Source: Gottfriedia acidiceleris
Lineage (GTDB): Bacteria; Bacillota; Bacilli; Bacillales; Bacillaceae_G
Length of the DNA stretch: 64,000 nt
Direction of reading: 5' to 3'
Assembly: GCF_002128425.1 (NCBI RefSeq)
Contig: NZ_NESS01000003.1
Span: 124,001-188,000 of the forward strand
Shown here: piece after piece, positions 1 through 64,000 of the stretch
Layout: each line of letters starts with the position of its first letter
Numbering within the stretch: position 1 is the first letter of the stretch
Notes under the pieces: generated by a model
The model's database searches: none
What the model was told of the DNA's origin: nothing
Seen by the model: the letters and a program-made list of their open reading frames with translations, nothing else
Program-made: the position numbers and the translations under genes

Positions 1-474
1 GTAAAAGGTGTTATTTACGTTGAAGAAAACTTAGTACGATCTAAAAATAAAGGTCTTCTTGTAAAAGAGCTAAAAACAGACCATTCACTTCGAGAAATCT
101 TTATATCCGATAGCGTCATTAAATCATTACAAGAGCATAAAACCTCCCAGAATCAAATGAAGTCAAAAGTAAAAACCTTTAAAGATCTTGATTTAGTTGT
201 TTGTGCAAAGAATGGAAATTACCTAGAGCCTAGAAATTTAATTCGTAAATTTAAACAACTCACTCGAGAAGCGAATATTCCTGTTATTCCTTTTCATAAT
301 TTGCGCCACACTCACGCCACAATTTTAATGAGAATGGGCGAGAATCCTAAAATTGTTAGCGAAAGATTAGGTCATTCAAGAGTTGAAACAACACTTGGTA
401 TTTACTCACATTCCAATGAAGAAATGCAGAAGAATACAGCTGATCGATTTGATAAGAAATTTGGTTTAAATTAA
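1..474 (+). CDS. Site-specific tyrosine recombinase (integrase), 3' part
   Basis: The reading frame is open from the first base of the window, so the 5' end lies outside and only the last 157 residues are seen. They form the catalytic half of a phage/ICE-type tyrosine recombinase: a beta-hairpin with a lysine (LKTDHSLREI), then HNLRHTH holding the H-x-x-R pair (about residues 99-102 of the visible part), LGH (His about 125) and the nucleophilic tyrosine in GIYSH (about 135). Such enzymes cut and rejoin att sites to integrate or excise an element. The gene ends about 130 bp from the 3' end of a tRNA-Val gene, the usual arrangement when an element has entered a tRNA gene. Which kind of element cannot be told, because its body lies to the left of the window. 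Confidence 0.9.
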   Translation, partial: VKGVIYVEENLVRSKNKGLLVKELKTDHSLREIFISDSVIKSLQEHKTSQNQMKSKVKTFKDLDLVVCAKNGNYLEPRNLIRKFKQLTREANIPVIPFHNLRHTHATILMRMGENPKIVSERLGHSRVETTLGIYSHSNEEMQKNTADRFDKKFGLN

Positions 475-553
475 TGTGCTCGTGAAGTTTATGTGCAGTC
501 TTTGTGCAATGAATAATATTCATTACAATAAATGGAATTAAATGAATATATAG

Positions 554-590
554 AAAAAGCCCAAACCCTTGTTATACTTAGGTTTGAGCT
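554..590 (-). terminator. Intrinsic terminator of the tRNA-Val transcript
   Basis: Inverted repeat AGCCCAAACC...GGTTTGAGCT. Read on the minus strand its one irregular pair is a permissible U-G, and the hairpin is followed by a T run, so it fits termination of the leftward tRNA transcript. Confidence 0.6.
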
Positions 591-602
591 TCCTTAATTG
601 TA

Positions 603-675
603 TGATCCCAACTGGACTTGAACCAGCGACCCCTACCCTGTCAAGGTAGTGCTCTCCCAGCTGAGCTATGGAATC
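603..675 (-). tRNA. tRNA-Val(GAC)
   Basis: The reverse complement folds as a full cloverleaf: acceptor arm GATTCCA/TGGGATC, D-arm with AGCTCAGCTGGGAGAGC, anticodon stem CTACC/GGTAG enclosing loop TTGACAG (anticodon GAC, valine), and a T-arm with GGTTCAAGTCC. The discriminator base is A. The next genomic bases are TA, so the CCA end is not encoded and must be added enzymatically. The 3' end faces the integrase gene, which makes this tRNA the probable attachment site of the element to the left. Confidence 0.93.
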
Positions 676-713
676 GTATTATATTTGAGAGACAATTCTC
701 TCTAATTAATTCT

Positions 714-742
714 ATTATACTGTTTTGTCTAACACTCTTCAA
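714..742 (-). promoter_or_regulatory. Sigma-A promoter for tRNA-Val
   Basis: On the minus strand TTGAAG (742-737) and TATAAT (719-714) are separated by 17 bp, about 39 bp upstream of the mature tRNA 5' end. A short GAGAG/CTCTC inverted repeat lies in the leader. Confidence 0.7.
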
Positions 743-808
743 CCAATATTTAACAAAAAATTTTGAATATAAGTCCACTAGAATGTAGTTTTCAATCTTG
801 AAAAATGC

Positions 809-1003
809 TCATCTATTCGACTTTGCTTCTATTTCGTTAATTGTATGCATTAAATCTTTCCATCTTAAATCTTTGTCTCTTGGTATATTACTTAAAAGAA
901 TACTACCAACCACAATTGTTAAGAACAAAAGTAAAACACCCACACCAAACACAAATGTCTGAACTTTATAGTTTTTAACGATTTTAATCATTTTACTTTT
1001 CAT
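809..1003 (-). CDS. Small single-span membrane protein, unknown
   Basis: A 64-residue protein I do not recognise. Positively charged N-terminus (MKSKMIKIVKNYK), one hydrophobic segment at about residues 15-38 and a charged, probably helical C-terminus (RWKDLMHTINEIEAKSNR). The ATG is preceded at a good distance by GGGGAG, which supports it being a real gene despite its size. It stands alone between the tRNA gene and the next leftward gene. Topology would place the short C-terminal tail outside by the positive-inside rule. No function can be inferred. Confidence 0.6.
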   Translation of the reverse strand: MKSKMIKIVKNYKVQTFVFGVGVLLLFLTIVVGSILLSNIPRDKDLRWKDLMHTINEIEAKSNR

Positions 1004-1299
1004 AGGCAGATCTCCCCTATAGTTAAATATTAATATTCCTTAACCAATCATAGTGAAGGAAACACTCTCTTTACTATTAATATTTTCCTGTTTGCCTATT
1101 ATGTAATCAAAAATTAGAAAAATTGTTTACTATTGAGCATTTTAATGACTTTGTAAATGTGCAAGCACTAATGATTTATCTCTACTTATTCTTTTCTATT
1201 AAAATATTCCACAAGATTATTTTAAAGAACCATAAAGGACATGCTTTTTTCTCCACTCTATGTATCTAGAACTAACATCCACACTATATCTTATTTTTG

Positions 1300-2490
1300 T
1301 TAGCTCTTTTTCTTTATCTCTGTATATTCTGAGCTTTTGTTTTTCTTTTGATTTGATTCGATCTCCGCCGATTTCCGTTTATTTCTTCTTTTTGAGTTTT
1401 TGTTCTCTTTTAGTGGTTTATTCCCTTTCTCCTTTTGTTCATCATTCGTACTAAATAATTCTTTTTGTTCAGAGTATAAAGATATGATTGAACCGCCAGC
1501 TTGAATCCAACTTCCACTATATTTTAGAAGTAATGCTAATTCTTCGTATTCCTTAATTAATGGGTTTGTTTCAGTTTCTTCTGCAAATTGTTGAAGTACA
1601 TCAAAAATGACTCCGTCTGATAGATCACTAGGCCCGCCTTGCTCGCTAGAAATTGATTCCTCCTGTTGACTTGGAATCGTTTCATCTGGTTCTTCAATTG
1701 GTTCGTAATCTGGTAATCTACCAAAAAGCTTCTCTATTTCATTCAATATTTCTTCATTTGATACTACCGCTTCTTTGTAATCAACTCCATTAGATATTAA
1801 TTCTTCACTATCATGATTTTCTGGCAATCTACCTGTATATTCTTGTACTTCATCAAATATGATTCCGTCTGAAAGTTCACTAGCCTCGGCCTCTGGAACA
1901 CTGCCAGGATATTCTTGAAGTACATCAAATATGATTCCATCCGATAAATCACTTGGTTGTTCTACTTGCTCAGTTTCTTTTAAATAGTCTTTTAAATCCT
2001 CTATTTCTAGCTCTACGAAACCAGCTAATACTTGTAATGTATTACCAATCGCTTGTAAAAAATTACCCATGAAACCAGAAACATCAAATTCCTCATCACT
2101 AAATTCCTCTAAGGCTGCCAATAGTCCACCAAAAGCTTGTTGTGCATTACCAGTCATATTTAATTTTATTGCTCGGTCTGCATCTTTTTCTTCTTCTACT
2201 TTTTCTTCCTCTGCTTCTGCCTCTAATAAACTAAATAATACAGTGACATTACCTGAAGCTTGAATAATTTCACCTGCATCTTCTAAGACACTAGGTTCTC
2301 CTAAAAAAGCTTCTATTATATTACCGATCGCTTGAAAGGAATTCCCACCAAAATCTAGATGAAAACTTATATCCTCCCATCTTTTTCGGTTTTCTCCCTT
2401 TAATCCTCTCATAGGTGTACTACTAATTGCCGAACTGATTGTTCCGATCGCATTCACCCATGCCCCAATAACCTCCATTACTTGGCTCAT
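1300..2490 (-). CDS. Repetitive acidic protein, DUF6944-like
   Basis: A 396-residue low-complexity protein. Six degenerate copies of a small amphipathic module with consensus G-N-x-x-Q-A-I-G-N-x-x-x-A-L are seen near residues 9-22, 49-62, 73-85, 114-127, 142-155 and 326-339. Between the last two copies lies a second repeat, S-D-G-I-I-F-D-V-L-Q-E-Y, near 181-196, 205-220 and 289-302. The tail (350-396) is Lys/Asn/Ser-rich. The GAWxxAIG pattern resembles the Bacillus family annotated as DUF6944 repetitive proteins; this is from memory and not a search. No signal peptide or membrane anchor is evident. The Shine-Dalgarno is weak (AAGGATTGGTG). Function unknown. Confidence 0.7.
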   Translation of the reverse strand: MSQVMEVIGAWVNAIGTISSAISSTPMRGLKGENRKRWEDISFHLDFGGNSFQAIGNIIEAFLGEPSVLEDAGEIIQASGNVTVLFSLLEAEAEEEKVEEEKDADRAIKLNMTGNAQQAFGGLLAALEEFSDEEFDVSGFMGNFLQAIGNTLQVLAGFVELEIEDLKDYLKETEQVEQPSDLSDGIIFDVLQEYPGSVPEAEASELSDGIIFDEVQEYTGRLPENHDSEELISNGVDYKEAVVSNEEILNEIEKLFGRLPDYEPIEEPDETIPSQQEESISSEQGGPSDLSDGVIFDVLQQFAEETETNPLIKEYEELALLLKYSGSWIQAGGSIISLYSEQKELFSTNDEQKEKGNKPLKENKNSKRRNKRKSAEIESNQKKNKSSEYTEIKKKS

Positions 2491-2590
2491 TATAAAACAC
2501 CAATCCTTGATTAGTCATTTAGGATTAGTATATTCATCTATTACGTTTAAACGTTCCAAATAGGGAAATGTAATTGAGCCCTAAATAAAT

Positions 2591-3247
2591 TTATCCAACT
2601 TTCTTCTTAAACAATTCAATTTTTGATTTTTCTCCTACAATAAAAATTAAATCATCACTTTGAAAAACTACGTCTCCAATTTGGGATACCATTGGCTCAC
2701 CCTCGCGGATGATCAGGACAACTGTTATGCCATATTTCATCGAAAAATTCATTTCTCTTAATGTTTTGCCAATCAATTTCTCAGGAATAACTGTTTCAAC
2801 TCCAGCAACATTTTTTGTAATTTCGATGTATTCGATTATTCCACTCATCGCTTCCATACGTGCTGCTTTATGTCCAGCTTCCTCTTCTGGATAGATTACT
2901 AAATCCGCTCCAATACTTTCTAAAATCCCACCAACTTCACGATTATTTGCTTTACAAATAATTCTTTTTACATTTCTCTCTTTCAATCTTCTCGTTATTA
3001 AAATGGAGGCTAACGAGTCACTTCCGATCGCGACAAATACTGCATCAAATTGACTCACATTTAAGTCTTCAAGAATAGACTCCTCACGTAAATCACCAAT
3101 TACAGCATATTCTGTGTACTCTTCCAATTGCTCTAATGTCATCTTTTCTTTATCGCAAACAACAACTTCGTGACCTAATCGATCAAACTCTTTTACAATT
3201 CCTCGACCAAATCTTCCAGCACCTATTACTAAGTATTGCTTTGGCAT
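2591..3247 (-). CDS. ktrA: Ktr potassium uptake system regulatory subunit (RCK/TrkA-N)
   Basis: 218 residues, the normal length for KtrA/KtrC. An N-terminal Rossmann RCK_N domain has the nucleotide-binding signature GAGRFGRG at residues 8-15 and an acidic residue at the end of strand 2 (VVCDKE). An RCK_C domain follows from about residue 135. The subunit forms a cytosolic octameric ring that gates the KtrB/KtrD channel; in Bacillus the N domain binds ATP/ADP and the C domain of KtrA/KtrC binds c-di-AMP. It starts 15 bp after the stop of the membrane subunit gene, so the two are cotranscribed. In B. subtilis the order is ktrA-ktrB and ktrC/ktrD are unlinked; here the membrane gene comes first, so A versus C identity is uncertain. 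Confidence 0.88.
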   Translation of the reverse strand: MPKQYLVIGAGRFGRGIVKEFDRLGHEVVVCDKEKMTLEQLEEYTEYAVIGDLREESILEDLNVSQFDAVFVAIGSDSLASILITRRLKERNVKRIICKANNREVGGILESIGADLVIYPEEEAGHKAARMEAMSGIIEYIEITKNVAGVETVIPEKLIGKTLREMNFSMKYGITVVLIIREGEPMVSQIGDVVFQSDDLIFIVGEKSKIELFKKKVG

Positions 3248-3262
3248 ATAAAAATCTCCTCC

Positions 3263-4579
3263 TTACCCAACTGCTAAGTCTTTTTCAACATATTTTAATT
3301 TTTGATTATCAACTCTAAATACGAAATATATTAGCGTAAAGATCCCAATTCTTCCAATAAACATTAATAAAATTAATATTATTTTTGACAAACTATGGAT
3401 ATTTGTTGTAATCCCTAATGATAATCCGGTATTTGTAATTGCCGAAATAACCTCTAGTAAAATTAAATCTAATTGAAACGGTTCAAAAACTGAAATAAAG
3501 ATTGTTGCAAATGTAATTAAAATAATAAAACTCATCGCAATCACAAATGCACGGTCAACTACCTCTTTCTTTACACTCGTTCTAAAAATAATTGTATCGT
3601 CTTGTGACTTAATAACTGAAAACATTTTTGCAGCTAAAACCGAGACTGTTGTTAATCGTATACCTCCTGCTGCACTCGAGGAAGCTCCACCGATATACAT
3701 AAGCACTAGAATTATTAATATTGCAGGCAATGTTAGTTCTGCAATGTCAAGAGGTGCATACCCTCCATTTCGACTAGTGACCGATAAAAAAAGTGAATTT
3801 GTTAGTTGATCAAAAAAATTTAAATGTTTAAACGCATGGCCTCTTTCAAAAAGCCAAAAAACAATTGTTCCAAGAATCATAAACGAAAAATGCAGTCGCA
3901 TATTAATCCTTGTAAATAAGGATTTTTTCTTGTGGTATTTATAGATGTACTCCATTATAGTCGGATATCCTAATCCTCCTATAAAGATTAACGCTGCAGT
4001 TACAATTAGGACTAAATTATTTTTTTGAAACGAAATTAAACTATTTCCAAATAAATCAAAACCTGTATTTGTAAAGCTTGCAATAGAATGGAATGCAGTA
4101 ACTAGTAAAGTTTCTTTTACTGAGTCGTATTTCTCCCTAAATTGACTGTAAAAAAATAAGCCACCTATAAATTGAAAAAATAATGATGTATATAATACTG
4201 ACAAACTCAATCTTCTAATTGACTTAATGCTACTTTGATTTTGGTCCTTGGATACGACTAGTAAATTTGAAATCGTCATCCGTATTCCGAGCATCATAAA
4301 ACCGTAACTAATAAAAACAACGATTCCAATCGCACCAATTTCCATTTGAATCATTAATAATATTTTTCCCCACACATTAAATGTCTCAACTAAGTTTACT
4401 GTTGTTAATCCAGTTACACTAATCGCACTTGTTGAAACAAATAAACTGTCAATATAACGTATATTCGAAATTCGTGTAAATGGAAGATAGTAAAAGAATG
4501 AAAATAAAAATGTAATGATTATATAAGAAATAAATATGTAATGAAGAGGATTTTTTACTTTTTTCTTCTTTCTTTTCAT
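3263..4579 (-). CDS. ktrB: Ktr potassium uptake system membrane subunit (TrkH/KtrB family)
   Basis: 438 residues, strongly hydrophobic, with the four M1-P-M2 repeats of the TrkH/Ktr superfamily. Filter-like segments can be seen: TGLTTVN, SFTNTGFD, SRNGGYAP and TNTGLSLG, each contributing the conserved glycine. It conducts K+ (with Na+ dependence in KtrB) across the cell membrane under control of the RCK ring encoded just downstream. AAAGGAGA lies at correct spacing before the ATG. The N-terminus is very Lys-rich (MKRKKKKVKN). No c-di-AMP riboswitch is visible in the short leader. KtrB and KtrD cannot be separated by eye. Confidence 0.88.
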   Translation of the reverse strand: MKRKKKKVKNPLHYIFISYIIITFLFSFFYYLPFTRISNIRYIDSLFVSTSAISVTGLTTVNLVETFNVWGKILLMIQMEIGAIGIVVFISYGFMMLGIRMTISNLLVVSKDQNQSSIKSIRRLSLSVLYTSLFFQFIGGLFFYSQFREKYDSVKETLLVTAFHSIASFTNTGFDLFGNSLISFQKNNLVLIVTAALIFIGGLGYPTIMEYIYKYHKKKSLFTRINMRLHFSFMILGTIVFWLFERGHAFKHLNFFDQLTNSLFLSVTSRNGGYAPLDIAELTLPAILIILVLMYIGGASSSAAGGIRLTTVSVLAAKMFSVIKSQDDTIIFRTSVKKEVVDRAFVIAMSFIILITFATIFISVFEPFQLDLILLEVISAITNTGLSLGITTNIHSLSKIILILLMFIGRIGIFTLIYFVFRVDNQKLKYVEKDLAVG

Positions 4580-4671
4580 AAGTAGCTCTTTTTCTCCTTT
4601 AATTTGCTGGATAAAAGTTTATGGAATAATTTTCTAATAGCTATTATCTATTCTACCTATTTTAAGTTAAA

Positions 4672-4710
4672 AAACAAAAAACTTTCAAATCATAAAAAAG
4701 ATTTGAAAGT
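4672..4710 (-). terminator. Terminator after the EamA transporter gene
   Basis: Perfect 11-bp inverted repeat ACTTTCAAATC/GATTTGAAAGT at 4681-4710. On the minus strand it is followed by a T-rich tract (TTTTTGTTTTTTAAC), so it ends the leftward transcript that begins at 5678 and separates it from the ktr genes. Confidence 0.8.
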
Positions 4711-4763
4711 CGTTTTAAGAACTGTACTAAGGAAAAGCTTATTCCAGCCTCGTTCCTCATTCT

Positions 4764-5678
4764 CTATGCTGAAGATGAATTATCCGATTTTACTTGGATT
4801 GATGCAACTTCTTTTTGTTGTTGATATAAATACAAGAACACACTTACAATTACAATTGTCCCTCCAACTAGCTGAAATGATGATAACATTTCGTTAAGTA
4901 GGAAAACTGCTAAAATAGAAGCACCTACTGGTTCCCCGAGTATACTCATTGATATTGTCGTAGCATTTACGTAATTTAATAAATAGTTATTTATAATATG
5001 TGCTAATGAAGGAATAATGGCAGATGCAATAAATATAATCCAATCTTTTGATTGGTAGTCAAAGAAATTATCCATTGTTACGATATTATAGATTGTTAAA
5101 AATGCAGCTGAAAATGCAAATACCCAAAAACTATACACCCAATGAGATGTATTTTTTACGGTTGTTTGTCCAACCATTAAATAGAGTACTGCAGCAATTA
5201 CACTCAAAAATGAAAGAATATCACCTTTAAACGCTGACATACTTAAGCCGATATCACCGAATCCTATTAGACATACACCAATAATAGCGATAATCATACA
5301 TATTTTAGATTGCATAGACGTTCGCTCTTTAAATACAAAGAATCCAAGAATCATTGCAACTAATGGCTGAAGAGCCAATATTATTGTTGAGCTCGCAACA
5401 GAAGTGAAAACTAATGAACCATACCATAAAATAAAATGGACAGCTAACATTAATCCACCTAAAGCGAATGATTTATAATGCGATTTTTTTAAAGCTTTTA
5501 ACTCATTCTTTCGCTTCAATACAAATGGTAGCATCCAAATACATGTAAACCAGAGGCGATACATGCTTAAAACAGATGGAGAAGCATTCGTCCATTTAGC
5601 TAATATAGCTGAAGTTGAAATCGCAATAATGGATAAAATTAATAATGACATCATTGCATTAGGTTGTTTTTTACTCAT
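4764..5678 (-). CDS. EamA/DMT-superfamily transporter
   Basis: 304 residues with about ten hydrophobic helices arranged as two EamA repeats (approximately 10-145 and 155-290), the layout of drug/metabolite transporters such as YdcZ/RhaT/PecM relatives. The second repeat ends with the typical ILGEPVGASILAVFLLNE motif. These proteins export amino acids or other metabolites from the cytoplasm; the substrate cannot be read from sequence. AGAGGTGA sits six bases before the ATG. The gene is divergent from yjcH; a partial cre-like sequence (TGTAAGCGTTTAAT, 5703-5716) lies in the shared promoter region. Confidence 0.85.
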   Translation of the reverse strand: MSKKQPNAMMSLLILSIIAISTSAILAKWTNASPSVLSMYRLWFTCIWMLPFVLKRKNELKALKKSHYKSFALGGLMLAVHFILWYGSLVFTSVASSTIILALQPLVAMILGFFVFKERTSMQSKICMIIAIIGVCLIGFGDIGLSMSAFKGDILSFLSVIAAVLYLMVGQTTVKNTSHWVYSFWVFAFSAAFLTIYNIVTMDNFFDYQSKDWIIFIASAIIPSLAHIINNYLLNYVNATTISMSILGEPVGASILAVFLLNEMLSSFQLVGGTIVIVSVFLYLYQQQKEVASIQVKSDNSSSA

Positions 5679-5794
5679 GTTTCACCTCTTTTAGTCTTAT
5701 TTTGTAAGCGTTTAATACATTTTACTTTTCTAAATTTTTTGTATGAAGTAACATCTAATTATATCATCCTAGGGAAAAGAAGAGGAGACATTTT

Positions 5795-6523
5795 ATGATT
5801 CAAACAAATGGTACTAGAGAAGAACATACATTATATAGTGAACACATCAAAAAAGAAATTACATTTACTATATACTATTCAAGCATGTACACTCCGTTAA
5901 TAAAACATCACTTATTAATTGCCCAAGATGGCCAAGACTATTTTTGTTTAGGAAAAGTTCATCGAGTAATTGAAAAATTAACAAAAGAAGGATCAATTCA
6001 ACCTACAATTATTGTGGGAATTCCATATTCGTCACCAGAGGAGCGTTTTAAACTATACCACCCTTCTCAAGTGGGTCAAAAAAATTATATTCGTTTTTTA
6101 GCTGAAGAATTACTTCCATATTTAGATGATCATTTACCTTTACTTGGATTAGCTCATAGCAGAACATTAATCGGCGATTCATTAGGTGGTACTGTTTCAT
6201 TACAAGCCGCATTTACATATCCTAATACGTTTGGTCAAGTCATTATGCAATCTCCATTTGTGAACGATGACGTAATCGAATTTTTAAAGAAAACAAAATT
6301 AAATTCAATCCTTTCTATTGTTCAAACTGTTGGAAAACAAGAAGAAAATGTTTTCACTCCAAGTAAGCAATGGGTTAATTTTGTCGAAGGTGGTTTACAG
6401 TTAAAAGATTATTTAGCAAACTTCCCTGTAGAATTACATTATGCAGAATATGAAGGGGACCATACTTGGACAAACTGGGAAAAGCAACTTGAAGACGTAT
6501 TAAAAATTAGTTTAGTAAAATAA
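5795..6523 (+). CDS. yjcH: Putative esterase, YjcH family
   Basis: 242 residues, an alpha/beta-hydrolase of the esterase D/enterochelin-esterase-like family. The nucleophile elbow is GDSLGG (Ser about residue 131), and a C-terminal GDHTW supplies the likely catalytic His. No signal peptide, so it is cytosolic. An AGGAG ribosome site precedes the ATG. Position just upstream of yjcG and yjcF reproduces the B. subtilis yjcH-yjcG-yjcF order, which supports the name. The substrate is not known. Confidence 0.88.
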   Translation: MIQTNGTREEHTLYSEHIKKEITFTIYYSSMYTPLIKHHLLIAQDGQDYFCLGKVHRVIEKLTKEGSIQPTIIVGIPYSSPEERFKLYHPSQVGQKNYIRFLAEELLPYLDDHLPLLGLAHSRTLIGDSLGGTVSLQAAFTYPNTFGQVIMQSPFVNDDVIEFLKKTKLNSILSIVQTVGKQEENVFTPSKQWVNFVEGGLQLKDYLANFPVELHYAEYEGDHTWTNWEKQLEDVLKISLVK

Positions 6524-6556
6524 TTCGTGAAACTTAGCGATTTTCAAAAAATTTGG

Positions 6557-6562
6557 TATAAT
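6557..6562 (+). promoter_or_regulatory. Probable sigma-A -10 for yjcG-yjcF
   Basis: TATAAT preceded by TTGG, 75 bp upstream of yjcG. The matching -35 region is poor, so this is a candidate only; it would allow yjcG-yjcF to be transcribed independently of yjcH. Confidence 0.45.
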
Positions 6563-6636
6563 TAAAAATAGGTATTTTTCTTTCGTTAATTTTTTCAAAT
6601 TAAAATATATAGTATCGAAAACAGGAGGTAATTTTA

Positions 6637-7152
6637 ATGAAATGTGGCGTTGTTTTTTTCCCATCTAATTTCGTTCAAGAGAAAGCTAATGAGTATAGAA
6701 AACGTTTTGATCCAGCTTATACGTTAATCTCTCCTCATGTTACATTAAGAAGTGGATTTGAATTAAGCGAAGATCAACTTCCAAATATTATTTCACAATT
6801 AAATGAAATTGCGAGTCAAATTGAACCATTTGAAATGGAAATTAATAAAGTAAGTTCTTTTGCACCAGTTAATAATGTCATCTATTTAAAAGTTACACCT
6901 GTTGAAGCATTAAAAGAGCTTCATGAAAAAATGCACACTGGAGAATTTCCTGTAACAAAAGATTATGCATTCGTACCGCATATTACGATTGGTCAGCAAT
7001 TACAAGATGCTGAATTTGCTGATATTCTTGGCCAGTTACGTATGATTCAATTTAGTTACAATGAAGTTGTAGATAACTTTAAATTAGTTTACCAATTAGA
7101 AAACGGTGCTTGGGAAGTTTATGAAACATTTAAATTAGGTGCAAAAAAATGA
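6637..7152 (+). CDS. yjcG: 2H phosphoesterase, YjcG family (2'-5' RNA ligase-like)
   Basis: 171 residues, exactly the length of B. subtilis YjcG. The two H-x-T/S motifs that define the 2H superfamily are present: HVT near residue 34 and HIT near 114. The conserved SFAPVNNVIYLK and YQLENGAWEVYETF segments also match the family. 2H enzymes act on cyclic phosphodiester or 2'-5' linked nucleotides or RNA; the substrate of YjcG is unknown. AGGAGG precedes the ATG. Its stop overlaps the start of yjcF by 4 bp (ATGA), implying translational coupling. Confidence 0.92.
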   Translation: MKCGVVFFPSNFVQEKANEYRKRFDPAYTLISPHVTLRSGFELSEDQLPNIISQLNEIASQIEPFEMEINKVSSFAPVNNVIYLKVTPVEALKELHEKMHTGEFPVTKDYAFVPHITIGQQLQDAEFADILGQLRMIQFSYNEVVDNFKLVYQLENGAWEVYETFKLGAKK

Positions 7153-7580
7153 GCATTCGCACAATAGTAGCAGCAACAGATGAAAGTATACAAGACGCTC
7201 TTAAAGTACGAGTAGAAGTTTTTGTAGAGGAACAACAAATTTCAAAAGAATTGGAGTTTGATGGCCTTGACGAAGAATGTATACATTTTGTTTCATACGA
7301 TGGAGAACAACCGATTGCTGCAGGTCGACTTAGATTAATCGAATCGACTGGAAAAGTTCAGCGAATCTGTGTTCTAAATAGCTATCGAGGAAAAAAAATA
7401 GGAAATGAAATCATGTACTTAATTCATAAAACAGCAAAGGAAAAAGACTTAAATCAATTAGTCCTACATGCACAAGAATCTGCAATTCCTTTTTATGAAA
7501 AATTAGGTTATAAAATCTCTTCCGAAATATTTTTTGAAGCTGGAATTCCTCATGCTGAAATGAAACTAAAATTGAATTAA
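7149..7580 (+). CDS. yjcF: GNAT-family N-acetyltransferase YjcF
   Basis: 143 residues with the GNAT fold: LRLIESTGKVQRICVLNSYRGKKIG contains the acetyl-CoA pyrophosphate loop (R-G-K-K-I-G, motif A, around residues 78-85), and an ElaA-like C-terminus (AIPFYEKLGYK). It transfers an acetyl group from acetyl-CoA to an unknown amine. It is translationally coupled to yjcG by a 4-bp overlap and followed by a strong terminator, so yjcG-yjcF form a transcription unit. Confidence 0.9.
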   Translation: MSIRTIVAATDESIQDALKVRVEVFVEEQQISKELEFDGLDEECIHFVSYDGEQPIAAGRLRLIESTGKVQRICVLNSYRGKKIGNEIMYLIHKTAKEKDLNQLVLHAQESAIPFYEKLGYKISSEIFFEAGIPHAEMKLKLN

Positions 7581-7588
7581 ACACATTT

Positions 7589-7620
7589 AAAACTATGATT
7601 CAATTGAATCATAGTTTTTT
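7589..7620 (+). terminator. Terminator after yjcF
   Basis: Perfect inverted repeat of 14-bp arms (AAACTATGATTCAA and its complement, 7590-7617) followed by a T run. Confidence 0.88.
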
Positions 7621-7791
7621 AATGGGGCTTAAAAAAACTATACATGAGGCTATGTGACGAACAACGCTCTTACGAATGAATTTACTTCTATACATATGAA
7701 AAGATACTTTTTTCCCATTAAAATTCACTTTTCGTACACAAATCTTTTTGGTAACATAGATGAGTCTGCTTTAATTTTAAGGGGGAAAATA

Positions 7792-10086
7792 ATGAAAATT
7801 GCAAACTATCAAAATCAATCAATCTATTTACCAGAATTCCCTCGATCAAGATATGAGGAAATATATCAAGCCAGTATTCGCGGGGAAGTTAAATGTGTTA
7901 ATTGCCATCAGAATTTAAGCTTCACATTAACTATTTATGATATTCCTCATTTTTATCATATAAACAAAGAACAAAATCTAGCATGTATGAATCATAACGT
8001 AGAGTTGGAGCAAGAAATTGTTGCTAGATTTGAAAATAAAAATGCTACTAACGAAAATACTAACGATCGTATTATTAAACTACCTACTAAGCGTTCAATC
8101 TCAAATACAGCTACAATCGAAAAAACAGATGAAAATCAATTTATTAACAGACTACCTTTTTACAATATTCCACCATATAAAAAAAATGAACAAAACACGG
8201 ATGAATATGTGATCAATCAAATTTCATTAGATTCACAACAATGGAACGCTGTTACACATATCGGTTCACCATTACTTGTACTTGCTGGTGCTGGAAGCGG
8301 TAAAACACGAGTCATTACTACTCGAGCAATGCACTTAATGAATAGCGGAGTACTCCCGCATGAAATGATGCTCGTCACATTCACGTCAAAAGCATCTGCA
8401 GAAATGAAAGAACGCATGAAAGGTCTTGGATACCCTATTCAACAAATGGAAATTGGTACATTTCATAGTATTTTCTATAAAATGCTTTTACGATTTGATC
8501 GTGTAAAATGGGATTCAAGTCGATTAATTAAATCAGATTTTCAAAAGGAGATCATGTTAAAGCAAATTGGTCGACGTCTTGAAATTGATGAAAAGTCATT
8601 TGCATACGACCAAGCTATTCAACAAATCGGTTTATGGAAGAACTCTTGTATTTATCCACATGAGATTCGATCAAAAGATGCTTGGGAAGAACAAGTCGCT
8701 TCTCTTTATGAAGGCTATGAATCATTAAAAAAGCAAAATGGGCAATTTGATTTTGATGATATGTTACTCGGTTGCTTTGAAATGTTAAATGAAAATAATG
8801 AAATACTTTTACATTATCAAAATCGATTTAAATGTTTATTAGTGGATGAGTTTCAAGATATTAATAAAATCCAATTTAATATTCTAAAGATCCTTTTTCA
8901 ACATACAGAAAATATTACGGCTGTTGGTGATGATGACCAGTCAATTTATGCGTTTAGAGGAAGTGACCCCAGGTTTATCTTAGACTTTAAAGAGCATTTC
9001 CAAGGATCTAAAATTTATCATTTAAGTGAAAATTATCGTTCCACTCATGGGATTGTTTCATTGGCGAACGAAGTCATTAAGCCTAATAAAAACCGTTTTG
9101 TAAAATCAATGCATGCTCAATATGACTACGATCAAGTCCCCTCTTTCTTCTTTCCATACGATGAAGAAGAAGAAGCAACGATGATTATTAATGATATAAA
9201 AGAAAAAATTAATAAAGGTGCAAATCCAGGACAATTTGCAATTTTATATCGCACTAATACTGCATCAAGGGCTGTTTTTGAGCGATTAATTGGAACAAGC
9301 TTACCATTTACAATCGATCAAGATGGTGACTCGTTTTATGATCGACCTATTATTCGAAAAATGATCTCTTTCCTACTATTAATTGGAGATGAGGACCATC
9401 AATCAGCATTAAAAGAAATATTACCGGTCTTTTTCCTAAAACAACAAGCATTTCAAGATGCAAAAATGAATAGTGTATTGCAAAATCTTTCTTTCTTAGA
9501 AGCATTCACTACCATTAAAAGTGCAGCACCATTTCAAATTAAAAAAATTGAAAACTTGATAAAAATATTACGTTATTTAAAACACGCTTCTCCATTAGAA
9601 GCAATTGAGCGAATTGAAGAAAGTCCAGCATTTATGGACTATATTAAAAAGCGTGGAAATGAGTCTAATAAAATCGAGCGACCTTCTGATGACTTAAGAG
9701 ATTTAAAGGTTGTAAGCAAAAATTTCAAATCAATTAGAGAGTTTGTAGAACACGCATTTCATATTTCTGCTAAATTTAAAGAATATAAGCAGAAAAAAAA
9801 TCAGTCATCGCAAGGTAATATTTCGCTTTTAACAGCTCACCGTTCAAAAGGATTAGAGTATGATTATGTCTATATTCTAGGTGTTGTAGATGGAGGATTT
9901 CCTCATGATTATGCTTTAGAATCTTTAAAAAATGGTAATTTAGATCAACTAGAAGAAGAACGCCGCCTTCTATATGTCGCTTGTACAAGAGCTAGAAAAC
10001 TATTATACTTATCGATTCTTCAAAAAAGACGAGGGAAAAAAGCAAATTCTTCAAGATTAATTAGACGATTTATTAATAAGAAATAA
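7792..10086 (+). CDS. yjcD: UvrD/Rep-type superfamily 1 DNA helicase YjcD
   Basis: 764 residues from the ATG at 7792, which has AAGGGGG six bases upstream. The open frame could extend to a GTG at 7654 but without a ribosome site, and B. subtilis YjcD is about 760 residues. SF1A motifs are seen: Walker A GAGSGKT (about 165-171), DEFQD (about 351), GDDDQSIYAFRG, ENYRS, TAHRSKGLEYDYVY (about 681) and VACTRA. The first 120 residues are family-specific and contain CVNC plus a later Cys-His stretch, a possible zinc site. The enzyme is expected to unwind DNA 3'-5' in repair or recombination. It follows yjcF as in B. subtilis but has its own transcription unit. Confidence 0.93.
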   Translation: MKIANYQNQSIYLPEFPRSRYEEIYQASIRGEVKCVNCHQNLSFTLTIYDIPHFYHINKEQNLACMNHNVELEQEIVARFENKNATNENTNDRIIKLPTKRSISNTATIEKTDENQFINRLPFYNIPPYKKNEQNTDEYVINQISLDSQQWNAVTHIGSPLLVLAGAGSGKTRVITTRAMHLMNSGVLPHEMMLVTFTSKASAEMKERMKGLGYPIQQMEIGTFHSIFYKMLLRFDRVKWDSSRLIKSDFQKEIMLKQIGRRLEIDEKSFAYDQAIQQIGLWKNSCIYPHEIRSKDAWEEQVASLYEGYESLKKQNGQFDFDDMLLGCFEMLNENNEILLHYQNRFKCLLVDEFQDINKIQFNILKILFQHTENITAVGDDDQSIYAFRGSDPRFILDFKEHFQGSKIYHLSENYRSTHGIVSLANEVIKPNKNRFVKSMHAQYDYDQVPSFFFPYDEEEEATMIINDIKEKINKGANPGQFAILYRTNTASRAVFERLIGTSLPFTIDQDGDSFYDRPIIRKMISFLLLIGDEDHQSALKEILPVFFLKQQAFQDAKMNSVLQNLSFLEAFTTIKSAAPFQIKKIENLIKILRYLKHASPLEAIERIEESPAFMDYIKKRGNESNKIERPSDDLRDLKVVSKNFKSIREFVEHAFHISAKFKEYKQKKNQSSQGNISLLTAHRSKGLEYDYVYILGVVDGGFPHDYALESLKNGNLDQLEEERRLLYVACTRARKLLYLSILQKRRGKKANSSRLIRRFINKK

Positions 10087-10126
10087 GATTGATCAACTAT
10101 TAAAATCAAATTTTGGACAAAATATT

Positions 10127-10156
10127 AAGGTGAGCAAAAATATGCTCACCTTTTTA
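10127..10156. terminator. Bidirectional terminator between yjcD and the Gln-rich gene
   Basis: AAGGTGAGCA/TGCTCACCTT hairpin with a T run on the plus side and A-rich sequence on the other, between convergent genes. Confidence 0.82.
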
Positions 10157-10168
10157 TATTTTTATGGA

Positions 10169-10369
10169 TTAACGTCTTCTAGTTGTTCTACCGCTGCAGC
10201 CACAACCTGATTGTTTCACATAGCCGGCCGGAGCGCCTTGGTAATATGGGTTATAGTTCGCTTGATTAACTTGTTGTTGCATTTGTTGTTGTTGCATTTG
10301 GTACTGCTGTTGTTGTTGCATTTGCTGCCATTGATAAGGTGTATATTGACCTTGACCTTGATTATACAT
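10169..10369 (-). CDS. Small Gln-rich protein, probable spore coat component
   Basis: 66 residues: a Gln/Tyr-rich body (MYNQGQGQYTPYQWQQMQ followed by Q/M tracts) and a basic Cys tail (SGCGCSGRTTRRR). I do not recognise a named family. A good AGGAGGGA ribosome site precedes the ATG, and a sigma-K-type promoter is visible just upstream, which points to synthesis in the mother cell late in sporulation. Low complexity, Gln/Tyr richness and cysteines are typical of crosslinked coat or crust proteins. It lies between yjcD and yjcA, next to the coat cluster. Confidence 0.75.
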   Translation of the reverse strand: MYNQGQGQYTPYQWQQMQQQQQYQMQQQQMQQQVNQANYNPYYQGAPAGYVKQSGCGCSGRTTRRR

Positions 10370-10399
10370 ATCTTCCCTCCTAAATAAGTCTATTCATTT

Positions 10400-10427
10400 T
10401 AGTATATGAAAGGAATTTTTAATCGTT
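10400..10427 (-). promoter_or_regulatory. Sigma-K-type promoter for the Gln-rich gene
   Basis: On the minus strand CATATACTA (10408-10400) matches the sigma-K -10 consensus CATAnnnTA, with AAC (10427-10425) 16 bp upstream as the -35. The start codon is about 30 bp downstream. Seen in sequence; assignment from the known consensus. Confidence 0.65.
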
Positions 10428-10437
10428 CTACCTAAAA

Positions 10438-10788
10438 TTACGAATTCAGCCTATTAACAATCGTTTCTATTACGCCAGCTGCCCCTGCAATAGCTAATAA
10501 AATGATAATGAACTCTCCCACATGTGGAAAGAACACATATAGTAATAGTAAAAACGCTGTACACCATATCCCACTACACCATGTACAACTTAATAACTCA
10601 CCAATAAAGTATTGGATTCCACTTCCTTTAATCTTTGTATAAGTAACTGGCATCCCATTCTCTTCAAGCGTTATTTCATCAATAAAAGGTCTTCTAAGAA
10701 AAGCTGTAATCTTATCGTAAACAACTAAACGAGTCAATCGAAAGCTTGCCAAGATTAAGATGAATAGCAACAACCAACTTATATCCAT
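10438..10788 (-). CDS. yjcA: Sporulation membrane protein YjcA (DUF1360)
   Basis: 116 residues. Hydrophobic segments at about 4-18, 65-85 and 90-108 suggest three membrane helices. The DUF1360 hallmark CTWCSGIWC is at about residues 68-76, after an ASFRLTRLVVYDKI motif close to the N-terminus. B. subtilis YjcA has the same length and is a sporulation-expressed membrane protein. No convincing ribosome site precedes the ATG (nearest purines are far), so the start is the least certain part. It lies beside coat genes, as in B. subtilis. Confidence 0.85.
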   Translation of the reverse strand: MDISWLLLFILILASFRLTRLVVYDKITAFLRRPFIDEITLEENGMPVTYTKIKGSGIQYFIGELLSCTWCSGIWCTAFLLLLYVFFPHVGEFIIILLAIAGAAGVIETIVNRLNS

Positions 10789-11038
10789 GTTAAGTACGCA
10801 GGCAAGGGATATGGATGCAATGGGTAAATCTCACTTCGTTACCCTTTATTTATGCTTCTCTAATCCCTTCCAACCCTTCTCCTCCCTTATTCATTTATAT
10901 TCTCCCTATTCCCTATTTCAGATCTAAGCTCTTCTAAGCCCATTTATCTAAAAAAGCAATAATCTTCAGTAACCGTTTTTCGCCTGCTTAATATCATAGT
11001 AATGTAATATCCATCTAAAGTGATAAGGAGTGAAAAAG

Positions 11039-11587
11039 ATGAGTTGCAAAGACCACGACAAAAAAAGAAACCACTGTGTTTGTGACGTTGTAAAATTCAT
11101 AAATGATCTACAAGATTGCGCAACTAACACTTGCCCAACAGGTTGTGACGTTCCATTTTTAGGTGCTAACCCTAATGTACCACTTGCAAATACTCGCCCT
11201 TTCCTATTGTATTTAGCAAACGGTGAATTATTTAGAGTACCAGCATTTAATAATAATATGATGTCAATCATGGCACAACGTGATCGTGATGGCGGCGATC
11301 AAAACCAAAATAATAATAACAGAAACGCTCAAATCAACAATTGCCAAGATACAGTTGTTTTCCGTGTTGAAAGTGTAGATGATGATTGCTGTGCAGTGTT
11401 AAGAGCATTAGTGCCTGTTAAAACTGGTGACGGCAAAGACAACAACAAAAATAACAACAACCAAAACACTTTCTGTGAACTAGTAGACGGCGACATGTTT
11501 GTTGCTTCAAACACTTGTGTAACTGTTGACTTAGATTGCTTCTGTGCAATCCAATGCTTACGTGACGTACACGTTTCAAATCTGTAA
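11039..11587 (+). CDS. cotZ: Spore coat protein of the CotY/CotZ/ExsY family
   Basis: 182 residues from ATG 11039, eight bases after AAGGAG; the in-frame GTG at 11030 overlaps that ribosome site. The Cys-rich N-terminus (MSCKDHDKKRNHCVCDVV) and the body are typical of CotY/CotZ/ExsY, proteins that self-assemble into disulfide-linked sheets in the outer coat, crust or exosporium. Cysteines recur throughout, including DDDCC and LDCFCAIQC. Two Asn-rich insertions (about residues 82-98 and 132-143) are unusual for the family. Placement beside cotO mirrors B. subtilis, where cotZ follows cotO; only one paralogue is present here. Confidence 0.87.
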   Translation: MSCKDHDKKRNHCVCDVVKFINDLQDCATNTCPTGCDVPFLGANPNVPLANTRPFLLYLANGELFRVPAFNNNMMSIMAQRDRDGGDQNQNNNNRNAQINNCQDTVVFRVESVDDDCCAVLRALVPVKTGDGKDNNKNNNNQNTFCELVDGDMFVASNTCVTVDLDCFCAIQCLRDVHVSNL

Positions 11588-11612
11588 GTTTAATGTAAAC
11601 TAAAAAACTATG

Positions 11613-11640
11613 GGTGGTAGATCATGATCTACCACCTTTT
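11613..11640. terminator. Bidirectional terminator between cotZ and cotO
   Basis: Perfect palindrome with arms GGTGGTAGATCA/TGATCTACCACC (11613-11636) followed by TTTT on the plus strand, between convergent coat genes. Confidence 0.85.
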
Positions 11641-11647
11641 TAACGCC

Positions 11648-12187
11648 CTAAATTCCAACCATTTGAATACTTACAATGCTTTGAATATCCAATTCAATGT
11701 CATTAATTTTTGAAGAAACTTTAATTGAAACCTTTCCATCGTTGTAACCCATAATATAGCCAATATATAAATCCTTATCTGTTCGAATTCGGCACTCAAC
11801 CTTTGGAATATAATGGGGTTTATTTATCATAAATAACACTTTTTCTTCATTCGTCATAGCTTTAAATGGTTTTTTCATCCAAGCATTGTCTGCTTCGACT
11901 TGTTCTTCCTCTAGTTCTTCTTGTTGTTCTTCTTGTTGCTCTTCTAGTTCATCTAAATTCACAACATCTTCTAATTCTTCTTGTTCTTCTAGATCTTGTA
12001 CTTCCAGTTCTTCTAGTTCTTCCACTTCGTATTTAGAAGCTACATATTCTTTATCCTTTTGTTTTTGATCATAATTATTTACTTTGACCACATAAGAGTG
12101 TTGTATATTCAACTTGGCTTCTTGAAAATCTGGCTGCGCAATATATAGTAATGGCTTTACTCCCTCTTTAGACTCTTTTCTTGCCAT
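11648..12187 (-). CDS. cotO: Spore coat protein CotO
   Basis: 179 residues. A basic N-terminal part containing PLLYIAQPDFQEAK, then a long Glu/Gln-rich acidic stretch (about residues 52-105) and a compact C-terminal domain (about 112-179) containing MTNEEKVLFMINKP, typical of CotO. CotO is an outer-coat/crust morphogenetic protein. The C-terminal segment (VECRIRTDKDLYIGYIMGY onward) looks like the beta-rich module repeated in the two proteins encoded just downstream. The gene lies between fabI and cotZ as in B. subtilis. GGGAGG precedes the ATG. The acidic tract differs in length among species. Confidence 0.87.
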   Translation of the reverse strand: MARKESKEGVKPLLYIAQPDFQEAKLNIQHSYVVKVNNYDQKQKDKEYVASKYEVEELEELEVQDLEEQEELEDVVNLDELEEQQEEQQEELEEEQVEADNAWMKKPFKAMTNEEKVLFMINKPHYIPKVECRIRTDKDLYIGYIMGYNDGKVSIKVSSKINDIELDIQSIVSIQMVGI

Positions 12188-12361
12188 TGTTGTTCCTCCC
12201 TCGTAAGTGTGCTCTCATAAATTATATGAACAGACAATATTTATCATGTTACTTTTTTCTCAATCAAGTAACCTATAAGTTTGAAGTAAATAATAAATAA
12301 TTGCCTATCAACACTTGACCAATTTTGTACATATTCATATAAATTGGACAAATATCCTAGT

Positions 12362-12390
12362 ACAAACAATTGACAGGGCACATATAAATA
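12362..12390 (+). promoter_or_regulatory. Candidate sporulation promoter for the 12430 gene
   Basis: AC at 12362-12363 and CATATAAAT at 12381, 17 bp apart, resemble a sigma-K or sigma-E promoter but the last two bases of the -10 deviate from CATAnnnTA. Weak on its own; the coat-cluster setting is the main support. Confidence 0.35.
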
Positions 12391-12429
12391 CATTGTAACC
12401 GCACAGAAAAAACAAGGAGCGATGAAAAA

Positions 12430-12903
12430 GTGAATAAAGAGTTATTCTCAGTATTCGTAGGTAAAGGAGTTAGAATTGGTCGAGGAGGTCATGAATCTAA
12501 AGAAGGTTTATTACTTGGTGCATATGAAACACATATTGCTCTTTTTACAGAGGCTGAAGGTGTAATTTATTACCCATATTCTCATTTAAAAAGTGTAACT
12601 TCATTTGCAAAAGGTAGATTAGCTTATGATGAAATGTACAATACGATTGAGTTATTACCAAACGAGAGTTTTGTAGATTTATTAAATTCTCAAGTTAGAC
12701 AATGGGTAAAAATTAATCGCGGTGGCCACGACAAAGTTGAAGGTATTCTTCTTGATGCTAATCATGATTATGTAGAAATTTCTTTTAACGATGAACTAGT
12801 TTATATTGCTACTTATCATATCAAGAGTGTAAGTTTCGGAGAAAAATTTGAAGTTTACGAAAGAAGTAATACGACAAGCCAAACATTAAGAAGAAGAAAA
12901 TAA
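12430..12903 (+). CDS. Two-repeat beta-rich protein, probable coat-associated
   Basis: 157 residues made of two copies of one module: residues about 7-56 (VRIGRGGHESKEGLLLGAYE...YPYSHLKSV) and about 90-137 (VKINRGGHDKVEGILLDANH...ATYHIKSV). Each has the pattern hydrophobic strand, R-G-G-H, E-G-x-L-L, then an aromatic strand ending in H-(L/I)-K-S-V, which suggests a small Sm-like or SH3-like barrel. Basic C-terminal tail RRRK. The start is GTG at 12430, after AAGGAGCGATGAAAAA. I do not recognise a named family. Position between cotO and another protein with the same module suggests a sporulation role. Confidence 0.72.
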   Translation: MNKELFSVFVGKGVRIGRGGHESKEGLLLGAYETHIALFTEAEGVIYYPYSHLKSVTSFAKGRLAYDEMYNTIELLPNESFVDLLNSQVRQWVKINRGGHDKVEGILLDANHDYVEISFNDELVYIATYHIKSVSFGEKFEVYERSNTTSQTLRRRK

Positions 12904-12911
12904 TGTTTAGA

Positions 12912-12950
12912 AAGGTCGTTTTATTCAAATAAAACGACCCTTTTTTTATA
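12912..12950 (+). terminator. Terminator after the 12430 gene
   Basis: Hairpin GGTCGTTTTATT/AATAAAACGACC (tip only two bases) followed by a T run. The remaining 12950-13284 stretch is AT-rich with no gene seen. Confidence 0.85.
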
Positions 12951-13284
12951 AAACTTTGACCCTCGATGCCATTCTAATTATGTAAAACCATTATAAAGTA
13001 ATTTAAAACTATACTTAATTTTGAGTGGTAATCTATAAATAAATGGAAGTATGCTGTTATGAAATAACTGATTCAACTATAAAATTTTCAAACTTAATAA
13101 TCTTTTTTCATTCATATTAGACAGGCACTATCTAGCTTGCCAATTTTTAAATGAAATGATGAATTTTATTTAGACAAACTATCATTCTATTTGATATGCC
13201 CATATTAATAAAATTGAAAATCCTTTTTCAGAAATGAACATGTCTGAATAATAATGATTTATCTTTTTAAGAAAGGAGAAAATC

Positions 13285-13950
13285 ATGGCAAGTTTCAAAA
13301 ATTTTCTCAACAAACAAGTTACAATTGAAATATCTGGTAACAGTAATGTTGATGGAATCTTAATTGAAGTTGGAAATGATTTATTAGTTGTTTTCAATGG
13401 TGAAAATTTCCTTTATATTCCACTACTTCATATTCATAATCTTAGTGAAAGTACACTCGAAGAATTCTTTGGTGTTGTTCCTTCCCTCCAAGAATTAGAA
13501 CACGAAAAAGATGAGTTATCTTTACGTAAAGTATTAACTGCTGCCAAAGGGATTTTTGTAGAAATTAGTCTATCAAATAATCGTTCTTTTCATGGCTTTA
13601 TTACAACGATCATGAATAATTACTTTGTGTTCTATTCACCGATCTATAAGATCATGTATATTTCCCTCCAGCATTTAAAATGGTTAACCCCGTATCTCAC
13701 TGAAAAAACCCCTTATATGTTAAGTAATAATTTATTACCTGTTAATCCTTCTAATATCCCCCTAGCACGCACGTTAGACGTTCAATTAAATAAGTTGATT
13801 GGTGAATTAGTCGTAATGAACAGTGGAGAGAAATACGAATATATAGGCAAGTTGAGTTCCATTGACTCAAATTTCATAGAGTTGACCACATCTAGAGGAG
13901 AAAGCAAATTAGTAGGTCTTCGTCACTTAAAATCAATTTTTATTCCGTAA
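13285..13950 (+). CDS. Three-repeat protein with DUF2642-like modules
   Basis: 221 residues. The first module (about 5-52: LNKQVTIEISGNSNVDGILI...YIPLLHIHNL) resembles DUF2642-type Bacillus proteins. Two more degenerate copies follow at about 84-132 (ending YISLQHLKWL) and 165-220 (ending LVGLRHLKSI). Each copy ends in H-(I/L) plus a basic or aromatic residue, like the modules of the 12430 protein and the CotO C-terminus. AGAAAGGAG precedes the ATG. A separate terminator follows. Likely a spore-associated structural protein by context; this is inference. Confidence 0.7.
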   Translation: MASFKNFLNKQVTIEISGNSNVDGILIEVGNDLLVVFNGENFLYIPLLHIHNLSESTLEEFFGVVPSLQELEHEKDELSLRKVLTAAKGIFVEISLSNNRSFHGFITTIMNNYFVFYSPIYKIMYISLQHLKWLTPYLTEKTPYMLSNNLLPVNPSNIPLARTLDVQLNKLIGELVVMNSGEKYEYIGKLSSIDSNFIELTTSRGESKLVGLRHLKSIFIP

Positions 13951-13982
13951 GTATTTATAAATTAAAATGCCACATTTACAAT

Positions 13983-14022
13983 AAAAAGTGCCTATTTTAT
14001 CATCTTGAGTAGGCACTTTTTT
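13983..14022 (+). terminator. Terminator after the 13285 gene
   Basis: AAAGTGCCTA/TAGGCACTTT hairpin followed by seven T. Confidence 0.85.
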
Positions 14023-14322
14023 TATTTTACAGGATTAAGATATTTAAGAACAACAATAGGAGTATTATTTTGAAATTCTGAAGCTTGTTGTTCTAGCGTG
14101 GAAGGGGTATCTTAGCGGTACCTTTCATTCGTAGTTGACATTATCGCTCTTTTTTATTGATAATTTGCCGATTTTTATCAATTTATTATCCGACTAAGAA
14201 AGAATAGAGCAAATCTACAGGATCTCTATTTGAAAGTATCTACTATGGCCTTCTTATTTGCGATTCTCTGATTTTAATCGCACTCCTGTCTTTAACACCT
14301 TTGCAATCCCCTTCATTTTCCT
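14023..14322. other. Non-coding interval
   Basis: No ORF with a ribosome site. It contains at 14255-14281 a two-copy version of the ATTTGCGATTCT motif that forms the larger array at 21431-21580, with about 21 bp between copies. Confidence 0.5.
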
Positions 14323-14358
14323 AAAAAAAATAGAAGCTCTTATATAAGCTTCTATTTT
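14323..14358. terminator. Terminator of fabI
   Basis: AAAATAGAAGCT/AGCTTCTATTTT with an 8-base loop and A/T runs on both sides; on the minus strand it ends the fabI transcript. Confidence 0.85.
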
Positions 14359-14371
14359 TCCAATGCACTTC

Positions 14372-15142
14372 TTATCCCATTATATGGTATCCTGAATCAA
14401 CATGAATGTTTTCTCCAGTAATACCTCTTGCTAAGTCACTAAATAAGAATAAAGCAGAATCTCCTACTTCTTCTTGTGTTACGTTTCTACGTAATGGAGC
14501 TTTTTCTTCGATTTCTTTTAAGATTGTATTAAAGTCGCCTACTCCTTTAGCAGAAAGCGTACGGATTGGTCCTGCAGAAATTGAGTTTACGCGAATATTA
14601 TATTTCCCTAAATCGTTCGCTAAATAGCGTACAGAAGCTTCTAGAGCTGCTTTAGATACACCCATTAGGTTATAGTTTTGCATTACACGCTCTCCACCTA
14701 AGTAAGTTAACGTAACAATGCTTCCACCTTCAACCATTAATGGTTTTGCTTCACGAGCTACACCTACTAAAGAGTAAGCACTAATGTTTTGTGATAATAA
14801 GTACCCATCACGGCTTGTGTCTACAAACTCACCTTTTAAATCTTCTTTATTAGCAAAAGCGATACAGTGTGCTACACCATGAATTGCACCTACTTGCTCT
14901 TTAATTGCTGCAAAGCATTTTGCCAAATCTTCATCACTAGTTACATCACATTGTACTAGAAGATTGTTTGGATTTTCTAGTGAGTCAGATAATTCTCGAA
15001 CACCTTTTTCTAATCTTTCATTTGCGTATGTAAAAATTAAATTTGCTCCAGCGCTATGTAATGATTGTGCAATTCCCCAAGCGATACTACGGAAGTTTGC
15101 AACACCCATAACAACAAAAGTTTTGCCTTGTAATGAAATCAT
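14372..15142 (-). CDS. fabI: Enoyl-[ACP] reductase (NADH) FabI
   Basis: 256 residues, the usual FabI length. SDR fold with the FabI-type start (GKTFVVMGVANFRSIAWGIA), catalytic Tyr and Lys in YNLMGVSK, and the C-terminal ITGENIHVDSGYHIMG. It performs the last reduction of each fatty-acid elongation cycle, in the cytosol. A FapR-like operator covers the promoter region 27-45 bp upstream of the start, so it should be repressed by FapR and induced by malonyl-CoA, together with fabHF at 40-42 kb. AAAGGAGACGG precedes the ATG. Confidence 0.96.
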   Translation of the reverse strand: MISLQGKTFVVMGVANFRSIAWGIAQSLHSAGANLIFTYANERLEKGVRELSDSLENPNNLLVQCDVTSDEDLAKCFAAIKEQVGAIHGVAHCIAFANKEDLKGEFVDTSRDGYLLSQNISAYSLVGVAREAKPLMVEGGSIVTLTYLGGERVMQNYNLMGVSKAALEASVRYLANDLGKYNIRVNSISAGPIRTLSAKGVGDFNTILKEIEEKAPLRRNVTQEEVGDSALFLFSDLARGITGENIHVDSGYHIMG

Positions 15143-15168
15143 ATCATCCGTCTCCTTTATTATTAGTT

Positions 15169-15187
15169 ATTAGTACTAGATACTAAA
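15169..15187. promoter_or_regulatory. FapR-like operator of fabI
   Basis: ATTAGTACTAGATACTAAA keeps both half-sites of the known B. subtilis FapR consensus (TTAGTAC...TACTAA). Seen in sequence; regulation follows from established FapR knowledge. Confidence 0.8.
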
Positions 15188-15393
15188 ATAGTAGCACAAA
15201 TACGATGAATTGAAAATAGTAAAGTTATATATAGCTTTATCCACAAAAAATATAAATATAATAGTTTATTTAAAAAGAGTTTATAGATTTGAATTCCTTT
15301 AAAGGCAAAAATAAATTATAATGATGATTGTCGTACATTAAAAGTCCCGATTTAAAAGCATACTAATAAAACACATTATAGAGAGGTGAGGAC

Positions 15394-16557
15394 ATGAAGG
15401 AAGACCGTACATCTCCCTTTCAAATTGATTTTAAATTACTATTTATCCTTTTTTGTATAGCCACTGTAAGTTATCTAGCAATTACTAGTGCAATGCCAAG
15501 CCTTCCTGCAAATCTAAGAAGCATCAATTTCGCTGGACAGCAAATTAAATGGTATATCATTGGTCTTGTTGGTATTGCCGTTATTATGATTATTGATTTT
15601 GATCGATATAAAAATGTTATTTGGTATATGTATGGTTTTGGACTAATCCTACTACTTGGATTAGAACTGCACGTCCCAGGTGCTAAAACGATTAAAGGTG
15701 CAACAGCATGGTACACCTTACCTGGAATCGGTAACTTCCAACCATCCGAATTAATGAAAATTTTTATGATCATCATTTTAGGAACGATCATTTCAAGACA
15801 CAATGAAATGTACGCTGTTCGTGGAAAGAGAGAAGATATTTTACTTTTAGGTAAGATATTCGGTATTTCGTTACCGCCTTTACTACTGATTGCAAAAGAA
15901 CCTGACTTAGGAAATACAATGGTTATGTGCGCAATTATCGCAACAATGATTTTAATTTCTGGAATACGTTGGCGCTATATTCTTGGACTAGTTTTATTAA
16001 CGGTAGCCCTTGGTACTTTCATGGTTTATCTATACTTTTATCATTTTGAATTTTTCACATCGCATGTGCTTGAGGAATACCAGTTAAATCGTTTTTACGG
16101 TTGGCTAGCACCGTACGAATACCCTTCTCAAGGCTATCAGCTTACTCAGGCATTAATGGCAGCTGGTTCTGGTATGCTTACGGGTAAAGGGTTCCATAAC
16201 GGTGAAGCATACTTCCCTGAACCACATACAGATTTTATTTTCACAGTAATTTGCGAGCAATACGGCTTTATAGGAGCAAGTGTAGTCATTTCATTATTCT
16301 TCTTATTAATTTATCGAATGATTCATATTGCTTTAGAAAGTAACGACAAATTTGGTAGCTATCTTTGTGCTGGTGTAGTAGGAATGTTCACTTTCCAGAT
16401 TTTCCAAAATATTGGTATGACAATCGGTCTACTACCGATTACAGGGATTACTCTACCATTCGTAAGCTACGGAGGAAGTTCTCTTGCCACTAACCTTCTA
16501 GCAATTGGATTCATCCTTAATGTAAGATCTAGAACAAATAAGTATATGTTTGACTGA
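15394..16557 (+). CDS. rodA: SEDS peptidoglycan polymerase, RodA-like
   Basis: 387 residues with about ten membrane helices. SEDS motifs include GIGNFQPSELMKI, LLIAKEPDLGNT (with the catalytic-type Asp), NGEAYFPEPHTDFIF and TGITLPFVSYGGSSL. SEDS proteins polymerise glycan strands from lipid II with a partner class B PBP. Length and the PEPHTDFIF segment favour the RodA branch (side-wall synthesis) over FtsW/SpoVE, but paralogues exist and the partner PBP is not in the window. GAGGTGAGG precedes the ATG. It is a single-gene unit between fabI and prpE with its own terminator. Confidence 0.85.
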   Translation: MKEDRTSPFQIDFKLLFILFCIATVSYLAITSAMPSLPANLRSINFAGQQIKWYIIGLVGIAVIMIIDFDRYKNVIWYMYGFGLILLLGLELHVPGAKTIKGATAWYTLPGIGNFQPSELMKIFMIIILGTIISRHNEMYAVRGKREDILLLGKIFGISLPPLLLIAKEPDLGNTMVMCAIIATMILISGIRWRYILGLVLLTVALGTFMVYLYFYHFEFFTSHVLEEYQLNRFYGWLAPYEYPSQGYQLTQALMAAGSGMLTGKGFHNGEAYFPEPHTDFIFTVICEQYGFIGASVVISLFFLLIYRMIHIALESNDKFGSYLCAGVVGMFTFQIFQNIGMTIGLLPITGITLPFVSYGGSSLATNLLAIGFILNVRSRTNKYMFD

Positions 16558-16578
16558 TAGAGTAGGCATACAAAAAGA

Positions 16579-16618
16579 TAGGGGTAAAGATCTAATAAAG
16601 ATCCTTACCCCTCTTTTT
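16579..16618 (+). terminator. Terminator after the rodA-like gene
   Basis: AGGGGTAA(A)GATCT/AGATC(C)TTACCCCT hairpin followed by CTTTTT. Confidence 0.85.
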
Positions 16619-16716
16619 ATAGCATTACCGAATCTTGGAAATTTCTTTTACTCTGCTTTTTTGGGGCATACTACAATTATTACTTCTTGAAATAACAGAC
16701 TAAAAGGATTGATAGA

Positions 16717-17478
16717 ATGAAATACGATATTATAGGAGATATTCATGGCTGCTACGATGAATTTGTTGAATTAACTAAAAAACTTGGTTATTCGTGGAAG
16801 AATAATATTCCAGTTCACCCTGAAAATCGAAAGTTAGTTTTTGTTGGAGACTTAACGGATCGGGGACCTAATTCTCTGGCAGTTATCAAAGTAGTATATG
16901 AGCTTGTAATGAAGCATAAAAAAGCATATTATTCACCGGGGAATCATTGTAATAAACTTTATCGCTATTTTCTTGGCCGCAATGTAAAAATTCAACATGG
17001 ACTTGAAACAACAGTTGCAGAATTAGAATCCTTAAGTGGTAAGGAGCGAAGCCATTATCAAGAATCGTTTAAAAAACTATATGAAGGCTCTCCACTCTAT
17101 AATGTTTTAGACAATGGAAAATTAGTCGTTTGTCATGCTGGTATACGTGAGGATATGATTGGTAAGCATTCAAATAATGTTAAAACATTCGTTTTGTATG
17201 GAGATATTAATGGCGAAGTGCTTCCAAACGGAATGCCAGTAAGAAAGGATTGGGCAAAAGAATACAAAGGCAGAGCATTAATTGTTTATGGTCATACTCC
17301 TATTAAGGAACCACGCGAATTAAATAATACAATTAATATTGATACCGGTGCTGTTTTTGGTGGTAAACTAACAGCATTTTCGTATCCAGAACGTAAGTAT
17401 ACTCAAGTTCAATCTTCTATGCCTTATATTGAGGAAAAATTTAGCTTTTATGAAGAAGAACAAGAAAACAGAGTTTAG
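16717..17478 (+). CDS. prpE: Bis(5'-nucleosyl)-tetraphosphatase PrpE
   Basis: 253 residues, PPP-family metallophosphoesterase. All signature motifs are present: GDIHG (residues 7-11), GDLTDRG (about 47-53), GNHCNK (about 78-83) and a C-terminal YGHTP. PrpE of B. subtilis hydrolyses Ap4A asymmetrically and has phosphatase activity linked to spore germination; the sequence matches it closely throughout (for example [10 protein letters not shown] and MHGLETT-like HGLETT). It is convergent with the yjbO-nadK-relQ operon as in B. subtilis. Confidence 0.94.
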
Positions 17479-17520
17479 GAAAGTCAAAGTCATGATTATG
17501 GAATTTTAAAGGAAGAACAA

Positions 17521-17555
17521 AAAAAGTAGGTTTCTGTTTAGGAACCTACTTTTTT
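17521..17555. terminator. Bidirectional terminator, prpE / yjbO
   Basis: AAAGTAGGTTTC/GGAACCTACTTT hairpin with A run before and T run after; it can serve both convergent units. Confidence 0.82.
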
Positions 17556-17584
17556 GCTGATAATGTAAGCGCTCACTTATCAGC
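17556..17584. repeat. Palindrome with cre-like core
   Basis: Arms GCTGATAA/TTATCAGC flank TGTAAGCGCTCACT, which fits the catabolite-response consensus at 13 of 14 positions. It lies between convergent genes, so an operator role is not obvious. Confidence 0.45.
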
Positions 17585-17699
17585 TTAATATATTAGTCTC
17601 TTCCATCCCCATGGAGAAACACTACATACTAAAAATAATCTATTATTCATATATTGTCAATAAATTATACAAAATTTAGACAAATTTATCACTTGACAT

Positions 17700-18587
17700 T
17701 CACAATTCCAATAAACCCTTTAAATCAGCAGGTAAAGCGATTTCAAAGTTTTTTTCCGTATGATCAATTGGATGAATAAATGACAATTTATAACTATGCA
17801 ACGCCTGTCTTTGTAAAAAATCAGTATTACCTCCATATAAGTCATCCCCGATTAACGGATGTCCGATTGAAGACATATGAACCCGGATTTGATGTGTTCG
17901 ACCAGTTTCTAATTCTAATTCAACAACTAAGTAGTCTCTATTTGCTAAAAGGACTTGATAATGTGTAATTGCTTCTTGTCCCTCTTCAGAAACAATTCTC
18001 TCAATAATACTATCACTTTTCCTAGCAATCTTTGCTCGAATTACCCCTTTTGTATCATTCATTTGTCCATGTACAATTGCTAAATATTTTCTTTGAACAT
18101 CTTTTAATTCATTTTTAGAAAACAAATAATGAATATAACGATTTTTGGCAACTAACATTAATCCCGAAGTATCTTTGTCTAATCGAGTTACAATATGAAT
18201 GGTAGACTGAAGCCCAATTGATTGATAATAAAATAATAACCCATTTGCAAGAGTGCCACTAGGATGCTCTCTAGAGGGAATGCTTGGTATTCCAGATGGT
18301 TTATTTATGACTAATACAGCCTCATCTTCATAAACAATTTCAAAAGGAATATCTTCTGCTATAAGATCCTCACTTGGTTTTTCGATTGGAAAATAGATTT
18401 GTACAACATCTAATTCTTTTAAAATTGTACGGACAGTTTTTTCCTCACCATTTACTGTAATTTTTCCACCTTGAAATTTTATATCAGTGAGAGCACGTTT
18501 AGAGAGCTCCTTTAATTTAAGAAACTCTCTCAGTAAAATTCCATTATGCTCTTTTTTTACTTCCCATGATAAACTAAATTGCTTCAT
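17700..18587 (-). CDS. yjbO: RluA/RluD-type pseudouridine synthase YjbO
   Basis: 295 residues from the ATG at 18587, which has GGTGA five bases upstream; an in-frame ATG at 18599 lacks a ribosome site and overlaps the GGTGA. The N-terminal 70 residues look like an S4-type RNA-binding region (LREFLKLKELSKRALTDIKF). The catalytic motif is HIVTRLDKDTSGLMLVAK with the conserved Asp. It isomerises uridines in structured RNA; the target of YjbO is not known. It is the last gene of the yjbL-relQ-nadK-yjbO operon, only 14 bp after nadK. Confidence 0.92.
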   Translation of the reverse strand: MKQFSLSWEVKKEHNGILLREFLKLKELSKRALTDIKFQGGKITVNGEEKTVRTILKELDVVQIYFPIEKPSEDLIAEDIPFEIVYEDEAVLVINKPSGIPSIPSREHPSGTLANGLLFYYQSIGLQSTIHIVTRLDKDTSGLMLVAKNRYIHYLFSKNELKDVQRKYLAIVHGQMNDTKGVIRAKIARKSDSIIERIVSEEGQEAITHYQVLLANRDYLVVELELETGRTHQIRVHMSSIGHPLIGDDLYGGNTDFLQRQALHSYKLSFIHPIDHTEKNFEIALPADLKGLLEL

Positions 18588-18601
18588 ATTCTTCACCATT
18601 T

Positions 18602-19393
18602 TTATTTAACAAAAGAATCAACGACACGCTTCCAAAATGGAAAAGGTCTAAAACGTGCAAAACGTACTTTTTCATGAGCTACTCGACATTGAATCGATTT
18701 AACGTCTTGATGCACTATTGTTTTATGATCTAATGTAATTTGAAAATTTGCGTTTCTTACTGGTTTAAGTAAGCAAGTATGATGTTTAGGTAAAACAAGA
18801 GGTGAACCAATTGTACGAAAAACTCGATTATTAATCGAAGCCATCTCAGCAATTTGAATCGCTTCAATTGATGGATGAATAATTGCTCCACCAAGTGCTT
18901 TATTATAAGCTGTACTACCTGAAGGTGTAGAAATACAAAGACCGTCACCTCTAAATGTCTCAAAATGCTGACCTTTTATTTCAACATCAATCACTAAAGT
19001 ACCTTCAAGACCCTTAATCGTACATTCATTTAATGCTAATGTTTGCATTTCTTTTTTTCCATCCTTATAACGGATGATTACTTCCAATAAAGGATATTCA
19101 ACTACTTGAAATGGAGTCTTCGCAATCGCAATAACAAGCTTTTCTACCTCACTTGGTACCCAATCAGCGTAAAACCCTAAATGCCCAGTATGAACCCCTA
19201 CGAAAGATACTTTATCGAGAAGATGAGTGTAATTATGAAAAGCATGAAGTAAGGTCCCATCACCACCTACTGATATGGCGATTTCAGGCTCCTCTTCATC
19301 AAATTTAAAATTAAAACTCTCTAAATAATCTCTCATTCGTTTCGTCAGTTCATTGGACTCTTGATCGCCCTTAGACATAATTACGAATTTCAT
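18602..19393 (-). CDS. nadK: NAD kinase
   Basis: 263 residues, close to B. subtilis NadF (266). The diagnostic GGDGT motif is at residues 43-47 ([13 protein letters not shown]), and the nucleotide-binding segment [15 protein letters not shown] is present. It phosphorylates NAD to NADP, using ATP, in the cytosol. It sits in a tight operon with relQ upstream (15-bp gap) and yjbO downstream. AAGGAAAGGGCGAG precedes the ATG. In B. subtilis this gene is named nadF/ppnKA. Confidence 0.95.
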
Positions 19394-19408
19394 TTTCTCG
19401 CCCTTTCC

Positions 19409-20032
19409 TTATTGGTCGTTTTTTTTCGAAAATTCTGCTTGCGCTTCTTGAATCTCTCCTCTAATTAGAGACATTTCTTCATCTAAGAGAAACGCTGCTT
19501 CAGCTGCTCTTTGTAATCGTTCGTGAATATTTTCAGGATATTTTCCCTTGTACTTATAATTTAAAGAATGCTCTATTGTTGCCCAAAAATTCATCGCAAG
19601 TGTTCTTATTTGAATTTCAACTAAAACTTTTCGTTCACCTTCAATTGTTTGAACTGGATATTCAACAACTACATGATAAGAACGATATCCGCTATTCTTT
19701 TTATTTGTAATATAATCGCGCTCTTCTACAATTGTAAAATCTTTACGTTTGCGTAAAAGCTCCACTACATTTTTAATATCTTCTACAAATTGACACATCA
19801 TTCTAAGACCGGCAATATCCTGTAATTCTGTTTCTAAATTCGCTAATGGAATTCCTTTTCTTATTGTCTTATTAACAATGCTGTGAATAGGCTTAACTCT
19901 CCCAGTTACAAACTCAATTGGGGAATGCTGATTCGTTTCCTCAAACTGTTTTCTAATCCCTTTTAACTTTACTTTTAATTCGCTTACTGCTTGTTCATAA
20001 GGTGCTAAAAAACTTTCCCATTGACCATTCAT
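19409..20032 (-). CDS. relQ: Small alarmone synthetase RelQ ((p)ppGpp synthetase)
   Basis: 207 residues from the ATG at 20032 (GGTGGTGA just upstream); the open frame reaches a TTG at 20047 but MNGQWESFLAPYEQAVSELK aligns with known RelQ starts. RelA_SpoT synthetase motifs are seen: GRVKPIHSI, LQDIAGLRMMC, NKKNSGYRSYHVV and EIQIRTLAMNFWATIEH. There is no hydrolase domain. The homotetramer makes pppGpp/ppGpp in the cytosol and is allosterically stimulated by pppGpp. Sixteen bp after yjbL in the same operon. Confidence 0.95.
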   Translation of the reverse strand: MNGQWESFLAPYEQAVSELKVKLKGIRKQFEETNQHSPIEFVTGRVKPIHSIVNKTIRKGIPLANLETELQDIAGLRMMCQFVEDIKNVVELLRKRKDFTIVEERDYITNKKNSGYRSYHVVVEYPVQTIEGERKVLVEIQIRTLAMNFWATIEHSLNYKYKGKYPENIHERLQRAAEAAFLLDEEMSLIRGEIQEAQAEFSKKNDQ

Positions 20033-20048
20033 GAAAATCACCACCAAC

Positions 20049-20429
20049 TTACTTCTCTTCTAAAAATGCGCTTTGAACTTGCTTAACAAATTCTTCTCCA
20101 TAGTTAAAATTACCTTCAACGTTTTGGATTAAATATGTTAACTCCTCATTCCAATTATTTAGTGAGAGACTCTTTTCACCGACCTTTAAAAATACGCTTA
20201 AATTTTGATCATTTGCTTTTTTTAAGTCCGACCAAAACTCATAAGGAACTGTAACATATACAAATTCTTCATTTTCTTCTAATATATACAATAGTGAACT
20301 TTTGTCTGAGTCTGCTATCATTGTTCCTACCTCATGACACTGTTCCAAACTCATTTTTGTATCATCGATTATTAGATATAAACCATCTTCATTTATATTT
20401 ATTCCATTTATTTCAAGCATTTTTCTCAT
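20049..20429 (-). CDS. yjbL: YjbL-like conserved protein
   Basis: 126 residues, mixed alpha/beta, acidic, no signal or membrane segment. The first 30 residues (MLEINGININEDGLYLIIDD) read like paired beta strands. I recognise it mainly by position and size: B. subtilis yjbL (about 122 residues) precedes relQ (yjbM) in the same operon. GAGG precedes the ATG with seven bases spacing. Function unknown; the context suggests a link to RelQ but nothing in the sequence proves it. Confidence 0.75.
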   Translation of the reverse strand: MRKMLEINGININEDGLYLIIDDTKMSLEQCHEVGTMIADSDKSSLLYILEENEEFVYVTVPYEFWSDLKKANDQNLSVFLKVGEKSLSLNNWNEELTYLIQNVEGNFNYGEEFVKQVQSAFLEEK

Positions 20430-20561
20430 CGTAAAACCTCAACCTTTTTAATGTATGTATTTTATTTAATTTTGACCATTTCTATTGTAACATATCAAAT
20501 AGAAAATAGACGACGACTAGCACATTCAATAACAAAAATAACAATAATTAAGGAGTTAACT

Positions 20562-21152
20562 ATGGCTAAAGAAATTGAAATTGAATTTAAGAATTTATTA
20601 ACGAAAGAGGAATTTGAAAAACTTAAATCCTATTTTCAAATTAACGAATCTCAGTTCCATTCACAAACTAATTATTATTTTGAGACACCTGATTTTACAA
20701 TTAAAGAACATGGTGGAGCATTAAGAATCCGCAAAAAGTCCCTAAATTCATTTACTTTAACTTTAAAAATAAAACAAGCTGTCGGACATTTAGAAATTAA
20801 TCAAAAAATAAGTGAAACTGAAGCAGCAAATATGCTAAAAACATTCATTCTTCCAAATGGTGAAGTAAAAGAATATATTGAAGAAGTAAATTTAAACTTA
20901 AATGCTCTAGTATTAATAGGTGACTTAACAACAAATAGAGTAGAATTTCCTTATGAAAATGGACTCTTAGTTTTAGACCACAGTACATATTTAAATCACG
21001 AGGATTATGAGTTAGAATTCGAAGTTACGGATGAAAACATTGGTAAACAACAGTTTATCAATCTGTTAGAGAATCTTCAAATCCCACAGCGTAAAACATT
21101 AAATAAAATTAGACGCTTTTTTAATGTTAAACAAGGGAATCAGGCTAACTGA
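20562..21152 (+). CDS. yjbK: CYTH-domain phosphatase YjbK
   Basis: 196 residues from the ATG at 20562, nine bases after AAGGAG; the frame is open upstream to 20451 but without a ribosome site. The CYTH signature EIEIEFKN is right after the start, followed by conserved basic and acidic strands (ALRIRKKS, LTLKIK, VEFPYENG, YELEFEVTD) that form the triphosphate tunnel. CYTH enzymes act on inorganic triphosphate or related nucleotides; the YjbK substrate is unsettled. Divergent from the yjbL-relQ operon, as in B. subtilis. Confidence 0.92.
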   Translation: MAKEIEIEFKNLLTKEEFEKLKSYFQINESQFHSQTNYYFETPDFTIKEHGGALRIRKKSLNSFTLTLKIKQAVGHLEINQKISETEAANMLKTFILPNGEVKEYIEEVNLNLNALVLIGDLTTNRVEFPYENGLLVLDHSTYLNHEDYELEFEVTDENIGKQQFINLLENLQIPQRKTLNKIRRFFNVKQGNQAN

Positions 21153-21218
21153 ACACCATTTTTATTATAAATAAACTAATTTAATTGTTGAAATAGCACA
21201 CTGCAGACAGTAACTTAT

Positions 21219-21261
21219 AAATGCCGTAGATACCTAGAGGGTATATTTCGGCGTTTTTTTA
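21219..21261 (+). terminator. Terminator after yjbK
   Basis: AATGCCG...CGGCGTT outer stem with an inner ATACC/GGGTAT stem and a T run of seven. Confidence 0.78.
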
Positions 21262-21430
21262 ATATAGTCGATTTTAACAATCTTTTTATAGAAAAATGGC
21301 AGATTTCTCTCAACTTTCAACAGATTAAACTAATATTACAGCCATTTTGCTAGTTTGCCATTTGAAAATATCTTTTTTTATCAAATTTTACATCATAATA
21401 CTATAACCGGTATGGGTAATTATTTCTCTT

Positions 21431-21580
21431 ATTTGCTATTCTTGAGGTTTTATTTGCGATTCCTTAATTTTATTTGCAGTTCTGACTTTTTCATTTGCGA
21501 TTTCAGAATTTTATTTGCTATTCGTACTTTATTTGCAACTTATCCTTTTTTAATTGCCACACATAAACTCCTCATTTGCG
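21431..21580. repeat. Degenerate 20-21-bp tandem array (ATTTGCGATTCT)
   Basis: ATTTGC-type cores begin at 21431, 21452, 21472, 21493, 21513, 21531, 21552 and 21574, i.e. eight copies spaced mostly 20-21 bp. The unit is roughly ATTTGCGATTCTTGATTTTT. The array occupies the interval where B. subtilis has yjbI and yjbJ between yjbK and yjbH. No gene is seen in 21262-21863. Confidence 0.7.
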
Positions 21581-21863
21581 GTTCTCTCATCCTTACTTGT
21601 ATGGCAGACTTCATTCTCTGTTTTTAAATCAGTTTCACAACTATTTTTTGCGATCGTTTAGACTTTTGGGACAGTAATTTTTTACTATAATACTTAATAG
21701 AATTAAGAAAATATAATAGATTAATGAAAAATAGTGCATCATATTTGAAATATTAACAATCCGTTGCTACAATACGAATAGAGAACAAACGTGTTATATC
21801 TTACAAATTAATTTTCACGTCTGTTATAGTACGGACGTATGAATTGCATTAAGGGTGAAATAT

Positions 21864-22736
21864 ATGAATGACAAACAATATAAAAATGAATCAATCACGC
21901 TTCCCGAGCAGAATTGTACAAAAAAATCGATTGAATTGTATGTATTCATAGATCCACTTTGTCGAAATTGTTGGGATTTTAGTACAATTTTAAAAAAGTT
22001 TCACTTAGAATATGGTCAATATTTTTCATCTACTTATATTCCAGTTAATCGATATTACACAACTAAAAAACTATTAGAAAAACGACCTTCTCAGCTTGCA
22101 TTCGTATGGGAGAAGACAGCTAGCAGATCAGATATCCTTTGCGACGATCACTTATGGATTGATAATAAAGAACTTTACCCATACTACTCTGCAATTGCAT
22201 TAAAAGCAGCTGAGCTTCAAGGTAGAGTAGCTGGCGTTAACTACTTAAAAAAGTTACAAGAATATTATTTCTTGATGGATTTAGACATTACAGATCAAGA
22301 TGTTCTTATCGAATGTGCTAAAGATATAAATATTGATGTAAAAGAGTTTATTGAAGATTTAAGCAGTACACACTCTATTAAAGCCTTACAATGTGATATT
22401 AAAGTTACAAAAGAAATGCATGTAACTGAAATTCCAAGTGTTGTATTTTTTAATGAAAATATTGAAGAAGAAGGTTTGAAAGTATCGGGCTTTGAAAGCT
22501 ATCAGACCTATGTAAAGATATTAGAACTAATGACTAATACAAAGCTAGAAAAACGTGAACTTCCTGATTTAGCTGAATTTATTAAATTTCAACCATTTGT
22601 TACTATTAAAGAACTATGTATGATTTATGAGCAATCAACTCAAAGCATGGAGTTAGAATTAAAAAAATTAATCCTACGTAGAAAAGTTAAGAAAATTGTT
22701 CAAAAAGATCAAATTTATTATCAGTATGTTGTTTAA
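21864..22736 (+). CDS. spxH: ClpXP adaptor SpxH (YjbH)
   Basis: 290 residues from ATG 21864, eight bases after AAGGG; a GTG at 21855 overlaps the ribosome site. DsbA-like thioredoxin fold with the SpxH signature DPLCRNCWDF, i.e. C33-x-x-C36-W. SpxH binds Spx and hands it to ClpXP; in B. subtilis it aggregates under stress, which stabilises Spx. Its target spx is 8 kb away in this window. Followed by a strong terminator shared with the RoxS sRNA on the other strand. Confidence 0.92.
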   Translation: MNDKQYKNESITLPEQNCTKKSIELYVFIDPLCRNCWDFSTILKKFHLEYGQYFSSTYIPVNRYYTTKKLLEKRPSQLAFVWEKTASRSDILCDDHLWIDNKELYPYYSAIALKAAELQGRVAGVNYLKKLQEYYFLMDLDITDQDVLIECAKDINIDVKEFIEDLSSTHSIKALQCDIKVTKEMHVTEIPSVVFFNENIEEEGLKVSGFESYQTYVKILELMTNTKLEKRELPDLAEFIKFQPFVTIKELCMIYEQSTQSMELELKKLILRRKVKKIVQKDQIYYQYVV

Positions 22737-22740
22737 GCAA

Positions 22741-22776
22741 CAAAAAAAGACCTAGCTTTCGCTAGGTCTCTTTTTT
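22741..22776. terminator. Bidirectional terminator, spxH / RoxS
   Basis: AGACCTAG/CTAGGTCT with a CTTTCG loop, A run before and T run after. On the minus strand it reads as the terminator of RoxS. Confidence 0.9.
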
Positions 22777-22856
22777 GATGTAATATTTTACATCAAGGGG
22801 ATGGGAGAAATTTTCACGTTCAACAAAGGGGTATTTGTGTTTGTGAAGTAATTCAC
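22742..22856 (-). ncRNA. roxS: RoxS (RsaE family) regulatory RNA
   Basis: The minus strand carries the two C-rich seed regions of RoxS/RsaE in order: TACCCCTTTGTTGAACG and, 18 bases on, CTCCCATCCCC, preceded by GTGAATTACTTCACAAAC and followed by a hairpin TTGATGTAA/TTACATCAA. Transcription from the promoter at 22863-22891 to the shared terminator gives about 115 nt, the B. subtilis RoxS size. In B. subtilis roxS is also beside yjbH. RoxS pairs with ribosome sites of mRNAs for central metabolism to adjust the NAD/NADH balance. Sequence recognition is from memory of the family, but the two seeds and the location together are strong. Confidence 0.92.
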
Positions 22857-22857
22857 A
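22842..22857. promoter_or_regulatory. Rex operator at the roxS start
   Basis: TGTGAATTACTTCACA (minus strand) is a perfect palindrome TGTGAA-N4-TTCACA, the core of the Rex consensus TTGTGAA-N4-TTCACAA. It covers the predicted transcription start, so Rex should repress roxS when NADH is low, as reported for B. subtilis. Confidence 0.8.
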
Positions 22858-22862
22858 CCCTT

Positions 22863-22891
22863 ATAATACAATTAATTTTAAAGTTTGGCAA
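22863..22891 (-). promoter_or_regulatory. Sigma-A promoter of roxS
   Basis: TTGCCA and TATTAT separated by 17 bp on the minus strand (-10 at 22868-22863). Confidence 0.8.
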
Positions 22892-22962
22892 CCATTTGAG
22901 AAATATTTCACATTTTAGACACAAAATAGTAGGTCTAAAGGTATAGAAAAAGTTAAGAAAAA

Positions 22963-23005
22963 TAAAAAACAAACACATATAGGAATAATGCTACATGTGT
23001 TTGTT
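22963..23005 (-). terminator. Terminator of pepF
   Basis: AACAAACACATATA/TACATGTGTTTGTT, one mismatch near the loop; T-rich on the minus strand downstream. Confidence 0.75.
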
Positions 23006-23014
23006 AAGGTAAGT

Positions 23015-24835
23015 TTATTCGTTAAATAAAAGTTCTTCCATTTCATTTAACATTTCTTCAAATACTTTTAGTGCTTCTACAATTGGTTGTGAAGATGTCA
23101 TATCTACTCCAGCTTTTTTCAATACTTCAATCGGATAATCCGAGCTTCCTGCCTTTAAGAAGCCCAAGTATCTTTCAACTGCTGGTTCGCCTTCTTCTAG
23201 AATTTGTTTTGAAAGTGCTGTTGCTGCACTGAATCCTGTTGCATATTGGTATACATAGTAGTTGTAGTAGAAATGCGGAATTCTACTCCATTCTAAACCA
23301 ATTAGCTCATCGATTACGATCTCATCACCAAAATATTTTTGGTTAAGCTCGTAATATGTTTTTGTTAATAAATCTGGCGTTAACGCCTCACCATTTTGAG
23401 CTAATTCGTGAATCTTATGTTCAAACTCTGCAAACATCGTTTGACGGAATACAGTTCCTCTAAAAGTCTCTAAATAGTGATTTAGTAAATAAAGTCTTTG
23501 TTTAGGATCTTCAGTATTTTTTAGTAAATAATCATTTAAAATCGCTTCATTACATGTAGAAGCAACTTCAGCTACGAAAATTGAGTAATCTCCGTAAACA
23601 TAAGGTTGATTTTTACGAGTGTGATAACTATGAACTGAATGACCAAATTCATGTGCTAATGTAAATAAATTATTTACATTGTCCTGCCAGTTCATTAGGA
23701 TATATGGGTTAGTACCATACGCACCAGAAGAGTATGCTCCGCTTCGTTTTCCTTTGTTTTCGACAACATCTACCCAACGGCTTTCATATGCCTCTTTTAG
23801 AATTTCAACGTATTCATCACCTAATGGTTTTAATGCCTTTAATAAAATTTCTTTCGCTTCTTCATACTTAATTTCCATTTTTACTTCTTCTACTAATGGA
23901 GTAAATAAGTCATACATATGAATTTCATCAAGCTTTAACGCTTTTTTACGAATAGCGATATAACGATGTAATAAATTTAAATGCTCATTTACAGTAGAAA
24001 CTAATTGATCATAAACAACTTCAGGAATTTCGTTATTACTTAATGCTGCATGACGCGCATTATTATATTTTCTAACTTTCGCTTTAAAATTATCTTTTTT
24101 TACAGCACCACTTAAAGTACTTGCAAAAGTGTTTTTATACGCATCATACGTATTATAAACCGCTTCAAAAGCATCTTTTCGAACACGTCGATCAGCACTT
24201 TCTAAAAAATGAATATAACGACCATGTGTGATTTCTACTTCTTCACCATTCTCATCTTCAATCGTCGGAAATTTTAAATCTGCATTATTTAACATTCCGA
24301 ACGTGTTACTAGAAGAAGATAATACTTCAGAAGCTTGTGCCATAATTTCCTCTTCAGCTGCTGAAAGAACATGTGGTTTTTGCTTTAAAATTTCTTCTAA
24401 AGAGTGCTCGTACAATTTCAGTTCATCATTTTCTTCAATAAATTTTTTCAATGTATCTTCTGATATTGTTAATAATTCTGGCACGAAGTATGACATTGCA
24501 CTCCCAGCCTTAGTGTATAGATTTTTCGCACGATCATCTAATGCTTGATATGTTGAATTTGTTGTATCTTGATCGTAACGCATATGAGAGTATGTATACA
24601 ATTTACCTAATAAAAATGAAATTTCATCCTGTTTTTTTAATGCATTTAAAAGTGTTTGAGACGACTCACCTAATTTACCTTTAAACTCTGAAAACGACGG
24701 GATTAATTCAAGTACTTTTTTATACTCTGCTTCCCATTTTGCATCTGTTTCATAAATATCTTCCAACTTCCAAGTTAATTCTTCTTGAACTTCACTTCTA
24801 GTTGGTAACTTTTTAACAGCTTTTTGTTCTAGCAT
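23015..24835 (-). CDS. pepF: Oligoendopeptidase F
   Basis: 606 residues from the ATG at 24835, which has GGGGGA five bases upstream; the open frame reaches 24874 but adds a hydrophobic stretch absent from the family. M3 metallopeptidase with zinc motif HEFGH in TLAHEFGHSVHS (around residue 390) and the PepF_M3 C-terminal domain. Cytosolic enzyme that cuts short peptides; in B. subtilis (yjbG/pepF) it influences competence and sporulation peptides. It follows coiA in the same direction with 51 bp between, so coiA-pepF are probably cotranscribed. Confidence 0.94.
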   Translation of the reverse strand: MLEQKAVKKLPTRSEVQEELTWKLEDIYETDAKWEAEYKKVLELIPSFSEFKGKLGESSQTLLNALKKQDEISFLLGKLYTYSHMRYDQDTTNSTYQALDDRAKNLYTKAGSAMSYFVPELLTISEDTLKKFIEENDELKLYEHSLEEILKQKPHVLSAAEEEIMAQASEVLSSSSNTFGMLNNADLKFPTIEDENGEEVEITHGRYIHFLESADRRVRKDAFEAVYNTYDAYKNTFASTLSGAVKKDNFKAKVRKYNNARHAALSNNEIPEVVYDQLVSTVNEHLNLLHRYIAIRKKALKLDEIHMYDLFTPLVEEVKMEIKYEEAKEILLKALKPLGDEYVEILKEAYESRWVDVVENKGKRSGAYSSGAYGTNPYILMNWQDNVNNLFTLAHEFGHSVHSYHTRKNQPYVYGDYSIFVAEVASTCNEAILNDYLLKNTEDPKQRLYLLNHYLETFRGTVFRQTMFAEFEHKIHELAQNGEALTPDLLTKTYYELNQKYFGDEIVIDELIGLEWSRIPHFYYNYYVYQYATGFSAATALSKQILEEGEPAVERYLGFLKAGSSDYPIEVLKKAGVDMTSSQPIVEALKVFEEMLNEMEELLFNE

Positions 24836-24886
24836 GTCTGATCCCCCTAAAATTATTATTAGTATTAATAACATTCCAGTCTGATA

Positions 24887-26092
24887 TTAATAATCATTTG
24901 AATCAGTTCTTGCATTAAATAACAAATCAAATGCTGTATTAGCGCTCAGACGGTCTTCATCCAATGCTTGTTGGAATGATGATGGAATAATAGCATTAGC
25001 TATCTTCATTATTTTACCATTTTTAATACGTTTTAAGATTCTAATTTTCACTAAAAAGTCAATATACTTTTCTACACATTTCTCCAAATTCACTATTTCA
25101 TTATTTTGAAATTGATTAACCCTCCATTTACCATTCTGTACTTCTATTTTTACAGACTGATTTATTTTATCTATAAAGATAAGTTGCCCAATTTCCGCTT
25201 CATGAAAAAAATTAAAATAAATATCCCCTTGCCAAAAGATACAATGTTCTTTAATTATGCAGTTACTTTCTAATGGAACCCCAATTACTGCTGGAAAATA
25301 ATTAATATTTGCATTGTATAAATAGTGCTTAAAAACTTTTAAATTACCTTTAGTATGCAAATGTTGATATAGTCTAAAATCTTTTTTTAAACGGTTCCAT
25401 TTAGATACAAATACATTTTTATCAATTTTATTTTGTAATGAAAATTCCTTTAGACTGAAATTATTTATTGGAAATACATTCTTTTGGCCAACATATTGGA
25501 CTGGAGAAAACGCTATCAATGAGGAAAGTACTGTAAATGATTGTAATGTAGGATTATAGAAGAGAAGTGAAAAAACGTTAATTTTAACAAATGAATAAAT
25601 AGATAATGAATTAATATAGAAAGAAGACCATCTTTTTTGATTTAAAAGTTTGTCATTTAAGATCCACAAAACTTTCATTCCACTGTGTTTAAAAGAATTA
25701 GTCCTCTTTTTCATTATTTCTAAAGGAATAACAGAACATTGATATTCAACACACATTTGAATCGTATTTAATTTTATAAATAAATCAGGTCTTTGATTTA
25801 ATTCAGGTATAAATTTTTCAACCTCGACTTTCAAATTAAATTTTTTAAAAAATTGATATAAAGCAAACTTCCCTTTACGATGCTCAATACTCTCCTTCTT
25901 TCCATTTTCACATTCCGTCAAATCTATATGTGCAAAATGTGTTACCTTCTTTGTTCCAATTTTAAGTCTCACTTGCTTTTTACAAATCGGACAAAAGTAT
26001 GGACCATTTTGCTTTAATCTTAATAATTCTTCTGTCGTTTTAACTTCAAATAAATTAATAGTATGCCTTTCTGAATTTAATGCAACAATCAT
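24887..26092 (-). CDS. coiA: Competence protein CoiA
   Basis: 401 residues from the ATG at 26092, ten bases after AAGGAGGT; the open frame to 26188 has no better site. The N-terminal part has a Cys pair and HFAH (YFCPICKKQ ... THFAHIDL), then the nuclease-like core QFFKKF...VEVEKFIPELNQRPDLFI with the conserved acidic pair (RPD) and VEYQCS with E and Q, typical of CoiA. CoiA is needed after DNA uptake for recombination during transformation. The second half is poorly conserved. The gene order coiA-pepF-spxH matches B. subtilis, although the competence genes med and comZ are missing from their usual place in this window. Confidence 0.88.
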   Translation of the reverse strand: MIVALNSERHTINLFEVKTTEELLRLKQNGPYFCPICKKQVRLKIGTKKVTHFAHIDLTECENGKKESIEHRKGKFALYQFFKKFNLKVEVEKFIPELNQRPDLFIKLNTIQMCVEYQCSVIPLEIMKKRTNSFKHSGMKVLWILNDKLLNQKRWSSFYINSLSIYSFVKINVFSLLFYNPTLQSFTVLSSLIAFSPVQYVGQKNVFPINNFSLKEFSLQNKIDKNVFVSKWNRLKKDFRLYQHLHTKGNLKVFKHYLYNANINYFPAVIGVPLESNCIIKEHCIFWQGDIYFNFFHEAEIGQLIFIDKINQSVKIEVQNGKWRVNQFQNNEIVNLEKCVEKYIDFLVKIRILKRIKNGKIMKIANAIIPSSFQQALDEDRLSANTAFDLLFNARTDSNDY

Positions 26093-26174
26093 CTTTACCA
26101 CTACCTCCTTTCCACAATACTTCACTATCCTTTTCATTTTTTCCTCCCAAAAATTTAAAAACGATTTTTCAAAT

Positions 26175-26212
26175 AAAAAACCTACCAAATATAGAATTTT
26201 CCATTTGGTAGG
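26175..26212 (-). terminator. Terminator of the cardiolipin synthase gene
   Basis: CCTACCAAAT/ATTTGGTAGG (26181-26212); on the minus strand followed by TTTTTTATTTG. Confidence 0.85.
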
Positions 26213-26266
26213 CTAATTTATGACTAAATGAAATATTATAAAATGTTCTATCAGAAAAGTAGTTCC

Positions 26267-27814
26267 TTACAATAGTGGTGCCATCAATCTTGATAATGAT
26301 TCAAATATCCTTTTGTATATAGGTCTCTTTTTAAAATCAGTAAAAATAATTGCTTCAGAATCACGGATATCATTATTAAAATCATTAACTAAGTGATTAA
26401 TACTTTCTTCTAAATATAAAAATGCGGTAACTTCGAAGTTTAAACGAAAACTTCTCATATCCATATTTGCCGTACCAACAGATGCGATTTCATCATCTAC
26501 AATCAATATTTTACTGTGTAGGAATCCTTGTCTATATTCATAGATCTCAACTCCAGCTTCTAATAACTCTGGAAAATATGAACGTGAGGCATAAAATACG
26601 ATCTTCTTATCAGGACGATCAGGCATTAGAATTTTTACTTTTACCCCACCATTTGCTGCAACTTTAAGAGCAGTTAAAATATCTTCATCAGGAACAAAAT
26701 ATGGTGAAGCAATGTAAATACTTTTTCTTGCACTTGTAATCATCGCAAAAAATAATTCTTTTATCACTTCATGCTTACGGTCTGGTCCACCAGAAACAAG
26801 TTGAATTGCTCCTTTGGAAGAATAGTTACTAACATTAATGTCAAAGTACTCTTTGTCATCAATTAACTCATTCGTCATATAATACCAGTCTTGCAAGAAT
26901 ATAAATTGTAGTGTTCGTACACCTTCTCCATTAAGGTATAGATGTGTGTCTCGCCACTTTCCAAAATAATGATCCTTACCTAAATACTCATCTCCAATAT
27001 TTAATCCGCCAACAAATCCTACATTCGAATCTATGACGATAATTTTTCGATGGTTTCGGTAATTTATCGTATCGTTTAAAACTGGAATTTTTACTGGAGA
27101 AAATGGTAGTATTTCTACACCAGCTTTTCGTAAGTCTTTTACAAAATTTCTTGATAATTTCCAGCTACCTACAGCGTCATAGAGAAAGCGAACCTTTACA
27201 CCATTCTGCGCTTTTTCAATTAAAATATCTTTTAGTTGATTACCAATCTCGTCATTTCTTACTATATAGAATTCGATATGAATATGGTGCTTTGCTTTTT
27301 TTAGTTCCTCAATTATTTTTGGGAAGGTTTCACTTCCATTTGTAAGAACTTTTGTAAAAGTATTCATCGTGACTGGTGTATTACTCTGTTTAGCTGCGAT
27401 ATTTATTAGATACTCTAATCTTTGATTTTGTGCTATAAATTCTTTCACTTCTACATCTTCTGATTCACTAATTAAACCATTTGCATTTTGATCATTAATT
27501 GCCTTTTTTCGATAGACCATTTTCTTTTTGTAATTTTGTCCAAAAATTAAATAAAAAACAAAACCAAATAACGGGAAAATGGCTAAAAGAATGATCCATG
27601 TTAAAGTTCTAGCAGGATTTCTATTTTCAAGAAAAATAATAATCGATACACCTATAGCCGTTATCGAGAACATAATACTTATTAATCTAAAAATAGTAGA
27701 TTTCTCAAAAAAAGCAAAATTCATTAACCAAATGAATTTAATAGTTGGAGAAGCAAAATATAAAATGCATACTACAATTGATAAAAATATTAAAATCTTT
27801 AATCGAAATTGCAT
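26267..27814 (-). CDS. cls: Cardiolipin synthase
   Basis: 515 residues. Two N-terminal membrane helices (about 5-23 and 38-95 region with the typical RNPARTLTWIILLAIFPLFGF) and two phospholipase D domains. HKD motifs are visible: NHRKIIVIDSNVGFVGG and LHSKILIVDDEIASVGTAN. It joins two phosphatidylglycerols into cardiolipin and glycerol at the membrane. It lies between coiA and mecA, an insertion relative to the B. subtilis order, where mecA and coiA are neighbours. AGGAGA precedes the ATG. Which Cls paralogue cannot be decided. Confidence 0.93.
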   Translation of the reverse strand: MQFRLKILIFLSIVVCILYFASPTIKFIWLMNFAFFEKSTIFRLISIMFSITAIGVSIIIFLENRNPARTLTWIILLAIFPLFGFVFYLIFGQNYKKKMVYRKKAINDQNANGLISESEDVEVKEFIAQNQRLEYLINIAAKQSNTPVTMNTFTKVLTNGSETFPKIIEELKKAKHHIHIEFYIVRNDEIGNQLKDILIEKAQNGVKVRFLYDAVGSWKLSRNFVKDLRKAGVEILPFSPVKIPVLNDTINYRNHRKIIVIDSNVGFVGGLNIGDEYLGKDHYFGKWRDTHLYLNGEGVRTLQFIFLQDWYYMTNELIDDKEYFDINVSNYSSKGAIQLVSGGPDRKHEVIKELFFAMITSARKSIYIASPYFVPDEDILTALKVAANGGVKVKILMPDRPDKKIVFYASRSYFPELLEAGVEIYEYRQGFLHSKILIVDDEIASVGTANMDMRSFRLNFEVTAFLYLEESINHLVNDFNNDIRDSEAIIFTDFKKRPIYKRIFESLSRLMAPLL

Positions 27815-27837
27815 TAATATTCTCCTTTATAAAGAAA

Positions 27838-27862
27838 AGAAACCGATCCCTAAGGCATCGGC
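27838..27862 (-). terminator. Terminator of mecA
   Basis: CCGAT-CCT/AGG-ATCGG hairpin; on the minus strand it is followed by TTTCTTTTCTTT. Just upstream of cls. Confidence 0.6.
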
Positions 27863-27864
27863 TA

Positions 27865-28536
27865 TTACAATAATGGAAAAATTGATTTAAAATGAGGTAA
27901 AGCTGTTTTTTCATAAATCAATTTTCCGTATTCCTCTAAAACATGTATAGTTACTTTTGAACGATGACCATATTCAAGTAACATTGATGATAAGTAATCG
28001 ACTTGAATTTCGTCAAGCAATTCTTCTTCAAATTTAACATAAAGATAGTAATAATCTTGGAAGGAATAAAGTGTACTTTCAAATGATTCTTGATTAACAG
28101 AATGAGATAAAGAAATAATGTCTTCAAGATTTTTAAAGGAAAGAATAAGTTCAGCTTCCTCTTCATCCATCGATTCAAAAATATCTTCTTCATCATCTTC
28201 ATCTGAATCATCGTCATCATCTACAGAGATAAATGGAATTTCTAAATTCTTTTCTCCTTCACCTAAATTCACTTCTACTTTTTTGCCGTCTTTAGAAATC
28301 ACAGCTTTTGTTACAACAACTTCTAAACCTTTGTCTAGTGCCTGTACCTGAATCCATAGGGGGCCACCAGCAATGAATTCCTCAGTCAAATGCGCTTCAT
28401 CAATTAATTCCCAGAAAAGCTCTTCACTTCTTTCTCGATCTAACCATACTTCATCTTTAGAGAAACCTCTCTCCTCGATGTCTAAGTAGGATATGGAGAA
28501 CTTAAACGTATTTTCATTAATTCTTTCTATTTCCAT
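27865..28536 (-). CDS. mecA: ClpC adaptor MecA
   Basis: 223 residues from the ATG at 28536, which has AAAGGAGGGGG upstream; an in-frame ATG at 28566 has none. N-terminal target-binding domain (MEIERINENTFKFSISYLDI, residues 1-80), an acidic Asp/Glu linker (about 102-130), and the C-terminal ClpC-binding domain ending in LPHFKSIFPLL. MecA recruits ComK and other proteins to ClpCP for degradation and assembles the ClpC hexamer. Divergent from the TerC gene as the neighbour in B. subtilis. Confidence 0.95.
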   Translation of the reverse strand: MEIERINENTFKFSISYLDIEERGFSKDEVWLDRERSEELFWELIDEAHLTEEFIAGGPLWIQVQALDKGLEVVVTKAVISKDGKKVEVNLGEGEKNLEIPFISVDDDDDSDEDDEEDIFESMDEEEAELILSFKNLEDIISLSHSVNQESFESTLYSFQDYYYLYVKFEEELLDEIQVDYLSSMLLEYGHRSKVTIHVLEEYGKLIYEKTALPHFKSIFPLL

Positions 28537-28851
28537 TTGTTTTCCCCCTCCTTTAATGAACAACAAGTAATTGCGTTAGACGAAATAGAATAAATAAAGT
28601 AAAAGAAATTTATGTTAAATATAAAATTCTGAAATAGTAAATTAGAAAAATACTCTTAAAAATTTAGCTTTATAAGTAAATTTTTATCTATCTTACCATG
28701 AAAATTTATTAAATGCGAATAGTAACTACAATTATATTTTATGATACTATTTAAAATTTTGGAAATAAAATTCACCTATTTTTTAAAAATCATCATATAC
28801 CTATTAATATTAGGACAATCATTTAAAGCTTTTAATAAGAGAGGTGAATTC
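28537..28851. other. Divergent promoter region mecA / yjbE
   Basis: AT-rich, non-coding. It must hold both promoters but I could not single out convincing -35/-10 pairs. No repeats seen. Confidence 0.4.
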
Positions 28852-29526
28852 ATGATAGATCTTCATTATATATGGTCCTTTTTAATGATTGTTATTATAG
28901 ACATTGTTTTAGGTGGAGATAATGCTATTGTCATTGCATTAGCATGTAGAAAATTACCATATAAGCAACGTAACATAGCGATAATTTTCGGTAGTATTAC
29001 CGCAATTGTTTTACGAATTATATTAACAATATGTGCAATTTTTGTCCTAAAAGTCCCATTCTTACATTTAATTGGCGGAATATTACTTTTGTACATAGCT
29101 TGCAAATTAATTATTCAGGAGGATGACAACCCTTCTATAAAGGAGAACTACACAGTTTTCCATGCAATTCGTACAATTGTATTTGCTGATTTAGTTATGG
29201 GGATTGATAATGTATTAGCAATAGCTGGGGCATCAAACGGAAAGCCATCATTAGTCATTTTAGGTCTTTCCATTTCAATTCCAATTATAATTTGGGGAAG
29301 TAAAATCGTTTTATGGTTCTTGGAAAGATATCCAATACTGAGTTTTGTAGGGGCTTCTGTTCTTTCTATAACAGCTAGCAAAATGTTAATAGACGAACCA
29401 TTTATCAGTCAATATATAAATGGGCGGAACGATATTGAACTAATACTCGGTTCATCTTGTATAATCTTCACCATTGTTATAGGTTATTATTTCAATAATA
29501 TTCGTTACCGAAAGCGAACATCCTAA
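28852..29526 (+). CDS. yjbE: TerC-family membrane protein YjbE
   Basis: 224 residues from the ATG at 28852 with AGAGGTGA upstream; the frame extends to 28741 without a ribosome site. Seven hydrophobic helices with the TerC hallmarks GGDNAIVIALA (residues about 23-33) and ADLVMGIDNVLAIAGA (about 116-131), whose acidic residues bind metal. TerC relatives in Bacillus export Mn2+ or assist metalation of secreted enzymes; for YjbE the role is less clear. No yybP-ykoY Mn riboswitch is seen upstream. Position between spx and mecA matches B. subtilis. Confidence 0.9.
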   Translation: MIDLHYIWSFLMIVIIDIVLGGDNAIVIALACRKLPYKQRNIAIIFGSITAIVLRIILTICAIFVLKVPFLHLIGGILLLYIACKLIIQEDDNPSIKENYTVFHAIRTIVFADLVMGIDNVLAIAGASNGKPSLVILGLSISIPIIIWGSKIVLWFLERYPILSFVGASVLSITASKMLIDEPFISQYINGRNDIELILGSSCIIFTIVIGYYFNNIRYRKRTS

Positions 29527-29532
29527 TTGTTT

Positions 29533-29578
29533 AAAAAAAGCTGTAAAAAGTATGCAATTAACTTTTTACAGCTTTTTA
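29533..29578 (+). terminator. Terminator after yjbE
   Basis: AAAAGCTGTAAAAAGT/ACTTTTTACAGCTTTT hairpin, T-rich tail; convergent with spx. Confidence 0.88.
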
Positions 29579-29661
29579 TATAATATGAATAAGTATTTGT
29601 TCAATATGATTGAGAATCTTAATCATGAATTGTAATTTTTTTCACAATTCACAGCAAAGAT

Positions 29662-30060
29662 TTACTCATTAACTAAACGTTGCGCTTCACGTAATTGATA
29701 TGTGCGAACTGAACGCGGTAAAAATCTTCTAATTTCATCTTCATTATAACCAACTTGTAAACGTTTCTCATCAATAATAATCGGTCTTCTTAGTAAACCA
29801 GGATATTTCTGGATGATTTCATATAAGTCTTGTAATGGAAGACTTTCTAAGTCTACGTTTAATTCTTGGAAAATTTTCGATCTTGTTGATATAATTTCAT
29901 CAGTACCACTTTCGGTCATACGTAAAATTTGTTTAATCTCATTAATTGATAATGGTTCTGAAAAAATATTTCTTTCTTTATAAGGAATATTATTATCTTC
30001 TAGCCACATTTTTGCTTTACGACAAGACGTACAACTTGGTGAATTATACAAAATTACCAT
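29662..30060 (-). CDS. spx: Transcriptional regulator Spx (SpxA)
   Basis: 132 residues, one more than B. subtilis Spx. ArsC-like fold with the redox switch C10-x-x-C13 ([11 protein letters not shown]), the conserved Gly region and RRPIIID (Arg-Pro-Ile) contacting the RNA polymerase alpha C-terminal domain. Spx activates thiol-stress genes and blocks activator-dependent transcription. It is destroyed by ClpXP with SpxH (gene at 21.9 kb) as adaptor. It appears monocistronic here, whereas in B. subtilis it follows yjbC. A 528-bp non-coding region lies upstream. The ATG is preceded by AGGGGGAG. Confidence 0.96.
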
Positions 30061-30274
30061 TTTGCTCTCCCCCTAACTACTCTTTTTAAAAAAAGTAATA
30101 TAGTTATGTGTATTAATTTATAAGAATTTGTTAATTATAATTAGTTTAATCTACCACTATATGTTCACATTATACAGTATTCTGGAAAATAAATATATAC
30201 AAATTTGTAAAAAAATTTAAAAAAACCTATACAAAAGGTGTACAATTTTCAGAAATTTAGAAACTAAAATATAG

Positions 30275-30362
30275 GCTAATTTCTTTCGTGGATTTTACGG
30301 ATGTGAAAGCTGATTTCCACCCCAAAACCACGCAATCCTTAGGTGGGACCTGCTTCCTTTTT
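30275..30362. ncRNA. Candidate structured RNA or leader upstream of spx
   Basis: A strongly self-complementary block in the spx/30589 divergent gap: CGTGG(A)TTTT at 30287 pairs with AAAACCACG at 30324-30332, and within it GTGAAA pairs with TTTCCAC. On the plus strand the block ends in a 7-T run after AGGTGGGACCT. It stands out from the AT-rich surroundings by base composition. No known riboswitch class is recognised. The rest of 30061-30588 holds promoters and no gene. Confidence 0.35.
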
Positions 30363-30588
30363 TTATCCACTCTTTCAGTCTCTAACCTTCCCGTAACATT
30401 TCCTAATGTAGTCATGTACCCGTTTCGTTCCATACAACTTTAGTCCAAAAAAGTTACAATACCAAAAGCCTGATTGCTATATAAAAAGCACAAAAATATT
30501 TATTAGGAAAAAGCTTAATTATTCTTTCTATTTCAGCAAATTTTTAATACAATAATAGTAACGCTTACATTAATAGGAGGCTAATCTA

Positions 30589-30792
30589 ATGGCAGCTTAC
30601 ATAACTGATCTATTGATTGTTGCAGTGTTAGTAATCGGAATTACTGCACTTAATGGTGTGTTTACAAACGCGATCGGCGAAAAAATATTTGGTAGAAGTA
30701 AAAAAAGTCAATTTGTTGATATGTCTGACCGAATGTCAGCAAACTTCAAACAGGTTGGTGGACAAGGCAAGTTCCGTAAAAAAACTTATTAA
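30589..30792 (+). CDS. Small membrane-anchored protein, unknown
   Basis: 67 residues: an N-terminal hydrophobic helix (about 5-27, TDLLIVAVLVIGITALNG) and a basic, polar C-terminal tail (FGRSKKSQFVDMSDRMSANFK...RKKTY) that would lie in the cytosol. AGGAGG precedes the ATG at good spacing and a terminator follows, so it is a real, single-gene unit. I do not recognise the family. A GTAACGCTTACA sequence just upstream resembles half of a cre box. Confidence 0.7.
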   Translation: MAAYITDLLIVAVLVIGITALNGVFTNAIGEKIFGRSKKSQFVDMSDRMSANFKQVGGQGKFRKKTY

Positions 30793-30805
30793 TAGCAGTA
30801 AAAAC

Positions 30806-30833
30806 AAAAAGGGCAAAGGCCCTTTCTTTTTTT
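30806..30833 (+). terminator. Terminator after the 30589 gene
   Basis: AAAGGGC/GCCCTTT with a 3-4-base loop followed by CTTTTTTT. Confidence 0.85.
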
Positions 30834-31057
30834 GCCTTGATAAGGTTTAGTGTATAACGAATGTAGAAGTGATTACGGACACTAGTTCGTCCGCCAGTAC
30901 ATTACTTTGGAATATTAGATTCAGGGGCTTTGAATTAAAATTTGGTTATCATTGTACATTCTAGATTCAATTTCTTCTAAGCTTGTCCTACCGTTCTTAC
31001 ACCTAGCCTTATCTACATTTCTAATCATAAATCCTCCACCTTAATTTTCCCTTAACT

Positions 31058-31600
31058 TGCATGAATCCTTTATGAGTAACCTAATTCTTCTTTTTGCTTT
31101 TTTACATTCTCATGAACCCTTTATGAGTAACTAAATTTCGTCTTTTAGTTTTTATACTTACTCATGAACACCTCATGAGTAACCAGCTCTCTTCTTTTTG
31201 GTTTTATACTTACTCATGAACACCTCATGAGTAACCAGTTTTCTTCTTTTTACTTTTTTACTTGCTCATGAACCCTTTATGAGTTACTAAATTTCATCTT
31301 TTAGTTTTTATACCTACTCATGAACACCTCATGAGTAACTAAATTTCATCTTTTAGTTTTTATACTTACTCATGAACCCTTTATGAGTTACTAAATTTCA
31401 TCTTTTGGTTTTTATACTTACTCATGGACACCTCATGAGTAACCAGCTCACGTCTTTTAGCTTTTTTACTTACTCATAAACACCTTATGAGTAACCAGTT
31501 CTCTTCTTTTTGCTTTTTACTTCCTCATGAATACCTTATGGGTGACCTATTTTCAGCTTCTTGCCTTTTTATTACCCATTTCTTATGAGCTAGCAAATTC
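31058..31600. repeat. 52-bp tandem-repeat array with palindromic cores
   Basis: Ten copies plus a decayed eleventh. Cores begin at 31058, 31109, 31161, 31213, 31265, 31317, 31369, 31421, 31473, 31524 and 31575: the seven central steps are all exactly 52 bp, the outer ones 51. Each core is CTCATGAACACCTCATGAG or CTCATGAACCCTTTATGAG, then GTAAC, a variable 12-14 bases, and a T-rich tail before the next core. It lies between the convergent 30589 gene and the opp operon. No coding frame, no cas genes and no unique spacers. Confidence 0.93.
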
Positions 31601-31610
31601 TTCAACTCCT

Positions 31611-31651
31611 TGACTCAAAAAAAAAATCCTAGTGATAAGCTCACTAGGATT
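31611..31651 (-). terminator. Terminator of the opp operon
   Basis: ATCCTAGTGA/TCACTAGGAT (31627-31650) followed on the minus strand by ten T. It directly abuts the repeat array. Confidence 0.9.
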
Positions 31652-31657
31652 AATTTC

Positions 31658-32596
31658 TTATTTATACATTTGTTGATAATTTTTGAATTCTGCTTCAGAG
31701 CAAAGTACGAAATGTCCAGGACGAACTTCGCGTAATTGTGGTTGTTCATTTGAATAATCGTGTTGTTTTGGATCATAAACGATACGTTTACGATTGCGCT
31801 CATAAACAGGATCTGGAAGCGGAATTGCTGATAATAATGATTTTGTGTAAGGATGCATTGGGTAATCATATAATTCATTACTATCTGCAAGCTCAACAAT
31901 TTTACCGTGGTACATTACACCGATACGATCACTAATGTACTTAACCATTGATAAATCATGGGCGATAAATAAATATGTTAAACCTTTTTCCTTTTGAAGC
32001 TTTCTCATTAAGTTTACAACCTGAGCTTGAATTGACACGTCAAGAGCTGAGATTGGCTCATCGGCGATAATAAAGTCTGGTTGTACAGCAAGTGCTCTTG
32101 CAATACCGATACGTTGACGTTGTCCACCTGAGAATTCATGTGGGAAACGGTTAGCGTGTTCTTTATTTAAACCTACTGTTTCAAGTAAGTCATAAACCAT
32201 TTTCATTCGCTCTTCTCTGTTACGAGCTAAGCCATGAATATCAATACCTTCTGCAATGATATCTGCAACTTTCATACGCGGGTTTAATGAAGCGTATGGA
32301 TCTTGGAAAATCATTTGCATACGACGGTTAAACTGCTTTAACTCTTTACGACTTTTCTTACCATGTACATCTACACCATCGAAAATTACTTGTCCATCAG
32401 TCGCATCGTATAATCGAATGATGGCACGTCCAGTTGTAGATTTACCAGAACCTGACTCACCTACTAAACCGAAAGTTTCTCCACGGAAAATGTCAAATGT
32501 GACATCATCGATTGCTTTAACAGTTGTTTTACCTGTATTAAAGTATTGTTTTAAATTTTTAACTTCAACTAATTTTTCTGCAGCTTTATTTGACAT
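31658..32596 (-). CDS. oppF: Oligopeptide ABC transporter ATPase OppF
   Basis: 312 residues. ABC ATPase with Walker A GESGSGKST, signature FSGGQRQRIGIARAL, Walker B FIIADEPISALD and the C-terminal oligopeptide/dipeptide extension (YTKSLLSAIPLPDP...), followed by a tail with one Cys (HFVLCSEAEF) as in peptide transporter ATPases. It pairs with OppD to drive peptide import. Its start overlaps the end of oppD by 11 bp, so it is translationally coupled. Last gene of oppBCDF. Confidence 0.92.
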   Translation of the reverse strand: MSNKAAEKLVEVKNLKQYFNTGKTTVKAIDDVTFDIFRGETFGLVGESGSGKSTTGRAIIRLYDATDGQVIFDGVDVHGKKSRKELKQFNRRMQMIFQDPYASLNPRMKVADIIAEGIDIHGLARNREERMKMVYDLLETVGLNKEHANRFPHEFSGGQRQRIGIARALAVQPDFIIADEPISALDVSIQAQVVNLMRKLQKEKGLTYLFIAHDLSMVKYISDRIGVMYHGKIVELADSNELYDYPMHPYTKSLLSAIPLPDPVYERNRKRIVYDPKQHDYSNEQPQLREVRPGHFVLCSEAEFKNYQQMYK

Positions 32597-33635
32597 TTAC
32601 TTCACCTTCCTTCATACGTTGAATACGCTTCTTAACGGCTTCAGGTGGTTCAACTTTTGGAGCATCCTCATGTAATAGCCATGTTGCAGCGTAGTGTGTT
32701 TCAGACACTTTAAACATTGGAGGTTCCATTTCATAGTCAATTTTTAAAGCATTTGGATTACGTGGTGCAAACGCATCACCTTTTGGAGGATTTAATAGAT
32801 CCGGTGGTGTACCAGGAATTGCTACTAATTCTGCTCCTTGTTCATTATCTAAGTCTGGCATTGAAGCTAAAAGTCCCCAAGTGTAAGGATGTTTTGGATT
32901 GTAGAAAATATCGTCTACAGTTCCCATTTCAACTACTCTACCTGCATACATAACTGCAACTTTATCTGCAACATTCGCAACTACACCTAAATCATGTGTA
33001 ATAAAGATAATTGCTGAATCAGTTTTTCTTTGAATTTCTTTCATTAACTCAAGGATTTGAGCTTGAATTGTAACATCAAGAGCTGTAGTTGGCTCGTCAG
33101 CGATTAATAATTTTGGATTACATGCTAATGCCATTGCAATAACAACACGTTGTCTCATACCGCCTGAGAATTGGTGTGGATATTGTTTAAAACGCGCTTC
33201 AGCATTTGGAATACCTACTAGATTGATTAATTCTAAAGCAATTTTCTTTGCTTCAGTTTTGCTCATTTTTTGGTGCTTTATTAGACCTTCTGTTATTTGA
33301 TATCCAATCGTTAATACTGGATTTAAAGAAGTCATAGGATCTTGGAAAATCATTGAAATTTCTTTTCCACGAATATTTTGCATTTCTTTATCGCTTAATT
33401 TAGCTAAATCTTTTCCATCAAATAAGATTTCACCGCTTTTAATTTTACCAGGAGGGTTTGGAATTAACCCCATTAATGCTTTAGATGTTACTGATTTACC
33501 TGAACCAGATTCACCTACAATTGCTAATGTCTCACCTTTTTTAAGATCAAATGAAACTCCGCGTACTGCTTGAACTTCACCAGCATGAGTATAAAAGGAG
33601 ACACACAGATCTTTTACTTCTAATAATTTACTCAT
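32586..33635 (-). CDS. oppD: Oligopeptide ABC transporter ATPase OppD
   Basis: 349 residues. Walker A GESGSGKSV, signature FSGGMRQRVVIAMAL, Walker B LLIADEPTTALD, H-loop FITHDLGVV and the peptide-transporter C-terminal domain (PYTWGLLASMPDLD, PGTPPDLLNPPKGDAFAPRN). The conserved Cys cluster usually found in this C-terminal segment (xFAPRCxxA) is altered: the sequence reads FAPRNPNALK, with Asn in place of Cys. Cytosolic partner of OppF on OppB/OppC. Confidence 0.92.
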   Translation of the reverse strand: MSKLLEVKDLCVSFYTHAGEVQAVRGVSFDLKKGETLAIVGESGSGKSVTSKALMGLIPNPPGKIKSGEILFDGKDLAKLSDKEMQNIRGKEISMIFQDPMTSLNPVLTIGYQITEGLIKHQKMSKTEAKKIALELINLVGIPNAEARFKQYPHQFSGGMRQRVVIAMALACNPKLLIADEPTTALDVTIQAQILELMKEIQRKTDSAIIFITHDLGVVANVADKVAVMYAGRVVEMGTVDDIFYNPKHPYTWGLLASMPDLDNEQGAELVAIPGTPPDLLNPPKGDAFAPRNPNALKIDYEMEPPMFKVSETHYAATWLLHEDAPKVEPPEAVKKRIQRMKEGEVNVK

Positions 33636-33655
33636 TGTTCATTCTCCTTTCAAAA

Positions 33656-34678
33656 TTACTTACTCATTTTTGGATCTAAAGCGTCGCGTAATCCGTCAGC
33701 AATTAAGTTGAAACTTAAGATTAATAAGCTGATTACAACCGCTGGAATAATCATCATATGAGGGAAAGTTTGTAATGATTTGAAACCATCACTTACTAAA
33801 GAACCTAATGATGCTTTTGGTGGTGCAATACCTAAACCGATGAAGCTTAAGAACGCTTCAGCAAAGATTGCACTTGGAATTGTGAACATCATCATTACAA
33901 TGATTGGACCCATAATATTTGGAATTAAGTGTTTTGCAATTAATTGAGTATTTGTAGCACCTAATGTTCTTGAAGCTAAAACGAACTCTTGATTTTTTAA
34001 TTTTAACATTTGACCACGAACGATTCGGGACATACCTACCCAACCAGTAATTACCATCGCTAAAGCGATTGAAAGAATACCTGGGTTTTTAAATATTAAG
34101 ATGAATAGGATTACTACGATTAGATATGGAACACCCATTAAAACTTCAGCAATACGTTGCATTATAGTATCTACACGGCCACCGAAGAATCCTGAAATAC
34201 CACCGAATGTTACACCGATTACCATATCAATTACAGCTGCTAATAAACCGATTAAAATTGATACTCGAGCACCAGCCCAAGTTCTTGTGAAAATATCACG
34301 ACCTAAATCGTCAGTACCAAACCAATAGTTTTCTTTAATATTTTTATTTTTATAAACGTCATTCCCATATTGATCAATTCCATCAAATGGTAAGAATTTT
34401 ACATTTTCTAACACACCAATTTTAGGTGGTAATTTTGATCTTTTTAAATCTTGATCTTTATAAGAGTGTCCACTCATCATTGGACCAAATAATGTGAAGA
34501 TTAATAAGATGCCAAGGATAAAAAATCCTAACATTGCACCTTTGTTTTTCATAAAACGTCTTCTTGCATCTTTCCAGAAAGAATCCGAAGGTCTTGAAAT
34601 TTTGTCTGCATTATTCAAATCTACGTTTGCAGGTTGGAATAAATCAGATGAAATTTTTTGAGCTGTGTTGTTGTTCAT
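33656..34678 (-). CDS. oppC: Oligopeptide ABC transporter permease OppC
   Basis: 340 residues, longer than typical OppC (about 300), mostly through a periplasm-facing loop between helix 1 (about 48-68) and the next helices. BPD_transp_1 domain with the EAA loop (TLGATNTQLIAKHLIPN), which contacts the ATPases. An N-terminal OppC_N region (DSFWKDARRRFMKNKGAMLGF) is present. Forms the channel with OppB. Four bp after the oppB stop. Confidence 0.92.
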   Translation of the reverse strand: MNNNTAQKISSDLFQPANVDLNNADKISRPSDSFWKDARRRFMKNKGAMLGFFILGILLIFTLFGPMMSGHSYKDQDLKRSKLPPKIGVLENVKFLPFDGIDQYGNDVYKNKNIKENYWFGTDDLGRDIFTRTWAGARVSILIGLLAAVIDMVIGVTFGGISGFFGGRVDTIMQRIAEVLMGVPYLIVVILFILIFKNPGILSIALAMVITGWVGMSRIVRGQMLKLKNQEFVLASRTLGATNTQLIAKHLIPNIMGPIIVMMMFTIPSAIFAEAFLSFIGLGIAPPKASLGSLVSDGFKSLQTFPHMMIIPAVVISLLILSFNLIADGLRDALDPKMSK

Positions 34679-34681
34679 TAT

Positions 34682-35608
34682 TTATTTACCTCCTGCTAAA
34701 CGGATACGTGGATCAATTACACCGTATAAAATATCTACTACGAAAATTACGATTAATAATAATGCACTATAGAAAATAGTTGTACCCATAATTAATGAAT
34801 AGTCATTTGTTTGGATTGAGTTAACGAATTGAGAACCTAGTCCAGGTACAGCAAACATATTTTCAATAACTAATGTACCAGTCATTAAGTTTACCGCCAT
34901 TGGGCCTAAAATTGTAATTACTGGGATTAATGCATTTCGCAGGGCATGTTTAATAATTACGCCTACTTGAGAAATACCTTTTGCTTTTGCTGTTACGATA
35001 TATTCTGAGTTCATAACTTCGATTAACTCTGTTCTTGAGAATCGAGCTACAGTTGCTGTAACGAATACTGACAATGCAATTGTCGGTAGAATCGTGTATT
35101 TAAAGCTTTCCCAATATGCTACTGGGAACCAATGTAATTTTACTGCTAAGTAATATTGTAATATTGCCCCGAATACGAAGGACGGTATCGATATACCTAA
35201 AACTGCTAGAACAGTAGAACCATAGTCATATATTGTATTATTTTTTAATGCTGCTACAATACCGAAGATTAATCCGATAAATGTTCCTAATAATAGTGCT
35301 TGTGCACCTAATTGAGCTGATGGACCAATACGAGTTTTAATCATATCAGTTACTTTACGATTATCGTATCTATATGAAACTCCTAAATCTCCTTTAGCTA
35401 AATTCTCCATGTATTTTGCATATTGTACAGGAACTGGTTTATCTAACCCAAATTTAGCGAAGATAATTTGTTTTTGATCTGGTGTTAATTTCTCTGGGTT
35501 TTTTAATGGAGAACCTGGTAACAACTTCATTAAGAAAAATGTAACAGTACAAATTAAAAATAGTGTGACAAACATGTAAATAAATCTCTGTAGCACGTAA
35601 CGTCCCAC
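34682..35608 (-). CDS. oppB: Oligopeptide ABC transporter permease OppB
   Basis: 308 residues with six predicted helices. N-terminal MGRYVLQRFIYMFVTLFLI and FFLMKLLPGSP are typical of DppB/OppB permeases; the EAA-like loop is TAKAKGISQVGVIIKHALRN. First gene of the operon. In B. subtilis oppA, coding for the lipoprotein receptor, precedes oppB; here the upstream 811 bp hold no gene, so this importer needs a receptor encoded elsewhere. In many bacilli the system imports signalling peptides for sporulation and competence. Confidence 0.92.
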   Translation of the reverse strand: MGRYVLQRFIYMFVTLFLICTVTFFLMKLLPGSPLKNPEKLTPDQKQIIFAKFGLDKPVPVQYAKYMENLAKGDLGVSYRYDNRKVTDMIKTRIGPSAQLGAQALLLGTFIGLIFGIVAALKNNTIYDYGSTVLAVLGISIPSFVFGAILQYYLAVKLHWFPVAYWESFKYTILPTIALSVFVTATVARFSRTELIEVMNSEYIVTAKAKGISQVGVIIKHALRNALIPVITILGPMAVNLMTGTLVIENMFAVPGLGSQFVNSIQTNDYSLIMGTTIFYSALLLIVIFVVDILYGVIDPRIRLAGGK

Positions 35609-36419
35609 AACTGCACCCCCTTATTAATTTAAAAAATATTTTATTTTTTTTATTTTTTGATAATTCTTTTGTAAAAATGAGAGCATTTGGATCTTTCCAC
35701 ATACTCTTTAGTACGAAATATAAGACTGTAATTTTTTCGATCGATTTTACTTCTTGTCCATATTATTCTCAAATATGGGCTAATTCATTTAATCCATTTT
35801 TTTCATTGGATGTAAAATGGTGTAAATTTTTGCTTAAGCTTTTTTTCCCAATAATGTAAGCGTATTCGTAATGACGCTTTTGGTCAATATTTTTTTACTG
35901 GAAAATTCTAAATTATTATTCTAAACTGATTATTTCTAACAATTTCTCCCTTTATAAATTGAATTGGGATCCTTATAAAAAATAGCTTATTTAGATATTT
36001 ATTCATAAATTCAGTAAAAAAATGAATGCATATTTCGAATTATAAATTGCATTTTTAGTATAACAAATTTATTTATCGTAACATATCTCACAATCCATGA
36101 TGTATACCCCCTAGGATGCTAATGCAATGTAGGTAAAATGCAGAAAGTTAATATACAATTCTGACTTTTTATAGTAGAATTTTCGATAAGTATCGATTAT
36201 TTTCTACAAATTTTATTATACATTTTTATAAGAGTTTTACAACAATTTTGACAAATAAAATTAAATAATTTGTTTAAATAAAGAGAATTCTCTTAAAAAT
36301 GTTTACAATTTAATATAAATTTTGTAAAGATTAGTTGAAAGTGATTACATTGTTATTATAGTATAGCATTATTAAGTCTACAATATATAATTCTTTCCAA
36401 TAGGAGGATCACTAATCAA
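35609..36419. other. Long AT-rich divergent intergenic region (oppB / 36420 gene)
   Basis: 811 bp without a supportable gene, where oppA would be expected from synteny. A promoter for the rightward gene is visible at 36335-36362 (TTGAAA, 16 bp, TATAGT). A partial cre-like sequence TGTAAGCGTATTCG lies at about 35857. No remnant of a lipoprotein signal peptide was seen in the frames I scanned. Confidence 0.55.
36335..36362 (+). promoter_or_regulatory. Sigma-A promoter for the 36420 gene
   Basis: TTGAAA at 36335 and TATAGT at 36357 with 16 bp between, about 55 bp before the start codon. Confidence 0.6.
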
Positions 36420-36794
36420 ATGTCGAAACACTATATTATTAGCTTATTATCAGCAATCGTACTAGCAGCAATCTTTTCTATTACCCAAGGAACTTTGAAC
36501 TTTTTTCTTCACTTCACGAACGCTATATTCTATATTGGTCTAACATTATTTGTTTTTGGTGCGTTCTTATTAATCGTGCAAAGTGGATTTTTTAATATCA
36601 CTCGGTTTGGAATGCGTAAAGTATTCGGTACGAAAGACAAACAGATGGCAGAAATGACTGGTGATGAATCACTTACTGTTAAAAAGGATATGATCTACAG
36701 AAGATATAATTTTTCAGTTACAAAACCATTACTTATGGCTTCAATCACATTAGTTATCCTATCTTTTTTATTTAGTTTTATCATTATTTATTAA
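36420..36794 (+). CDS. DUF3899-family membrane protein
   Basis: 124 residues with hydrophobic helices at about 5-25, 35-57 and 102-123. A conserved cytosolic stretch (FNITRFGMRKVFG) follows helix 2. This layout and the position upstream of trpS fit the DUF3899 family of bacilli. Function unknown. AGGAGG lies 12 bases before the ATG, a slightly long spacing. It is followed without a clear terminator by the trpS promoter. Confidence 0.75.
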   Translation: MSKHYIISLLSAIVLAAIFSITQGTLNFFLHFTNAIFYIGLTLFVFGAFLLIVQSGFFNITRFGMRKVFGTKDKQMAEMTGDESLTVKKDMIYRRYNFSVTKPLLMASITLVILSFLFSFIIIY

Positions 36795-36810
36795 ATGATG
36801 TATCAACATC

Positions 36811-36839
36811 TTGAAAGTTGAATATAATTAAGATATTAT
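36811..36839 (+). promoter_or_regulatory. Sigma-A promoter of trpS
   Basis: TTGAAA (36811) and TATTAT (36834) with 17 bp spacing, just upstream of the T-box leader. Confidence 0.75.
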
Positions 36840-36863
36840 CTATAGAAAGTATATATAAGCTAT

Positions 36864-37109
36864 GATGAAGAGTAGTACACAGATTTAGCATGTGAAGAGA
36901 GCTTGTGGATGGTGAAAACAAGTCATGCTCCCTGTCGAATGGACTTCTGAGCTTCGAACCGAACATTTAGTATAAGTAGGCTTCGACGTAACTCAAACGA
37001 TAGATGAGGGCATGATTTCATGCATGAGTGATTCCTTATTTGGAATAACTAGAGTGGTACCGCGGTTTAATCGTCTCTATGTAATAGAGAGATTATGCCG
37101 CTTTTTTTA
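36864..37109 (+). promoter_or_regulatory. tRNA-Trp T-box riboswitch
   Basis: Leader of about 245 nt. The T-box sequence AGAGTGGTACCGCGG is at 37051-37065 and the specifier codon TGG (Trp) is in CGAATGGACTTCTGAGC (TGG at 36940-36942). The terminator stem is GCGG...CCGC with an inner TCTCTA/TAGAGA stem and seven T (37062-37107). Uncharged tRNA-Trp binds specifier and T-box and favours read-through into trpS. Confidence 0.93.
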
Positions 37110-37131
37110 TTTTATTTTTAGCTTTAATTAG

Positions 37132-38142
<1,011 letters not shown>

Positions 38143-38198
38143 TACTGGTTTTAAAAATTAAACTAATTAAATGGTGTCTTATAAGTTAAAGAACTTTA

Positions 38199-38240
38199 GC
38201 ACAAAAAAACCCACAAGGAACTTTTTCTCCTTGTGGGTCT
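38199..38240. terminator. Terminator between trpS and yjbA
   Basis: ACCCACAAGGA/TCCTTGTGGGT; on the minus strand followed by seven T, so it mainly ends yjbA; also usable for trpS. Confidence 0.85.
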
Positions 38241-38274
38241 TCTTCGTTTTGAGACCCTTTAAAATAGGCCTCTT

Positions 38275-39027
38275 TTAATTTACTTTTTGTTCGTGTTCCA
38301 TTTCCCAAAGTTTTTCAAAGAAAGGTTGACCTTTAACGATTCTTCCACATAATTGCTCATGTCGCTCTGACCAACCACTCTTTATTTCGTCATATAATTG
38401 GGACCAAATATCCTCAAATGACAAATCCTGAATTTGTTGATACGATCTTGGATTCCACTCAGTGTACCAATACCTGATCTCCGAAGGATTTTTTGATGAA
38501 TGGAGCTGATCTAACGCCATAAATAATAACTGCTTTAGTTGTCTTTCTTTTCTTGTTAGTCCGCTCATAATAATTGGCGACGGTGACAGTATATGATGTT
38601 CTTTTGTTTCATCATTTACTAAATTTTGAAGATTATAGTGACTTTCTTCAATCTCGGCTGTCATATCATACACCATTTGTTCTTGTCTTGGTATTAGACG
38701 ACTTTTTCGAATTGGAATATTATACCCAATTGTGTCAACCGCAATAATACCATTACCGTCAGTTACTACAAAGCAATAATCTAGTTGAATACGCTCATGA
38801 TTCTTTCTTACATAAGACTTTTGGAAAACTTCAGTTAATAGACCGGAAGGAAGCTCTAATAGTTCATTTTCAATATACTGATATAACTCTGGAGTAACTT
38901 TAATGACTGGAACTTGGTCTAATAATTCAACACTATCATCTTTTCTCCATTCAAAAAAATGACAGACATTGTAACCATTTTCTTCACCTTCAAACCAATT
39001 GACCCATACATCATGTAAATACAACAT
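38275..39027 (-). CDS. yjbA: YjbA family protein
   Basis: 250 residues, soluble, no signal peptide. Begins [31 protein letters not shown], characteristic of YjbA (UPF0736), and has the trpS-adjacent position of B. subtilis yjbA. The C-terminal third is Trp- and Glu-rich ([20 protein letters not shown]). Function unknown. The start has only a modest ribosome site (GAGGGG about ten bases upstream). Convergent with trpS. Confidence 0.88.
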
Positions 39028-39175
39028 TTACTACCCCTCACTTCACAACTGTATGTAACTTTCAGTATGGTCAGTGATTCACTAATTTATTCCATTTTCC
39101 ACTGAATTACAAAAAGTGTTTAATAAACTGAAAGAAAAATCATCAATAAATCATTAAAATCTCATAAATTAAAGC

Positions 39176-39955
39176 TTAAATTGAAATATAATTTATTGCA
39201 TTCTCCTTAATCTTTTTACTTGGCGTTCGTAAAAGGACATCAGTTGACCATTCTGTCTGCTCTGTACAACTTTTAACAATGTCATATCCAACACTGTAAC
39301 CTAATAATTTTGGAATTCCGTTCCCACCATACAAGTATTTTGAAAAATTATCATCATTACTTGTTATTTCAAGTTTATCAGTTAAATATTTTTTATAAAA
39401 TAATTCACATTGCTTGGAAGAATACTGATTTGTCCATGGCGCCTGAACTGCTTCTCCATACTTTTCTAAAACTGCAGTTTCGGCTAACCCTTCTAAAATC
39501 ATTGCATCTAGTAATGTGACTTTTTTGTTTTTATATAACTTAGTCAATCTTACAATATGATGATACTCATGTAATAATACTGCTTTATGTTGTAAAATTC
39601 CTTCTAAAGGGGACAAAAATAAACAAATACAATTTTTATGTGCGATTCCACCCCTTTGGTAAGTCGTGTTTTTAAACATACTTCTCGTTCTATGACAAGG
39701 TAAAATAAATATAGGAAGGTCAGGTCCATTAAATTCTTTTTTTAGCTTCTCAAACTCATCAGAAAGACTTTTCCATATATTTTTTTTAACTAGTTGCTTC
39801 AGATCATCTTTACTATCAATTGACAGCCTTGATAAACCGTGGGAAAGAAGATATTTATATAAACTCACTTCATTATATTTCGGAAAATATGGTAAAAGTT
39901 TTTTTATTACCACTTGATTATCTTCAATAAAATCAACCCATTTATAAGTTGGCAT
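39176..39955 (-). CDS. yjaZ: DUF2268 putative zinc protease YjaZ
   Basis: 259 residues. The zinc-binding motif HEYHH is at 129-133, and a downstream Glu in ILEGLAET (about 157-164) can be the third ligand, as in DUF2268 peptidases. No signal peptide is visible, so it is probably cytosolic. In B. subtilis yjaZ follows fabF in the same place. Substrate unknown. It runs leftward after fabF with a terminator between them, so it has its own promoter. Confidence 0.88.
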   Translation of the reverse strand: MPTYKWVDFIEDNQVVIKKLLPYFPKYNEVSLYKYLLSHGLSRLSIDSKDDLKQLVKKNIWKSLSDEFEKLKKEFNGPDLPIFILPCHRTRSMFKNTTYQRGGIAHKNCICLFLSPLEGILQHKAVLLHEYHHIVRLTKLYKNKKVTLLDAMILEGLAETAVLEKYGEAVQAPWTNQYSSKQCELFYKKYLTDKLEITSNDDNFSKYLYGGNGIPKLLGYSVGYDIVKSCTEQTEWSTDVLLRTPSKKIKENAINYISI

Positions 39956-40028
39956 TATCCCAAGTTAATCACCTCAATTTATATAAAGTATGAAAATTAA
40001 CTTGTGAAAGTTACTTTTTTTCTAATAA

Positions 40029-40057
40029 AAAAAAGCTTAGGTAAAGACCTAAGCTCT
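40029..40057 (-). terminator. Terminator of the fabHF operon
   Basis: AGCTTAGGT/ACCTAAGCT with a 4-base loop, followed on the minus strand by eight T. Confidence 0.88.
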
Positions 40058-40089
40058 TGTGTCCAAAATTTGTATAATTGAATTTAAAC

Positions 40090-41328
40090 TTATTTAGAAA
40101 ATTCTTTAAATGCTAAAGTTACATTATGTCCGCCAAATCCTAATGAATTAGAAATTGCTGCTTTTACATTAAATGGTCTAGCAACATTTGGTACATAATC
40201 TAAATCGCATTCGCTATCTGTTTCTTGGTGATTAATCGTTGGAGCAATTACTTTATTATGGATTGTTAATGCAGTAATAATCGCTTCAATACCACCTGCT
40301 GCTCCTAGCATATGACCAGTCATAGATTTTGTTGAACTAATTGGTACATTATATGCATGTTCTCCAAATACTTCTTTAATTGCCATTGTCTCAAATTTAT
40401 CGTTTAACTCAGTACTTGTCCCATGCGCATTAATGTAATGGATATCTTCAACTGATAAACCAGCATCATCAAGTGCCATTCTCATTGCACGTGCGCCACC
40501 TTCTCCACCTGGAGCTGGAGCTGTAATATGGTGTGCATCACCAGTTGTTCCATATCCAACGATTTCAGCATAAATCTTCGCTCCACGAGCTAATGCGTGA
40601 TCTAATTCCTCAAGGAACACGATACCAGCACCTTCACCAATGATAAAGCCATCACGAGCATTGTCAAATGGACGACATGCTTTCTCTGGGTCTGGATTTA
40701 ATGATAAAGCTCTAGCAGCACAGAAACCAGCAAGACCCATATCAGTAATCGGTGCTTCTGCACCACCAGTAATCATAGCAACTGCATCGCCACGTTGAAT
40801 AATTTTGAAAGCATCACCAATCGAACTTGCACCAGAAGCACAAGCTGTAACTGTACAACCATTTGGACCTTTAGCACCCGTTAGAATAGATACTTGTCCA
40901 GATGCCATATCAGGGATTAGCATTGGAATAAAGAATGGGCTTACTCGACGTGCACCTTTTGTTTGGAAAGTATTAAACTGTTCTTCATATGTTTCCATAC
41001 CACCGATACCAGAACCGATCCAAACACCAACTTTTGGAGCATTTTCTTCATTGATTGTAAAGTTTGCATCTTCTAGAGCCATTTTTGAAGCTGCGATTGC
41101 ATAGTGAGTAAAACGGTCCATGCGTTTTACTTCTTTTTTATCAATATATTTTTCAGGATCAAAGTCTTTTACTTCTCCCGCAACTTTAACAGGGAAATTA
41201 TCAGGATTTTTTCGAGTTAGAACACCAATCCCACTCTTTCCATTCATTAAACTTTCCCATACTGTATTAATATCATTACCAATAGGTGATACTGCACCTA
41301 ATCCTGTGATAACAACTCGTTTTTTCAT
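40090..41328 (-). CDS. fabF: Beta-ketoacyl-ACP synthase II (FabF)
   Basis: 412 residues from the ATG at 41328, nine bases after GGGAGA; the frame is open further into fabH but [19 protein letters not shown] is the family start. Catalytic Cys in TACASGASS (about 164), His in INAHGTST and [14 protein letters not shown]. It condenses malonyl-ACP with acyl-ACP in elongation. It follows fabH by 25 bp in one operon under a FapR-like operator. Confidence 0.97.
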
Positions 41329-41353
41329 TTCAAAAAATCTCCCTTCAATTAGA

Positions 41354-42289
41354 TTATCTTCCGAATCGAAGTGCAATTGCACCCCAAGTTAATCCGCCGC
41401 CAAATCCAACTAATACTAATACATCGTCTTCCTTAATATTACCTTTTTTATACTCTTCAACTAATGCAATCGGAATTGAAGATGAAGAAGTATTGCCATG
41501 ACGATCTATAATTACACTCATTTTTTCCTTAGGAAGCTGTAATCTTTCTCTTGCTGCTTCCATAATACGAGTATTCGCTTGGTGTGGAATTAAGAAATCC
41601 ACTTCTTCTTTTGTTAATCCAGCTAATTTTAATACACTTTCACAAGAATCTCCCATTTGACGAACTGCAAATTTAAAGACTTCTCGGCCATTCATTACTA
41701 AGTGGTCTCCACCTTTATATAGATGTTTTCCACCTGTACCGTCCGCGCCTAGTTCATAAGAAAGAATACCTCTTCCTTCACTTACTGGACCGATAACTGC
41801 AGCACCTGCACCATCACCAAATAAAACTGCCGTATTTCGATCTTCCCAGTTAACAATTTTCGTTAACTTTTCAGCTCCAATTACTAGTATTTTACTGTAA
41901 GTACCAGTATTAACAAATTGAGTTGCTGTAACAACTCCATAAATAAATCCAGCACAAGCAGCACTAATATCCATTGCAGCAGCATTTTTAGCTCCAAGTC
42001 TTTCTTGAATTACACATGCAACTGATGGAAATGACATATCTGGTGTAACAGTTCCAACTAAAATTAAGTCAAGTTCTTCTGCTTTTACATTTGCATCTTT
42101 TAAAGCTTCTACCGCAGCTTCATATGCTAAATGAGAAGTGTCTTGTTCGTCACTAGCAATTCTTCTTTCCTTAATTCCAGTACGACTAACAATCCACTCA
42201 TCTGAAGTATCCATCATTTGTTCTAAATCATAATTGGTTAATTTTTTTTCGGGTACGTATGAGCCAATACCTAAAATTCCAGCATTCAT
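41354..42289 (-). CDS. fabH: Beta-ketoacyl-ACP synthase III (FabH)
   Basis: 311 residues. Catalytic triad visible: C112 in ISAACAGF, His in FLIPHQAN and Asn in HGNTSSSS. It starts fatty-acid synthesis by condensing acyl-CoA with malonyl-ACP; in bacilli it prefers branched primers. First gene of fabHF. A FapR-like operator at 42335-42353 lies upstream. It corresponds to fabHA of B. subtilis by position. Confidence 0.96.
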
Positions 42290-42334
42290 TAATATCCCCG
42301 CCTTACTTTTAAATTTTAATTTTTATATCTTCTT

Positions 42335-42353
42335 ATTATTACCTGGTACTAAT
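42335..42353. promoter_or_regulatory. FapR-like operator of fabHF
   Basis: ATTATTACCTGGTACTAAT differs at one base from the palindromic FapR consensus ATTAGTACCTGGTACTAAT. About 46 bp upstream of fabH. Confidence 0.85.
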
Positions 42354-42502
42354 TTTATGAAATAATAAGTACTTTGTCTACATTTTTATCTTTTAATATC
42401 TAGACTATAAAAAAGATTATACATTTCTTAAAAGAATACCACTCAATTGAACAAACTTCAAAACCAAAGCAAATTTTCAAACGTATTGTATTCTACTACA
42501 AA

Positions 42503-42535
42503 AAAGGGAATAGTTCAAAACGAACTATTCCCTTT
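42503..42535 (-). terminator. Terminator hairpin, yjaU-yjaV operon (copy 1)
   Basis: AAAGGGAATAGTTC/GAACTATTCCCTTT around AAAAC; T run on the minus strand. A similar hairpin lies 140 bp away. Confidence 0.75.
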
Positions 42536-42644
42536 CACGCTGTTGTACTAAATAATTAAAATTCATCTCCTAAATTAAAAATTAATTAGTCTTAATTAAG
42601 AAGAAGCCGCTCATCTTATGACTGATTTATTTTTCAACATAAAA

Positions 42645-42679
42645 AAGGAAATAATTCAAAACGAACAATTTCCTTTTAT
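42645..42679 (-). terminator. Terminator-like hairpin after yjaV (copy 2)
   Basis: AAAAGGAAAT..TTC/GAAC.ATTTCCTTTT with the same AAAAC loop as copy 1; looks like a duplication. Interval 42536-42644 holds no gene. Confidence 0.6.
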
Positions 42680-42704
42680 CTTTTTCTTACTCATGTACCT
42701 TATA

Positions 42705-43511
42705 TTAGTAAAGATGAAAATGCTGTTGAATTTGCAGTTTTTGCTTTTGTATACCGTCCTCAATTGAAGTTGTATTAATAATAACAAAAGGAGTTGCATC
42801 TATAAAATTTCTATTTTGTGCAAACTTTATTCCTTCGATCATATTTTGTAATCCAGTGAAATTCCCATGCTCTGGTAAGTACATACATTGTTTAGCCGTA
42901 ATGATATATTTATGTTCTTTTAATTCCTTCTCTGAAATTATTCTAATCGCTTTACCTACATCTTCTACAAATAGAATTTCATTAGAACCATATACATTTT
43001 TAATGGATACATTTCTCTTTCCTAAGTCTTGAACAATCAATTCATGTACTAAGCCTGCGGATGGCTCCCAAGGTCCATATAAAGATGGAATTTCAATATA
43101 AGTAATATTGCAATCTATATTTTTACTTAATTCATTAACAGTTCTTTCTAAATCTGCTAATTCTTTTTTTGTAGATAATAAAAAGATAATATCCTTACTT
43201 TTAGCAATGATCTTGTTAAATAGTTTTTCTGTAAATTCAATATTATTAATTGTGCCTTTTAACTTTAGTTCGTCGTAAAAATGACAAATAAAAATAGTAT
43301 CATATTGCTCATTCTCTAATAAAAATTGCTCTTCATCCAAAAAGATGACCCTTGCATTTCTTCCAATTGAGAAGATTTTTTCTTCACTAATTAAATCACT
43401 TTCATTTCCTTTTTCCATTACAACCGCTGAGACATCATTATATTCCATTAGTTGACAGACTAACTCATATCCTATAAATCCACTGGATCCTAGAACCGCA
43501 CACTTTTTCAT
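42705..43511 (-). CDS. yjaV: NAD(P)-binding Rossmann protein, YjaV-like
   Basis: 268 residues. N-terminal dinucleotide-binding signature GSSGFIGYE (residues 8-16) as in epimerase/SDR relatives, then a SLYGPWEPS segment similar to NAD-dependent epimerases. The usual Y-x3-K active site of extended SDRs is not clear, so activity is uncertain. Named from its position between fabH and yjaU, as in B. subtilis; med and comZ, which lie between yjaV and fabH there, are absent. Forty-seven bp after the preceding gene. Confidence 0.75.
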   Translation of the reverse strand: MKKCAVLGSSGFIGYELVCQLMEYNDVSAVVMEKGNESDLISEEKIFSIGRNARVIFLDEEQFLLENEQYDTIFICHFYDELKLKGTINNIEFTEKLFNKIIAKSKDIIFLLSTKKELADLERTVNELSKNIDCNITYIEIPSLYGPWEPSAGLVHELIVQDLGKRNVSIKNVYGSNEILFVEDVGKAIRIISEKELKEHKYIITAKQCMYLPEHGNFTGLQNMIEGIKFAQNRNFIDATPFVIINTTSIEDGIQKQKLQIQQHFHLY

Positions 43512-43558
43512 TATTAACCTCCTTCTTCTAAGGAATTAATTCAAAAAAAATATAGAGA

Positions 43559-44284
43559 CTATAAAACATCTTGATATTTTTTTAAAAACCTTATTAAGTT
43601 TTTTCCACAATCAAATTTTTTCTCTTCTAAGGAGATCAAAATCGAAATCGGTAAATTATTTTTATGTCGCTCTTCTTCTAAAAGTCTAATATCGCTTTTC
43701 CATTTATAATGATTTCTTGTTGTTGTGTAAATTTTAATTGGTGAAATTGTTTCATAGAAAAAACATTCTCTATCTATAACCATATATATATCCGACGCTT
43801 TATATGCCTTCAAAATTTCATGAACGGTTCTCTTATAGAACAGTTTATTTTCTCTTTCTAAATCTAATTCATTTTTTATATTTAACGAAGGATTTAATAA
43901 TGAAATACTTCTGACTTTTCCCTTTAAGAGGCCAAGTAATTTACAAACGACTAATGCACCAGTACCTTCCCCAATTATATGAATTGATGGATTCAAAATT
44001 TCTTTTCTCATAACTGAATGATATAAGCTTTCTGCTAAATCGACAGCGTCATCTGAACCCCAGTTTTTTCCATATAAATTTGAAGTGAATACTGTGTACC
44101 CTTCATCTGTTAAAGTCGATAATAGTTTTCTTTTATCAAAATGCTGCAATAAGCAACTATGATCATTATCTACGTAATGCGTATTCCCACCGACATAGAG
44201 TACTCCGAAGCCATTCGGTCTAATAGGTAGATGAATAACTGCATATTGATCCTCTTGTTTAAAAAATCTCTCAGTTACAGGCAT
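43559..44284 (-). CDS. yjaU: Alpha/beta-hydrolase-like protein, YjaU-like
   Basis: 241 residues from the ATG at 44284, with AAGGTGAT just upstream; a GTG at 44293 overlaps it. The fold pattern suits an alpha/beta hydrolase, and the nucleophile-elbow position reads IGEGTGAL, with Gly where the catalytic Ser would be (G-x-S-x-G). A normal hydrolase mechanism therefore seems unlikely. Upstream partner of the yjaV-like gene. Function unknown. Confidence 0.72.
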   Translation of the reverse strand: MPVTERFFKQEDQYAVIHLPIRPNGFGVLYVGGNTHYVDNDHSCLLQHFDKRKLLSTLTDEGYTVFTSNLYGKNWGSDDAVDLAESLYHSVMRKEILNPSIHIIGEGTGALVVCKLLGLLKGKVRSISLLNPSLNIKNELDLERENKLFYKRTVHEILKAYKASDIYMVIDRECFFYETISPIKIYTTTRNHYKWKSDIRLLEEERHKNNLPISILISLEEKKFDCGKNLIRFLKKYQDVL

Positions 44285-44384
44285 TCTTATCACCTTATTA
44301 TTAATGTAGTATTTTTGGGAATTATAAAATAGGTATAAAAAATTCTTAAGTTACTTTTTTTAATTAAAACTTTTTAATTATAAC

Positions 44385-44413
44385 TTCAATTATCAAATTT
44401 CTAGGTATATAAT
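44385..44413 (+). promoter_or_regulatory. Sigma-A promoter of yjzD
   Basis: TTCAAT (44385) and TATAAT (44408), 17 bp apart. Confidence 0.6.
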
Positions 44414-44446
44414 ATGATAAGAACTAACTAGATAGGAGTGATTAGA

Positions 44447-44635
44447 GTGCGTTTTATTATGACATTGTTCTGGAGCTTTGTTTTATGCCAAATGGGAGCT
44501 TACGTTTTAAGTTCAATGACTGGCGGAGAATATAATTTCACAACTGCTTCAATAATGGCTGTAGTATTATCTTTAGCTATTTCAGTTCTTAGCGAATCAA
44601 TAATTCCTAATGAACCTGTTGCAAAACACCACTAA
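44447..44635 (+). CDS. yjzD: DUF2929 membrane protein YjzD
   Basis: 62 residues from GTG 44447, eight bases after AGGAG; two alternative starts (GTG 44438, ATG 44459) fit less well. The start then reads (M)RFIMTLFWSFVL, like B. subtilis YjzD (61 residues). Two hydrophobic helices (about 3-22 and 32-50). Small conserved membrane protein of bacilli beside yjaU and yjzC; function unknown. Confidence 0.85.
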   Translation: MRFIMTLFWSFVLCQMGAYVLSSMTGGEYNFTTASIMAVVLSLAISVLSESIIPNEPVAKHH

Positions 44636-44776
44636 AATCTATATATAACATATGTTGTAGCACCCAAAAACGTTCAACTTGGTACATACATATGTCAGCA
44701 ATTATGGATTTAGATAATTTATAAAATACTAAAATTTTGATTAATACATTCAATATTTTGTAGATTGTAAACGCAT

Positions 44777-44817
44777 AAAAAAGCGCCCTCGATCAAATAA
44801 TCGAAAGCGCTTTTTTT
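44777..44817. terminator. Bidirectional terminator yjzD / yjzC
   Basis: AAAAAGCGC...GCGCTTTTT with inner TCGAT/ATCGA stem between convergent genes. Confidence 0.88.
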
Positions 44818-44888
44818 ATATTTTTAGGATATTTCTTCTATGAACCCATTCTTCATGAGTTCATTATACTTTCTAAGTTTCCAATCAA

Positions 44889-45071
44889 TTATTTAAATTT
44901 GGATTTATATGTCCATTTTCTGTTATGGTTTTGTGTATCTGGAAAAACTTCTCCAGCCTGAAGTTTAATTTGTTTTGGGCGAGTTACGTTGCTTCCTGTT
45001 TCGCCGATTTCCACATATACCCCATTATTTGGTGCTTTGTCGCCTGGTCGAAATTGATGTGCTTGACCCAT
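44889..45071 (-). CDS. yjzC: YjzC family protein
   Basis: 60 residues, soluble. Contains the YjzC pattern QFRPGDKAPNNGVYVEIGETG followed by a basic tail (RKWTYKSKFK). AGGAGG precedes the ATG. The yjzC-yjzD pair is kept as in B. subtilis. Function unknown. Confidence 0.9.
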   Translation of the reverse strand: MGQAHQFRPGDKAPNNGVYVEIGETGSNVTRPKQIKLQAGEVFPDTQNHNRKWTYKSKFK

Positions 45072-45223
45072 AATCCATTCCTCCTTCTATTTAGGTTCTT
45101 ATTGTTCCTCTAAAATTAAAGTTTTTTCTTTTAAAAAGATGGTATCATTAGTAATTATTGGCTTTTTACCCAATAATAATTTTTCTTAAAAAGATTAACA
45201 TTAAAAAATAAAAGGTGATGAAT

Positions 45224-46039
45224 ATGAAAACAAAACACTTAATTGCACTAGATTTAGACGGCACCTTATTAACGGATGAAAAAACAATATCCGAACGTAC
45301 TTTAAAAGTGATCTATGAGTTAAAGAACCAAGGTCACGAAGTATGCATTTCAACCGGTAGACCTTTTAGAGCTAGTAAAATGTATTATGATCAATTAAAA
45401 CTTACAACTCCAATTGTAAACTTTAATGGTGCTTATGTTCATCACCCCCTAGATGATTCATGGGGAGTTTATCACGAATCATTACCTTTAGAAGTAGCAA
45501 AAGAGGTAATTAGTTCCTGTAGAGAGTATGAATTGAAAAATATGTATGCTGAAATAATGGACGATGTATATGCGGATAAACACCAAGAAGAGATAATCCC
45601 ACTTTTCCACTACTTAAAAGAAGATATAATCCATGGAGATTTAGTTAAAAATCTTACTCAAGCTCCAACATGTCTTCTAATTGATAGTGAAGAGTCTCAT
45701 GTTGCCAGTATTCGTGAGCACCTATCAAATGTTCACGCTGAAGTAATTGATCACCGTCGCTGGGCAGCACCTCATCATATAATCGAAATTGTTAAAGCAG
45801 GTATGAATAAGGCAATTGGACTACAAAAAGTAGCCTCTTTCTATAATATTCCTCGAAAAAACATTATAGCTTTTGGGGACGAGGACAATGATTTGGAAAT
45901 GATTGAATATGCGGGTCATGGTGTAGCAATGGAAAATGCAATTCATCAATTAAAGAATATTGCTAACCATACAACATTATCTAATCAAGAAGATGGAATC
46001 GCGATTTTCTTGGAAGATTTTTTCAACTTAAAATTATAA
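45224..46039 (+). CDS. Cof-type HAD phosphatase
   Basis: 271 residues from ATG 45224, close behind AAAGGTGAT; GTG 45215 and ATG 45218 overlap the ribosome site. HAD motifs: DLDGTLL (motif I, residues 9-15), STGRPF (motif II), a Lys in KAGMNKAIGL and FGDEDNDLEMIEYAGHGVAMENA (motif IV). The large C2 cap places it in the Cof subfamily that dephosphorylates sugar phosphates or FMN/PLP-type compounds. The substrate cannot be read from sequence. Confidence 0.88.
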   Translation: MKTKHLIALDLDGTLLTDEKTISERTLKVIYELKNQGHEVCISTGRPFRASKMYYDQLKLTTPIVNFNGAYVHHPLDDSWGVYHESLPLEVAKEVISSCREYELKNMYAEIMDDVYADKHQEEIIPLFHYLKEDIIHGDLVKNLTQAPTCLLIDSEESHVASIREHLSNVHAEVIDHRRWAAPHHIIEIVKAGMNKAIGLQKVASFYNIPRKNIIAFGDEDNDLEMIEYAGHGVAMENAIHQLKNIANHTTLSNQEDGIAIFLEDFFNLKL

Positions 46040-46225
46040 CGAATGCACAATTTCTTTGTCATTAATTTCAAACAAAACTAATAATAACCACTTATAACAA
46101 TTTGCAATTTGTGCATTCTATTAAGGACTTCACCAAAAGGATTATCCACTTTTTGATATTGATCAATTATTATTGGAAATACTTAAGAAGTCAAAAAAAG
46201 CTTTCCTATTTAGGAGGGAATCATA

Positions 46226-46369
46226 ATGGGCAAAGGTAATAAGTCTAAGCGCTTTATTCAACAAAGTTCTGATTCTGTTACAAAGTACTCTGAAAAATTC
46301 CCTTATCACTTTACATTAGCTGAAGCAGAAGAGCGAAAAGCTAATAATAGACAAAGCTTTAATGCTTAA
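46226..46369 (+). CDS. Small hypothetical protein (47 aa)
   Basis: Short ORF MGKGNKSKRFIQQSSDSV... ending in NRQSFNA, basic N-terminus and predicted helical C-terminus (LAEAEERKANN). A strong AGGAGGG ribosome site and a following terminator support translation. I do not recognise the family; the size and composition resemble small spore-associated proteins but this is only a resemblance. Confidence 0.6.
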   Translation: MGKGNKSKRFIQQSSDSVTKYSEKFPYHFTLAEAEERKANNRQSFNA

Positions 46370-46387
46370 TAAAAGCATTAAAAACAA

Positions 46388-46424
46388 AAACAACCATCGG
46401 AGTAATCCTTTGGTTGTTTTTTAT
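46388..46424 (+). terminator. Terminator after the 46226 gene
   Basis: AACAACCA/TGGTTGTT hairpin followed by six T. Confidence 0.8.
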
Positions 46425-46466
46425 TTACGAACAATCAGTTTATACGTTAGTTCACTGAAGGAGATT

Positions 46467-46970
46467 CTAGTAAGAGAATGTTTGGGTAACCGGTTTAATT
46501 TCTCCATTAAGATCCTTCTCATTAACCTTTGATGCAACGATATTTGCAGTTACTTCATAATTCCCATGTGGAAGACTCTTATCAACAAAATTAACTTGCT
46601 CTTCCCAAACTTGTGCTTTGCCTTCAGGAATCGTAACATTTGTAATGACTTGTGCATATGCCATCTCTCTAGATGATTGATAAACTACTTGTCCACTCTC
46701 ATCTTTAATTATAAAATCAACTGTTTGTGATGAAGAAAATGTAAAATTTGCAGGGATTTTATTATCATTGCGTAATGAATATTTCATCGTTACAACCCCA
46801 TTGGCTGCTGTAACATCAAGGTTTGGTGTAAGCTTCTCAACGTCTATATCATTGCTTTGCACTACAGTTTGTTTTGTATTTTTAGTCGGCTTTATTTCCT
46901 TTTCACTATTTGCACCACAACCAGAGAGAAGTAGTGAACAAGCTAGCAAGAGAATTGATCTCTTTTTCAA
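46467..46970 (-). CDS. Lipoprotein with BsuPI-like domain
   Basis: 167 residues. Lipoprotein signal peptide MKKRSILLLACSLLLSGC with the acylated Cys at 18, a short Lys/Thr-rich linker, then a beta-sandwich domain like the intracellular proteinase inhibitor BsuPI (MKYSLRNDNKIPANFTFSSS, VDFIIKDESGQVVYQSS, VWEEQVNFVDKSLPHGNYEV). Here it is exported and membrane-anchored. Start codon TTG after GGTGGGGA. Whether it inhibits a protease is unknown. Confidence 0.85.
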   Translation of the reverse strand: MKKRSILLLACSLLLSGCGANSEKEIKPTKNTKQTVVQSNDIDVEKLTPNLDVTAANGVVTMKYSLRNDNKIPANFTFSSSQTVDFIIKDESGQVVYQSSREMAYAQVITNVTIPEGKAQVWEEQVNFVDKSLPHGNYEVTANIVASKVNEKDLNGEIKPVTQTFSY

Positions 46971-47197
46971 AGTATCCCCACCTTTATCGTATGCTTTACT
47001 AAATTATACCAAATAACTAGAAAATTACTTTAATAATTCAGTGAAATATTAGTGATGGTAGTAGCTCACATAAATGAAGTTCATTAGAAATAAATGTATA
47101 ATCTAAAAATTATAAGAAAAATTAATTAAGTATTTATATAATCATTAAAATTGAATAATAAATCTTATCAAAATACATATAAGAAAGGAGAATTACG

Positions 47198-47782
47198 ATG
47201 ACGCACACCATTTTCCATTCGTTCTTACTTATTTTAAGTGGCATTTTACTGTTAAGAATAGCAGGAAGAAAATCTATTTCGCAAATGACATTACCACAAA
47301 CGATTGTTATGATTTCGATTGGTACGATTATCGTTACGCCAATTATTGAAAAAGGTTTAAGTAAAACATTAATTGCAGCTTCAGTTTTTGTGTTAACCCT
47401 AATTGTATTAGAATATTTGCAGATGAAATCGAATACTCTTGAAAAATTTTTTACGGGAAAATCAAAAATTGTAGTAGAAAATGGGAAGTTGAATATTAAA
47501 AATTTAAAAAAGTTACGATTAACTGTTGATCAATTGGAAATGCGTATTCGAAATGAAGGAATTAATAAATTTGATGACATTAAGTTTGCAACAATTGAAC
47601 CAAATGGCTTATTAGGATTCGAATTAGTCGAAGATGCAAAACCATTAACGATCAGAGAGTTTAAAACACTAATGGAATCGTACGGTTTTAAACTTAATAA
47701 TAATTTAAGCGAGAATACTCGAAGTTCAATTTTTAATGAATTGAAAGGAAAACAAAAACCCGAAGATCATAATTTGAAATAG
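47198..47782 (+). CDS. DUF421 (YetF-like) membrane protein
   Basis: 194 residues. N-terminal hydrophobic helices (about 5-22, 34-50, 55-73) with RIAGRKSISQMTLPQ, the DUF421 signature, then a cytosolic YetF-type domain (VVENGKLNIKNLKKLRLTVDQLEMRIRNEG). Shorter than B. subtilis YetF/YrbG paralogues (about 220-230) but with both halves. Related YetF proteins in Bacillus are spore-membrane or stress associated. AAAGGAG precedes the ATG. Confidence 0.87.
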   Translation: MTHTIFHSFLLILSGILLLRIAGRKSISQMTLPQTIVMISIGTIIVTPIIEKGLSKTLIAASVFVLTLIVLEYLQMKSNTLEKFFTGKSKIVVENGKLNIKNLKKLRLTVDQLEMRIRNEGINKFDDIKFATIEPNGLLGFELVEDAKPLTIREFKTLMESYGFKLNNNLSENTRSSIFNELKGKQKPEDHNLK

Positions 47783-47847
47783 TTCTTTCCAATCCATTTC
47801 TTCTTTTTTATAACCCATTACCTTCCTTAAAAAACAAGCAAATAATA

Positions 47848-47883
47848 AAAAAAGACTAGCAATTTTAACTTTTTGCTAGTCAT
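47848..47883. terminator. Bidirectional terminator
   Basis: GACTAGCAA/TTGCTAGTC hairpin with A and T runs, between the DUF421 gene and the convergent yitT paralogue. Confidence 0.82.
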
Positions 47884-47890
47884 TATCTAT

Positions 47891-48745
47891 TTAAATCTTT
47901 CTAAATTCCCCTAATACATCAACGGTTTGTACTACATTCGTAAAAGCTTTCGGATCTACTCTTTTTATAATTCTTTCTAAATCGTATAATTCATAACGAG
48001 ATAATACGATCATTAGGATATCTTTATCTTGCTTAGTAAATGCTCCAGTTGCATTCATTTGCGTAATTCCTCGTACAAGTTTCGCGTGAATTTCTTCTCT
48101 AAGCTCTTCACCCTTTGTAGTGACAATCATTGCCGTTAGTTTAACATGACTCGTATGAACACTATCGATAACTCGAGTAGTAACATATAAATTGATTAGA
48201 GTATAAAGAGCTTTTTCCATTCCATAAAGCTGGCCAGCTGTAATGATAATAATAGCATTAAACAAAAAGAAATATGTTCCAACCGGTTTGCCTTTTGATT
48301 TTGAAAGAACTAAGGCGATTATATCTAATCCACCTGTAGATCCACCAAATTTTAATGTCATTCCAATACCGATCGCAGCAATTAAACCACCAAAAACTGC
48401 ATTAAGAAGAATATCATCAGAAAAAATTGGTTTTACAGGTAAGATTTCCAAAAATAATGTCATTATCCCTACACTAAAAAAACTAAAATACGTAAAGGAA
48501 CGACCCACTTTTTTCCATGCTAAGACGATAACAGGAATATTTAATAACGCTAATAGAATTCCCGTCGTTGCTGTAAACGGCGTGTAGTCAGTAATAATAT
48601 TTGAAAGCAATTGCGCTAGACCTGCAAAACCACTTGAATAAACATTAGCAGGGATTAAAAAACAATTCATTGCAAACGCATTTAAGAAACCACCGATCAT
48701 TACTACAACCAGCTTAAATAAAAGCTCTTTATTTCTTTCCACCAA
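47891..48745 (-). CDS. YitT family membrane protein, paralogue 1
   Basis: 284 residues: about five to six hydrophobic helices (residues 10-175) typical of YitT, then a cytosolic DUF2179 domain (from about 200; HVKLTAMIVTTKGEELREEIHAKLVRGITQMNATGAFTKQ). Nearly all positions match the second paralogue at 49285, so the pair arose by recent local duplication. Function of the family is unresolved. AGGAGGAAGC precedes the ATG. Confidence 0.9.
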   Translation of the reverse strand: MVERNKELLFKLVVVMIGGFLNAFAMNCFLIPANVYSSGFAGLAQLLSNIITDYTPFTATTGILLALLNIPVIVLAWKKVGRSFTYFSFFSVGIMTLFLEILPVKPIFSDDILLNAVFGGLIAAIGIGMTLKFGGSTGGLDIIALVLSKSKGKPVGTYFFLFNAIIIITAGQLYGMEKALYTLINLYVTTRVIDSVHTSHVKLTAMIVTTKGEELREEIHAKLVRGITQMNATGAFTKQDKDILMIVLSRYELYDLERIIKRVDPKAFTNVVQTVDVLGEFRKI

Positions 48746-48895
48746 CTTTGCTTCCTCCTCAAAAAAAATAAAACTTCTCTCTATATTAAAAAGTTGTCTC
48801 TGTAAAGAACATCATATTTGAAAACGAACACTCATACATAATTAAGTTGATATAGGTAAACCTAACATTATCATTTCTTATAAAGGAGCTTATAT

Positions 48896-49024
48896 ATGCC
48901 TACTAGTGATAATGACAAAAAAGCAAAAGATAATAACGCTATAAGAGAAAAGAAAAATGCACAAGAAACAAAAAATGCACAAGCTGGTAAGAAATCTTTT
49001 TCTAAAAGTGTCGATCATCTTTAA
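48896..49024 (+). CDS. DUF3941-type micro-protein (42 aa)
   Basis: Short ORF beginning MPTSDNDKKAKDNNAIREKK and ending KKSFSKSVDHL; very hydrophilic, Lys/Asn-rich, with a tandem NAQ-type repeat. The DNDKKAKDNNA...SVDHL pattern matches small Bacillus proteins annotated DUF3941 (from memory). AAAGGAG precedes the ATG. It sits between the two yitT paralogues on the other strand. Function unknown. Confidence 0.75.
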   Translation: MPTSDNDKKAKDNNAIREKKNAQETKNAQAGKKSFSKSVDHL

Positions 49025-49161
49025 TATTTTTCAACGTTTTAATCTACTCAAAAACATAAGAATTTCTTCATCTAATAGTTTAAGTATATTTAAATCTTTC
49101 TGAAAGACAATAAGAACTTTCTAAACTTGAAAAAGCCTTATTATTATTAAGATTCAAAAAA

Positions 49162-49213
49162 TAAAACTGTTCAACTTTTCCATTTATTTTGGTAAAAGAT
49201 GAACAGTTTTTTA
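49162..49213. terminator. Long bidirectional terminator hairpin
   Basis: AAAACTGTTCA/TGAACAGTTTT with an inner CTTTT/AAAAG stem, T run after. Between the micro-gene and yitT paralogue 2. Confidence 0.85.
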
Positions 49214-49284
49214 TGTATTTTTTACAATATATAGATTAAGACTTAATTTCCTATTTGTTTAATTCCCCTTTCTTAATTCCACTC

Positions 49285-50136
49285 TTAAAACTTCCTAAAT
49301 TCACCAAACACGTCAATTGTTTGAACGATATTAGTAAATGCCTTTTCATCAACTGATTTAATGACTTTCGATAGATGATATAGCTCATAACGTGATAGCA
49401 CCATCATTAAAATCTGCTTATCTTGATTCGTAAAAGCACCTTTTGCATTGATTGCAGTTATTCCTCGCACAAGTTTTGAATGGATTTCTTTACGCAATTC
49501 ATCGCCTTTTGTCGTTACAATAAAGGCAGTTACTTTAATATGACTAGTATGAATTGCATCAATGAATCTAGAAGTAACATATAGGTTAATTAATGTATAA
49601 AGGGCTTTTTCCATTCCATAAATATAGCCTGCTGTTAATATAATTAACGCATTAAAAAGGAAGAAGTATGTGCCAACTGGTTTTCCTTTCGAACGTGATA
49701 ATACTAGAGCTACTATATCTAACCCACCTGTCGAAGCACCAAACTTCAATGTATATCCAATCCCAACTGCAACAATTAATCCACCAAAGACTGCGTTAAG
49801 TAAAATATCTTTTGAGAATAGAGGCGTTACTGGAATTATTTCTAAAAATATCGTCGTGATTCCAACGCTTAAAATCGTAAAATACGTAAAGGATGGACCT
49901 ATTTTTTTCCATGCTAAAATGATTACTGGGATATTTAATATTGCAAGTAAAATACCAGTAGAAGCTGAAAAAGGTGTAAAATCATTTAATAAATTAGTAA
50001 GTAACTGAGCTAAACCAGAAAAACCACTTGAATAAACACTGACAGGAATTAAAAAACAATTCATAGCAAATGCATTCATCAATGCACCAAATATTACGAC
50101 AAGAACTTTTAATAACAATTCTTTTTTGTCACTCAC
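49285..50136 (-). CDS. YitT family membrane protein, paralogue 2
   Basis: 283 residues with the same domain plan as paralogue 1: YitT membrane part followed by DUF2179. Long stretches are the same in both (FGASTGGLDIVALVLSRSKG versus FGGSTGGLDIIALVLSKSKG; KGKPVGTYFFLFNA in both). A hairpin terminator lies on the other side of its start toward yitL. It is not known whether the two copies are redundant. Confidence 0.9.
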   Translation of the reverse strand: MSDKKELLLKVLVVIFGALMNAFAMNCFLIPVSVYSSGFSGLAQLLTNLLNDFTPFSASTGILLAILNIPVIILAWKKIGPSFTYFTILSVGITTIFLEIIPVTPLFSKDILLNAVFGGLIVAVGIGYTLKFGASTGGLDIVALVLSRSKGKPVGTYFFLFNALIILTAGYIYGMEKALYTLINLYVTSRFIDAIHTSHIKVTAFIVTTKGDELRKEIHSKLVRGITAINAKGAFTNQDKQILMMVLSRYELYHLSKVIKSVDEKAFTNIVQTIDVFGEFRKF

Positions 50137-50198
50137 CTACAAGCCTCCTAAACATTCATATGTTTAGTATGCCTGTAAATTGTAAAAAAATAGCAAAA

Positions 50199-50225
50199 AA
50201 ACCATTTCAATATGAAATGGTTTCA
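50199..50225 (-). terminator. Terminator of yitL
   Basis: AAACCATTTCA/TGAAATGGTTT hairpin (50199-50224), T run on the minus strand. Confidence 0.8.
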
Positions 50226-50233
50226 AACTCTAA

Positions 50234-51109
50234 TTATTGCTCTTTCTTCTCAAACAATTCTTTTGCGTATGTCCAACCGTCTTCTTGATAGATTTTGTTT
50301 TCCTTTAATAATCTACCCATCGCTCGTTTAAATGAAGCTTTACTAATATTAAATCTTACTTTAATATCCTCTGCATCACTTTTATCCCAGTAAGGCATTG
50401 CGCCACCACGGCTCATCATATATTCATAAATTTCATTTGCTTCTTGATCTAATCCTTCATGCACTCTTGGTAAAAGTGACACGTTAATACTTCCATCATC
50501 TTTTACATCAATAATGCGTCCACTTACTCTTTCACCAATTCGAGGTTCAGTTTTTCTCTGTGATTCATGGATAAAGCCTATGAATCGTTCATCAGTTAAA
50601 ATATAAGAACCAACTCTTAAAGTACGATAAATAATCCCTGATACATTTTTATTAAGCATATTAGATTCAGCCGGTACAGAAAACTCTCTCATGACTGGTT
50701 CAGTAGCAATTTTAATTAATAATCTACCTTTGTTTGTTTGCTTTAACGTACAAAAAATTTCATCACCTTCTTCAGGCCAAACTTCTTGAAGAGGTGGAAG
50801 GTCACCTTTTTCTAAAAGAATATCTTTTGAAATACCGATGTTTACAAAAACACCCACTCCATCAAGTTTATCTACTACTTTTGCAAATCCATAACCTTCT
50901 GTTGTAATGAATGGCATTTCCATCGTAGCAGATAGTCTACCTTTAGAATCATGATATAAAAATACAGTTACTTCTTGATCTATTTCAATTTCACCTGATG
51001 CCTCATTTTTATGTAAAAATACTTCTTCTTGATCTTGGACAAGCATATACCCAATATCCGTTTCTCGACTGCAAACTAAAGTTACAATCTCTCCTGCTTG
51101 TAAACTCAT
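50234..51109 (-). CDS. yitL: S1-domain RNA-binding protein, CvfB family (YitL)
   Basis: 291 residues, like CvfB/YitL (about 300). Tandem S1-like OB folds (residues about 3-60, 70-130, 145-205) with GYGFAKVVDKLDGVGVFVNIGISKDILL, and a C-terminal winged helix (DKSDAEDIKVRFNISKASFKRAMGRLLKENKI). CvfB proteins influence virulence and RNA metabolism in staphylococci; the role in Bacillus is open. Divergent from the yajQ homologue, as yitL-yitK in B. subtilis. Confidence 0.92.
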   Translation of the reverse strand: MSLQAGEIVTLVCSRETDIGYMLVQDQEEVFLHKNEASGEIEIDQEVTVFLYHDSKGRLSATMEMPFITTEGYGFAKVVDKLDGVGVFVNIGISKDILLEKGDLPPLQEVWPEEGDEIFCTLKQTNKGRLLIKIATEPVMREFSVPAESNMLNKNVSGIIYRTLRVGSYILTDERFIGFIHESQRKTEPRIGERVSGRIIDVKDDGSINVSLLPRVHEGLDQEANEIYEYMMSRGGAMPYWDKSDAEDIKVRFNISKASFKRAMGRLLKENKIYQEDGWTYAKELFEKKEQ

Positions 51110-51233
51110 TTTTTGTTACATCCTCTCTTAACTTTCAAACTAAAAATTATTATATCATGCTAACCTGAAAGTTTGTTACTTCGTCTATCATACACTATAA
51201 TACAAGTATTAACGAATTGGAGGGATTCTATCT

Positions 51234-51725
51234 ATGTCAAAAGAAAGTTCATTTGATATTGTATCAAAAGTAGACTTACCAGAAGTCTCTAATGCGATTC
51301 AACTTGCTACAAAAGAAATCGCAACTCGCTATGATTTTAAAGGAAGCAAAAGCTCAATTTCATTAGAAAAAGAAGAACTAGTTTTAGTTTCTGATGACGA
51401 TTTTAAATTAGAGCAATTAAAAGACGTATTAATTAGTAAATTAATTAAACGTAATGTTCCTATTAAAAACCTAGACTACAGTAAGGTTGAAGGTGCATCA
51501 GGTGGTACTGTAAGACAAAGAGCTAAATTAGTCCAAGGTATTGATAAAGATAATGCAAAAAAAATCAATACAATCATTAAAAATAGCGGATTAAAAGTAA
51601 AATCACAAATTCAAGATGATCAAATCCGTGTAACTGCAAAAAGTAGAGATGATTTACAAGCAATTATCGCTGCTGTAAAAGGTGCAGATTTATCAATCGA
51701 CGTTCAATTTATGAATTACCGATAA
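51234..51725 (+). CDS. yajQ: YajQ family nucleotide-binding protein
   Basis: 163 residues, the standard YajQ/YitK length. Starts [21 protein letters not shown] and keeps [12 protein letters not shown] and the C-terminal [12 protein letters not shown]. Two ferredoxin-like subdomains. Family members bind RNA, nucleotides or c-di-GMP (XC_3703); function in Bacillus unknown. GGAGGG precedes the ATG. Confidence 0.95.
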
Positions 51726-51736
51726 ATACATACATA

Positions 51737-51771
51737 CAAAAAGAGGATGAAATTAATCATCCTCTTTTTTT
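51737..51771 (+). terminator. Terminator after yajQ
   Basis: AAAGAGGATGA/TCATCCTCTTT hairpin followed by a T run; convergent with the LacI gene. Confidence 0.87.
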
Positions 51772-51786
51772 AACTTTAAAATATAA

Positions 51787-52830
51787 TTAACCACTTACTA
51801 ACGTTAATCTCTCATTCTTTACACATGTACCACGAACTACTATTTTATATGGTACGATGATGCTTTTCTCAGTACCATCTGGTTCTTCAATTTTTGAAAT
51901 AATATTTTTCGCCGCTTCATTACCTAATTGATAAATATTAATATCTACAGATGTTAGTGGTGGATTTGATAATTCTGCAAAAATGGCATTATTAAAACTA
52001 ATAATTGAAATATTATTCGGAACTGAAATGTTATGTTCACTTAAAACACTTATAATACCTAATGCTAGTACATCATCAGTTACAACAATTGCAGTTGGAA
52101 GCTCATTTAATTCGAGCAATTGATTCACTGCTTTCCTTCCACCGTCTCTCGTAAATGATGTAAATATAATTTCTTCTTCATTTACTGAAAGTCCGTTTAA
52201 TTGCATTGAATCTTGGTAGCCACGTAAACGGTTTTGGGTTACAAGAAGACTACTTTCTCCCCCAACAAACGCAATTTGTCGATGTCCATGATCAATTAAA
52301 TAATCCGTCACATCTCTAGCAGCTGCATAATTATCGTTATCAATATATGTTATATCGTCAATTGAATGATATGGCTTCCCTACTAATACAAAAGGAAAAT
52401 TATTTTCGTTCAAATAATCAATAATCTTATCATTTTCCTTAGAGTAAAGTAGAATAATTCCGTCGACTCTTCTACCCCTGATTGTTTTAATTACAGTTTG
52501 CTCAATTTCATCTTCGTTGTTCCCTGTAATAAAATAAAGAGAGTAATCCTTTTGATTTGAATATGCTGTCACACCTCTAATTACTTCTGCAAAAAATGGA
52601 TTATGAAATGATGTATCTAATGCTGGTGGCAAAACTAATCCAATTGATTTCGTAGATCGATTAGCCAATGACCTTGCATTTAAATTTGGATGATAATTTA
52701 GTTCATCCATTACTTTTCTAACTTTTCTTTTTGTTTTTTCACTTATTCTTGGGTTGTTTGAGATAACTCGAGACACCGTTGAAGGCGCTACATTCGCTTT
52801 CTTCGCAACATCCTTAATTGTAATAGTCAT
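51787..52830 (-). CDS. LacI-family repressor, MalR-like
   Basis: 347 residues. LacI helix-turn-helix at residues 4-23 (IKDVAKKANVAPSTVSRVIS) with hinge helix LNARSLANRSTKSIG, then a periplasmic-binding-like sugar domain. The HTH recognition helix VAPSTVSR and the domain are close to MalR-type maltose regulators, and the next two genes encode alpha-glucan-acting GH13 proteins, so control of those genes is likely. A perfect cre-type palindrome is 27 bp upstream of the start, consistent with autoregulation or CcpA control. Confidence 0.88.
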   Translation of the reverse strand: MTITIKDVAKKANVAPSTVSRVISNNPRISEKTKRKVRKVMDELNYHPNLNARSLANRSTKSIGLVLPPALDTSFHNPFFAEVIRGVTAYSNQKDYSLYFITGNNEDEIEQTVIKTIRGRRVDGIILLYSKENDKIIDYLNENNFPFVLVGKPYHSIDDITYIDNDNYAAARDVTDYLIDHGHRQIAFVGGESSLLVTQNRLRGYQDSMQLNGLSVNEEEIIFTSFTRDGGRKAVNQLLELNELPTAIVVTDDVLALGIISVLSEHNISVPNNISIISFNNAIFAELSNPPLTSVDINIYQLGNEAAKNIISKIEEPDGTEKSIIVPYKIVVRGTCVKNERLTLVSG

Positions 52831-52856
52831 TTTTATTCCCCTTATTTACGAATGAA

Positions 52857-52870
52857 TGTAAACGTTATCA
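52857..52870. promoter_or_regulatory. LacI/CcpA-type operator upstream of the LacI gene
   Basis: TGTAAACGTTATCA matches the cre consensus TGWAANCGNTNWCA at every position. CcpA and LacI relatives share this class of site, so the binder is undecided. Confidence 0.65.
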
Positions 52871-53077
52871 TTATTTCTTTAGATGCAGACTCTATTAAAA
52901 AGATTGCTGATTCTTGATAAAATCCACATCTTCCTTCACAAGTCGATGTCCCGTTTATTTATACTGGAATCTAGTGGATTTAATCTTATTCTAATTAACA
53001 CTGCTTGATGCTTGCTTAGAATACTAAAAAGACCTTAATCAATCATTTCAAGTATTCTAAGCTCAACAAACTAGTAT

Positions 53078-54580
53078 TTATTTTCCCTTATTACTACGTC
53101 TTCTTGCAAGCCATAAAAAGATGATAAACGCAACAAAAATAGCTGGAATAGCAATAATCACTCCAATGTTTAAGGTAGTTTTTGGCGCAACTGCATAAAC
53201 ATTTGAGGATTCTCTTTTAAGGACAATATCAAATCCTTTTTTATTTGGACGAACCAAATCATCATTTAATAGCCCTCTTAATTCATTAGATTTTTTAACG
53301 ACATCAAAATCTAAATGAACCTTCTGATCAAGAGAAGTATTATTTATTGCAACTATAGTAGTTTCATCATTATAATGTCTCTTAATTAAAGTCATACCTT
53401 TTGAATCATTATAAAGCACATCAAAATCCCCATCAGAAAGAGAAGGTAAAGTTCTTCTTAATTCAGTCAGTTTTTTGATATATTTTGTAAAATCTTCATC
53501 AGTACGGAAATCCATTCCTTTTCGATTATCAGGTATGTTTCCGCCATTTAACGCAATTTCTGTCCCATAATAAGTCAATGGGATTCCTGGTGTTGTAAAT
53601 AAATATGCAAGTGCTAACTTTAATCTTGAAGGTGGGTACTCACCTTTTGATTCAGCAATTGATACAAAGCGCTTAGTCATTTCATCGTCTAAATAGTTAA
53701 TCATTAATGTCGAGCCTAGTTGCTTACTTAAACTTTCTTGAAGCTTCATTATGTCAGTTAAAGATTGATTTTGCGAAGAAAAAGTATTTGCCAAATTAGC
53801 TACTGAATCTACATTATAAATTCCATTAAAACCTAAATTTTTATATTTATTTAGATCTATTTCACTTGAAGCATTTAAATCAGCAAATAATTTGAAATTT
53901 GGATTTTTCTTTTTTATTTCTTTGTTAAATGATTCCCAAAAAGAAACAGGTACATTATTTACTTCTTGTAAATTATATCCGTCAAAATTAGCTTGATCCA
54001 TCCAATACTTAGCAGTTTCGATTAAATAATTTGCTACATCATTGTTTTCTTGGTTAAAGTCAGGTAGCCCATTTGTCCATTTCTTTTCTGAACTTGTACT
54101 ATTTTCGGGATTAAACCAATCTGCTTTTTTAGAAAGTTCACTATTTGGCGAAGCATTATTTGAAACAAAATCAATATAAACTTTGATATTACGTTTATGC
54201 GCTTCTTTTACTAACTTCTTAAGTTCTTCATTTGTTCCAAATCTTGGATCAATCTTTCTAAAATTAACGATTGAGAATCCATCATATGAATTTTCATCAT
54301 TCTCAAAAATTGGTGAAATTGAAATAGCATTATATCCAAAATCCTTAAGATAATCTAATTTTTGAGTAATACCATTTAAATCTCCACCCTGAGACTTATT
54401 TAAATCTTTCGGTTCTACATTTTTATCATTCTTTAGATTACCATCAAAAAAACGATCAACTAAAATTCGATAAATCATTTCTTTTTTTAGATCTGTTGTA
54501 TTTTTTTCTGCAAAACTAATACTTGGTAACGTACTCAAAAATAGTACAGACACTAGTATTAAAAAACCAAATCGCCTCAT
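53078..54580 (-). CDS. Membrane-anchored GH13 homologue lacking catalytic residues
   Basis: 500 residues. Signal peptide (about 1-24, ending SISFA), a GH13 alpha-amylase barrel (about 30-390), a beta C-domain, then a C-terminal membrane helix (about 468-490) and a basic tail, so it should sit outside the cell held by its C-terminus. The four conserved GH13 blocks are degenerate: region I VYIDFVSNNA (His replaced by Asn), region II FDGYNLQEVNN (Arg to Asn and nucleophile Asp to Gln where GWRLD is expected), region III KLFADLNA (acid/base Glu replaced), region IV INYLDDEMTKRF (NHD altered). Flanking blocks such as TTPGIPLTYYGTEIALNGG are intact, so this is not a decayed pseudogene. It may bind glucans without cutting them. 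Confidence 0.85.
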   Translation of the reverse strand: MRRFGFLILVSVLFLSTLPSISFAEKNTTDLKKEMIYRILVDRFFDGNLKNDKNVEPKDLNKSQGGDLNGITQKLDYLKDFGYNAISISPIFENDENSYDGFSIVNFRKIDPRFGTNEELKKLVKEAHKRNIKVYIDFVSNNASPNSELSKKADWFNPENSTSSEKKWTNGLPDFNQENNDVANYLIETAKYWMDQANFDGYNLQEVNNVPVSFWESFNKEIKKKNPNFKLFADLNASSEIDLNKYKNLGFNGIYNVDSVANLANTFSSQNQSLTDIMKLQESLSKQLGSTLMINYLDDEMTKRFVSIAESKGEYPPSRLKLALAYLFTTPGIPLTYYGTEIALNGGNIPDNRKGMDFRTDEDFTKYIKKLTELRRTLPSLSDGDFDVLYNDSKGMTLIKRHYNDETTIVAINNTSLDQKVHLDFDVVKKSNELRGLLNDDLVRPNKKGFDIVLKRESSNVYAVAPKTTLNIGVIIAIPAIFVAFIIFLWLARRRSNKGK

Positions 54581-54686
54581 TTTTTCTCCCCCTGCAAGAC
54601 ACTCGCATGTACATAATTTTCACTCTCTACATTATTTTGCAAAATATTACAATGAAATTCAAATGTTATATTTAATTTTATAAAAA

Positions 54687-54700
54687 TGGAAGCGATTGCA
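54687..54700. promoter_or_regulatory. Candidate LacI-type operator between the GH13 genes
   Basis: TGGAAGCGATTGCA has a central CG and matches 12 of 14 cre positions, in the divergent promoter region of the two amylase-like genes. Confidence 0.4.
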
Positions 54701-54793
54701 CATACTATTTAATTATACTGTTACCAAATTAGATAGCAAGTTAATTCCTTCTAAACAATAATAATAAAATTTACTGATATAAAGGGTGGGATC

Positions 54794-56566
54794 ATGCAAA
54801 TTGAATCAATATATCATCAGCCATATGATCAATATGCTTTTTCAATAGATGATAAAACCTATCGTTTAAGAATTCGAACAAAAAAAAGTGATTGTACAGA
54901 AATTATTTTTTATTACGGTGATCCATTCAAATTTAATGATTCAGGTTGGCAAATTGAATCAGCACTCTCAATGTATCTTGCATTTTCCACAGAACTATTT
55001 GACTACTGGGAAGTAAATGTTAATCCTCCAAACAAACGAATGAAATATCAATTTCTTTTAAAAAATGAGCAAGATTCTCTATTTTATGGTGAAGGAGGAT
55101 TTTCCAACAATTTTAACCCTAATGATCAGTCGAACTGTTTTACATTACCATTTCTTCATAGGAATAATTTAATATCGCCACCGAGTTGGATCAATGATAC
55201 GATTTGGTATCAAATTTTCCCCGATCGATTCGCTAGTGGAAATAACAAAAATAATCCAACAAATTCGACTCCGTGGGGCTCTATTTTACCAACGAGTTCA
55301 AGCTATTTTGGTGGTGATTTAGAAGGTGTTATTCAAAAAATTGATTATCTAAAAAATTTAGGAATATCCGGAATTTATTTAACTCCTATTTTTGAAGCAA
55401 ATTCAAATCATAAATATAATACAATCAATTATTTTAGAATAGATCCTACTTTTGGAGATGAGAAAGTCTTAAAAACATTAATCGAAAAATGCCATGAAAA
55501 TAATATTCGAGTAATGCTTGACGCAGTATTTAACCATACAAGTGCATCCTTTCCCCCATTTCAGGATGCATTGCAAAACGGAAAGGAATCCGCTTTTTTT
55601 GAATGGTTTCACTTTTTTAAAGATGAACAAAATAATGCGGCATATGAAACTTTTTCTTTTGTAAAGGAAATGCCAAAACTAAATACAGAAAATAAAGAAG
55701 TACAGAACTTTTTAATCGAAATAGGTTCTTATTGGATAAAAGAATTTAATATAGATGGTTGGCGTTTAGATGTAGCTAACGAAATCGATCATTATTTTTG
55801 GAAACTATTTAATAAAAAAATGAAAGAACTAAAAAATGATTTATTTATTCTAGGTGAGATTTGGCACCATGCAATGCCATGGCTAAGAGGTGACGAATTC
55901 GATTCTGTTATGAATTATCCTCTAATGAAATCACTTTTTGCTTATTTCGGTTATCAATCTATTTCAAAGATACAATTTCAATATTCGATTAACGATTTAA
56001 TAGCTAGGTATCCTTTACCTGTTATCAAAGTACTATTCAATGTATTAGGTTCACATGATACACCAAGAATACTGACACAATGTAATCAAAATGAAAAAAG
56101 AGTGATTCTATTATATGTGTTTTTATTTACTTTCTTTGGAACTCCATGTATTTACTACGGAGATGAAATTGGACTACAAGGTGGAAATGACCCTGAATGC
56201 AGAAGTTGTATGGTTTGGGACCAATCACAATATAATTTAAACATCTTTGACTCAATAAAAAAATTAATTTCTCTAAGAAAAAATTACTCTGCTTTAGAAA
56301 ATGACGGTGAGTTTAATTGGGTACAAACTGACCAACATGACATTCTTATGTATGAAAGGAAGAATACTCAATTTCACTTTTTAATCATAGTAAATAACTC
56401 CAGCGAAAAACAGTCAGTTAAAGTACCAATAAATTTAAGTAGAAAAAGAATTACAAATGTATGGAATGGCGAACAGTTTGCAACAGAATCTGATTCAATT
56501 GGTGTCGATCTATTAGAAACCGATTTTTTAATTTTACAAATAGAAGATATAGACTCATTTACTTGA
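54794..56566 (+). CDS. Neopullulanase/cyclomaltodextrinase-type GH13 enzyme
   Basis: 590 residues, no signal peptide, so intracellular. N-terminal beta domain of the CBM34 type (about 1-125), catalytic barrel (about 135-500) and C-domain. All catalytic regions are intact: DAVFNH (I), GWRLDVANE (II, nucleophile Asp), FILGEIWH (III, acid/base Glu), VLGSHDTPR (IV). It should hydrolyse maltodextrins or cyclodextrins, acting on products brought in by a sugar transporter. GGTGGGA precedes the ATG. Divergent from the catalytically dead homologue and near a LacI regulator. Confidence 0.92.
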   Translation: MQIESIYHQPYDQYAFSIDDKTYRLRIRTKKSDCTEIIFYYGDPFKFNDSGWQIESALSMYLAFSTELFDYWEVNVNPPNKRMKYQFLLKNEQDSLFYGEGGFSNNFNPNDQSNCFTLPFLHRNNLISPPSWINDTIWYQIFPDRFASGNNKNNPTNSTPWGSILPTSSSYFGGDLEGVIQKIDYLKNLGISGIYLTPIFEANSNHKYNTINYFRIDPTFGDEKVLKTLIEKCHENNIRVMLDAVFNHTSASFPPFQDALQNGKESAFFEWFHFFKDEQNNAAYETFSFVKEMPKLNTENKEVQNFLIEIGSYWIKEFNIDGWRLDVANEIDHYFWKLFNKKMKELKNDLFILGEIWHHAMPWLRGDEFDSVMNYPLMKSLFAYFGYQSISKIQFQYSINDLIARYPLPVIKVLFNVLGSHDTPRILTQCNQNEKRVILLYVFLFTFFGTPCIYYGDEIGLQGGNDPECRSCMVWDQSQYNLNIFDSIKKLISLRKNYSALENDGEFNWVQTDQHDILMYERKNTQFHFLIIVNNSSEKQSVKVPINLSRKRITNVWNGEQFATESDSIGVDLLETDFLILQIEDIDSFT

Positions 56567-56594
56567 GTCTGTCAAACTTTCAAATACAGACTCA

Positions 56595-56620
56595 TTTACG
56601 TGGGTCTGTATTTTTATTCA
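56595..56620 (+). terminator. Terminator after the neopullulanase-type gene
   Basis: ACAGACTC/GGGTCTGT hairpin with T run. A similar AGACTC/GAGTCT hairpin overlaps the stop codon just upstream. Confidence 0.75.
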
Positions 56621-56633
56621 TTTATTTACGCTA

Positions 56634-56650
56634 TGTTAGGTTTTCTAACA
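56634..56650. promoter_or_regulatory. TnrA/GlnR box upstream of amtB
   Basis: TGTTAGGTTTTCTAACA matches TGTNA-N7-TNACA at all fixed positions. Its centre is about 110 bp upstream of the predicted start site. A near match (TGATA-N7-TAACA) overlaps the -10 at 56744-56760. Confidence 0.7.
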
Positions 56651-56718
56651 AATTTGGTATTTGTTAGCGTTTTCATTATTTTTTATATATTTTTTTTGGT
56701 ATTTTCATGAAATTTATA

Positions 56719-56747
56719 TTGAATTTTGCATATATTCTGAATATGAT
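56719..56747 (+). promoter_or_regulatory. Sigma-A promoter of amtB
   Basis: TTGAAT (56719) and TATGAT (56742), 17 bp apart. Confidence 0.65.
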
Positions 56748-56803
56748 AACTTATATAACATTTAATGTTATAAAAACTAACATTAAAGAAATGGGGAATG
56801 AAG

Positions 56804-58039
56804 ATGAACGGTATTCAGGCTGCAGATAGTGTATTTCTTTTTATTTCAACTGTTTTAGTCATGATTATGACACCTGGTTTAGCACTTTTTTACGGCGGTA
56901 TGGTTAAAAGTAAAAATGTTTTAAGTACTACAATGCATAGCTATTCTGCTATGGCAATAGTATCAATCCAGTGGGTGTTAATTGGTTACTCTTTAGCTTT
57001 TGGGCCGGATTTTAATCATTTGATTGGTAACTTTTCTTGGGCAGCATTAAAGGATGTTGGTTTTACTCCAAATGAAAACTACAGCGCAACAGTCCCTCAT
57101 AATCTTTTCATGATGTTTCAGCTAATGTTTGCAATTTTAACTCCCGCTCTTATATCAGGTGCCTTTGCTGAGCGCATGAAATTTTCAGCTTTTCTATTAT
57201 TTACTCTTTTATGGACAACATTCGTTTATGATCCATTAGCTCACTGGGTTTGGGGTGTGGATGGTTGGCTTCGTAATCTAGGTGCTTTAGACTTCGCTGG
57301 CGGAACAGTTGTCCATATTTCCTCCGGTGTTTCAGGTTTAGTTCTTGCTCTTCTTCTTGGTAAAAGAAGAGATTTCGGATCTACATCACCTCATCATTTG
57401 CCACTAACTGTATTAGGCGCAGGACTATTATGGTTTGGGTGGTTCGGATTTAATGTTGGTAGTGCGTTAACATTAAACGATGTGGCATTAACTGCTTTCA
57501 TTAATACAAATACTGCAGCTGCTGCAGCTTCAGTCGCATGGGTACTTGTGGAATGGTACGTAAATAAAAAACCAACAATTTTAGGTGGCGTTAGTGGTGC
57601 CGTAGCTGGATTAGTTGCAATTACTCCTGCTTGTGGTTTCGTCACTCCTCTCTCATCAATCGTGATTGGATTTTTAGGCGGAGTCATATGCTTTTTAGCA
57701 GTAACATACTTAAAATACAAATTCGGATATGACGATGCTCTAGACGCATTCGGTTGTCATGGAATCGGTGGAACTTGGGGAGCTATTGCAACCGGATTAT
57801 TTGCCACAAAATCAGTAAATAGTGCTGGTGCAAATGGCCTTTTTTACGGTGACATATCACTTCTTTGGAAACAACTACTCGCAATCGGAGCAACCTATCT
57901 CTTTGCAGGAATTATCACCTTTTTAATTGTGAAAGTTATAGGCTTTTTCATCCGCATTCGCGTCGATCAAGAGGAGGAAAACCTTGGCCTTGACTTAAGC
58001 ATACATGGAGAAAAAGCATATCACGACGCAAGTATATAA
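56804..58039 (+). CDS. amtB: Ammonium transporter AmtB (NrgA)
   Basis: 411 residues from ATG 56804, seven bases after GGGGA (ATG 56798 is too close). Eleven predicted helices; Amt signatures include TPGLALFYGGM near the N-terminus, DFAGGTVVHISSG and DALDAFGCHGIGGTWGA, with the two pore His residues. Moves ammonium into the cell when nitrogen is scarce. It is followed 12 bp later by glnK, the standard amtB-glnK operon, and has a TnrA/GlnR box upstream. Ends with a longer charged tail (EEENLGLDLSIHGEKAYHDASI). Confidence 0.95.
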   Translation: MNGIQAADSVFLFISTVLVMIMTPGLALFYGGMVKSKNVLSTTMHSYSAMAIVSIQWVLIGYSLAFGPDFNHLIGNFSWAALKDVGFTPNENYSATVPHNLFMMFQLMFAILTPALISGAFAERMKFSAFLLFTLLWTTFVYDPLAHWVWGVDGWLRNLGALDFAGGTVVHISSGVSGLVLALLLGKRRDFGSTSPHHLPLTVLGAGLLWFGWFGFNVGSALTLNDVALTAFINTNTAAAAASVAWVLVEWYVNKKPTILGGVSGAVAGLVAITPACGFVTPLSSIVIGFLGGVICFLAVTYLKYKFGYDDALDAFGCHGIGGTWGAIATGLFATKSVNSAGANGLFYGDISLLWKQLLAIGATYLFAGIITFLIVKVIGFFIRIRVDQEEENLGLDLSIHGEKAYHDASI

Positions 58040-58051
58040 GGAGGGATATAA

Positions 58052-58414
58052 ATGACTGCAAAATTAACGAAAATAGAAATCATTACTCGGCCAGATAAGT
58101 TTGATGTTTTAAAAGATGCCCTTTCAAAAGTAGGGATCACAGGAATGACCGTAACAAACGTTTTAGGATGTGGAATGCAATCAGGCTATACAGAAGTGTA
58201 TCGAGGAAAAAAACGAACTATCAACTTACACGAAAAAATCAAAGTTGAAATAGTCGTATGTGACGTACCAGTTCAAGCTGTAGTCGATGAAGCACAAAGA
58301 GTTTTAAAAACAGGAAAACCTGGGGATGGAAAAATATTTATATATCCTATTGAAAACGCGATTAAAATCCGCACCGGAGAAGAAGGAAGAGACGCATTGC
58401 AAAATGATTATTAG
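58052..58414 (+). CDS. glnK: PII signal protein GlnK (NrgB)
   Basis: 120 residues. PII fold with T-loop containing the conserved Tyr (GYTEVYRGKKRT) and the C-terminal signature PGDGKIFIYPIENAIKIRTGEEG. The trimer binds ATP/ADP and 2-oxoglutarate, plugs AmtB and in Bacillus interacts with TnrA. Cotranscribed with amtB. GGAGGG precedes the ATG. Confidence 0.96.
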   Translation: MTAKLTKIEIITRPDKFDVLKDALSKVGITGMTVTNVLGCGMQSGYTEVYRGKKRTINLHEKIKVEIVVCDVPVQAVVDEAQRVLKTGKPGDGKIFIYPIENAIKIRTGEEGRDALQNDY

Positions 58415-58422
58415 ATTTTTTT

Positions 58423-58455
58423 AAACCTAGTCTATCTATATGACTAGGTTTTTTA
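58423..58455 (+). terminator. Terminator of amtB-glnK
   Basis: AAACCTAGTC/GACTAGGTTT hairpin followed by TTTT. The rest of 58456-58748 is non-coding and AT-rich. Confidence 0.87.
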
Positions 58456-58748
58456 TTGTTTGTTTATTTGACACATCTATCTTGAAGAGATTTAAGTTTT
58501 TTGTAATCCAATGTAACTTATTTTAAGAAAGGTAACAGTTAAAATTTGTTAAATTACCTTTAATAAAAACTATCTATATCAACCAGACATCACTGTCAAT
58601 TTCTTTTATATATGATTCAATTTTAAACTTGAGACATCAATCAAATGAATAGCTGTTAAATTTAATAGTGTTCCCGGAGAACAGAACTTCCAAAACGAAT
58701 TTTAAGACTCATCTTATAAATTTTAATAAATTAAATGGAGGAATTAAA

Positions 58749-59513
58749 ATGAACAAAACAATTACTTTATCAGTTTTAGCTGGTGCTTTATTAATTGGAT
58801 CACAATGTTCAAAAGTAAGTGCAGCTACTACAAAGAAAGTCAACTATACAAAAGTAAATTATAAAGGACAAGTTACTGCAAAAACATTAAAAGTTCATTC
58901 TGGAATTGGAACAAAATATAAAGTTGTCGGTAAACTAACGAAAGGAAAGACAGTAAAAGTAACACGTAAATCGAATCAATGGGTATATATTACATCCGGA
59001 AAAACAAAAGGATGGACAAGTGTAAAATATGTAAAAAAAGTTACTATTAAAAAGCCAGTTACAAAGCCATCTACTCCAACATATAAACCTACTACTACTA
59101 CTACTACAAATCAAACTACTTCAACCTCTACAGCATTATCTGTATTAGAATCAAAAGTTGTTGAATTAACAAACGTTGAACGATCAAAAGCAGGGTTAAA
59201 GCCATTCAAAGTAAACAATGAATTATCAAAACTATCACGCATCAAATCACAAGAAATGACTGATAAAAACTATTTTGACCATAATAGCCCGACTTATGGA
59301 TCACCTTTTGATATGATGAAAAAATTCAATATTGCTTATAAATCTGCTGCAGAAAACATTGCAAAAGGACAAAAGACACCTGAAGAAGTAGTAAAAGCGT
59401 GGATGAATAGTGCTGGACACCGTGCAAACATTTTAAATGGCAATTTAGATCAAATTGGCGTTGGTTATGATTCACGTTCAAATGCTTGGACACAAATGTT
59501 TATTTCTCAATGA
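58749..59513 (+). CDS. Secreted SH3b + CAP-domain protein
   Basis: 254 residues from ATG 58749 with GGAGG upstream; the frame opens at 58668 without a ribosome site. Signal peptide (about 1-25, ending KVSA), a bacterial SH3 domain (about 40-98: AKTLKVHSGIGTKYKVVGKL...GWTSVKYVKK), a Thr/Pro-rich linker (about 102-130) and a CAP/SCP domain (about 135-254) with the HNSP motif (FDHNSPTYGS), AAENIAKG and GHRANILN. It resembles YkwD-like cell-wall-associated CAP proteins. Single gene with its own terminator. Cellular role unknown. Confidence 0.9.
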   Translation: MNKTITLSVLAGALLIGSQCSKVSAATTKKVNYTKVNYKGQVTAKTLKVHSGIGTKYKVVGKLTKGKTVKVTRKSNQWVYITSGKTKGWTSVKYVKKVTIKKPVTKPSTPTYKPTTTTTTNQTTSTSTALSVLESKVVELTNVERSKAGLKPFKVNNELSKLSRIKSQEMTDKNYFDHNSPTYGSPFDMMKKFNIAYKSAAENIAKGQKTPEEVVKAWMNSAGHRANILNGNLDQIGVGYDSRSNAWTQMFISQ

Positions 59514-59526
59514 AATGATTAATATA

Positions 59527-59566
59527 AAACAAAGAAGTTACTATTTAAAGTAACTTCTTTGTTTTT
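59527..59566. terminator. Bidirectional terminator, CAP gene / asnO
   Basis: AACAAAGAAGTTACT/AGTAACTTCTTTGTT with a 6-base loop and T run. Confidence 0.9.
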
Positions 59567-59597
59567 TGTTTTTATAAAGCGATTCATTTTATATTTT

Positions 59598-61445
59598 TTA
59601 AGCTTTCACATTAATATTGAATTTTTTAAACCAAACATGAATTTGATATAAATGAGCTAATAACTGAGGTCCAGACATTAATTGTCCGTACCATGGAACT
59701 TGGAATGCTTTACCTTCACTTTCAACTAAACTATTTAATTGCTCTTTATCAAGGAACTCGTAAAGAGCTGAGCTTTTATCTTTTAATGCTTCTTTTAATT
59801 TTTGAACAACTAATTTTGTATATACCGGATTATGCGTCTTTGGATACGGGCTTTTTTTGCGGTATAAGATATCATCTGGTAACAGACCTTCCAGTGACTT
59901 TCTTAAGATGCCTTTTTCGCGATCTCCATACATTTTAAGCTCCCAAGGGATATTCCATACATATTCAACAAGTCGGTGATCTGCAAAAGGAACACGTACT
60001 TCAAGGCTCGCTCCCATACTCATCCGATCTTTTCGATCTAATAATTGAGCCATAAACCATTGACGATTTAAATAAAACAGTTGTCTTCTTTTAGCCTCTA
60101 ATGGACTTTCACCTTCAAGGATTGGCGTTTCTTTTACCGTCTCGTTGTATCGATCTTGAACGTACTGAGTTAAATTTAGCTTCTTACTCCATTCGTCTTT
60201 TAAAAGCTTTTGCCGAAGTTCTGTTGATCTCATCCAAGGAAACGCTGGTCTATTCAAGTCATCTTCTCGATGAAACCAAGGATAACCACCAAAAATTTCA
60301 TCAGCACATTCTCCTGATAACCCTACTACAAAGTTCTGTTTAATTTTTTGACAAAACCATAATAATGAAGAATCGACATCCGCCATTCCTGGAAGGTCAC
60401 GACACTCTGTAGCTTCATCTAAATATTGAACCAGTTCTTCGTTTGTAATGACACATCTTTGATGATTCGTATTAAAGGTTGAAGACATTAACTCAATCCA
60501 AGGTGCATCCGAATTTGGTTGGAATACACTTGATGTGAAATATTTATCATTTTCCTCATAATCGATTGAATAAGTTGTTAATTGCCCTTTTCCTTCTTTA
60601 GCATAATGATTTGCAGCGATTGCAGTAATCGTACTAGAATCCACTCCACCTGATAAAAACGTACATAAAGGCACATCTGAAACTAATTGTCTTACGATTG
60701 CATCTTCAACATAAAAACGTACTTTTTCAATCGTTTCATCAACTGAATCCGTGTGTATATCGCTTATAACATCCCAATATTTCCATATTTTAAGCCCATT
60801 TCTTGAGAATGTCATAGCGTGACCACCACGTAGTTCTTTAATCCCATCAAAAACACCATTTCCAGGCGTACGAGATGGACCAAGTCCAAATACTTCAGAG
60901 AGCCCTTCTTCAGTTAATTCAGCCTTTACTCCAGGGTTTGCTAAAATTGCCTTAACTTCTGAAGCAAATAATAATCTTTTATAGTCTTCTTTATAAAATA
61001 GAGGTTTAACACCTAAACGATCTCTTGCAATGAATAAACTTTCCTTTTCTTCATCCCAAATTGCAAAAGCAAATATTCCATTAAATTTGTCTACACATGC
61101 TTCCTTCCATTCAATATAGCTTGTAAGTAGAACCTCAGTATCTGAGTGTCCTTGAAACGTATAACCCCTCTTTAAAAGTTCTTTTCGAATATCCTCTGTA
61201 TTATACAACTCACCATTGTAGCAAAGCGTATACGTGAAGTTACCTTTCGTCTTACGCATCGGCTGTTTTCCGCCTATTGGATCAACTACAACTAATCTTT
61301 TGTGACCAAAACTACAATGATTCGACGACCAAATATTCGTATCATCTGGACCACGCTTAGACAATGTTTCAGCCATTTTTTTTGTTACAGAATTTACATT
61401 GGATAAATCCTTTTGAAAATCTGCCCACCCAGTTATACCGCACAT
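59598..61445 (-). CDS. asnO: Glutamine-hydrolysing asparagine synthase AsnO
   Basis: 615 residues, matching B. subtilis AsnO (614). N-terminal glutaminase domain with the catalytic Cys right after Met (MCGITGW) and RGPDDT, then an ATP-pyrophosphatase domain with TFLSGGVDSSTITA. Converts Asp, Gln and ATP to Asn. In B. subtilis AsnO is the sporulation-linked paralogue, and the neighbours yisN and yisL match that locus. AAAGGAG precedes the ATG. Confidence 0.94.
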   Translation of the reverse strand: MCGITGWADFQKDLSNVNSVTKKMAETLSKRGPDDTNIWSSNHCSFGHKRLVVVDPIGGKQPMRKTKGNFTYTLCYNGELYNTEDIRKELLKRGYTFQGHSDTEVLLTSYIEWKEACVDKFNGIFAFAIWDEEKESLFIARDRLGVKPLFYKEDYKRLLFASEVKAILANPGVKAELTEEGLSEVFGLGPSRTPGNGVFDGIKELRGGHAMTFSRNGLKIWKYWDVISDIHTDSVDETIEKVRFYVEDAIVRQLVSDVPLCTFLSGGVDSSTITAIAANHYAKEGKGQLTTYSIDYEENDKYFTSSVFQPNSDAPWIELMSSTFNTNHQRCVITNEELVQYLDEATECRDLPGMADVDSSLLWFCQKIKQNFVVGLSGECADEIFGGYPWFHREDDLNRPAFPWMRSTELRQKLLKDEWSKKLNLTQYVQDRYNETVKETPILEGESPLEAKRRQLFYLNRQWFMAQLLDRKDRMSMGASLEVRVPFADHRLVEYVWNIPWELKMYGDREKGILRKSLEGLLPDDILYRKKSPYPKTHNPVYTKLVVQKLKEALKDKSSALYEFLDKEQLNSLVESEGKAFQVPWYGQLMSGPQLLAHLYQIHVWFKKFNINVKA

Positions 61446-61884
61446 GTTTTATTTCTCCTTTCTGGGCTATTTCCCTATAAAACTAAAGTTAATTCTATAT
61501 CGTATTATTGTTTTTAAAAATAGGTGCGTTAATCCGCAAAAAAAGTTGGTAACTTATCATTATTTGTCCATACGTTTTTTTAATTTTTGCATAGTTATAA
61601 AATAGTTAAGTTATGTCAATAAATGAAAAAAGTAGCAGCTTTATTAAAATCGAAATAAACGCAGCTATTATGTTCTATAAATCCTAATACCGGTCGGAAA
61701 ATAGAGTAAAATTTTTAATCCATTTAAAACAATATTCGAGTTTCAAAAAAAGGTTCGAACGAAAAAAAGATTCTATTAGATACTTTATTTTATGATTCAA
61801 CAAAATGTCCGAATCACTACTTTTCACCTGAACCTATGTAAATAAACAATGAACAGCAGAACGCTTGTAACTGGAGGTTACTTA
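61446..61884. other. Divergent intergenic region asnO / yisN
   Basis: 439 bp, AT-rich, no gene seen. It must contain the asnO promoter; no confident sigma-factor match was found. Confidence 0.4.
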
Positions 61885-62448
61885 ATGCAATTTAAGCACC
61901 GATCACAATTATTTCAAAAGCAACCTCGCGCTTTTACTATTGGAGCAATTGAAGAAATAAATGATGAATGGGTCTTTTTCGATGATGAAACTGATGAGGC
62001 GTTTTTACTTGAGGATCTTATCGATGAAGATTTTGAAGTTTCTATTAATGAAGAGTGGATTCCTGCTTCTTTAAAAAATGGTCATTTTCTTATTCAAAAT
62101 TCCAAAAAGAAAAAATTACAAAATGGCGATATCCTTCGTATTCAACGAAAACTTTTATATAGCTTCGATTCACTCTTGAAAAATTTGAGCGATGAATCCT
62201 TTTATACTTTAGCGTACTTACTAAATACACATAGTTTTTCCCTATACGATTGCTTGTACTGTCATAATTTCCTTTCATTTCAACCTGAAGGTCTACCTAC
62301 AGAAGGAGTGAATTTCATCGTATTTGATAATGGAGAACTTGTTTGTTCAGTATATCACCAATTTAAAATTTCATCTGAAGAACAAAACCATCGATTTGAA
62401 CTTACGAAAGCAACAGGTAACCGCTACCTATTAACACAACTTTCATAA
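61885..62448 (+). CDS. yisN: YisN family protein (DUF2777)
   Basis: 187 residues from ATG 61885, six bases after TGGAGGT; an ATG at 61849 lacks a site. Soluble, with paired acidic strands (AIEEINDEWVFFDDETDEAFLLEDLIDEDFEV) and a single CLYC (about residue 123). Position between asnO and yisL and the fold pattern identify YisN. Function unknown. Confidence 0.87.
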   Translation: MQFKHRSQLFQKQPRAFTIGAIEEINDEWVFFDDETDEAFLLEDLIDEDFEVSINEEWIPASLKNGHFLIQNSKKKKLQNGDILRIQRKLLYSFDSLLKNLSDESFYTLAYLLNTHSFSLYDCLYCHNFLSFQPEGLPTEGVNFIVFDNGELVCSVYHQFKISSEEQNHRFELTKATGNRYLLTQLS

Positions 62449-62450
62449 AC

Positions 62451-62490
62451 AAAAAAACTGCCACAAAGAAAATTTGTGACAGTTTTTTTA
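62451..62490. terminator. Bidirectional terminator yisN / yisL
   Basis: AAACTG(C)CACAAA/TTTGTG(A)CAGTTT hairpin with one mismatch, A and T runs on either side. Confidence 0.85.
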
Positions 62491-62865
62491 TTATGCAAAG
62501 AAGTGAAAACCTTGTGGTAATCTAAATCCTATATATAATAAAGCTAAAATAAATACTGTAAAAATAGTTGCAGGAACAACCATTTTACGATGTTTCTTAG
62601 AAGACACTGTGAAATATTCAAAAACACCTAACATAAGAATACCAAGTGTCATTTTTACGTTATAAAGCATCATCATATCAGACGGCATATTTTCTTTATT
62701 AGAAATATGAATAAATAAATACAATCCAGTTCCTAAAATAACGAAGTATAAAAGACGTAAAATCATATGAGCAACTTTAACATTCCAACCATTCTTGTAT
62801 CCGTGCCCAACAATTAAAGCTAAAATAATAGCGATTACCCACGATGTAATATGTAAGTGAATCAT
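62491..62865 (-). CDS. yisL: YisL family membrane protein (UPF0344)
   Basis: 124 residues from the ATG at 62865, seven bases after GGAGG. Four hydrophobic helices; begins MIHLHITSWVIAIILALIV and keeps AHMILRLLYFVILGTG, the YisL pattern. Uncharacterised membrane protein of bacilli next to yisN as in B. subtilis. Confidence 0.9.
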   Translation of the reverse strand: MIHLHITSWVIAIILALIVGHGYKNGWNVKVAHMILRLLYFVILGTGLYLFIHISNKENMPSDMMMLYNVKMTLGILMLGVFEYFTVSSKKHRKMVVPATIFTVFILALLYIGFRLPQGFHFFA

Positions 62866-63259
62866 TTCATTTCCTCCCAAATATATATTCTAAATAATCA
62901 TAACATAAGTGCTTGAATAAGGAAAAATGTAGATGAAATGGAAATAGAAAAGATTTAAAAAAATTCACAAATTGTTCAAAATATAAACTGTGATTTTATA
63001 CCTATTCGCCGTTATATACAGCATGACATACTATTCATTTTTTTTAATCATAAATTATATTAATCTAGGATTGTAATCTACTGTCGAAAATAAATTCATT
63101 ATTACCTATAGCTCCTTACAATTCGACACTCCATATAGTTTATCCTACAAAAACCTTTCAATTTCCACTATCCAAAGATTGAATGAAGGTGAATATTGTA
63201 GTATTTTGTAAGTTTTACACTTCTTTTAGCGAATGTCTTTTCATATGAAAATGATTTTG

Positions 63260-63533
63260 TATAATAGCATTACATACATCGTGAGACCTAGACATAATTC
63301 CCTATTCTTGAACAAAGTTGGTGACTAAATTGCTGCTTCATGTTATAGAGAAAAAACGGGCCCGAATGGTATATTACGCGGGACGATATGGCTTTACGAA
63401 CAAGAAAACAGTTTTATGTAGCCAGGAATTGGACAGGCTCATGAATATGATCTCGACCTTTACCTCTTCTAAAAGGAGAGCTTAATAGCTAGCCTGCAAT
63501 TAGTTTTTCTAATTGCAGCTAGTATTTTTTTTG
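63260..63533 (+). ncRNA. Candidate structured RNA upstream of gerPA
   Basis: A TATAAT at 63260-63265 would start a transcript near 63272 that ends in a very strong terminator: CTAGC.TGCAATTAG/CTAATTGCA.CTAG (63492-63522) followed by eight T. In between, local hairpins can be drawn: CCCG/CGGG at 63361-63384 and GGCTTTAC...GTAGCC at 63391-63424. The stretch has no ORF with a ribosome site and is less AT-rich than its flanks. No known riboswitch, 6S, SRP or T-box signature was recognised. The -35 is poor. Confidence 0.5.
63492..63532 (+). terminator. Strong terminator 140 bp upstream of gerPA
   Basis: Hairpin TGCAATTAG/CTAATTGCA with outer CTAG/CTAG extension and an eight-T run. It belongs to no identified gene; see the candidate RNA. 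Confidence 0.85.
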
Positions 63534-63611
63534 CTCTCCTTATTTCCCCTTCACTCCTTTTCTTCTATATATATAAAATTAATACTTCTTAACAATACAT
63601 AGTCTACAATC

Positions 63612-63639
63612 ACGTTTTAGGTTAAATGGCCATATAATA
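63612..63639 (+). promoter_or_regulatory. Sigma-K promoter of the gerP operon
   Basis: CATATAATA (63631-63639) fits CATAnnnTA exactly, with AC at 63612-63613, 17 bp upstream. gerP of B. subtilis is a sigma-K operon, in line with this. Confidence 0.78.
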
Positions 63640-63672
63640 CATAATCATAAAAAGAATAAAGGGTGTACAGTC

Positions 63673-63894
63673 ATGCCTGCTTATGTTGGAGTAATTAATA
63701 TTGTCAGTATCGGTAGTAGTGGTGTAGTAAATGTGGGTGATGCATATAATATCATACCTAAAAGTAGTGCTCAAACGTATGCCGGTGCTGGTTCGTTTAA
63801 TACAGGTGATAATGTAACAGTTTATAACAATAAAAGTATTTCGAACGTATATGATCAAGATCAAGTTGATCAACCAATGGTCGGCAATATGTAA
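63673..63894 (+). CDS. gerPA: Spore germination protein GerPA
   Basis: 73 residues. The GerPA/GerPF family start MPAYVGVINIVSIGSSGVVN and SSAQTYAGAGSFNTGD are clear. As the first gene after the promoter and directly before a gerPB, it is gerPA. GerP proteins are needed for normal permeability of the spore coat to germinants. Ribosome site AAAGGGTG is somewhat far from the ATG. Confidence 0.93.
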   Translation: MPAYVGVINIVSIGSSGVVNVGDAYNIIPKSSAQTYAGAGSFNTGDNVTVYNNKSISNVYDQDQVDQPMVGNM

Positions 63895-63907
63895 AGGAGG
63901 ATGTCGT

Positions 63908-64000
63908 TTGAATATATATATACACCAAACAATTATTATTAATCAGCTAAAAACTGGTGGGATCGTAAACTCATCTGTTTTTCAAATTGGAACATCAGGA
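63908..64000 (+). CDS. gerPB: Spore germination protein GerPB, 5' part
   Basis: The first 31 residues are visible (MNIYIHQTIIINQLKTGGIV...), cut by the window end. Start codon TTG at 63908 behind AAAGGAGG. The N-x-Y-I-x-Q-T-I-x-I-N pattern is that of GerPB. It lies 13 bp after gerPA, so the hexacistronic gerP operon probably continues to the right. Confidence 0.85.
   Translation, partial: MNIYIHQTIIINQLKTGGIVNSSVFQIGTSG

What the first reader, a model, noticed from the sequence alone, without database searches (positions are those of the whole stretch)
31058..31600. 52-bp tandem array in which each unit appears to keep two hairpins by compensatory changes
Ten-plus units, seven steps of exactly 52 bp (about five helical turns). 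Core hairpin: some units read CTCATGAACACCTCATGAG (7-bp arms), others CTCATGAACCCTTTATGAG, where pairing survives on the plus strand through G-U and A-U pairs. The variable segment then seems to pair in different ways by unit: CTAAA...TTTAG, CTAAA...TTTGG (U-G), CCA...TGG, AGT...ACT, AGCT...AGCT, AGT...GCT (U-G), each followed by a T-rich tail. That looks like selection on plus-strand RNA structure, a string of mini-terminator-like units, not simple slippage. The alternative is a phased DNA-binding array. It sits between convergent genes, so it is not a promoter region. I know no named element like this.
Basis: partly seen in the sequence, partly recalled or inferred. Interest (0 to 1): 0.8.

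Follow-up and report, generated by a model that had tools for sequence, protein, structure and literature searches.

The report
Phased palindrome arrays between bacterial genes
A bacterial chromosome carries about 25 scattered arrays of a 52-base palindromic repeat whose spacing stays nearly fixed while most of its sequence changes, which looks more like a regularly spaced landing strip for an unknown DNA-binding protein than like an RNA.

Summary
The array is real: ten units at 31058-31542, seven of nine steps exactly 52 bp. It belongs to a family of 26 array loci found in this genome (120 core matches, reversed control 0). Related arrays occur in 9 of 12 congeners and patchily in other Bacillaceae. 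The RNA reading is mostly not supported: the second hairpin fails a half-swap control, and own-genome core changes are not compensatory; G-U and A-C departures are equal at pairs 1-5 (69:70); terminators flank the array and no promoter-like site was found. Between arrays, the outer arms of the dyad do change on both sides (90 cells against 41.9 shuffled), though the measures least sensitive to relatedness are weak (198/500 and 19/500). Length changes per substitution are about ten times rarer than in flanking DNA. Best explanation: a helically phased (about five turns) array of dyad sites for a dimeric DNA-binding protein, which I did not find. The main rival is a selfish or neutral REP-like satellite; at this locus only 3 of 12 congeners keep a clear array. 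Two defining REP features were tested and not met.

The parts
31058..31542 (+). Ten-unit tandem array of a 52-bp unit; core starts 31058, 31109, 31161, 31213, 31265, 31317, 31369, 31421, 31473, 31524
31161..31179 (+). Representative core dyad CTCATGA-ACACC-TCATGAG; with outer arms TTACTCATGA/TCATGAGTAA it spans 31158-31182
   Evidence: one search lists the same dyad (10 pairs, loop 5) in the next unit at 31210-31234
31543..31600 (+). Decayed right edge of the array
   Evidence: read by eye
30808..30825 (+). Terminator-like site after the left ORF, before the array
31625..31651 (-). Terminator-like site of the oppF-like gene, between it and the array
30589..30792 (+). Small ORF (67 aa), left neighbour, no Pfam or NCBIfam match at E 0.001
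31658..32596 (-). OppF-like ABC transporter ATPase, right neighbour, 3' end faces the array (best NCBIfam matches are OppF models, below their curated cut-offs)

Best explanation
The array is a DNA element: a head-to-tail series of dyad-symmetric sites (inner half-sites CTCAT...ATGAG with 9 bp between, and outer arms that differ between lineages but tend to stay inverted copies of each other) repeated every 52 bp, close to five turns of B-DNA at 10.4 bp per turn, so that all sites face one side of the helix. The most likely reader is a dimeric DNA-binding protein that binds cooperatively along the array. About 25 such arrays are scattered through the chromosome in non-coding DNA, usually beside a gene 3' end and often beyond its terminator, which would suit a chromosome-organising or anchoring role. 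SHOWN: array, dispersal, dyad, symmetric difference of arms between arrays, tight period, placement, patchy distribution. INFERRED: dimeric protein, cooperativity, helical-face phasing. SPECULATIVE: chromosome organisation. The protein was not identified.
For: Period: 96 of 118 steps are exactly 52 in this genome; in scans that used the single core with no spacing imposed, 15 of 15 (Lederbergia) and 29 of 30 (N. mesonae) gaps under 320 bp are multiples of 52, although spacers differ at 0.64 per site among 24 non-Gottfriedia arrays. Length: of steps of 45-60 bp, 16 of 112 (own) and 32 of 435 (named loci) are not 52, with about 6.7 substitutions between adjacent units, i.e. roughly 47 and 90 substitutions per length change, against 4.0 in flanking DNA of the oppF locus over all pairs (5.6 for the window's own comparisons). 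Dyad: 0/20 complementary in 56 of 62 arrays (26.0 shuffled), -2/22 in 59 of 62 (31.2 shuffled); 90 two-sided cells against 41.9, 0/500, slid controls at most 44; these two pairs rank first of all column pairs at least 4 apart by corrected mutual information. CTCAT-N9-ATGAG in 474 of 485 (arrays were located by this spacing, so partly by design). No strand signature at pairs 1-5: 69 against 70. In 16 own-genome representatives positions -4, -2, 0, 20, 22 do not vary while -3, -1, 21, 23 do, often as mismatches, unlike a continuous stem. Flanking terminators, no promoter-like site. Convergent gaps enriched (18 of 49 resolved clusters against 37 of 252 other gaps), divergent depleted (7 of 49 against 84 of 252).
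Against: No protein found. Presence is patchy: 10 of 13 genus genomes, 14 of 121 of the N. mesonae family with any exact core, several of them single sites, and in a 398-genome class sample only our own plus three single sites. At the oppF locus only G012, G006 and G003 of 12 congeners keep a clear array; G002, G005, G009, G010 and G011 have 2-3 mostly degenerate units and G001, G004, G007, G008 none. Two of the five covariation measures, the ones the tool calls least sensitive to relatedness, are weak: pairs with two-sided change 7 against 6.3 (198/500), further pair types 25 against 21.4 (19/500). In one genome (AFS001701) arrays of A-T and C-G arm types coexist (6 and 6 of 13 fetched), which a single protein need not produce. 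Substitutions between neighbouring units are not independent mutations, and tandem amplification of a founder could itself keep the period. The arrays' direction (right end faces a gene 3' end in 42 of 58 clusters, left in 28 of 56, Fisher p 0.02) is unexplained.
Confidence: 0.44

Rival explanations
1. A REP/BIME-like or satellite-like repeat with no host function: palindromic units spread to intergenic places where they do little harm, are amplified and homogenised by recombination, and decay.
For: Depleted from divergent gaps, edge units degenerate, decay or absence at the oppF locus in 9 of 12 congeners, patchy distribution, weak relatedness-robust covariation measures, six contig ends lie within about 50 bp of array units.
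Against: Between arrays of this genome the core differs at 0.07 and the spacer at 0.40 per site (core partly by search design), length changes are strongly depleted, arms differ symmetrically, and 17 of 26 own loci share clusters with arrays at the same place in other genomes.
Confidence: 0.31
2. Plus-strand RNA hairpin strings (mini-terminators or 3' UTR structures).
For: Two-sided changes in the dyad between arrays; position 14 is nearly always a pyrimidine opposite G; terminator-like hits by my own detector in forward direction in 48 of 102 arrays against 3 of 102 in reverse; left-facing gene ends lack a terminator before the array a little more often (25 of 46) than right-facing ones (24 of 65).
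Against: Second hairpin fails; 69:70 symmetry at pairs 1-5 and an A-C excess at pair 7/13; hardly any wobble states at the covarying pairs; no promoter-like site and flanking terminators; tail not T-rich in B. marasmi; left neighbour strand 28 to 28; no Rfam match inside 31058-31600 at E up to 1. No RNA-seq was available.
Confidence: 0.12
3. Sites for a site-specific recombinase: inverted arms of about 11 bp around a short asymmetric centre resemble tyrosine-recombinase sites (loxP, dif; recalled), and recombination between tandem sites would keep unit length exact.
For: Anatomy only: arms of about 10-12 bp, constant inner part, asymmetric centre.
Against: Tyrosine recombinases (PF00589, E up to 1e-12, 15 genomes): array-rich G006 has 3 and G010 has 4 matches and, judged by size and score only, they share just two Xer-type ones, which the array-free G001, G004 and G008 also have. 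Y1 transposases have no match in array-rich G002, G005 and G006. Serine recombinases were not searched.
Confidence: 0.06
4. DNA hairpin or cruciform recognised by structure.
For: Symmetric arm differences, including two arm types among arrays of one genome.
Against: In this genome pairs -1/21 and -3/23 are often mismatched; the 9-bp separation is nearly fixed (474 of 485, partly by design), which a loop would not need.
Confidence: 0.07

Closest known systems
REP elements / BIMEs (GTAG and CGTC families)
   Same: Short palindromes, many intergenic copies, some clustered, preference for unidirectional and convergent gaps (PMC3733652, passages seen)
   Different: No GTAG/CGTC tag, head-to-tail arrays with a 52-bp period, no consistent Y1 transposase
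STAR, MIRU and bcr1 repeats (recalled; bcr1 also named in listings and passages)
   Same: Dispersed repeats in intergenic DNA; STAR and MIRU form tandem arrays
   Different: bcr1 as recalled is a longer single element of the B. cereus group; STAR and MIRU as recalled lack this dyad and exact period; sequences were not compared here
CRISPR arrays
   Same: Palindromic repeat and constant-length spacer
   Different: Neighbouring spacers are near-copies of each other (0.16-0.17 differences per site), about 25 loci per genome; cas genes were not searched
Clustered sites of chromosome-organising proteins (parS, Noc, RacA sites; recalled)
   Same: Dispersed dyad sites along the chromosome
   Different: Different sequence and strict tandem 52-bp arrays; no consistent link to the parS region or to one orientation in the two genomes looked at

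Membership tests
REP/BIME | Short palindrome in many intergenic copies | tested here: met
REP/BIME | GTAG or CGTC type tag at one end | tested here: not met
   In 62 array consensus units GTAG occurs in 1, its complement in 4, CGTC in 1, its complement in 2
REP/BIME | Associated RAYT/Y1 transposase | tested here: not met
   PF01797: no match in array-rich G002, G005, G006; G010 has an intact one, array-free G004 has five matches, the rest are short or interrupted
Intrinsic terminator array | Stem followed by a T tract, kept across genomes and in line with the upstream gene | tested here: not met
   T tract not kept in the B. marasmi consensus; left neighbour strand 28 to 28; one of ten window units scores; but 48 of 102 arrays score forward with my detector
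Structured RNA family | Covariation of paired positions | tested here: inconclusive
   Three of five measures exceed all 500 shuffles, two do not (198/500 and 19/500); none within this genome
Structured RNA family | Wobble tolerance on one strand | tested here: not met
   69 against 70 at pairs 1-5; 6/14 G-T 457, 7/13 A-C 143
Structured RNA family | Match to a described Rfam family | tested here: not met
CRISPR | Unrelated spacers within an array | tested here: not met
Phased protein-binding array | Dyad sites at whole-turn spacing with length constraint | tested here: met
Phased protein-binding array | A protein that binds it | not testable with these tools
   Needs gel shift or pull-down

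The most novel reading that the evidence does not exclude
An undescribed chromosomal system of bacteria: some 25 dispersed, centromere-like landing arrays per genome, built of five-turn phased dyads and read by an unknown dimeric protein whose outer half-site preference has shifted from lineage to lineage while the inner half-site and the 52-bp rule stayed fixed; patchily shared among Bacillaceae.
Probability: 0.3. Interest if true: 0.8.

Novelty: new variant of a known kind. Interest (0 to 1): 0.56.

Why it matters
If the arrays are bound by a protein, several Bacillaceae lineages have an unrecognised chromosome-scale system with up to a hundred or more sites per genome, and the five-turn phasing makes it directly testable. 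If not, it is a clean case of a bacterial satellite whose unit length is held much more tightly than its sequence. Either way six contig ends of this draft genome fall at arrays, so they disturb short-read assemblies.

Tried and rejected
Second hairpin and compensation inside the window and this genome; read-through terminator role; known RNA family; Y1 transposase partner; dedicated tyrosine recombinase (15 genomes, G003 and G007 not included); phage, plasmid or viral carriage (exact two-unit pattern in IMG/VR; blastn of the window array with BLAST's low-complexity filter); origin-linked or replichore-polar placement (two genomes, no consistent pattern); a neighbouring gene shared across genera (one NERD-like gene recurs, a few other links were judged paralogues or not followed); protein-coding repeat (52 is not a multiple of three). 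Papers: seven searches listed nothing on such an array; passages of PMC2267715 and PMC3733652 were seen, all other papers only as listings. Most subscription papers are not in that library, so absence from print is not established.

Limits: one search listed 100 of its 120 places; the 20 unlisted ones (two mismatches) were not visited, so more degenerate arrays or solitary sites may exist. Loci L013 and L015 (ends of contigs C2 and C10) fall in one cluster and may be halves of one array. Gene calls in my scripts were simple ORFs: at least 90 aa for arrays, at least 70 aa for the control gaps, so the comparison is rough; our own locus is counted there as -A- because its left ORF is only 67 aa. 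Dropped rows: the array caller kept loci with at least 2 units (4 or fewer mismatches) and one unit with at most 1; L078 gave none; 3 of 65 clusters had no consensus; 16 of 65 clusters lacked a neighbour at a contig end; steps outside 45-60 bp were left out of the length count (6 of 118 own steps). Half's output was cut; one search repeats its counts in full.

Full report
THE OBSERVATION. The window holds a ten-unit array with core starts at 31058, 31109, 31161, 31213, 31265, 31317, 31369, 31421, 31473 and 31524; seven of nine steps are exactly 52 bp and two are 51. TRF reports period 52, 9.4 copies, 81% matches. On the left lies a 67-aa + strand ORF (30589-30792), on the right an oppF-like gene on the - strand (31658-32596). 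Terminator-like sites lie between each and the array (30808-30825 and 31625-31651), and no promoter-like site was found in 30700-31750 against a mean of 3.0 (sd 2.2) in shuffles.

IT IS A GENOME-WIDE FAMILY. The core pattern (up to 2 mismatches) has 120 matches in this 4.77-Mb genome and none for the reversed control; near-palindromic units can match on both strands. The 100 listed places lead to 26 array loci of 2 to 15 units, 142 units with full flanks, with 96 of 118 steps at exactly 52 bp; the 20 unlisted places were not visited, and two loci at contig ends may be one array. Among 12 congeners 9 have 18 or more matches and 3 have none; 27 genomes outside the genus have 0 or 1. With the exact pattern, 10 of 13 genus genomes including our own match, 14 of 121 genomes of the N. 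mesonae family, some with single sites only, and 4 of 398 class genomes, namely our own and three with one site each. Contig lengths shared between (148,841 and 395,027 bases) suggest that congeners G006 and G012 are G. luciferensis CH01 and Bacillus sp. FJAT-25509, so the window's genus is probably Gottfriedia (inference). No match to the two-unit pattern in IMG/VR and none to the window array in plasmids or phages.

ANATOMY. In core numbering (C of CTCATGA = 1) the inner half-sites CTCAT (1-5) and ATGAG (15-19) are 9 bp apart in 474 of 485 cases (partly by design). Outside them the arms continue the dyad but differ by lineage, for example TTACTC/GAGTAA, TTCCTC/GAGGAA, TGTCCTC/GAGGACA, TGAACTC/GAGTTCA, GTTCTC/GAGAAC. 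On 62 arrays, one per cluster, the 13-pair dyad has 90 two-sided changed cells against 41.9 (sd 4.8) in shuffles, covariation score 0.301 against 0.132 and 86.7% of cells paired against 75.3%, each 0 of 500 as high; slid controls reach at most 44 cells. But pairs with a two-sided change are 7 against 6.3 (198/500) and further pair types 25 against 21.4 (19/500); these are the measures least inflated by relatedness, so the number of independent events is small. Complementary at 0/20 in 56 of 62 and at -2/22 in 59 of 62, against 26.0 and 31.2 shuffled. By corrected mutual information on 71 non-redundant consensuses these two are the top pairs among column pairs at least four apart.

Within this genome a unit's own core halves pair no better than swapped halves (window n=7, z -0.29; own genome n=88, z +2.0, slightly worse), whereas across genomes they pair far better (300 of 452 units, z -13.9, 0 of 60 swaps). 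Within arrays there is a weak excess at 0/20 and -1/21 (z about 2.5) and none at the inner pairs. The second hairpin has no support: z -1.8 in the window (n=7), +0.36 in the genome (n=88), +1.0 in 300 units. If a plus-strand RNA stem were selected, U-G departures should outnumber C-A departures; summed over pairs 1-5 in 659 units they are 69 and 70. At the covarying pairs (columns 8/32, 9/31, 10/30) only one wobble cell is seen. In 16 own-genome representatives positions -4, -2, 0, 20 and 22 are fixed while -3, -1, 21 and 23 vary, often as mismatches, which is not how a continuous stem behaves. On the other side: pair 6/14 is mostly G-T (457 of 659), though pair 7/13 departs as A-C (143) rather than G-T (20), and forward terminator-like sites occur in 48 of 102 arrays against 3 of 102 in reverse by my detector; the T tract is not kept in B. 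marasmi.

LENGTH IS HELD. Neighbouring units differ by about 6.7 substitutions (measured where two successive steps are 52), yet only 16 of 112 own and 32 of 435 named steps of 45-60 bp are not 52: about 47 and 90 substitutions per length change. Flanking intergenic DNA of the oppF locus has 4.0 substitutions per indel over all pairs (1772 and 439); the window's own 14 comparisons give 5.6 overall and run from about 1 to 14. Neighbouring units are not independent, so this is a comparison of ratios, not a rate. Scans that used only the single core give 15 of 15 (Lederbergia) and 29 of 30 (N. mesonae) gaps that are multiples of 52. Fifty-two bp is five turns at 10.4 bp per turn (established B-DNA value).

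PLACEMENT AND HISTORY. Of 65 clusters, 49 have both neighbours: 18 convergent, 24 codirectional (17 -A-, 7 +A+), 7 divergent; 252 other gaps of at least 100 bp in the same loci are 37, 131 and 84 (Fisher p 0.0009 for convergent, 0.007 for divergent). The array's right end faces a gene 3' end in 42 of 58 clusters, its left end in 28 of 56 (Fisher p 0.02). Of 111 gene 3' ends facing arrays 62 have an intrinsic terminator before the array; control ends 127 of 248. Seventeen of 26 own loci, in 16 clusters, share at least one neighbouring protein of 60% identity or more with an array locus of another genome. At the oppF locus 3 of 12 congeners (G012, G006, G003) keep a clear array, 5 (G002, G005, G009, G010, G011) have two or three mostly degenerate units, and 4 (G001, G004, G007, G008) have none; the stretch beyond oppF is not the same in G004 and was only 205 bases in G007. 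So single arrays are not kept everywhere.

PARTNERS SOUGHT. Y1 transposases have no match in three array-rich congeners (G002, G005, G006). G006 and G010 have only 3 and 4 tyrosine recombinases at E 1e-12 and, judged by size and score, share just two Xer-type ones, which the three array-free congeners also have. No neighbouring gene explains the arrays.

VERDICT. The best reading is a phased array of dyad DNA sites for a dimeric protein. Symmetric difference of both half-sites between lineages, without compensation within this genome, is what a shift in one protein's specificity would give; the coexistence of A-T and C-G arm types among 13 fetched arrays of AFS001701 is a point against and leaves a DNA-structure reading open. 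Patchiness, decay at the oppF locus and the weak relatedness-robust measures leave a selfish or neutral satellite as the chief rival. The protein and any effect on the cell are unknown.

Noticed in passing
G000 contigs C2 end, C4 start, C10 both ends, C16 end, C45 start (L013, L014, L015, L017, L021, L032): Six contig ends of this draft genome lie within about 50 bp of array units, so arrays break the assembly and are probably undercounted.
   Followed up: partly
L050, right of its main array (B. marasmi): A neighbouring array has an altered core CTCATAGAACCTCTCTATGAG with a longer inner stem, yet again a 52-bp step (one step counted by eye; the core also).
   Followed up: partly
L019, L059, L118, L102, L116: A NERD-like gene (name recalled, not tested) has its 3' end next to arrays in Gottfriedia, Bacillus sp. 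MM2020_4 and Cytobacillus citreus (43-46% identity between genera).
   Followed up: partly
30589-30792 +: Small 67-aa ORF kept beside this locus in congeners, in diverged form also in the array-free G001; no Pfam or NCBIfam match.
   Followed up: partly
G433 (N. mesonae FJAT-13985): Arrays lie unevenly: no match between 0 and 1.9 Mb, most on the other side of the parS cluster near 2.6 Mb.
   Followed up: partly
36853-37081 +: T-box leader before trpS (Rfam RF00230), ordinary.
   Followed up: no
L160 (G007): At the oppF locus no array is seen in the 205 bases left before the contig end; unrelated sequence stands there.
   Followed up: no
21429-21530: Another short tandem repeat, period 41, 2.5 copies.
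   Followed up: no
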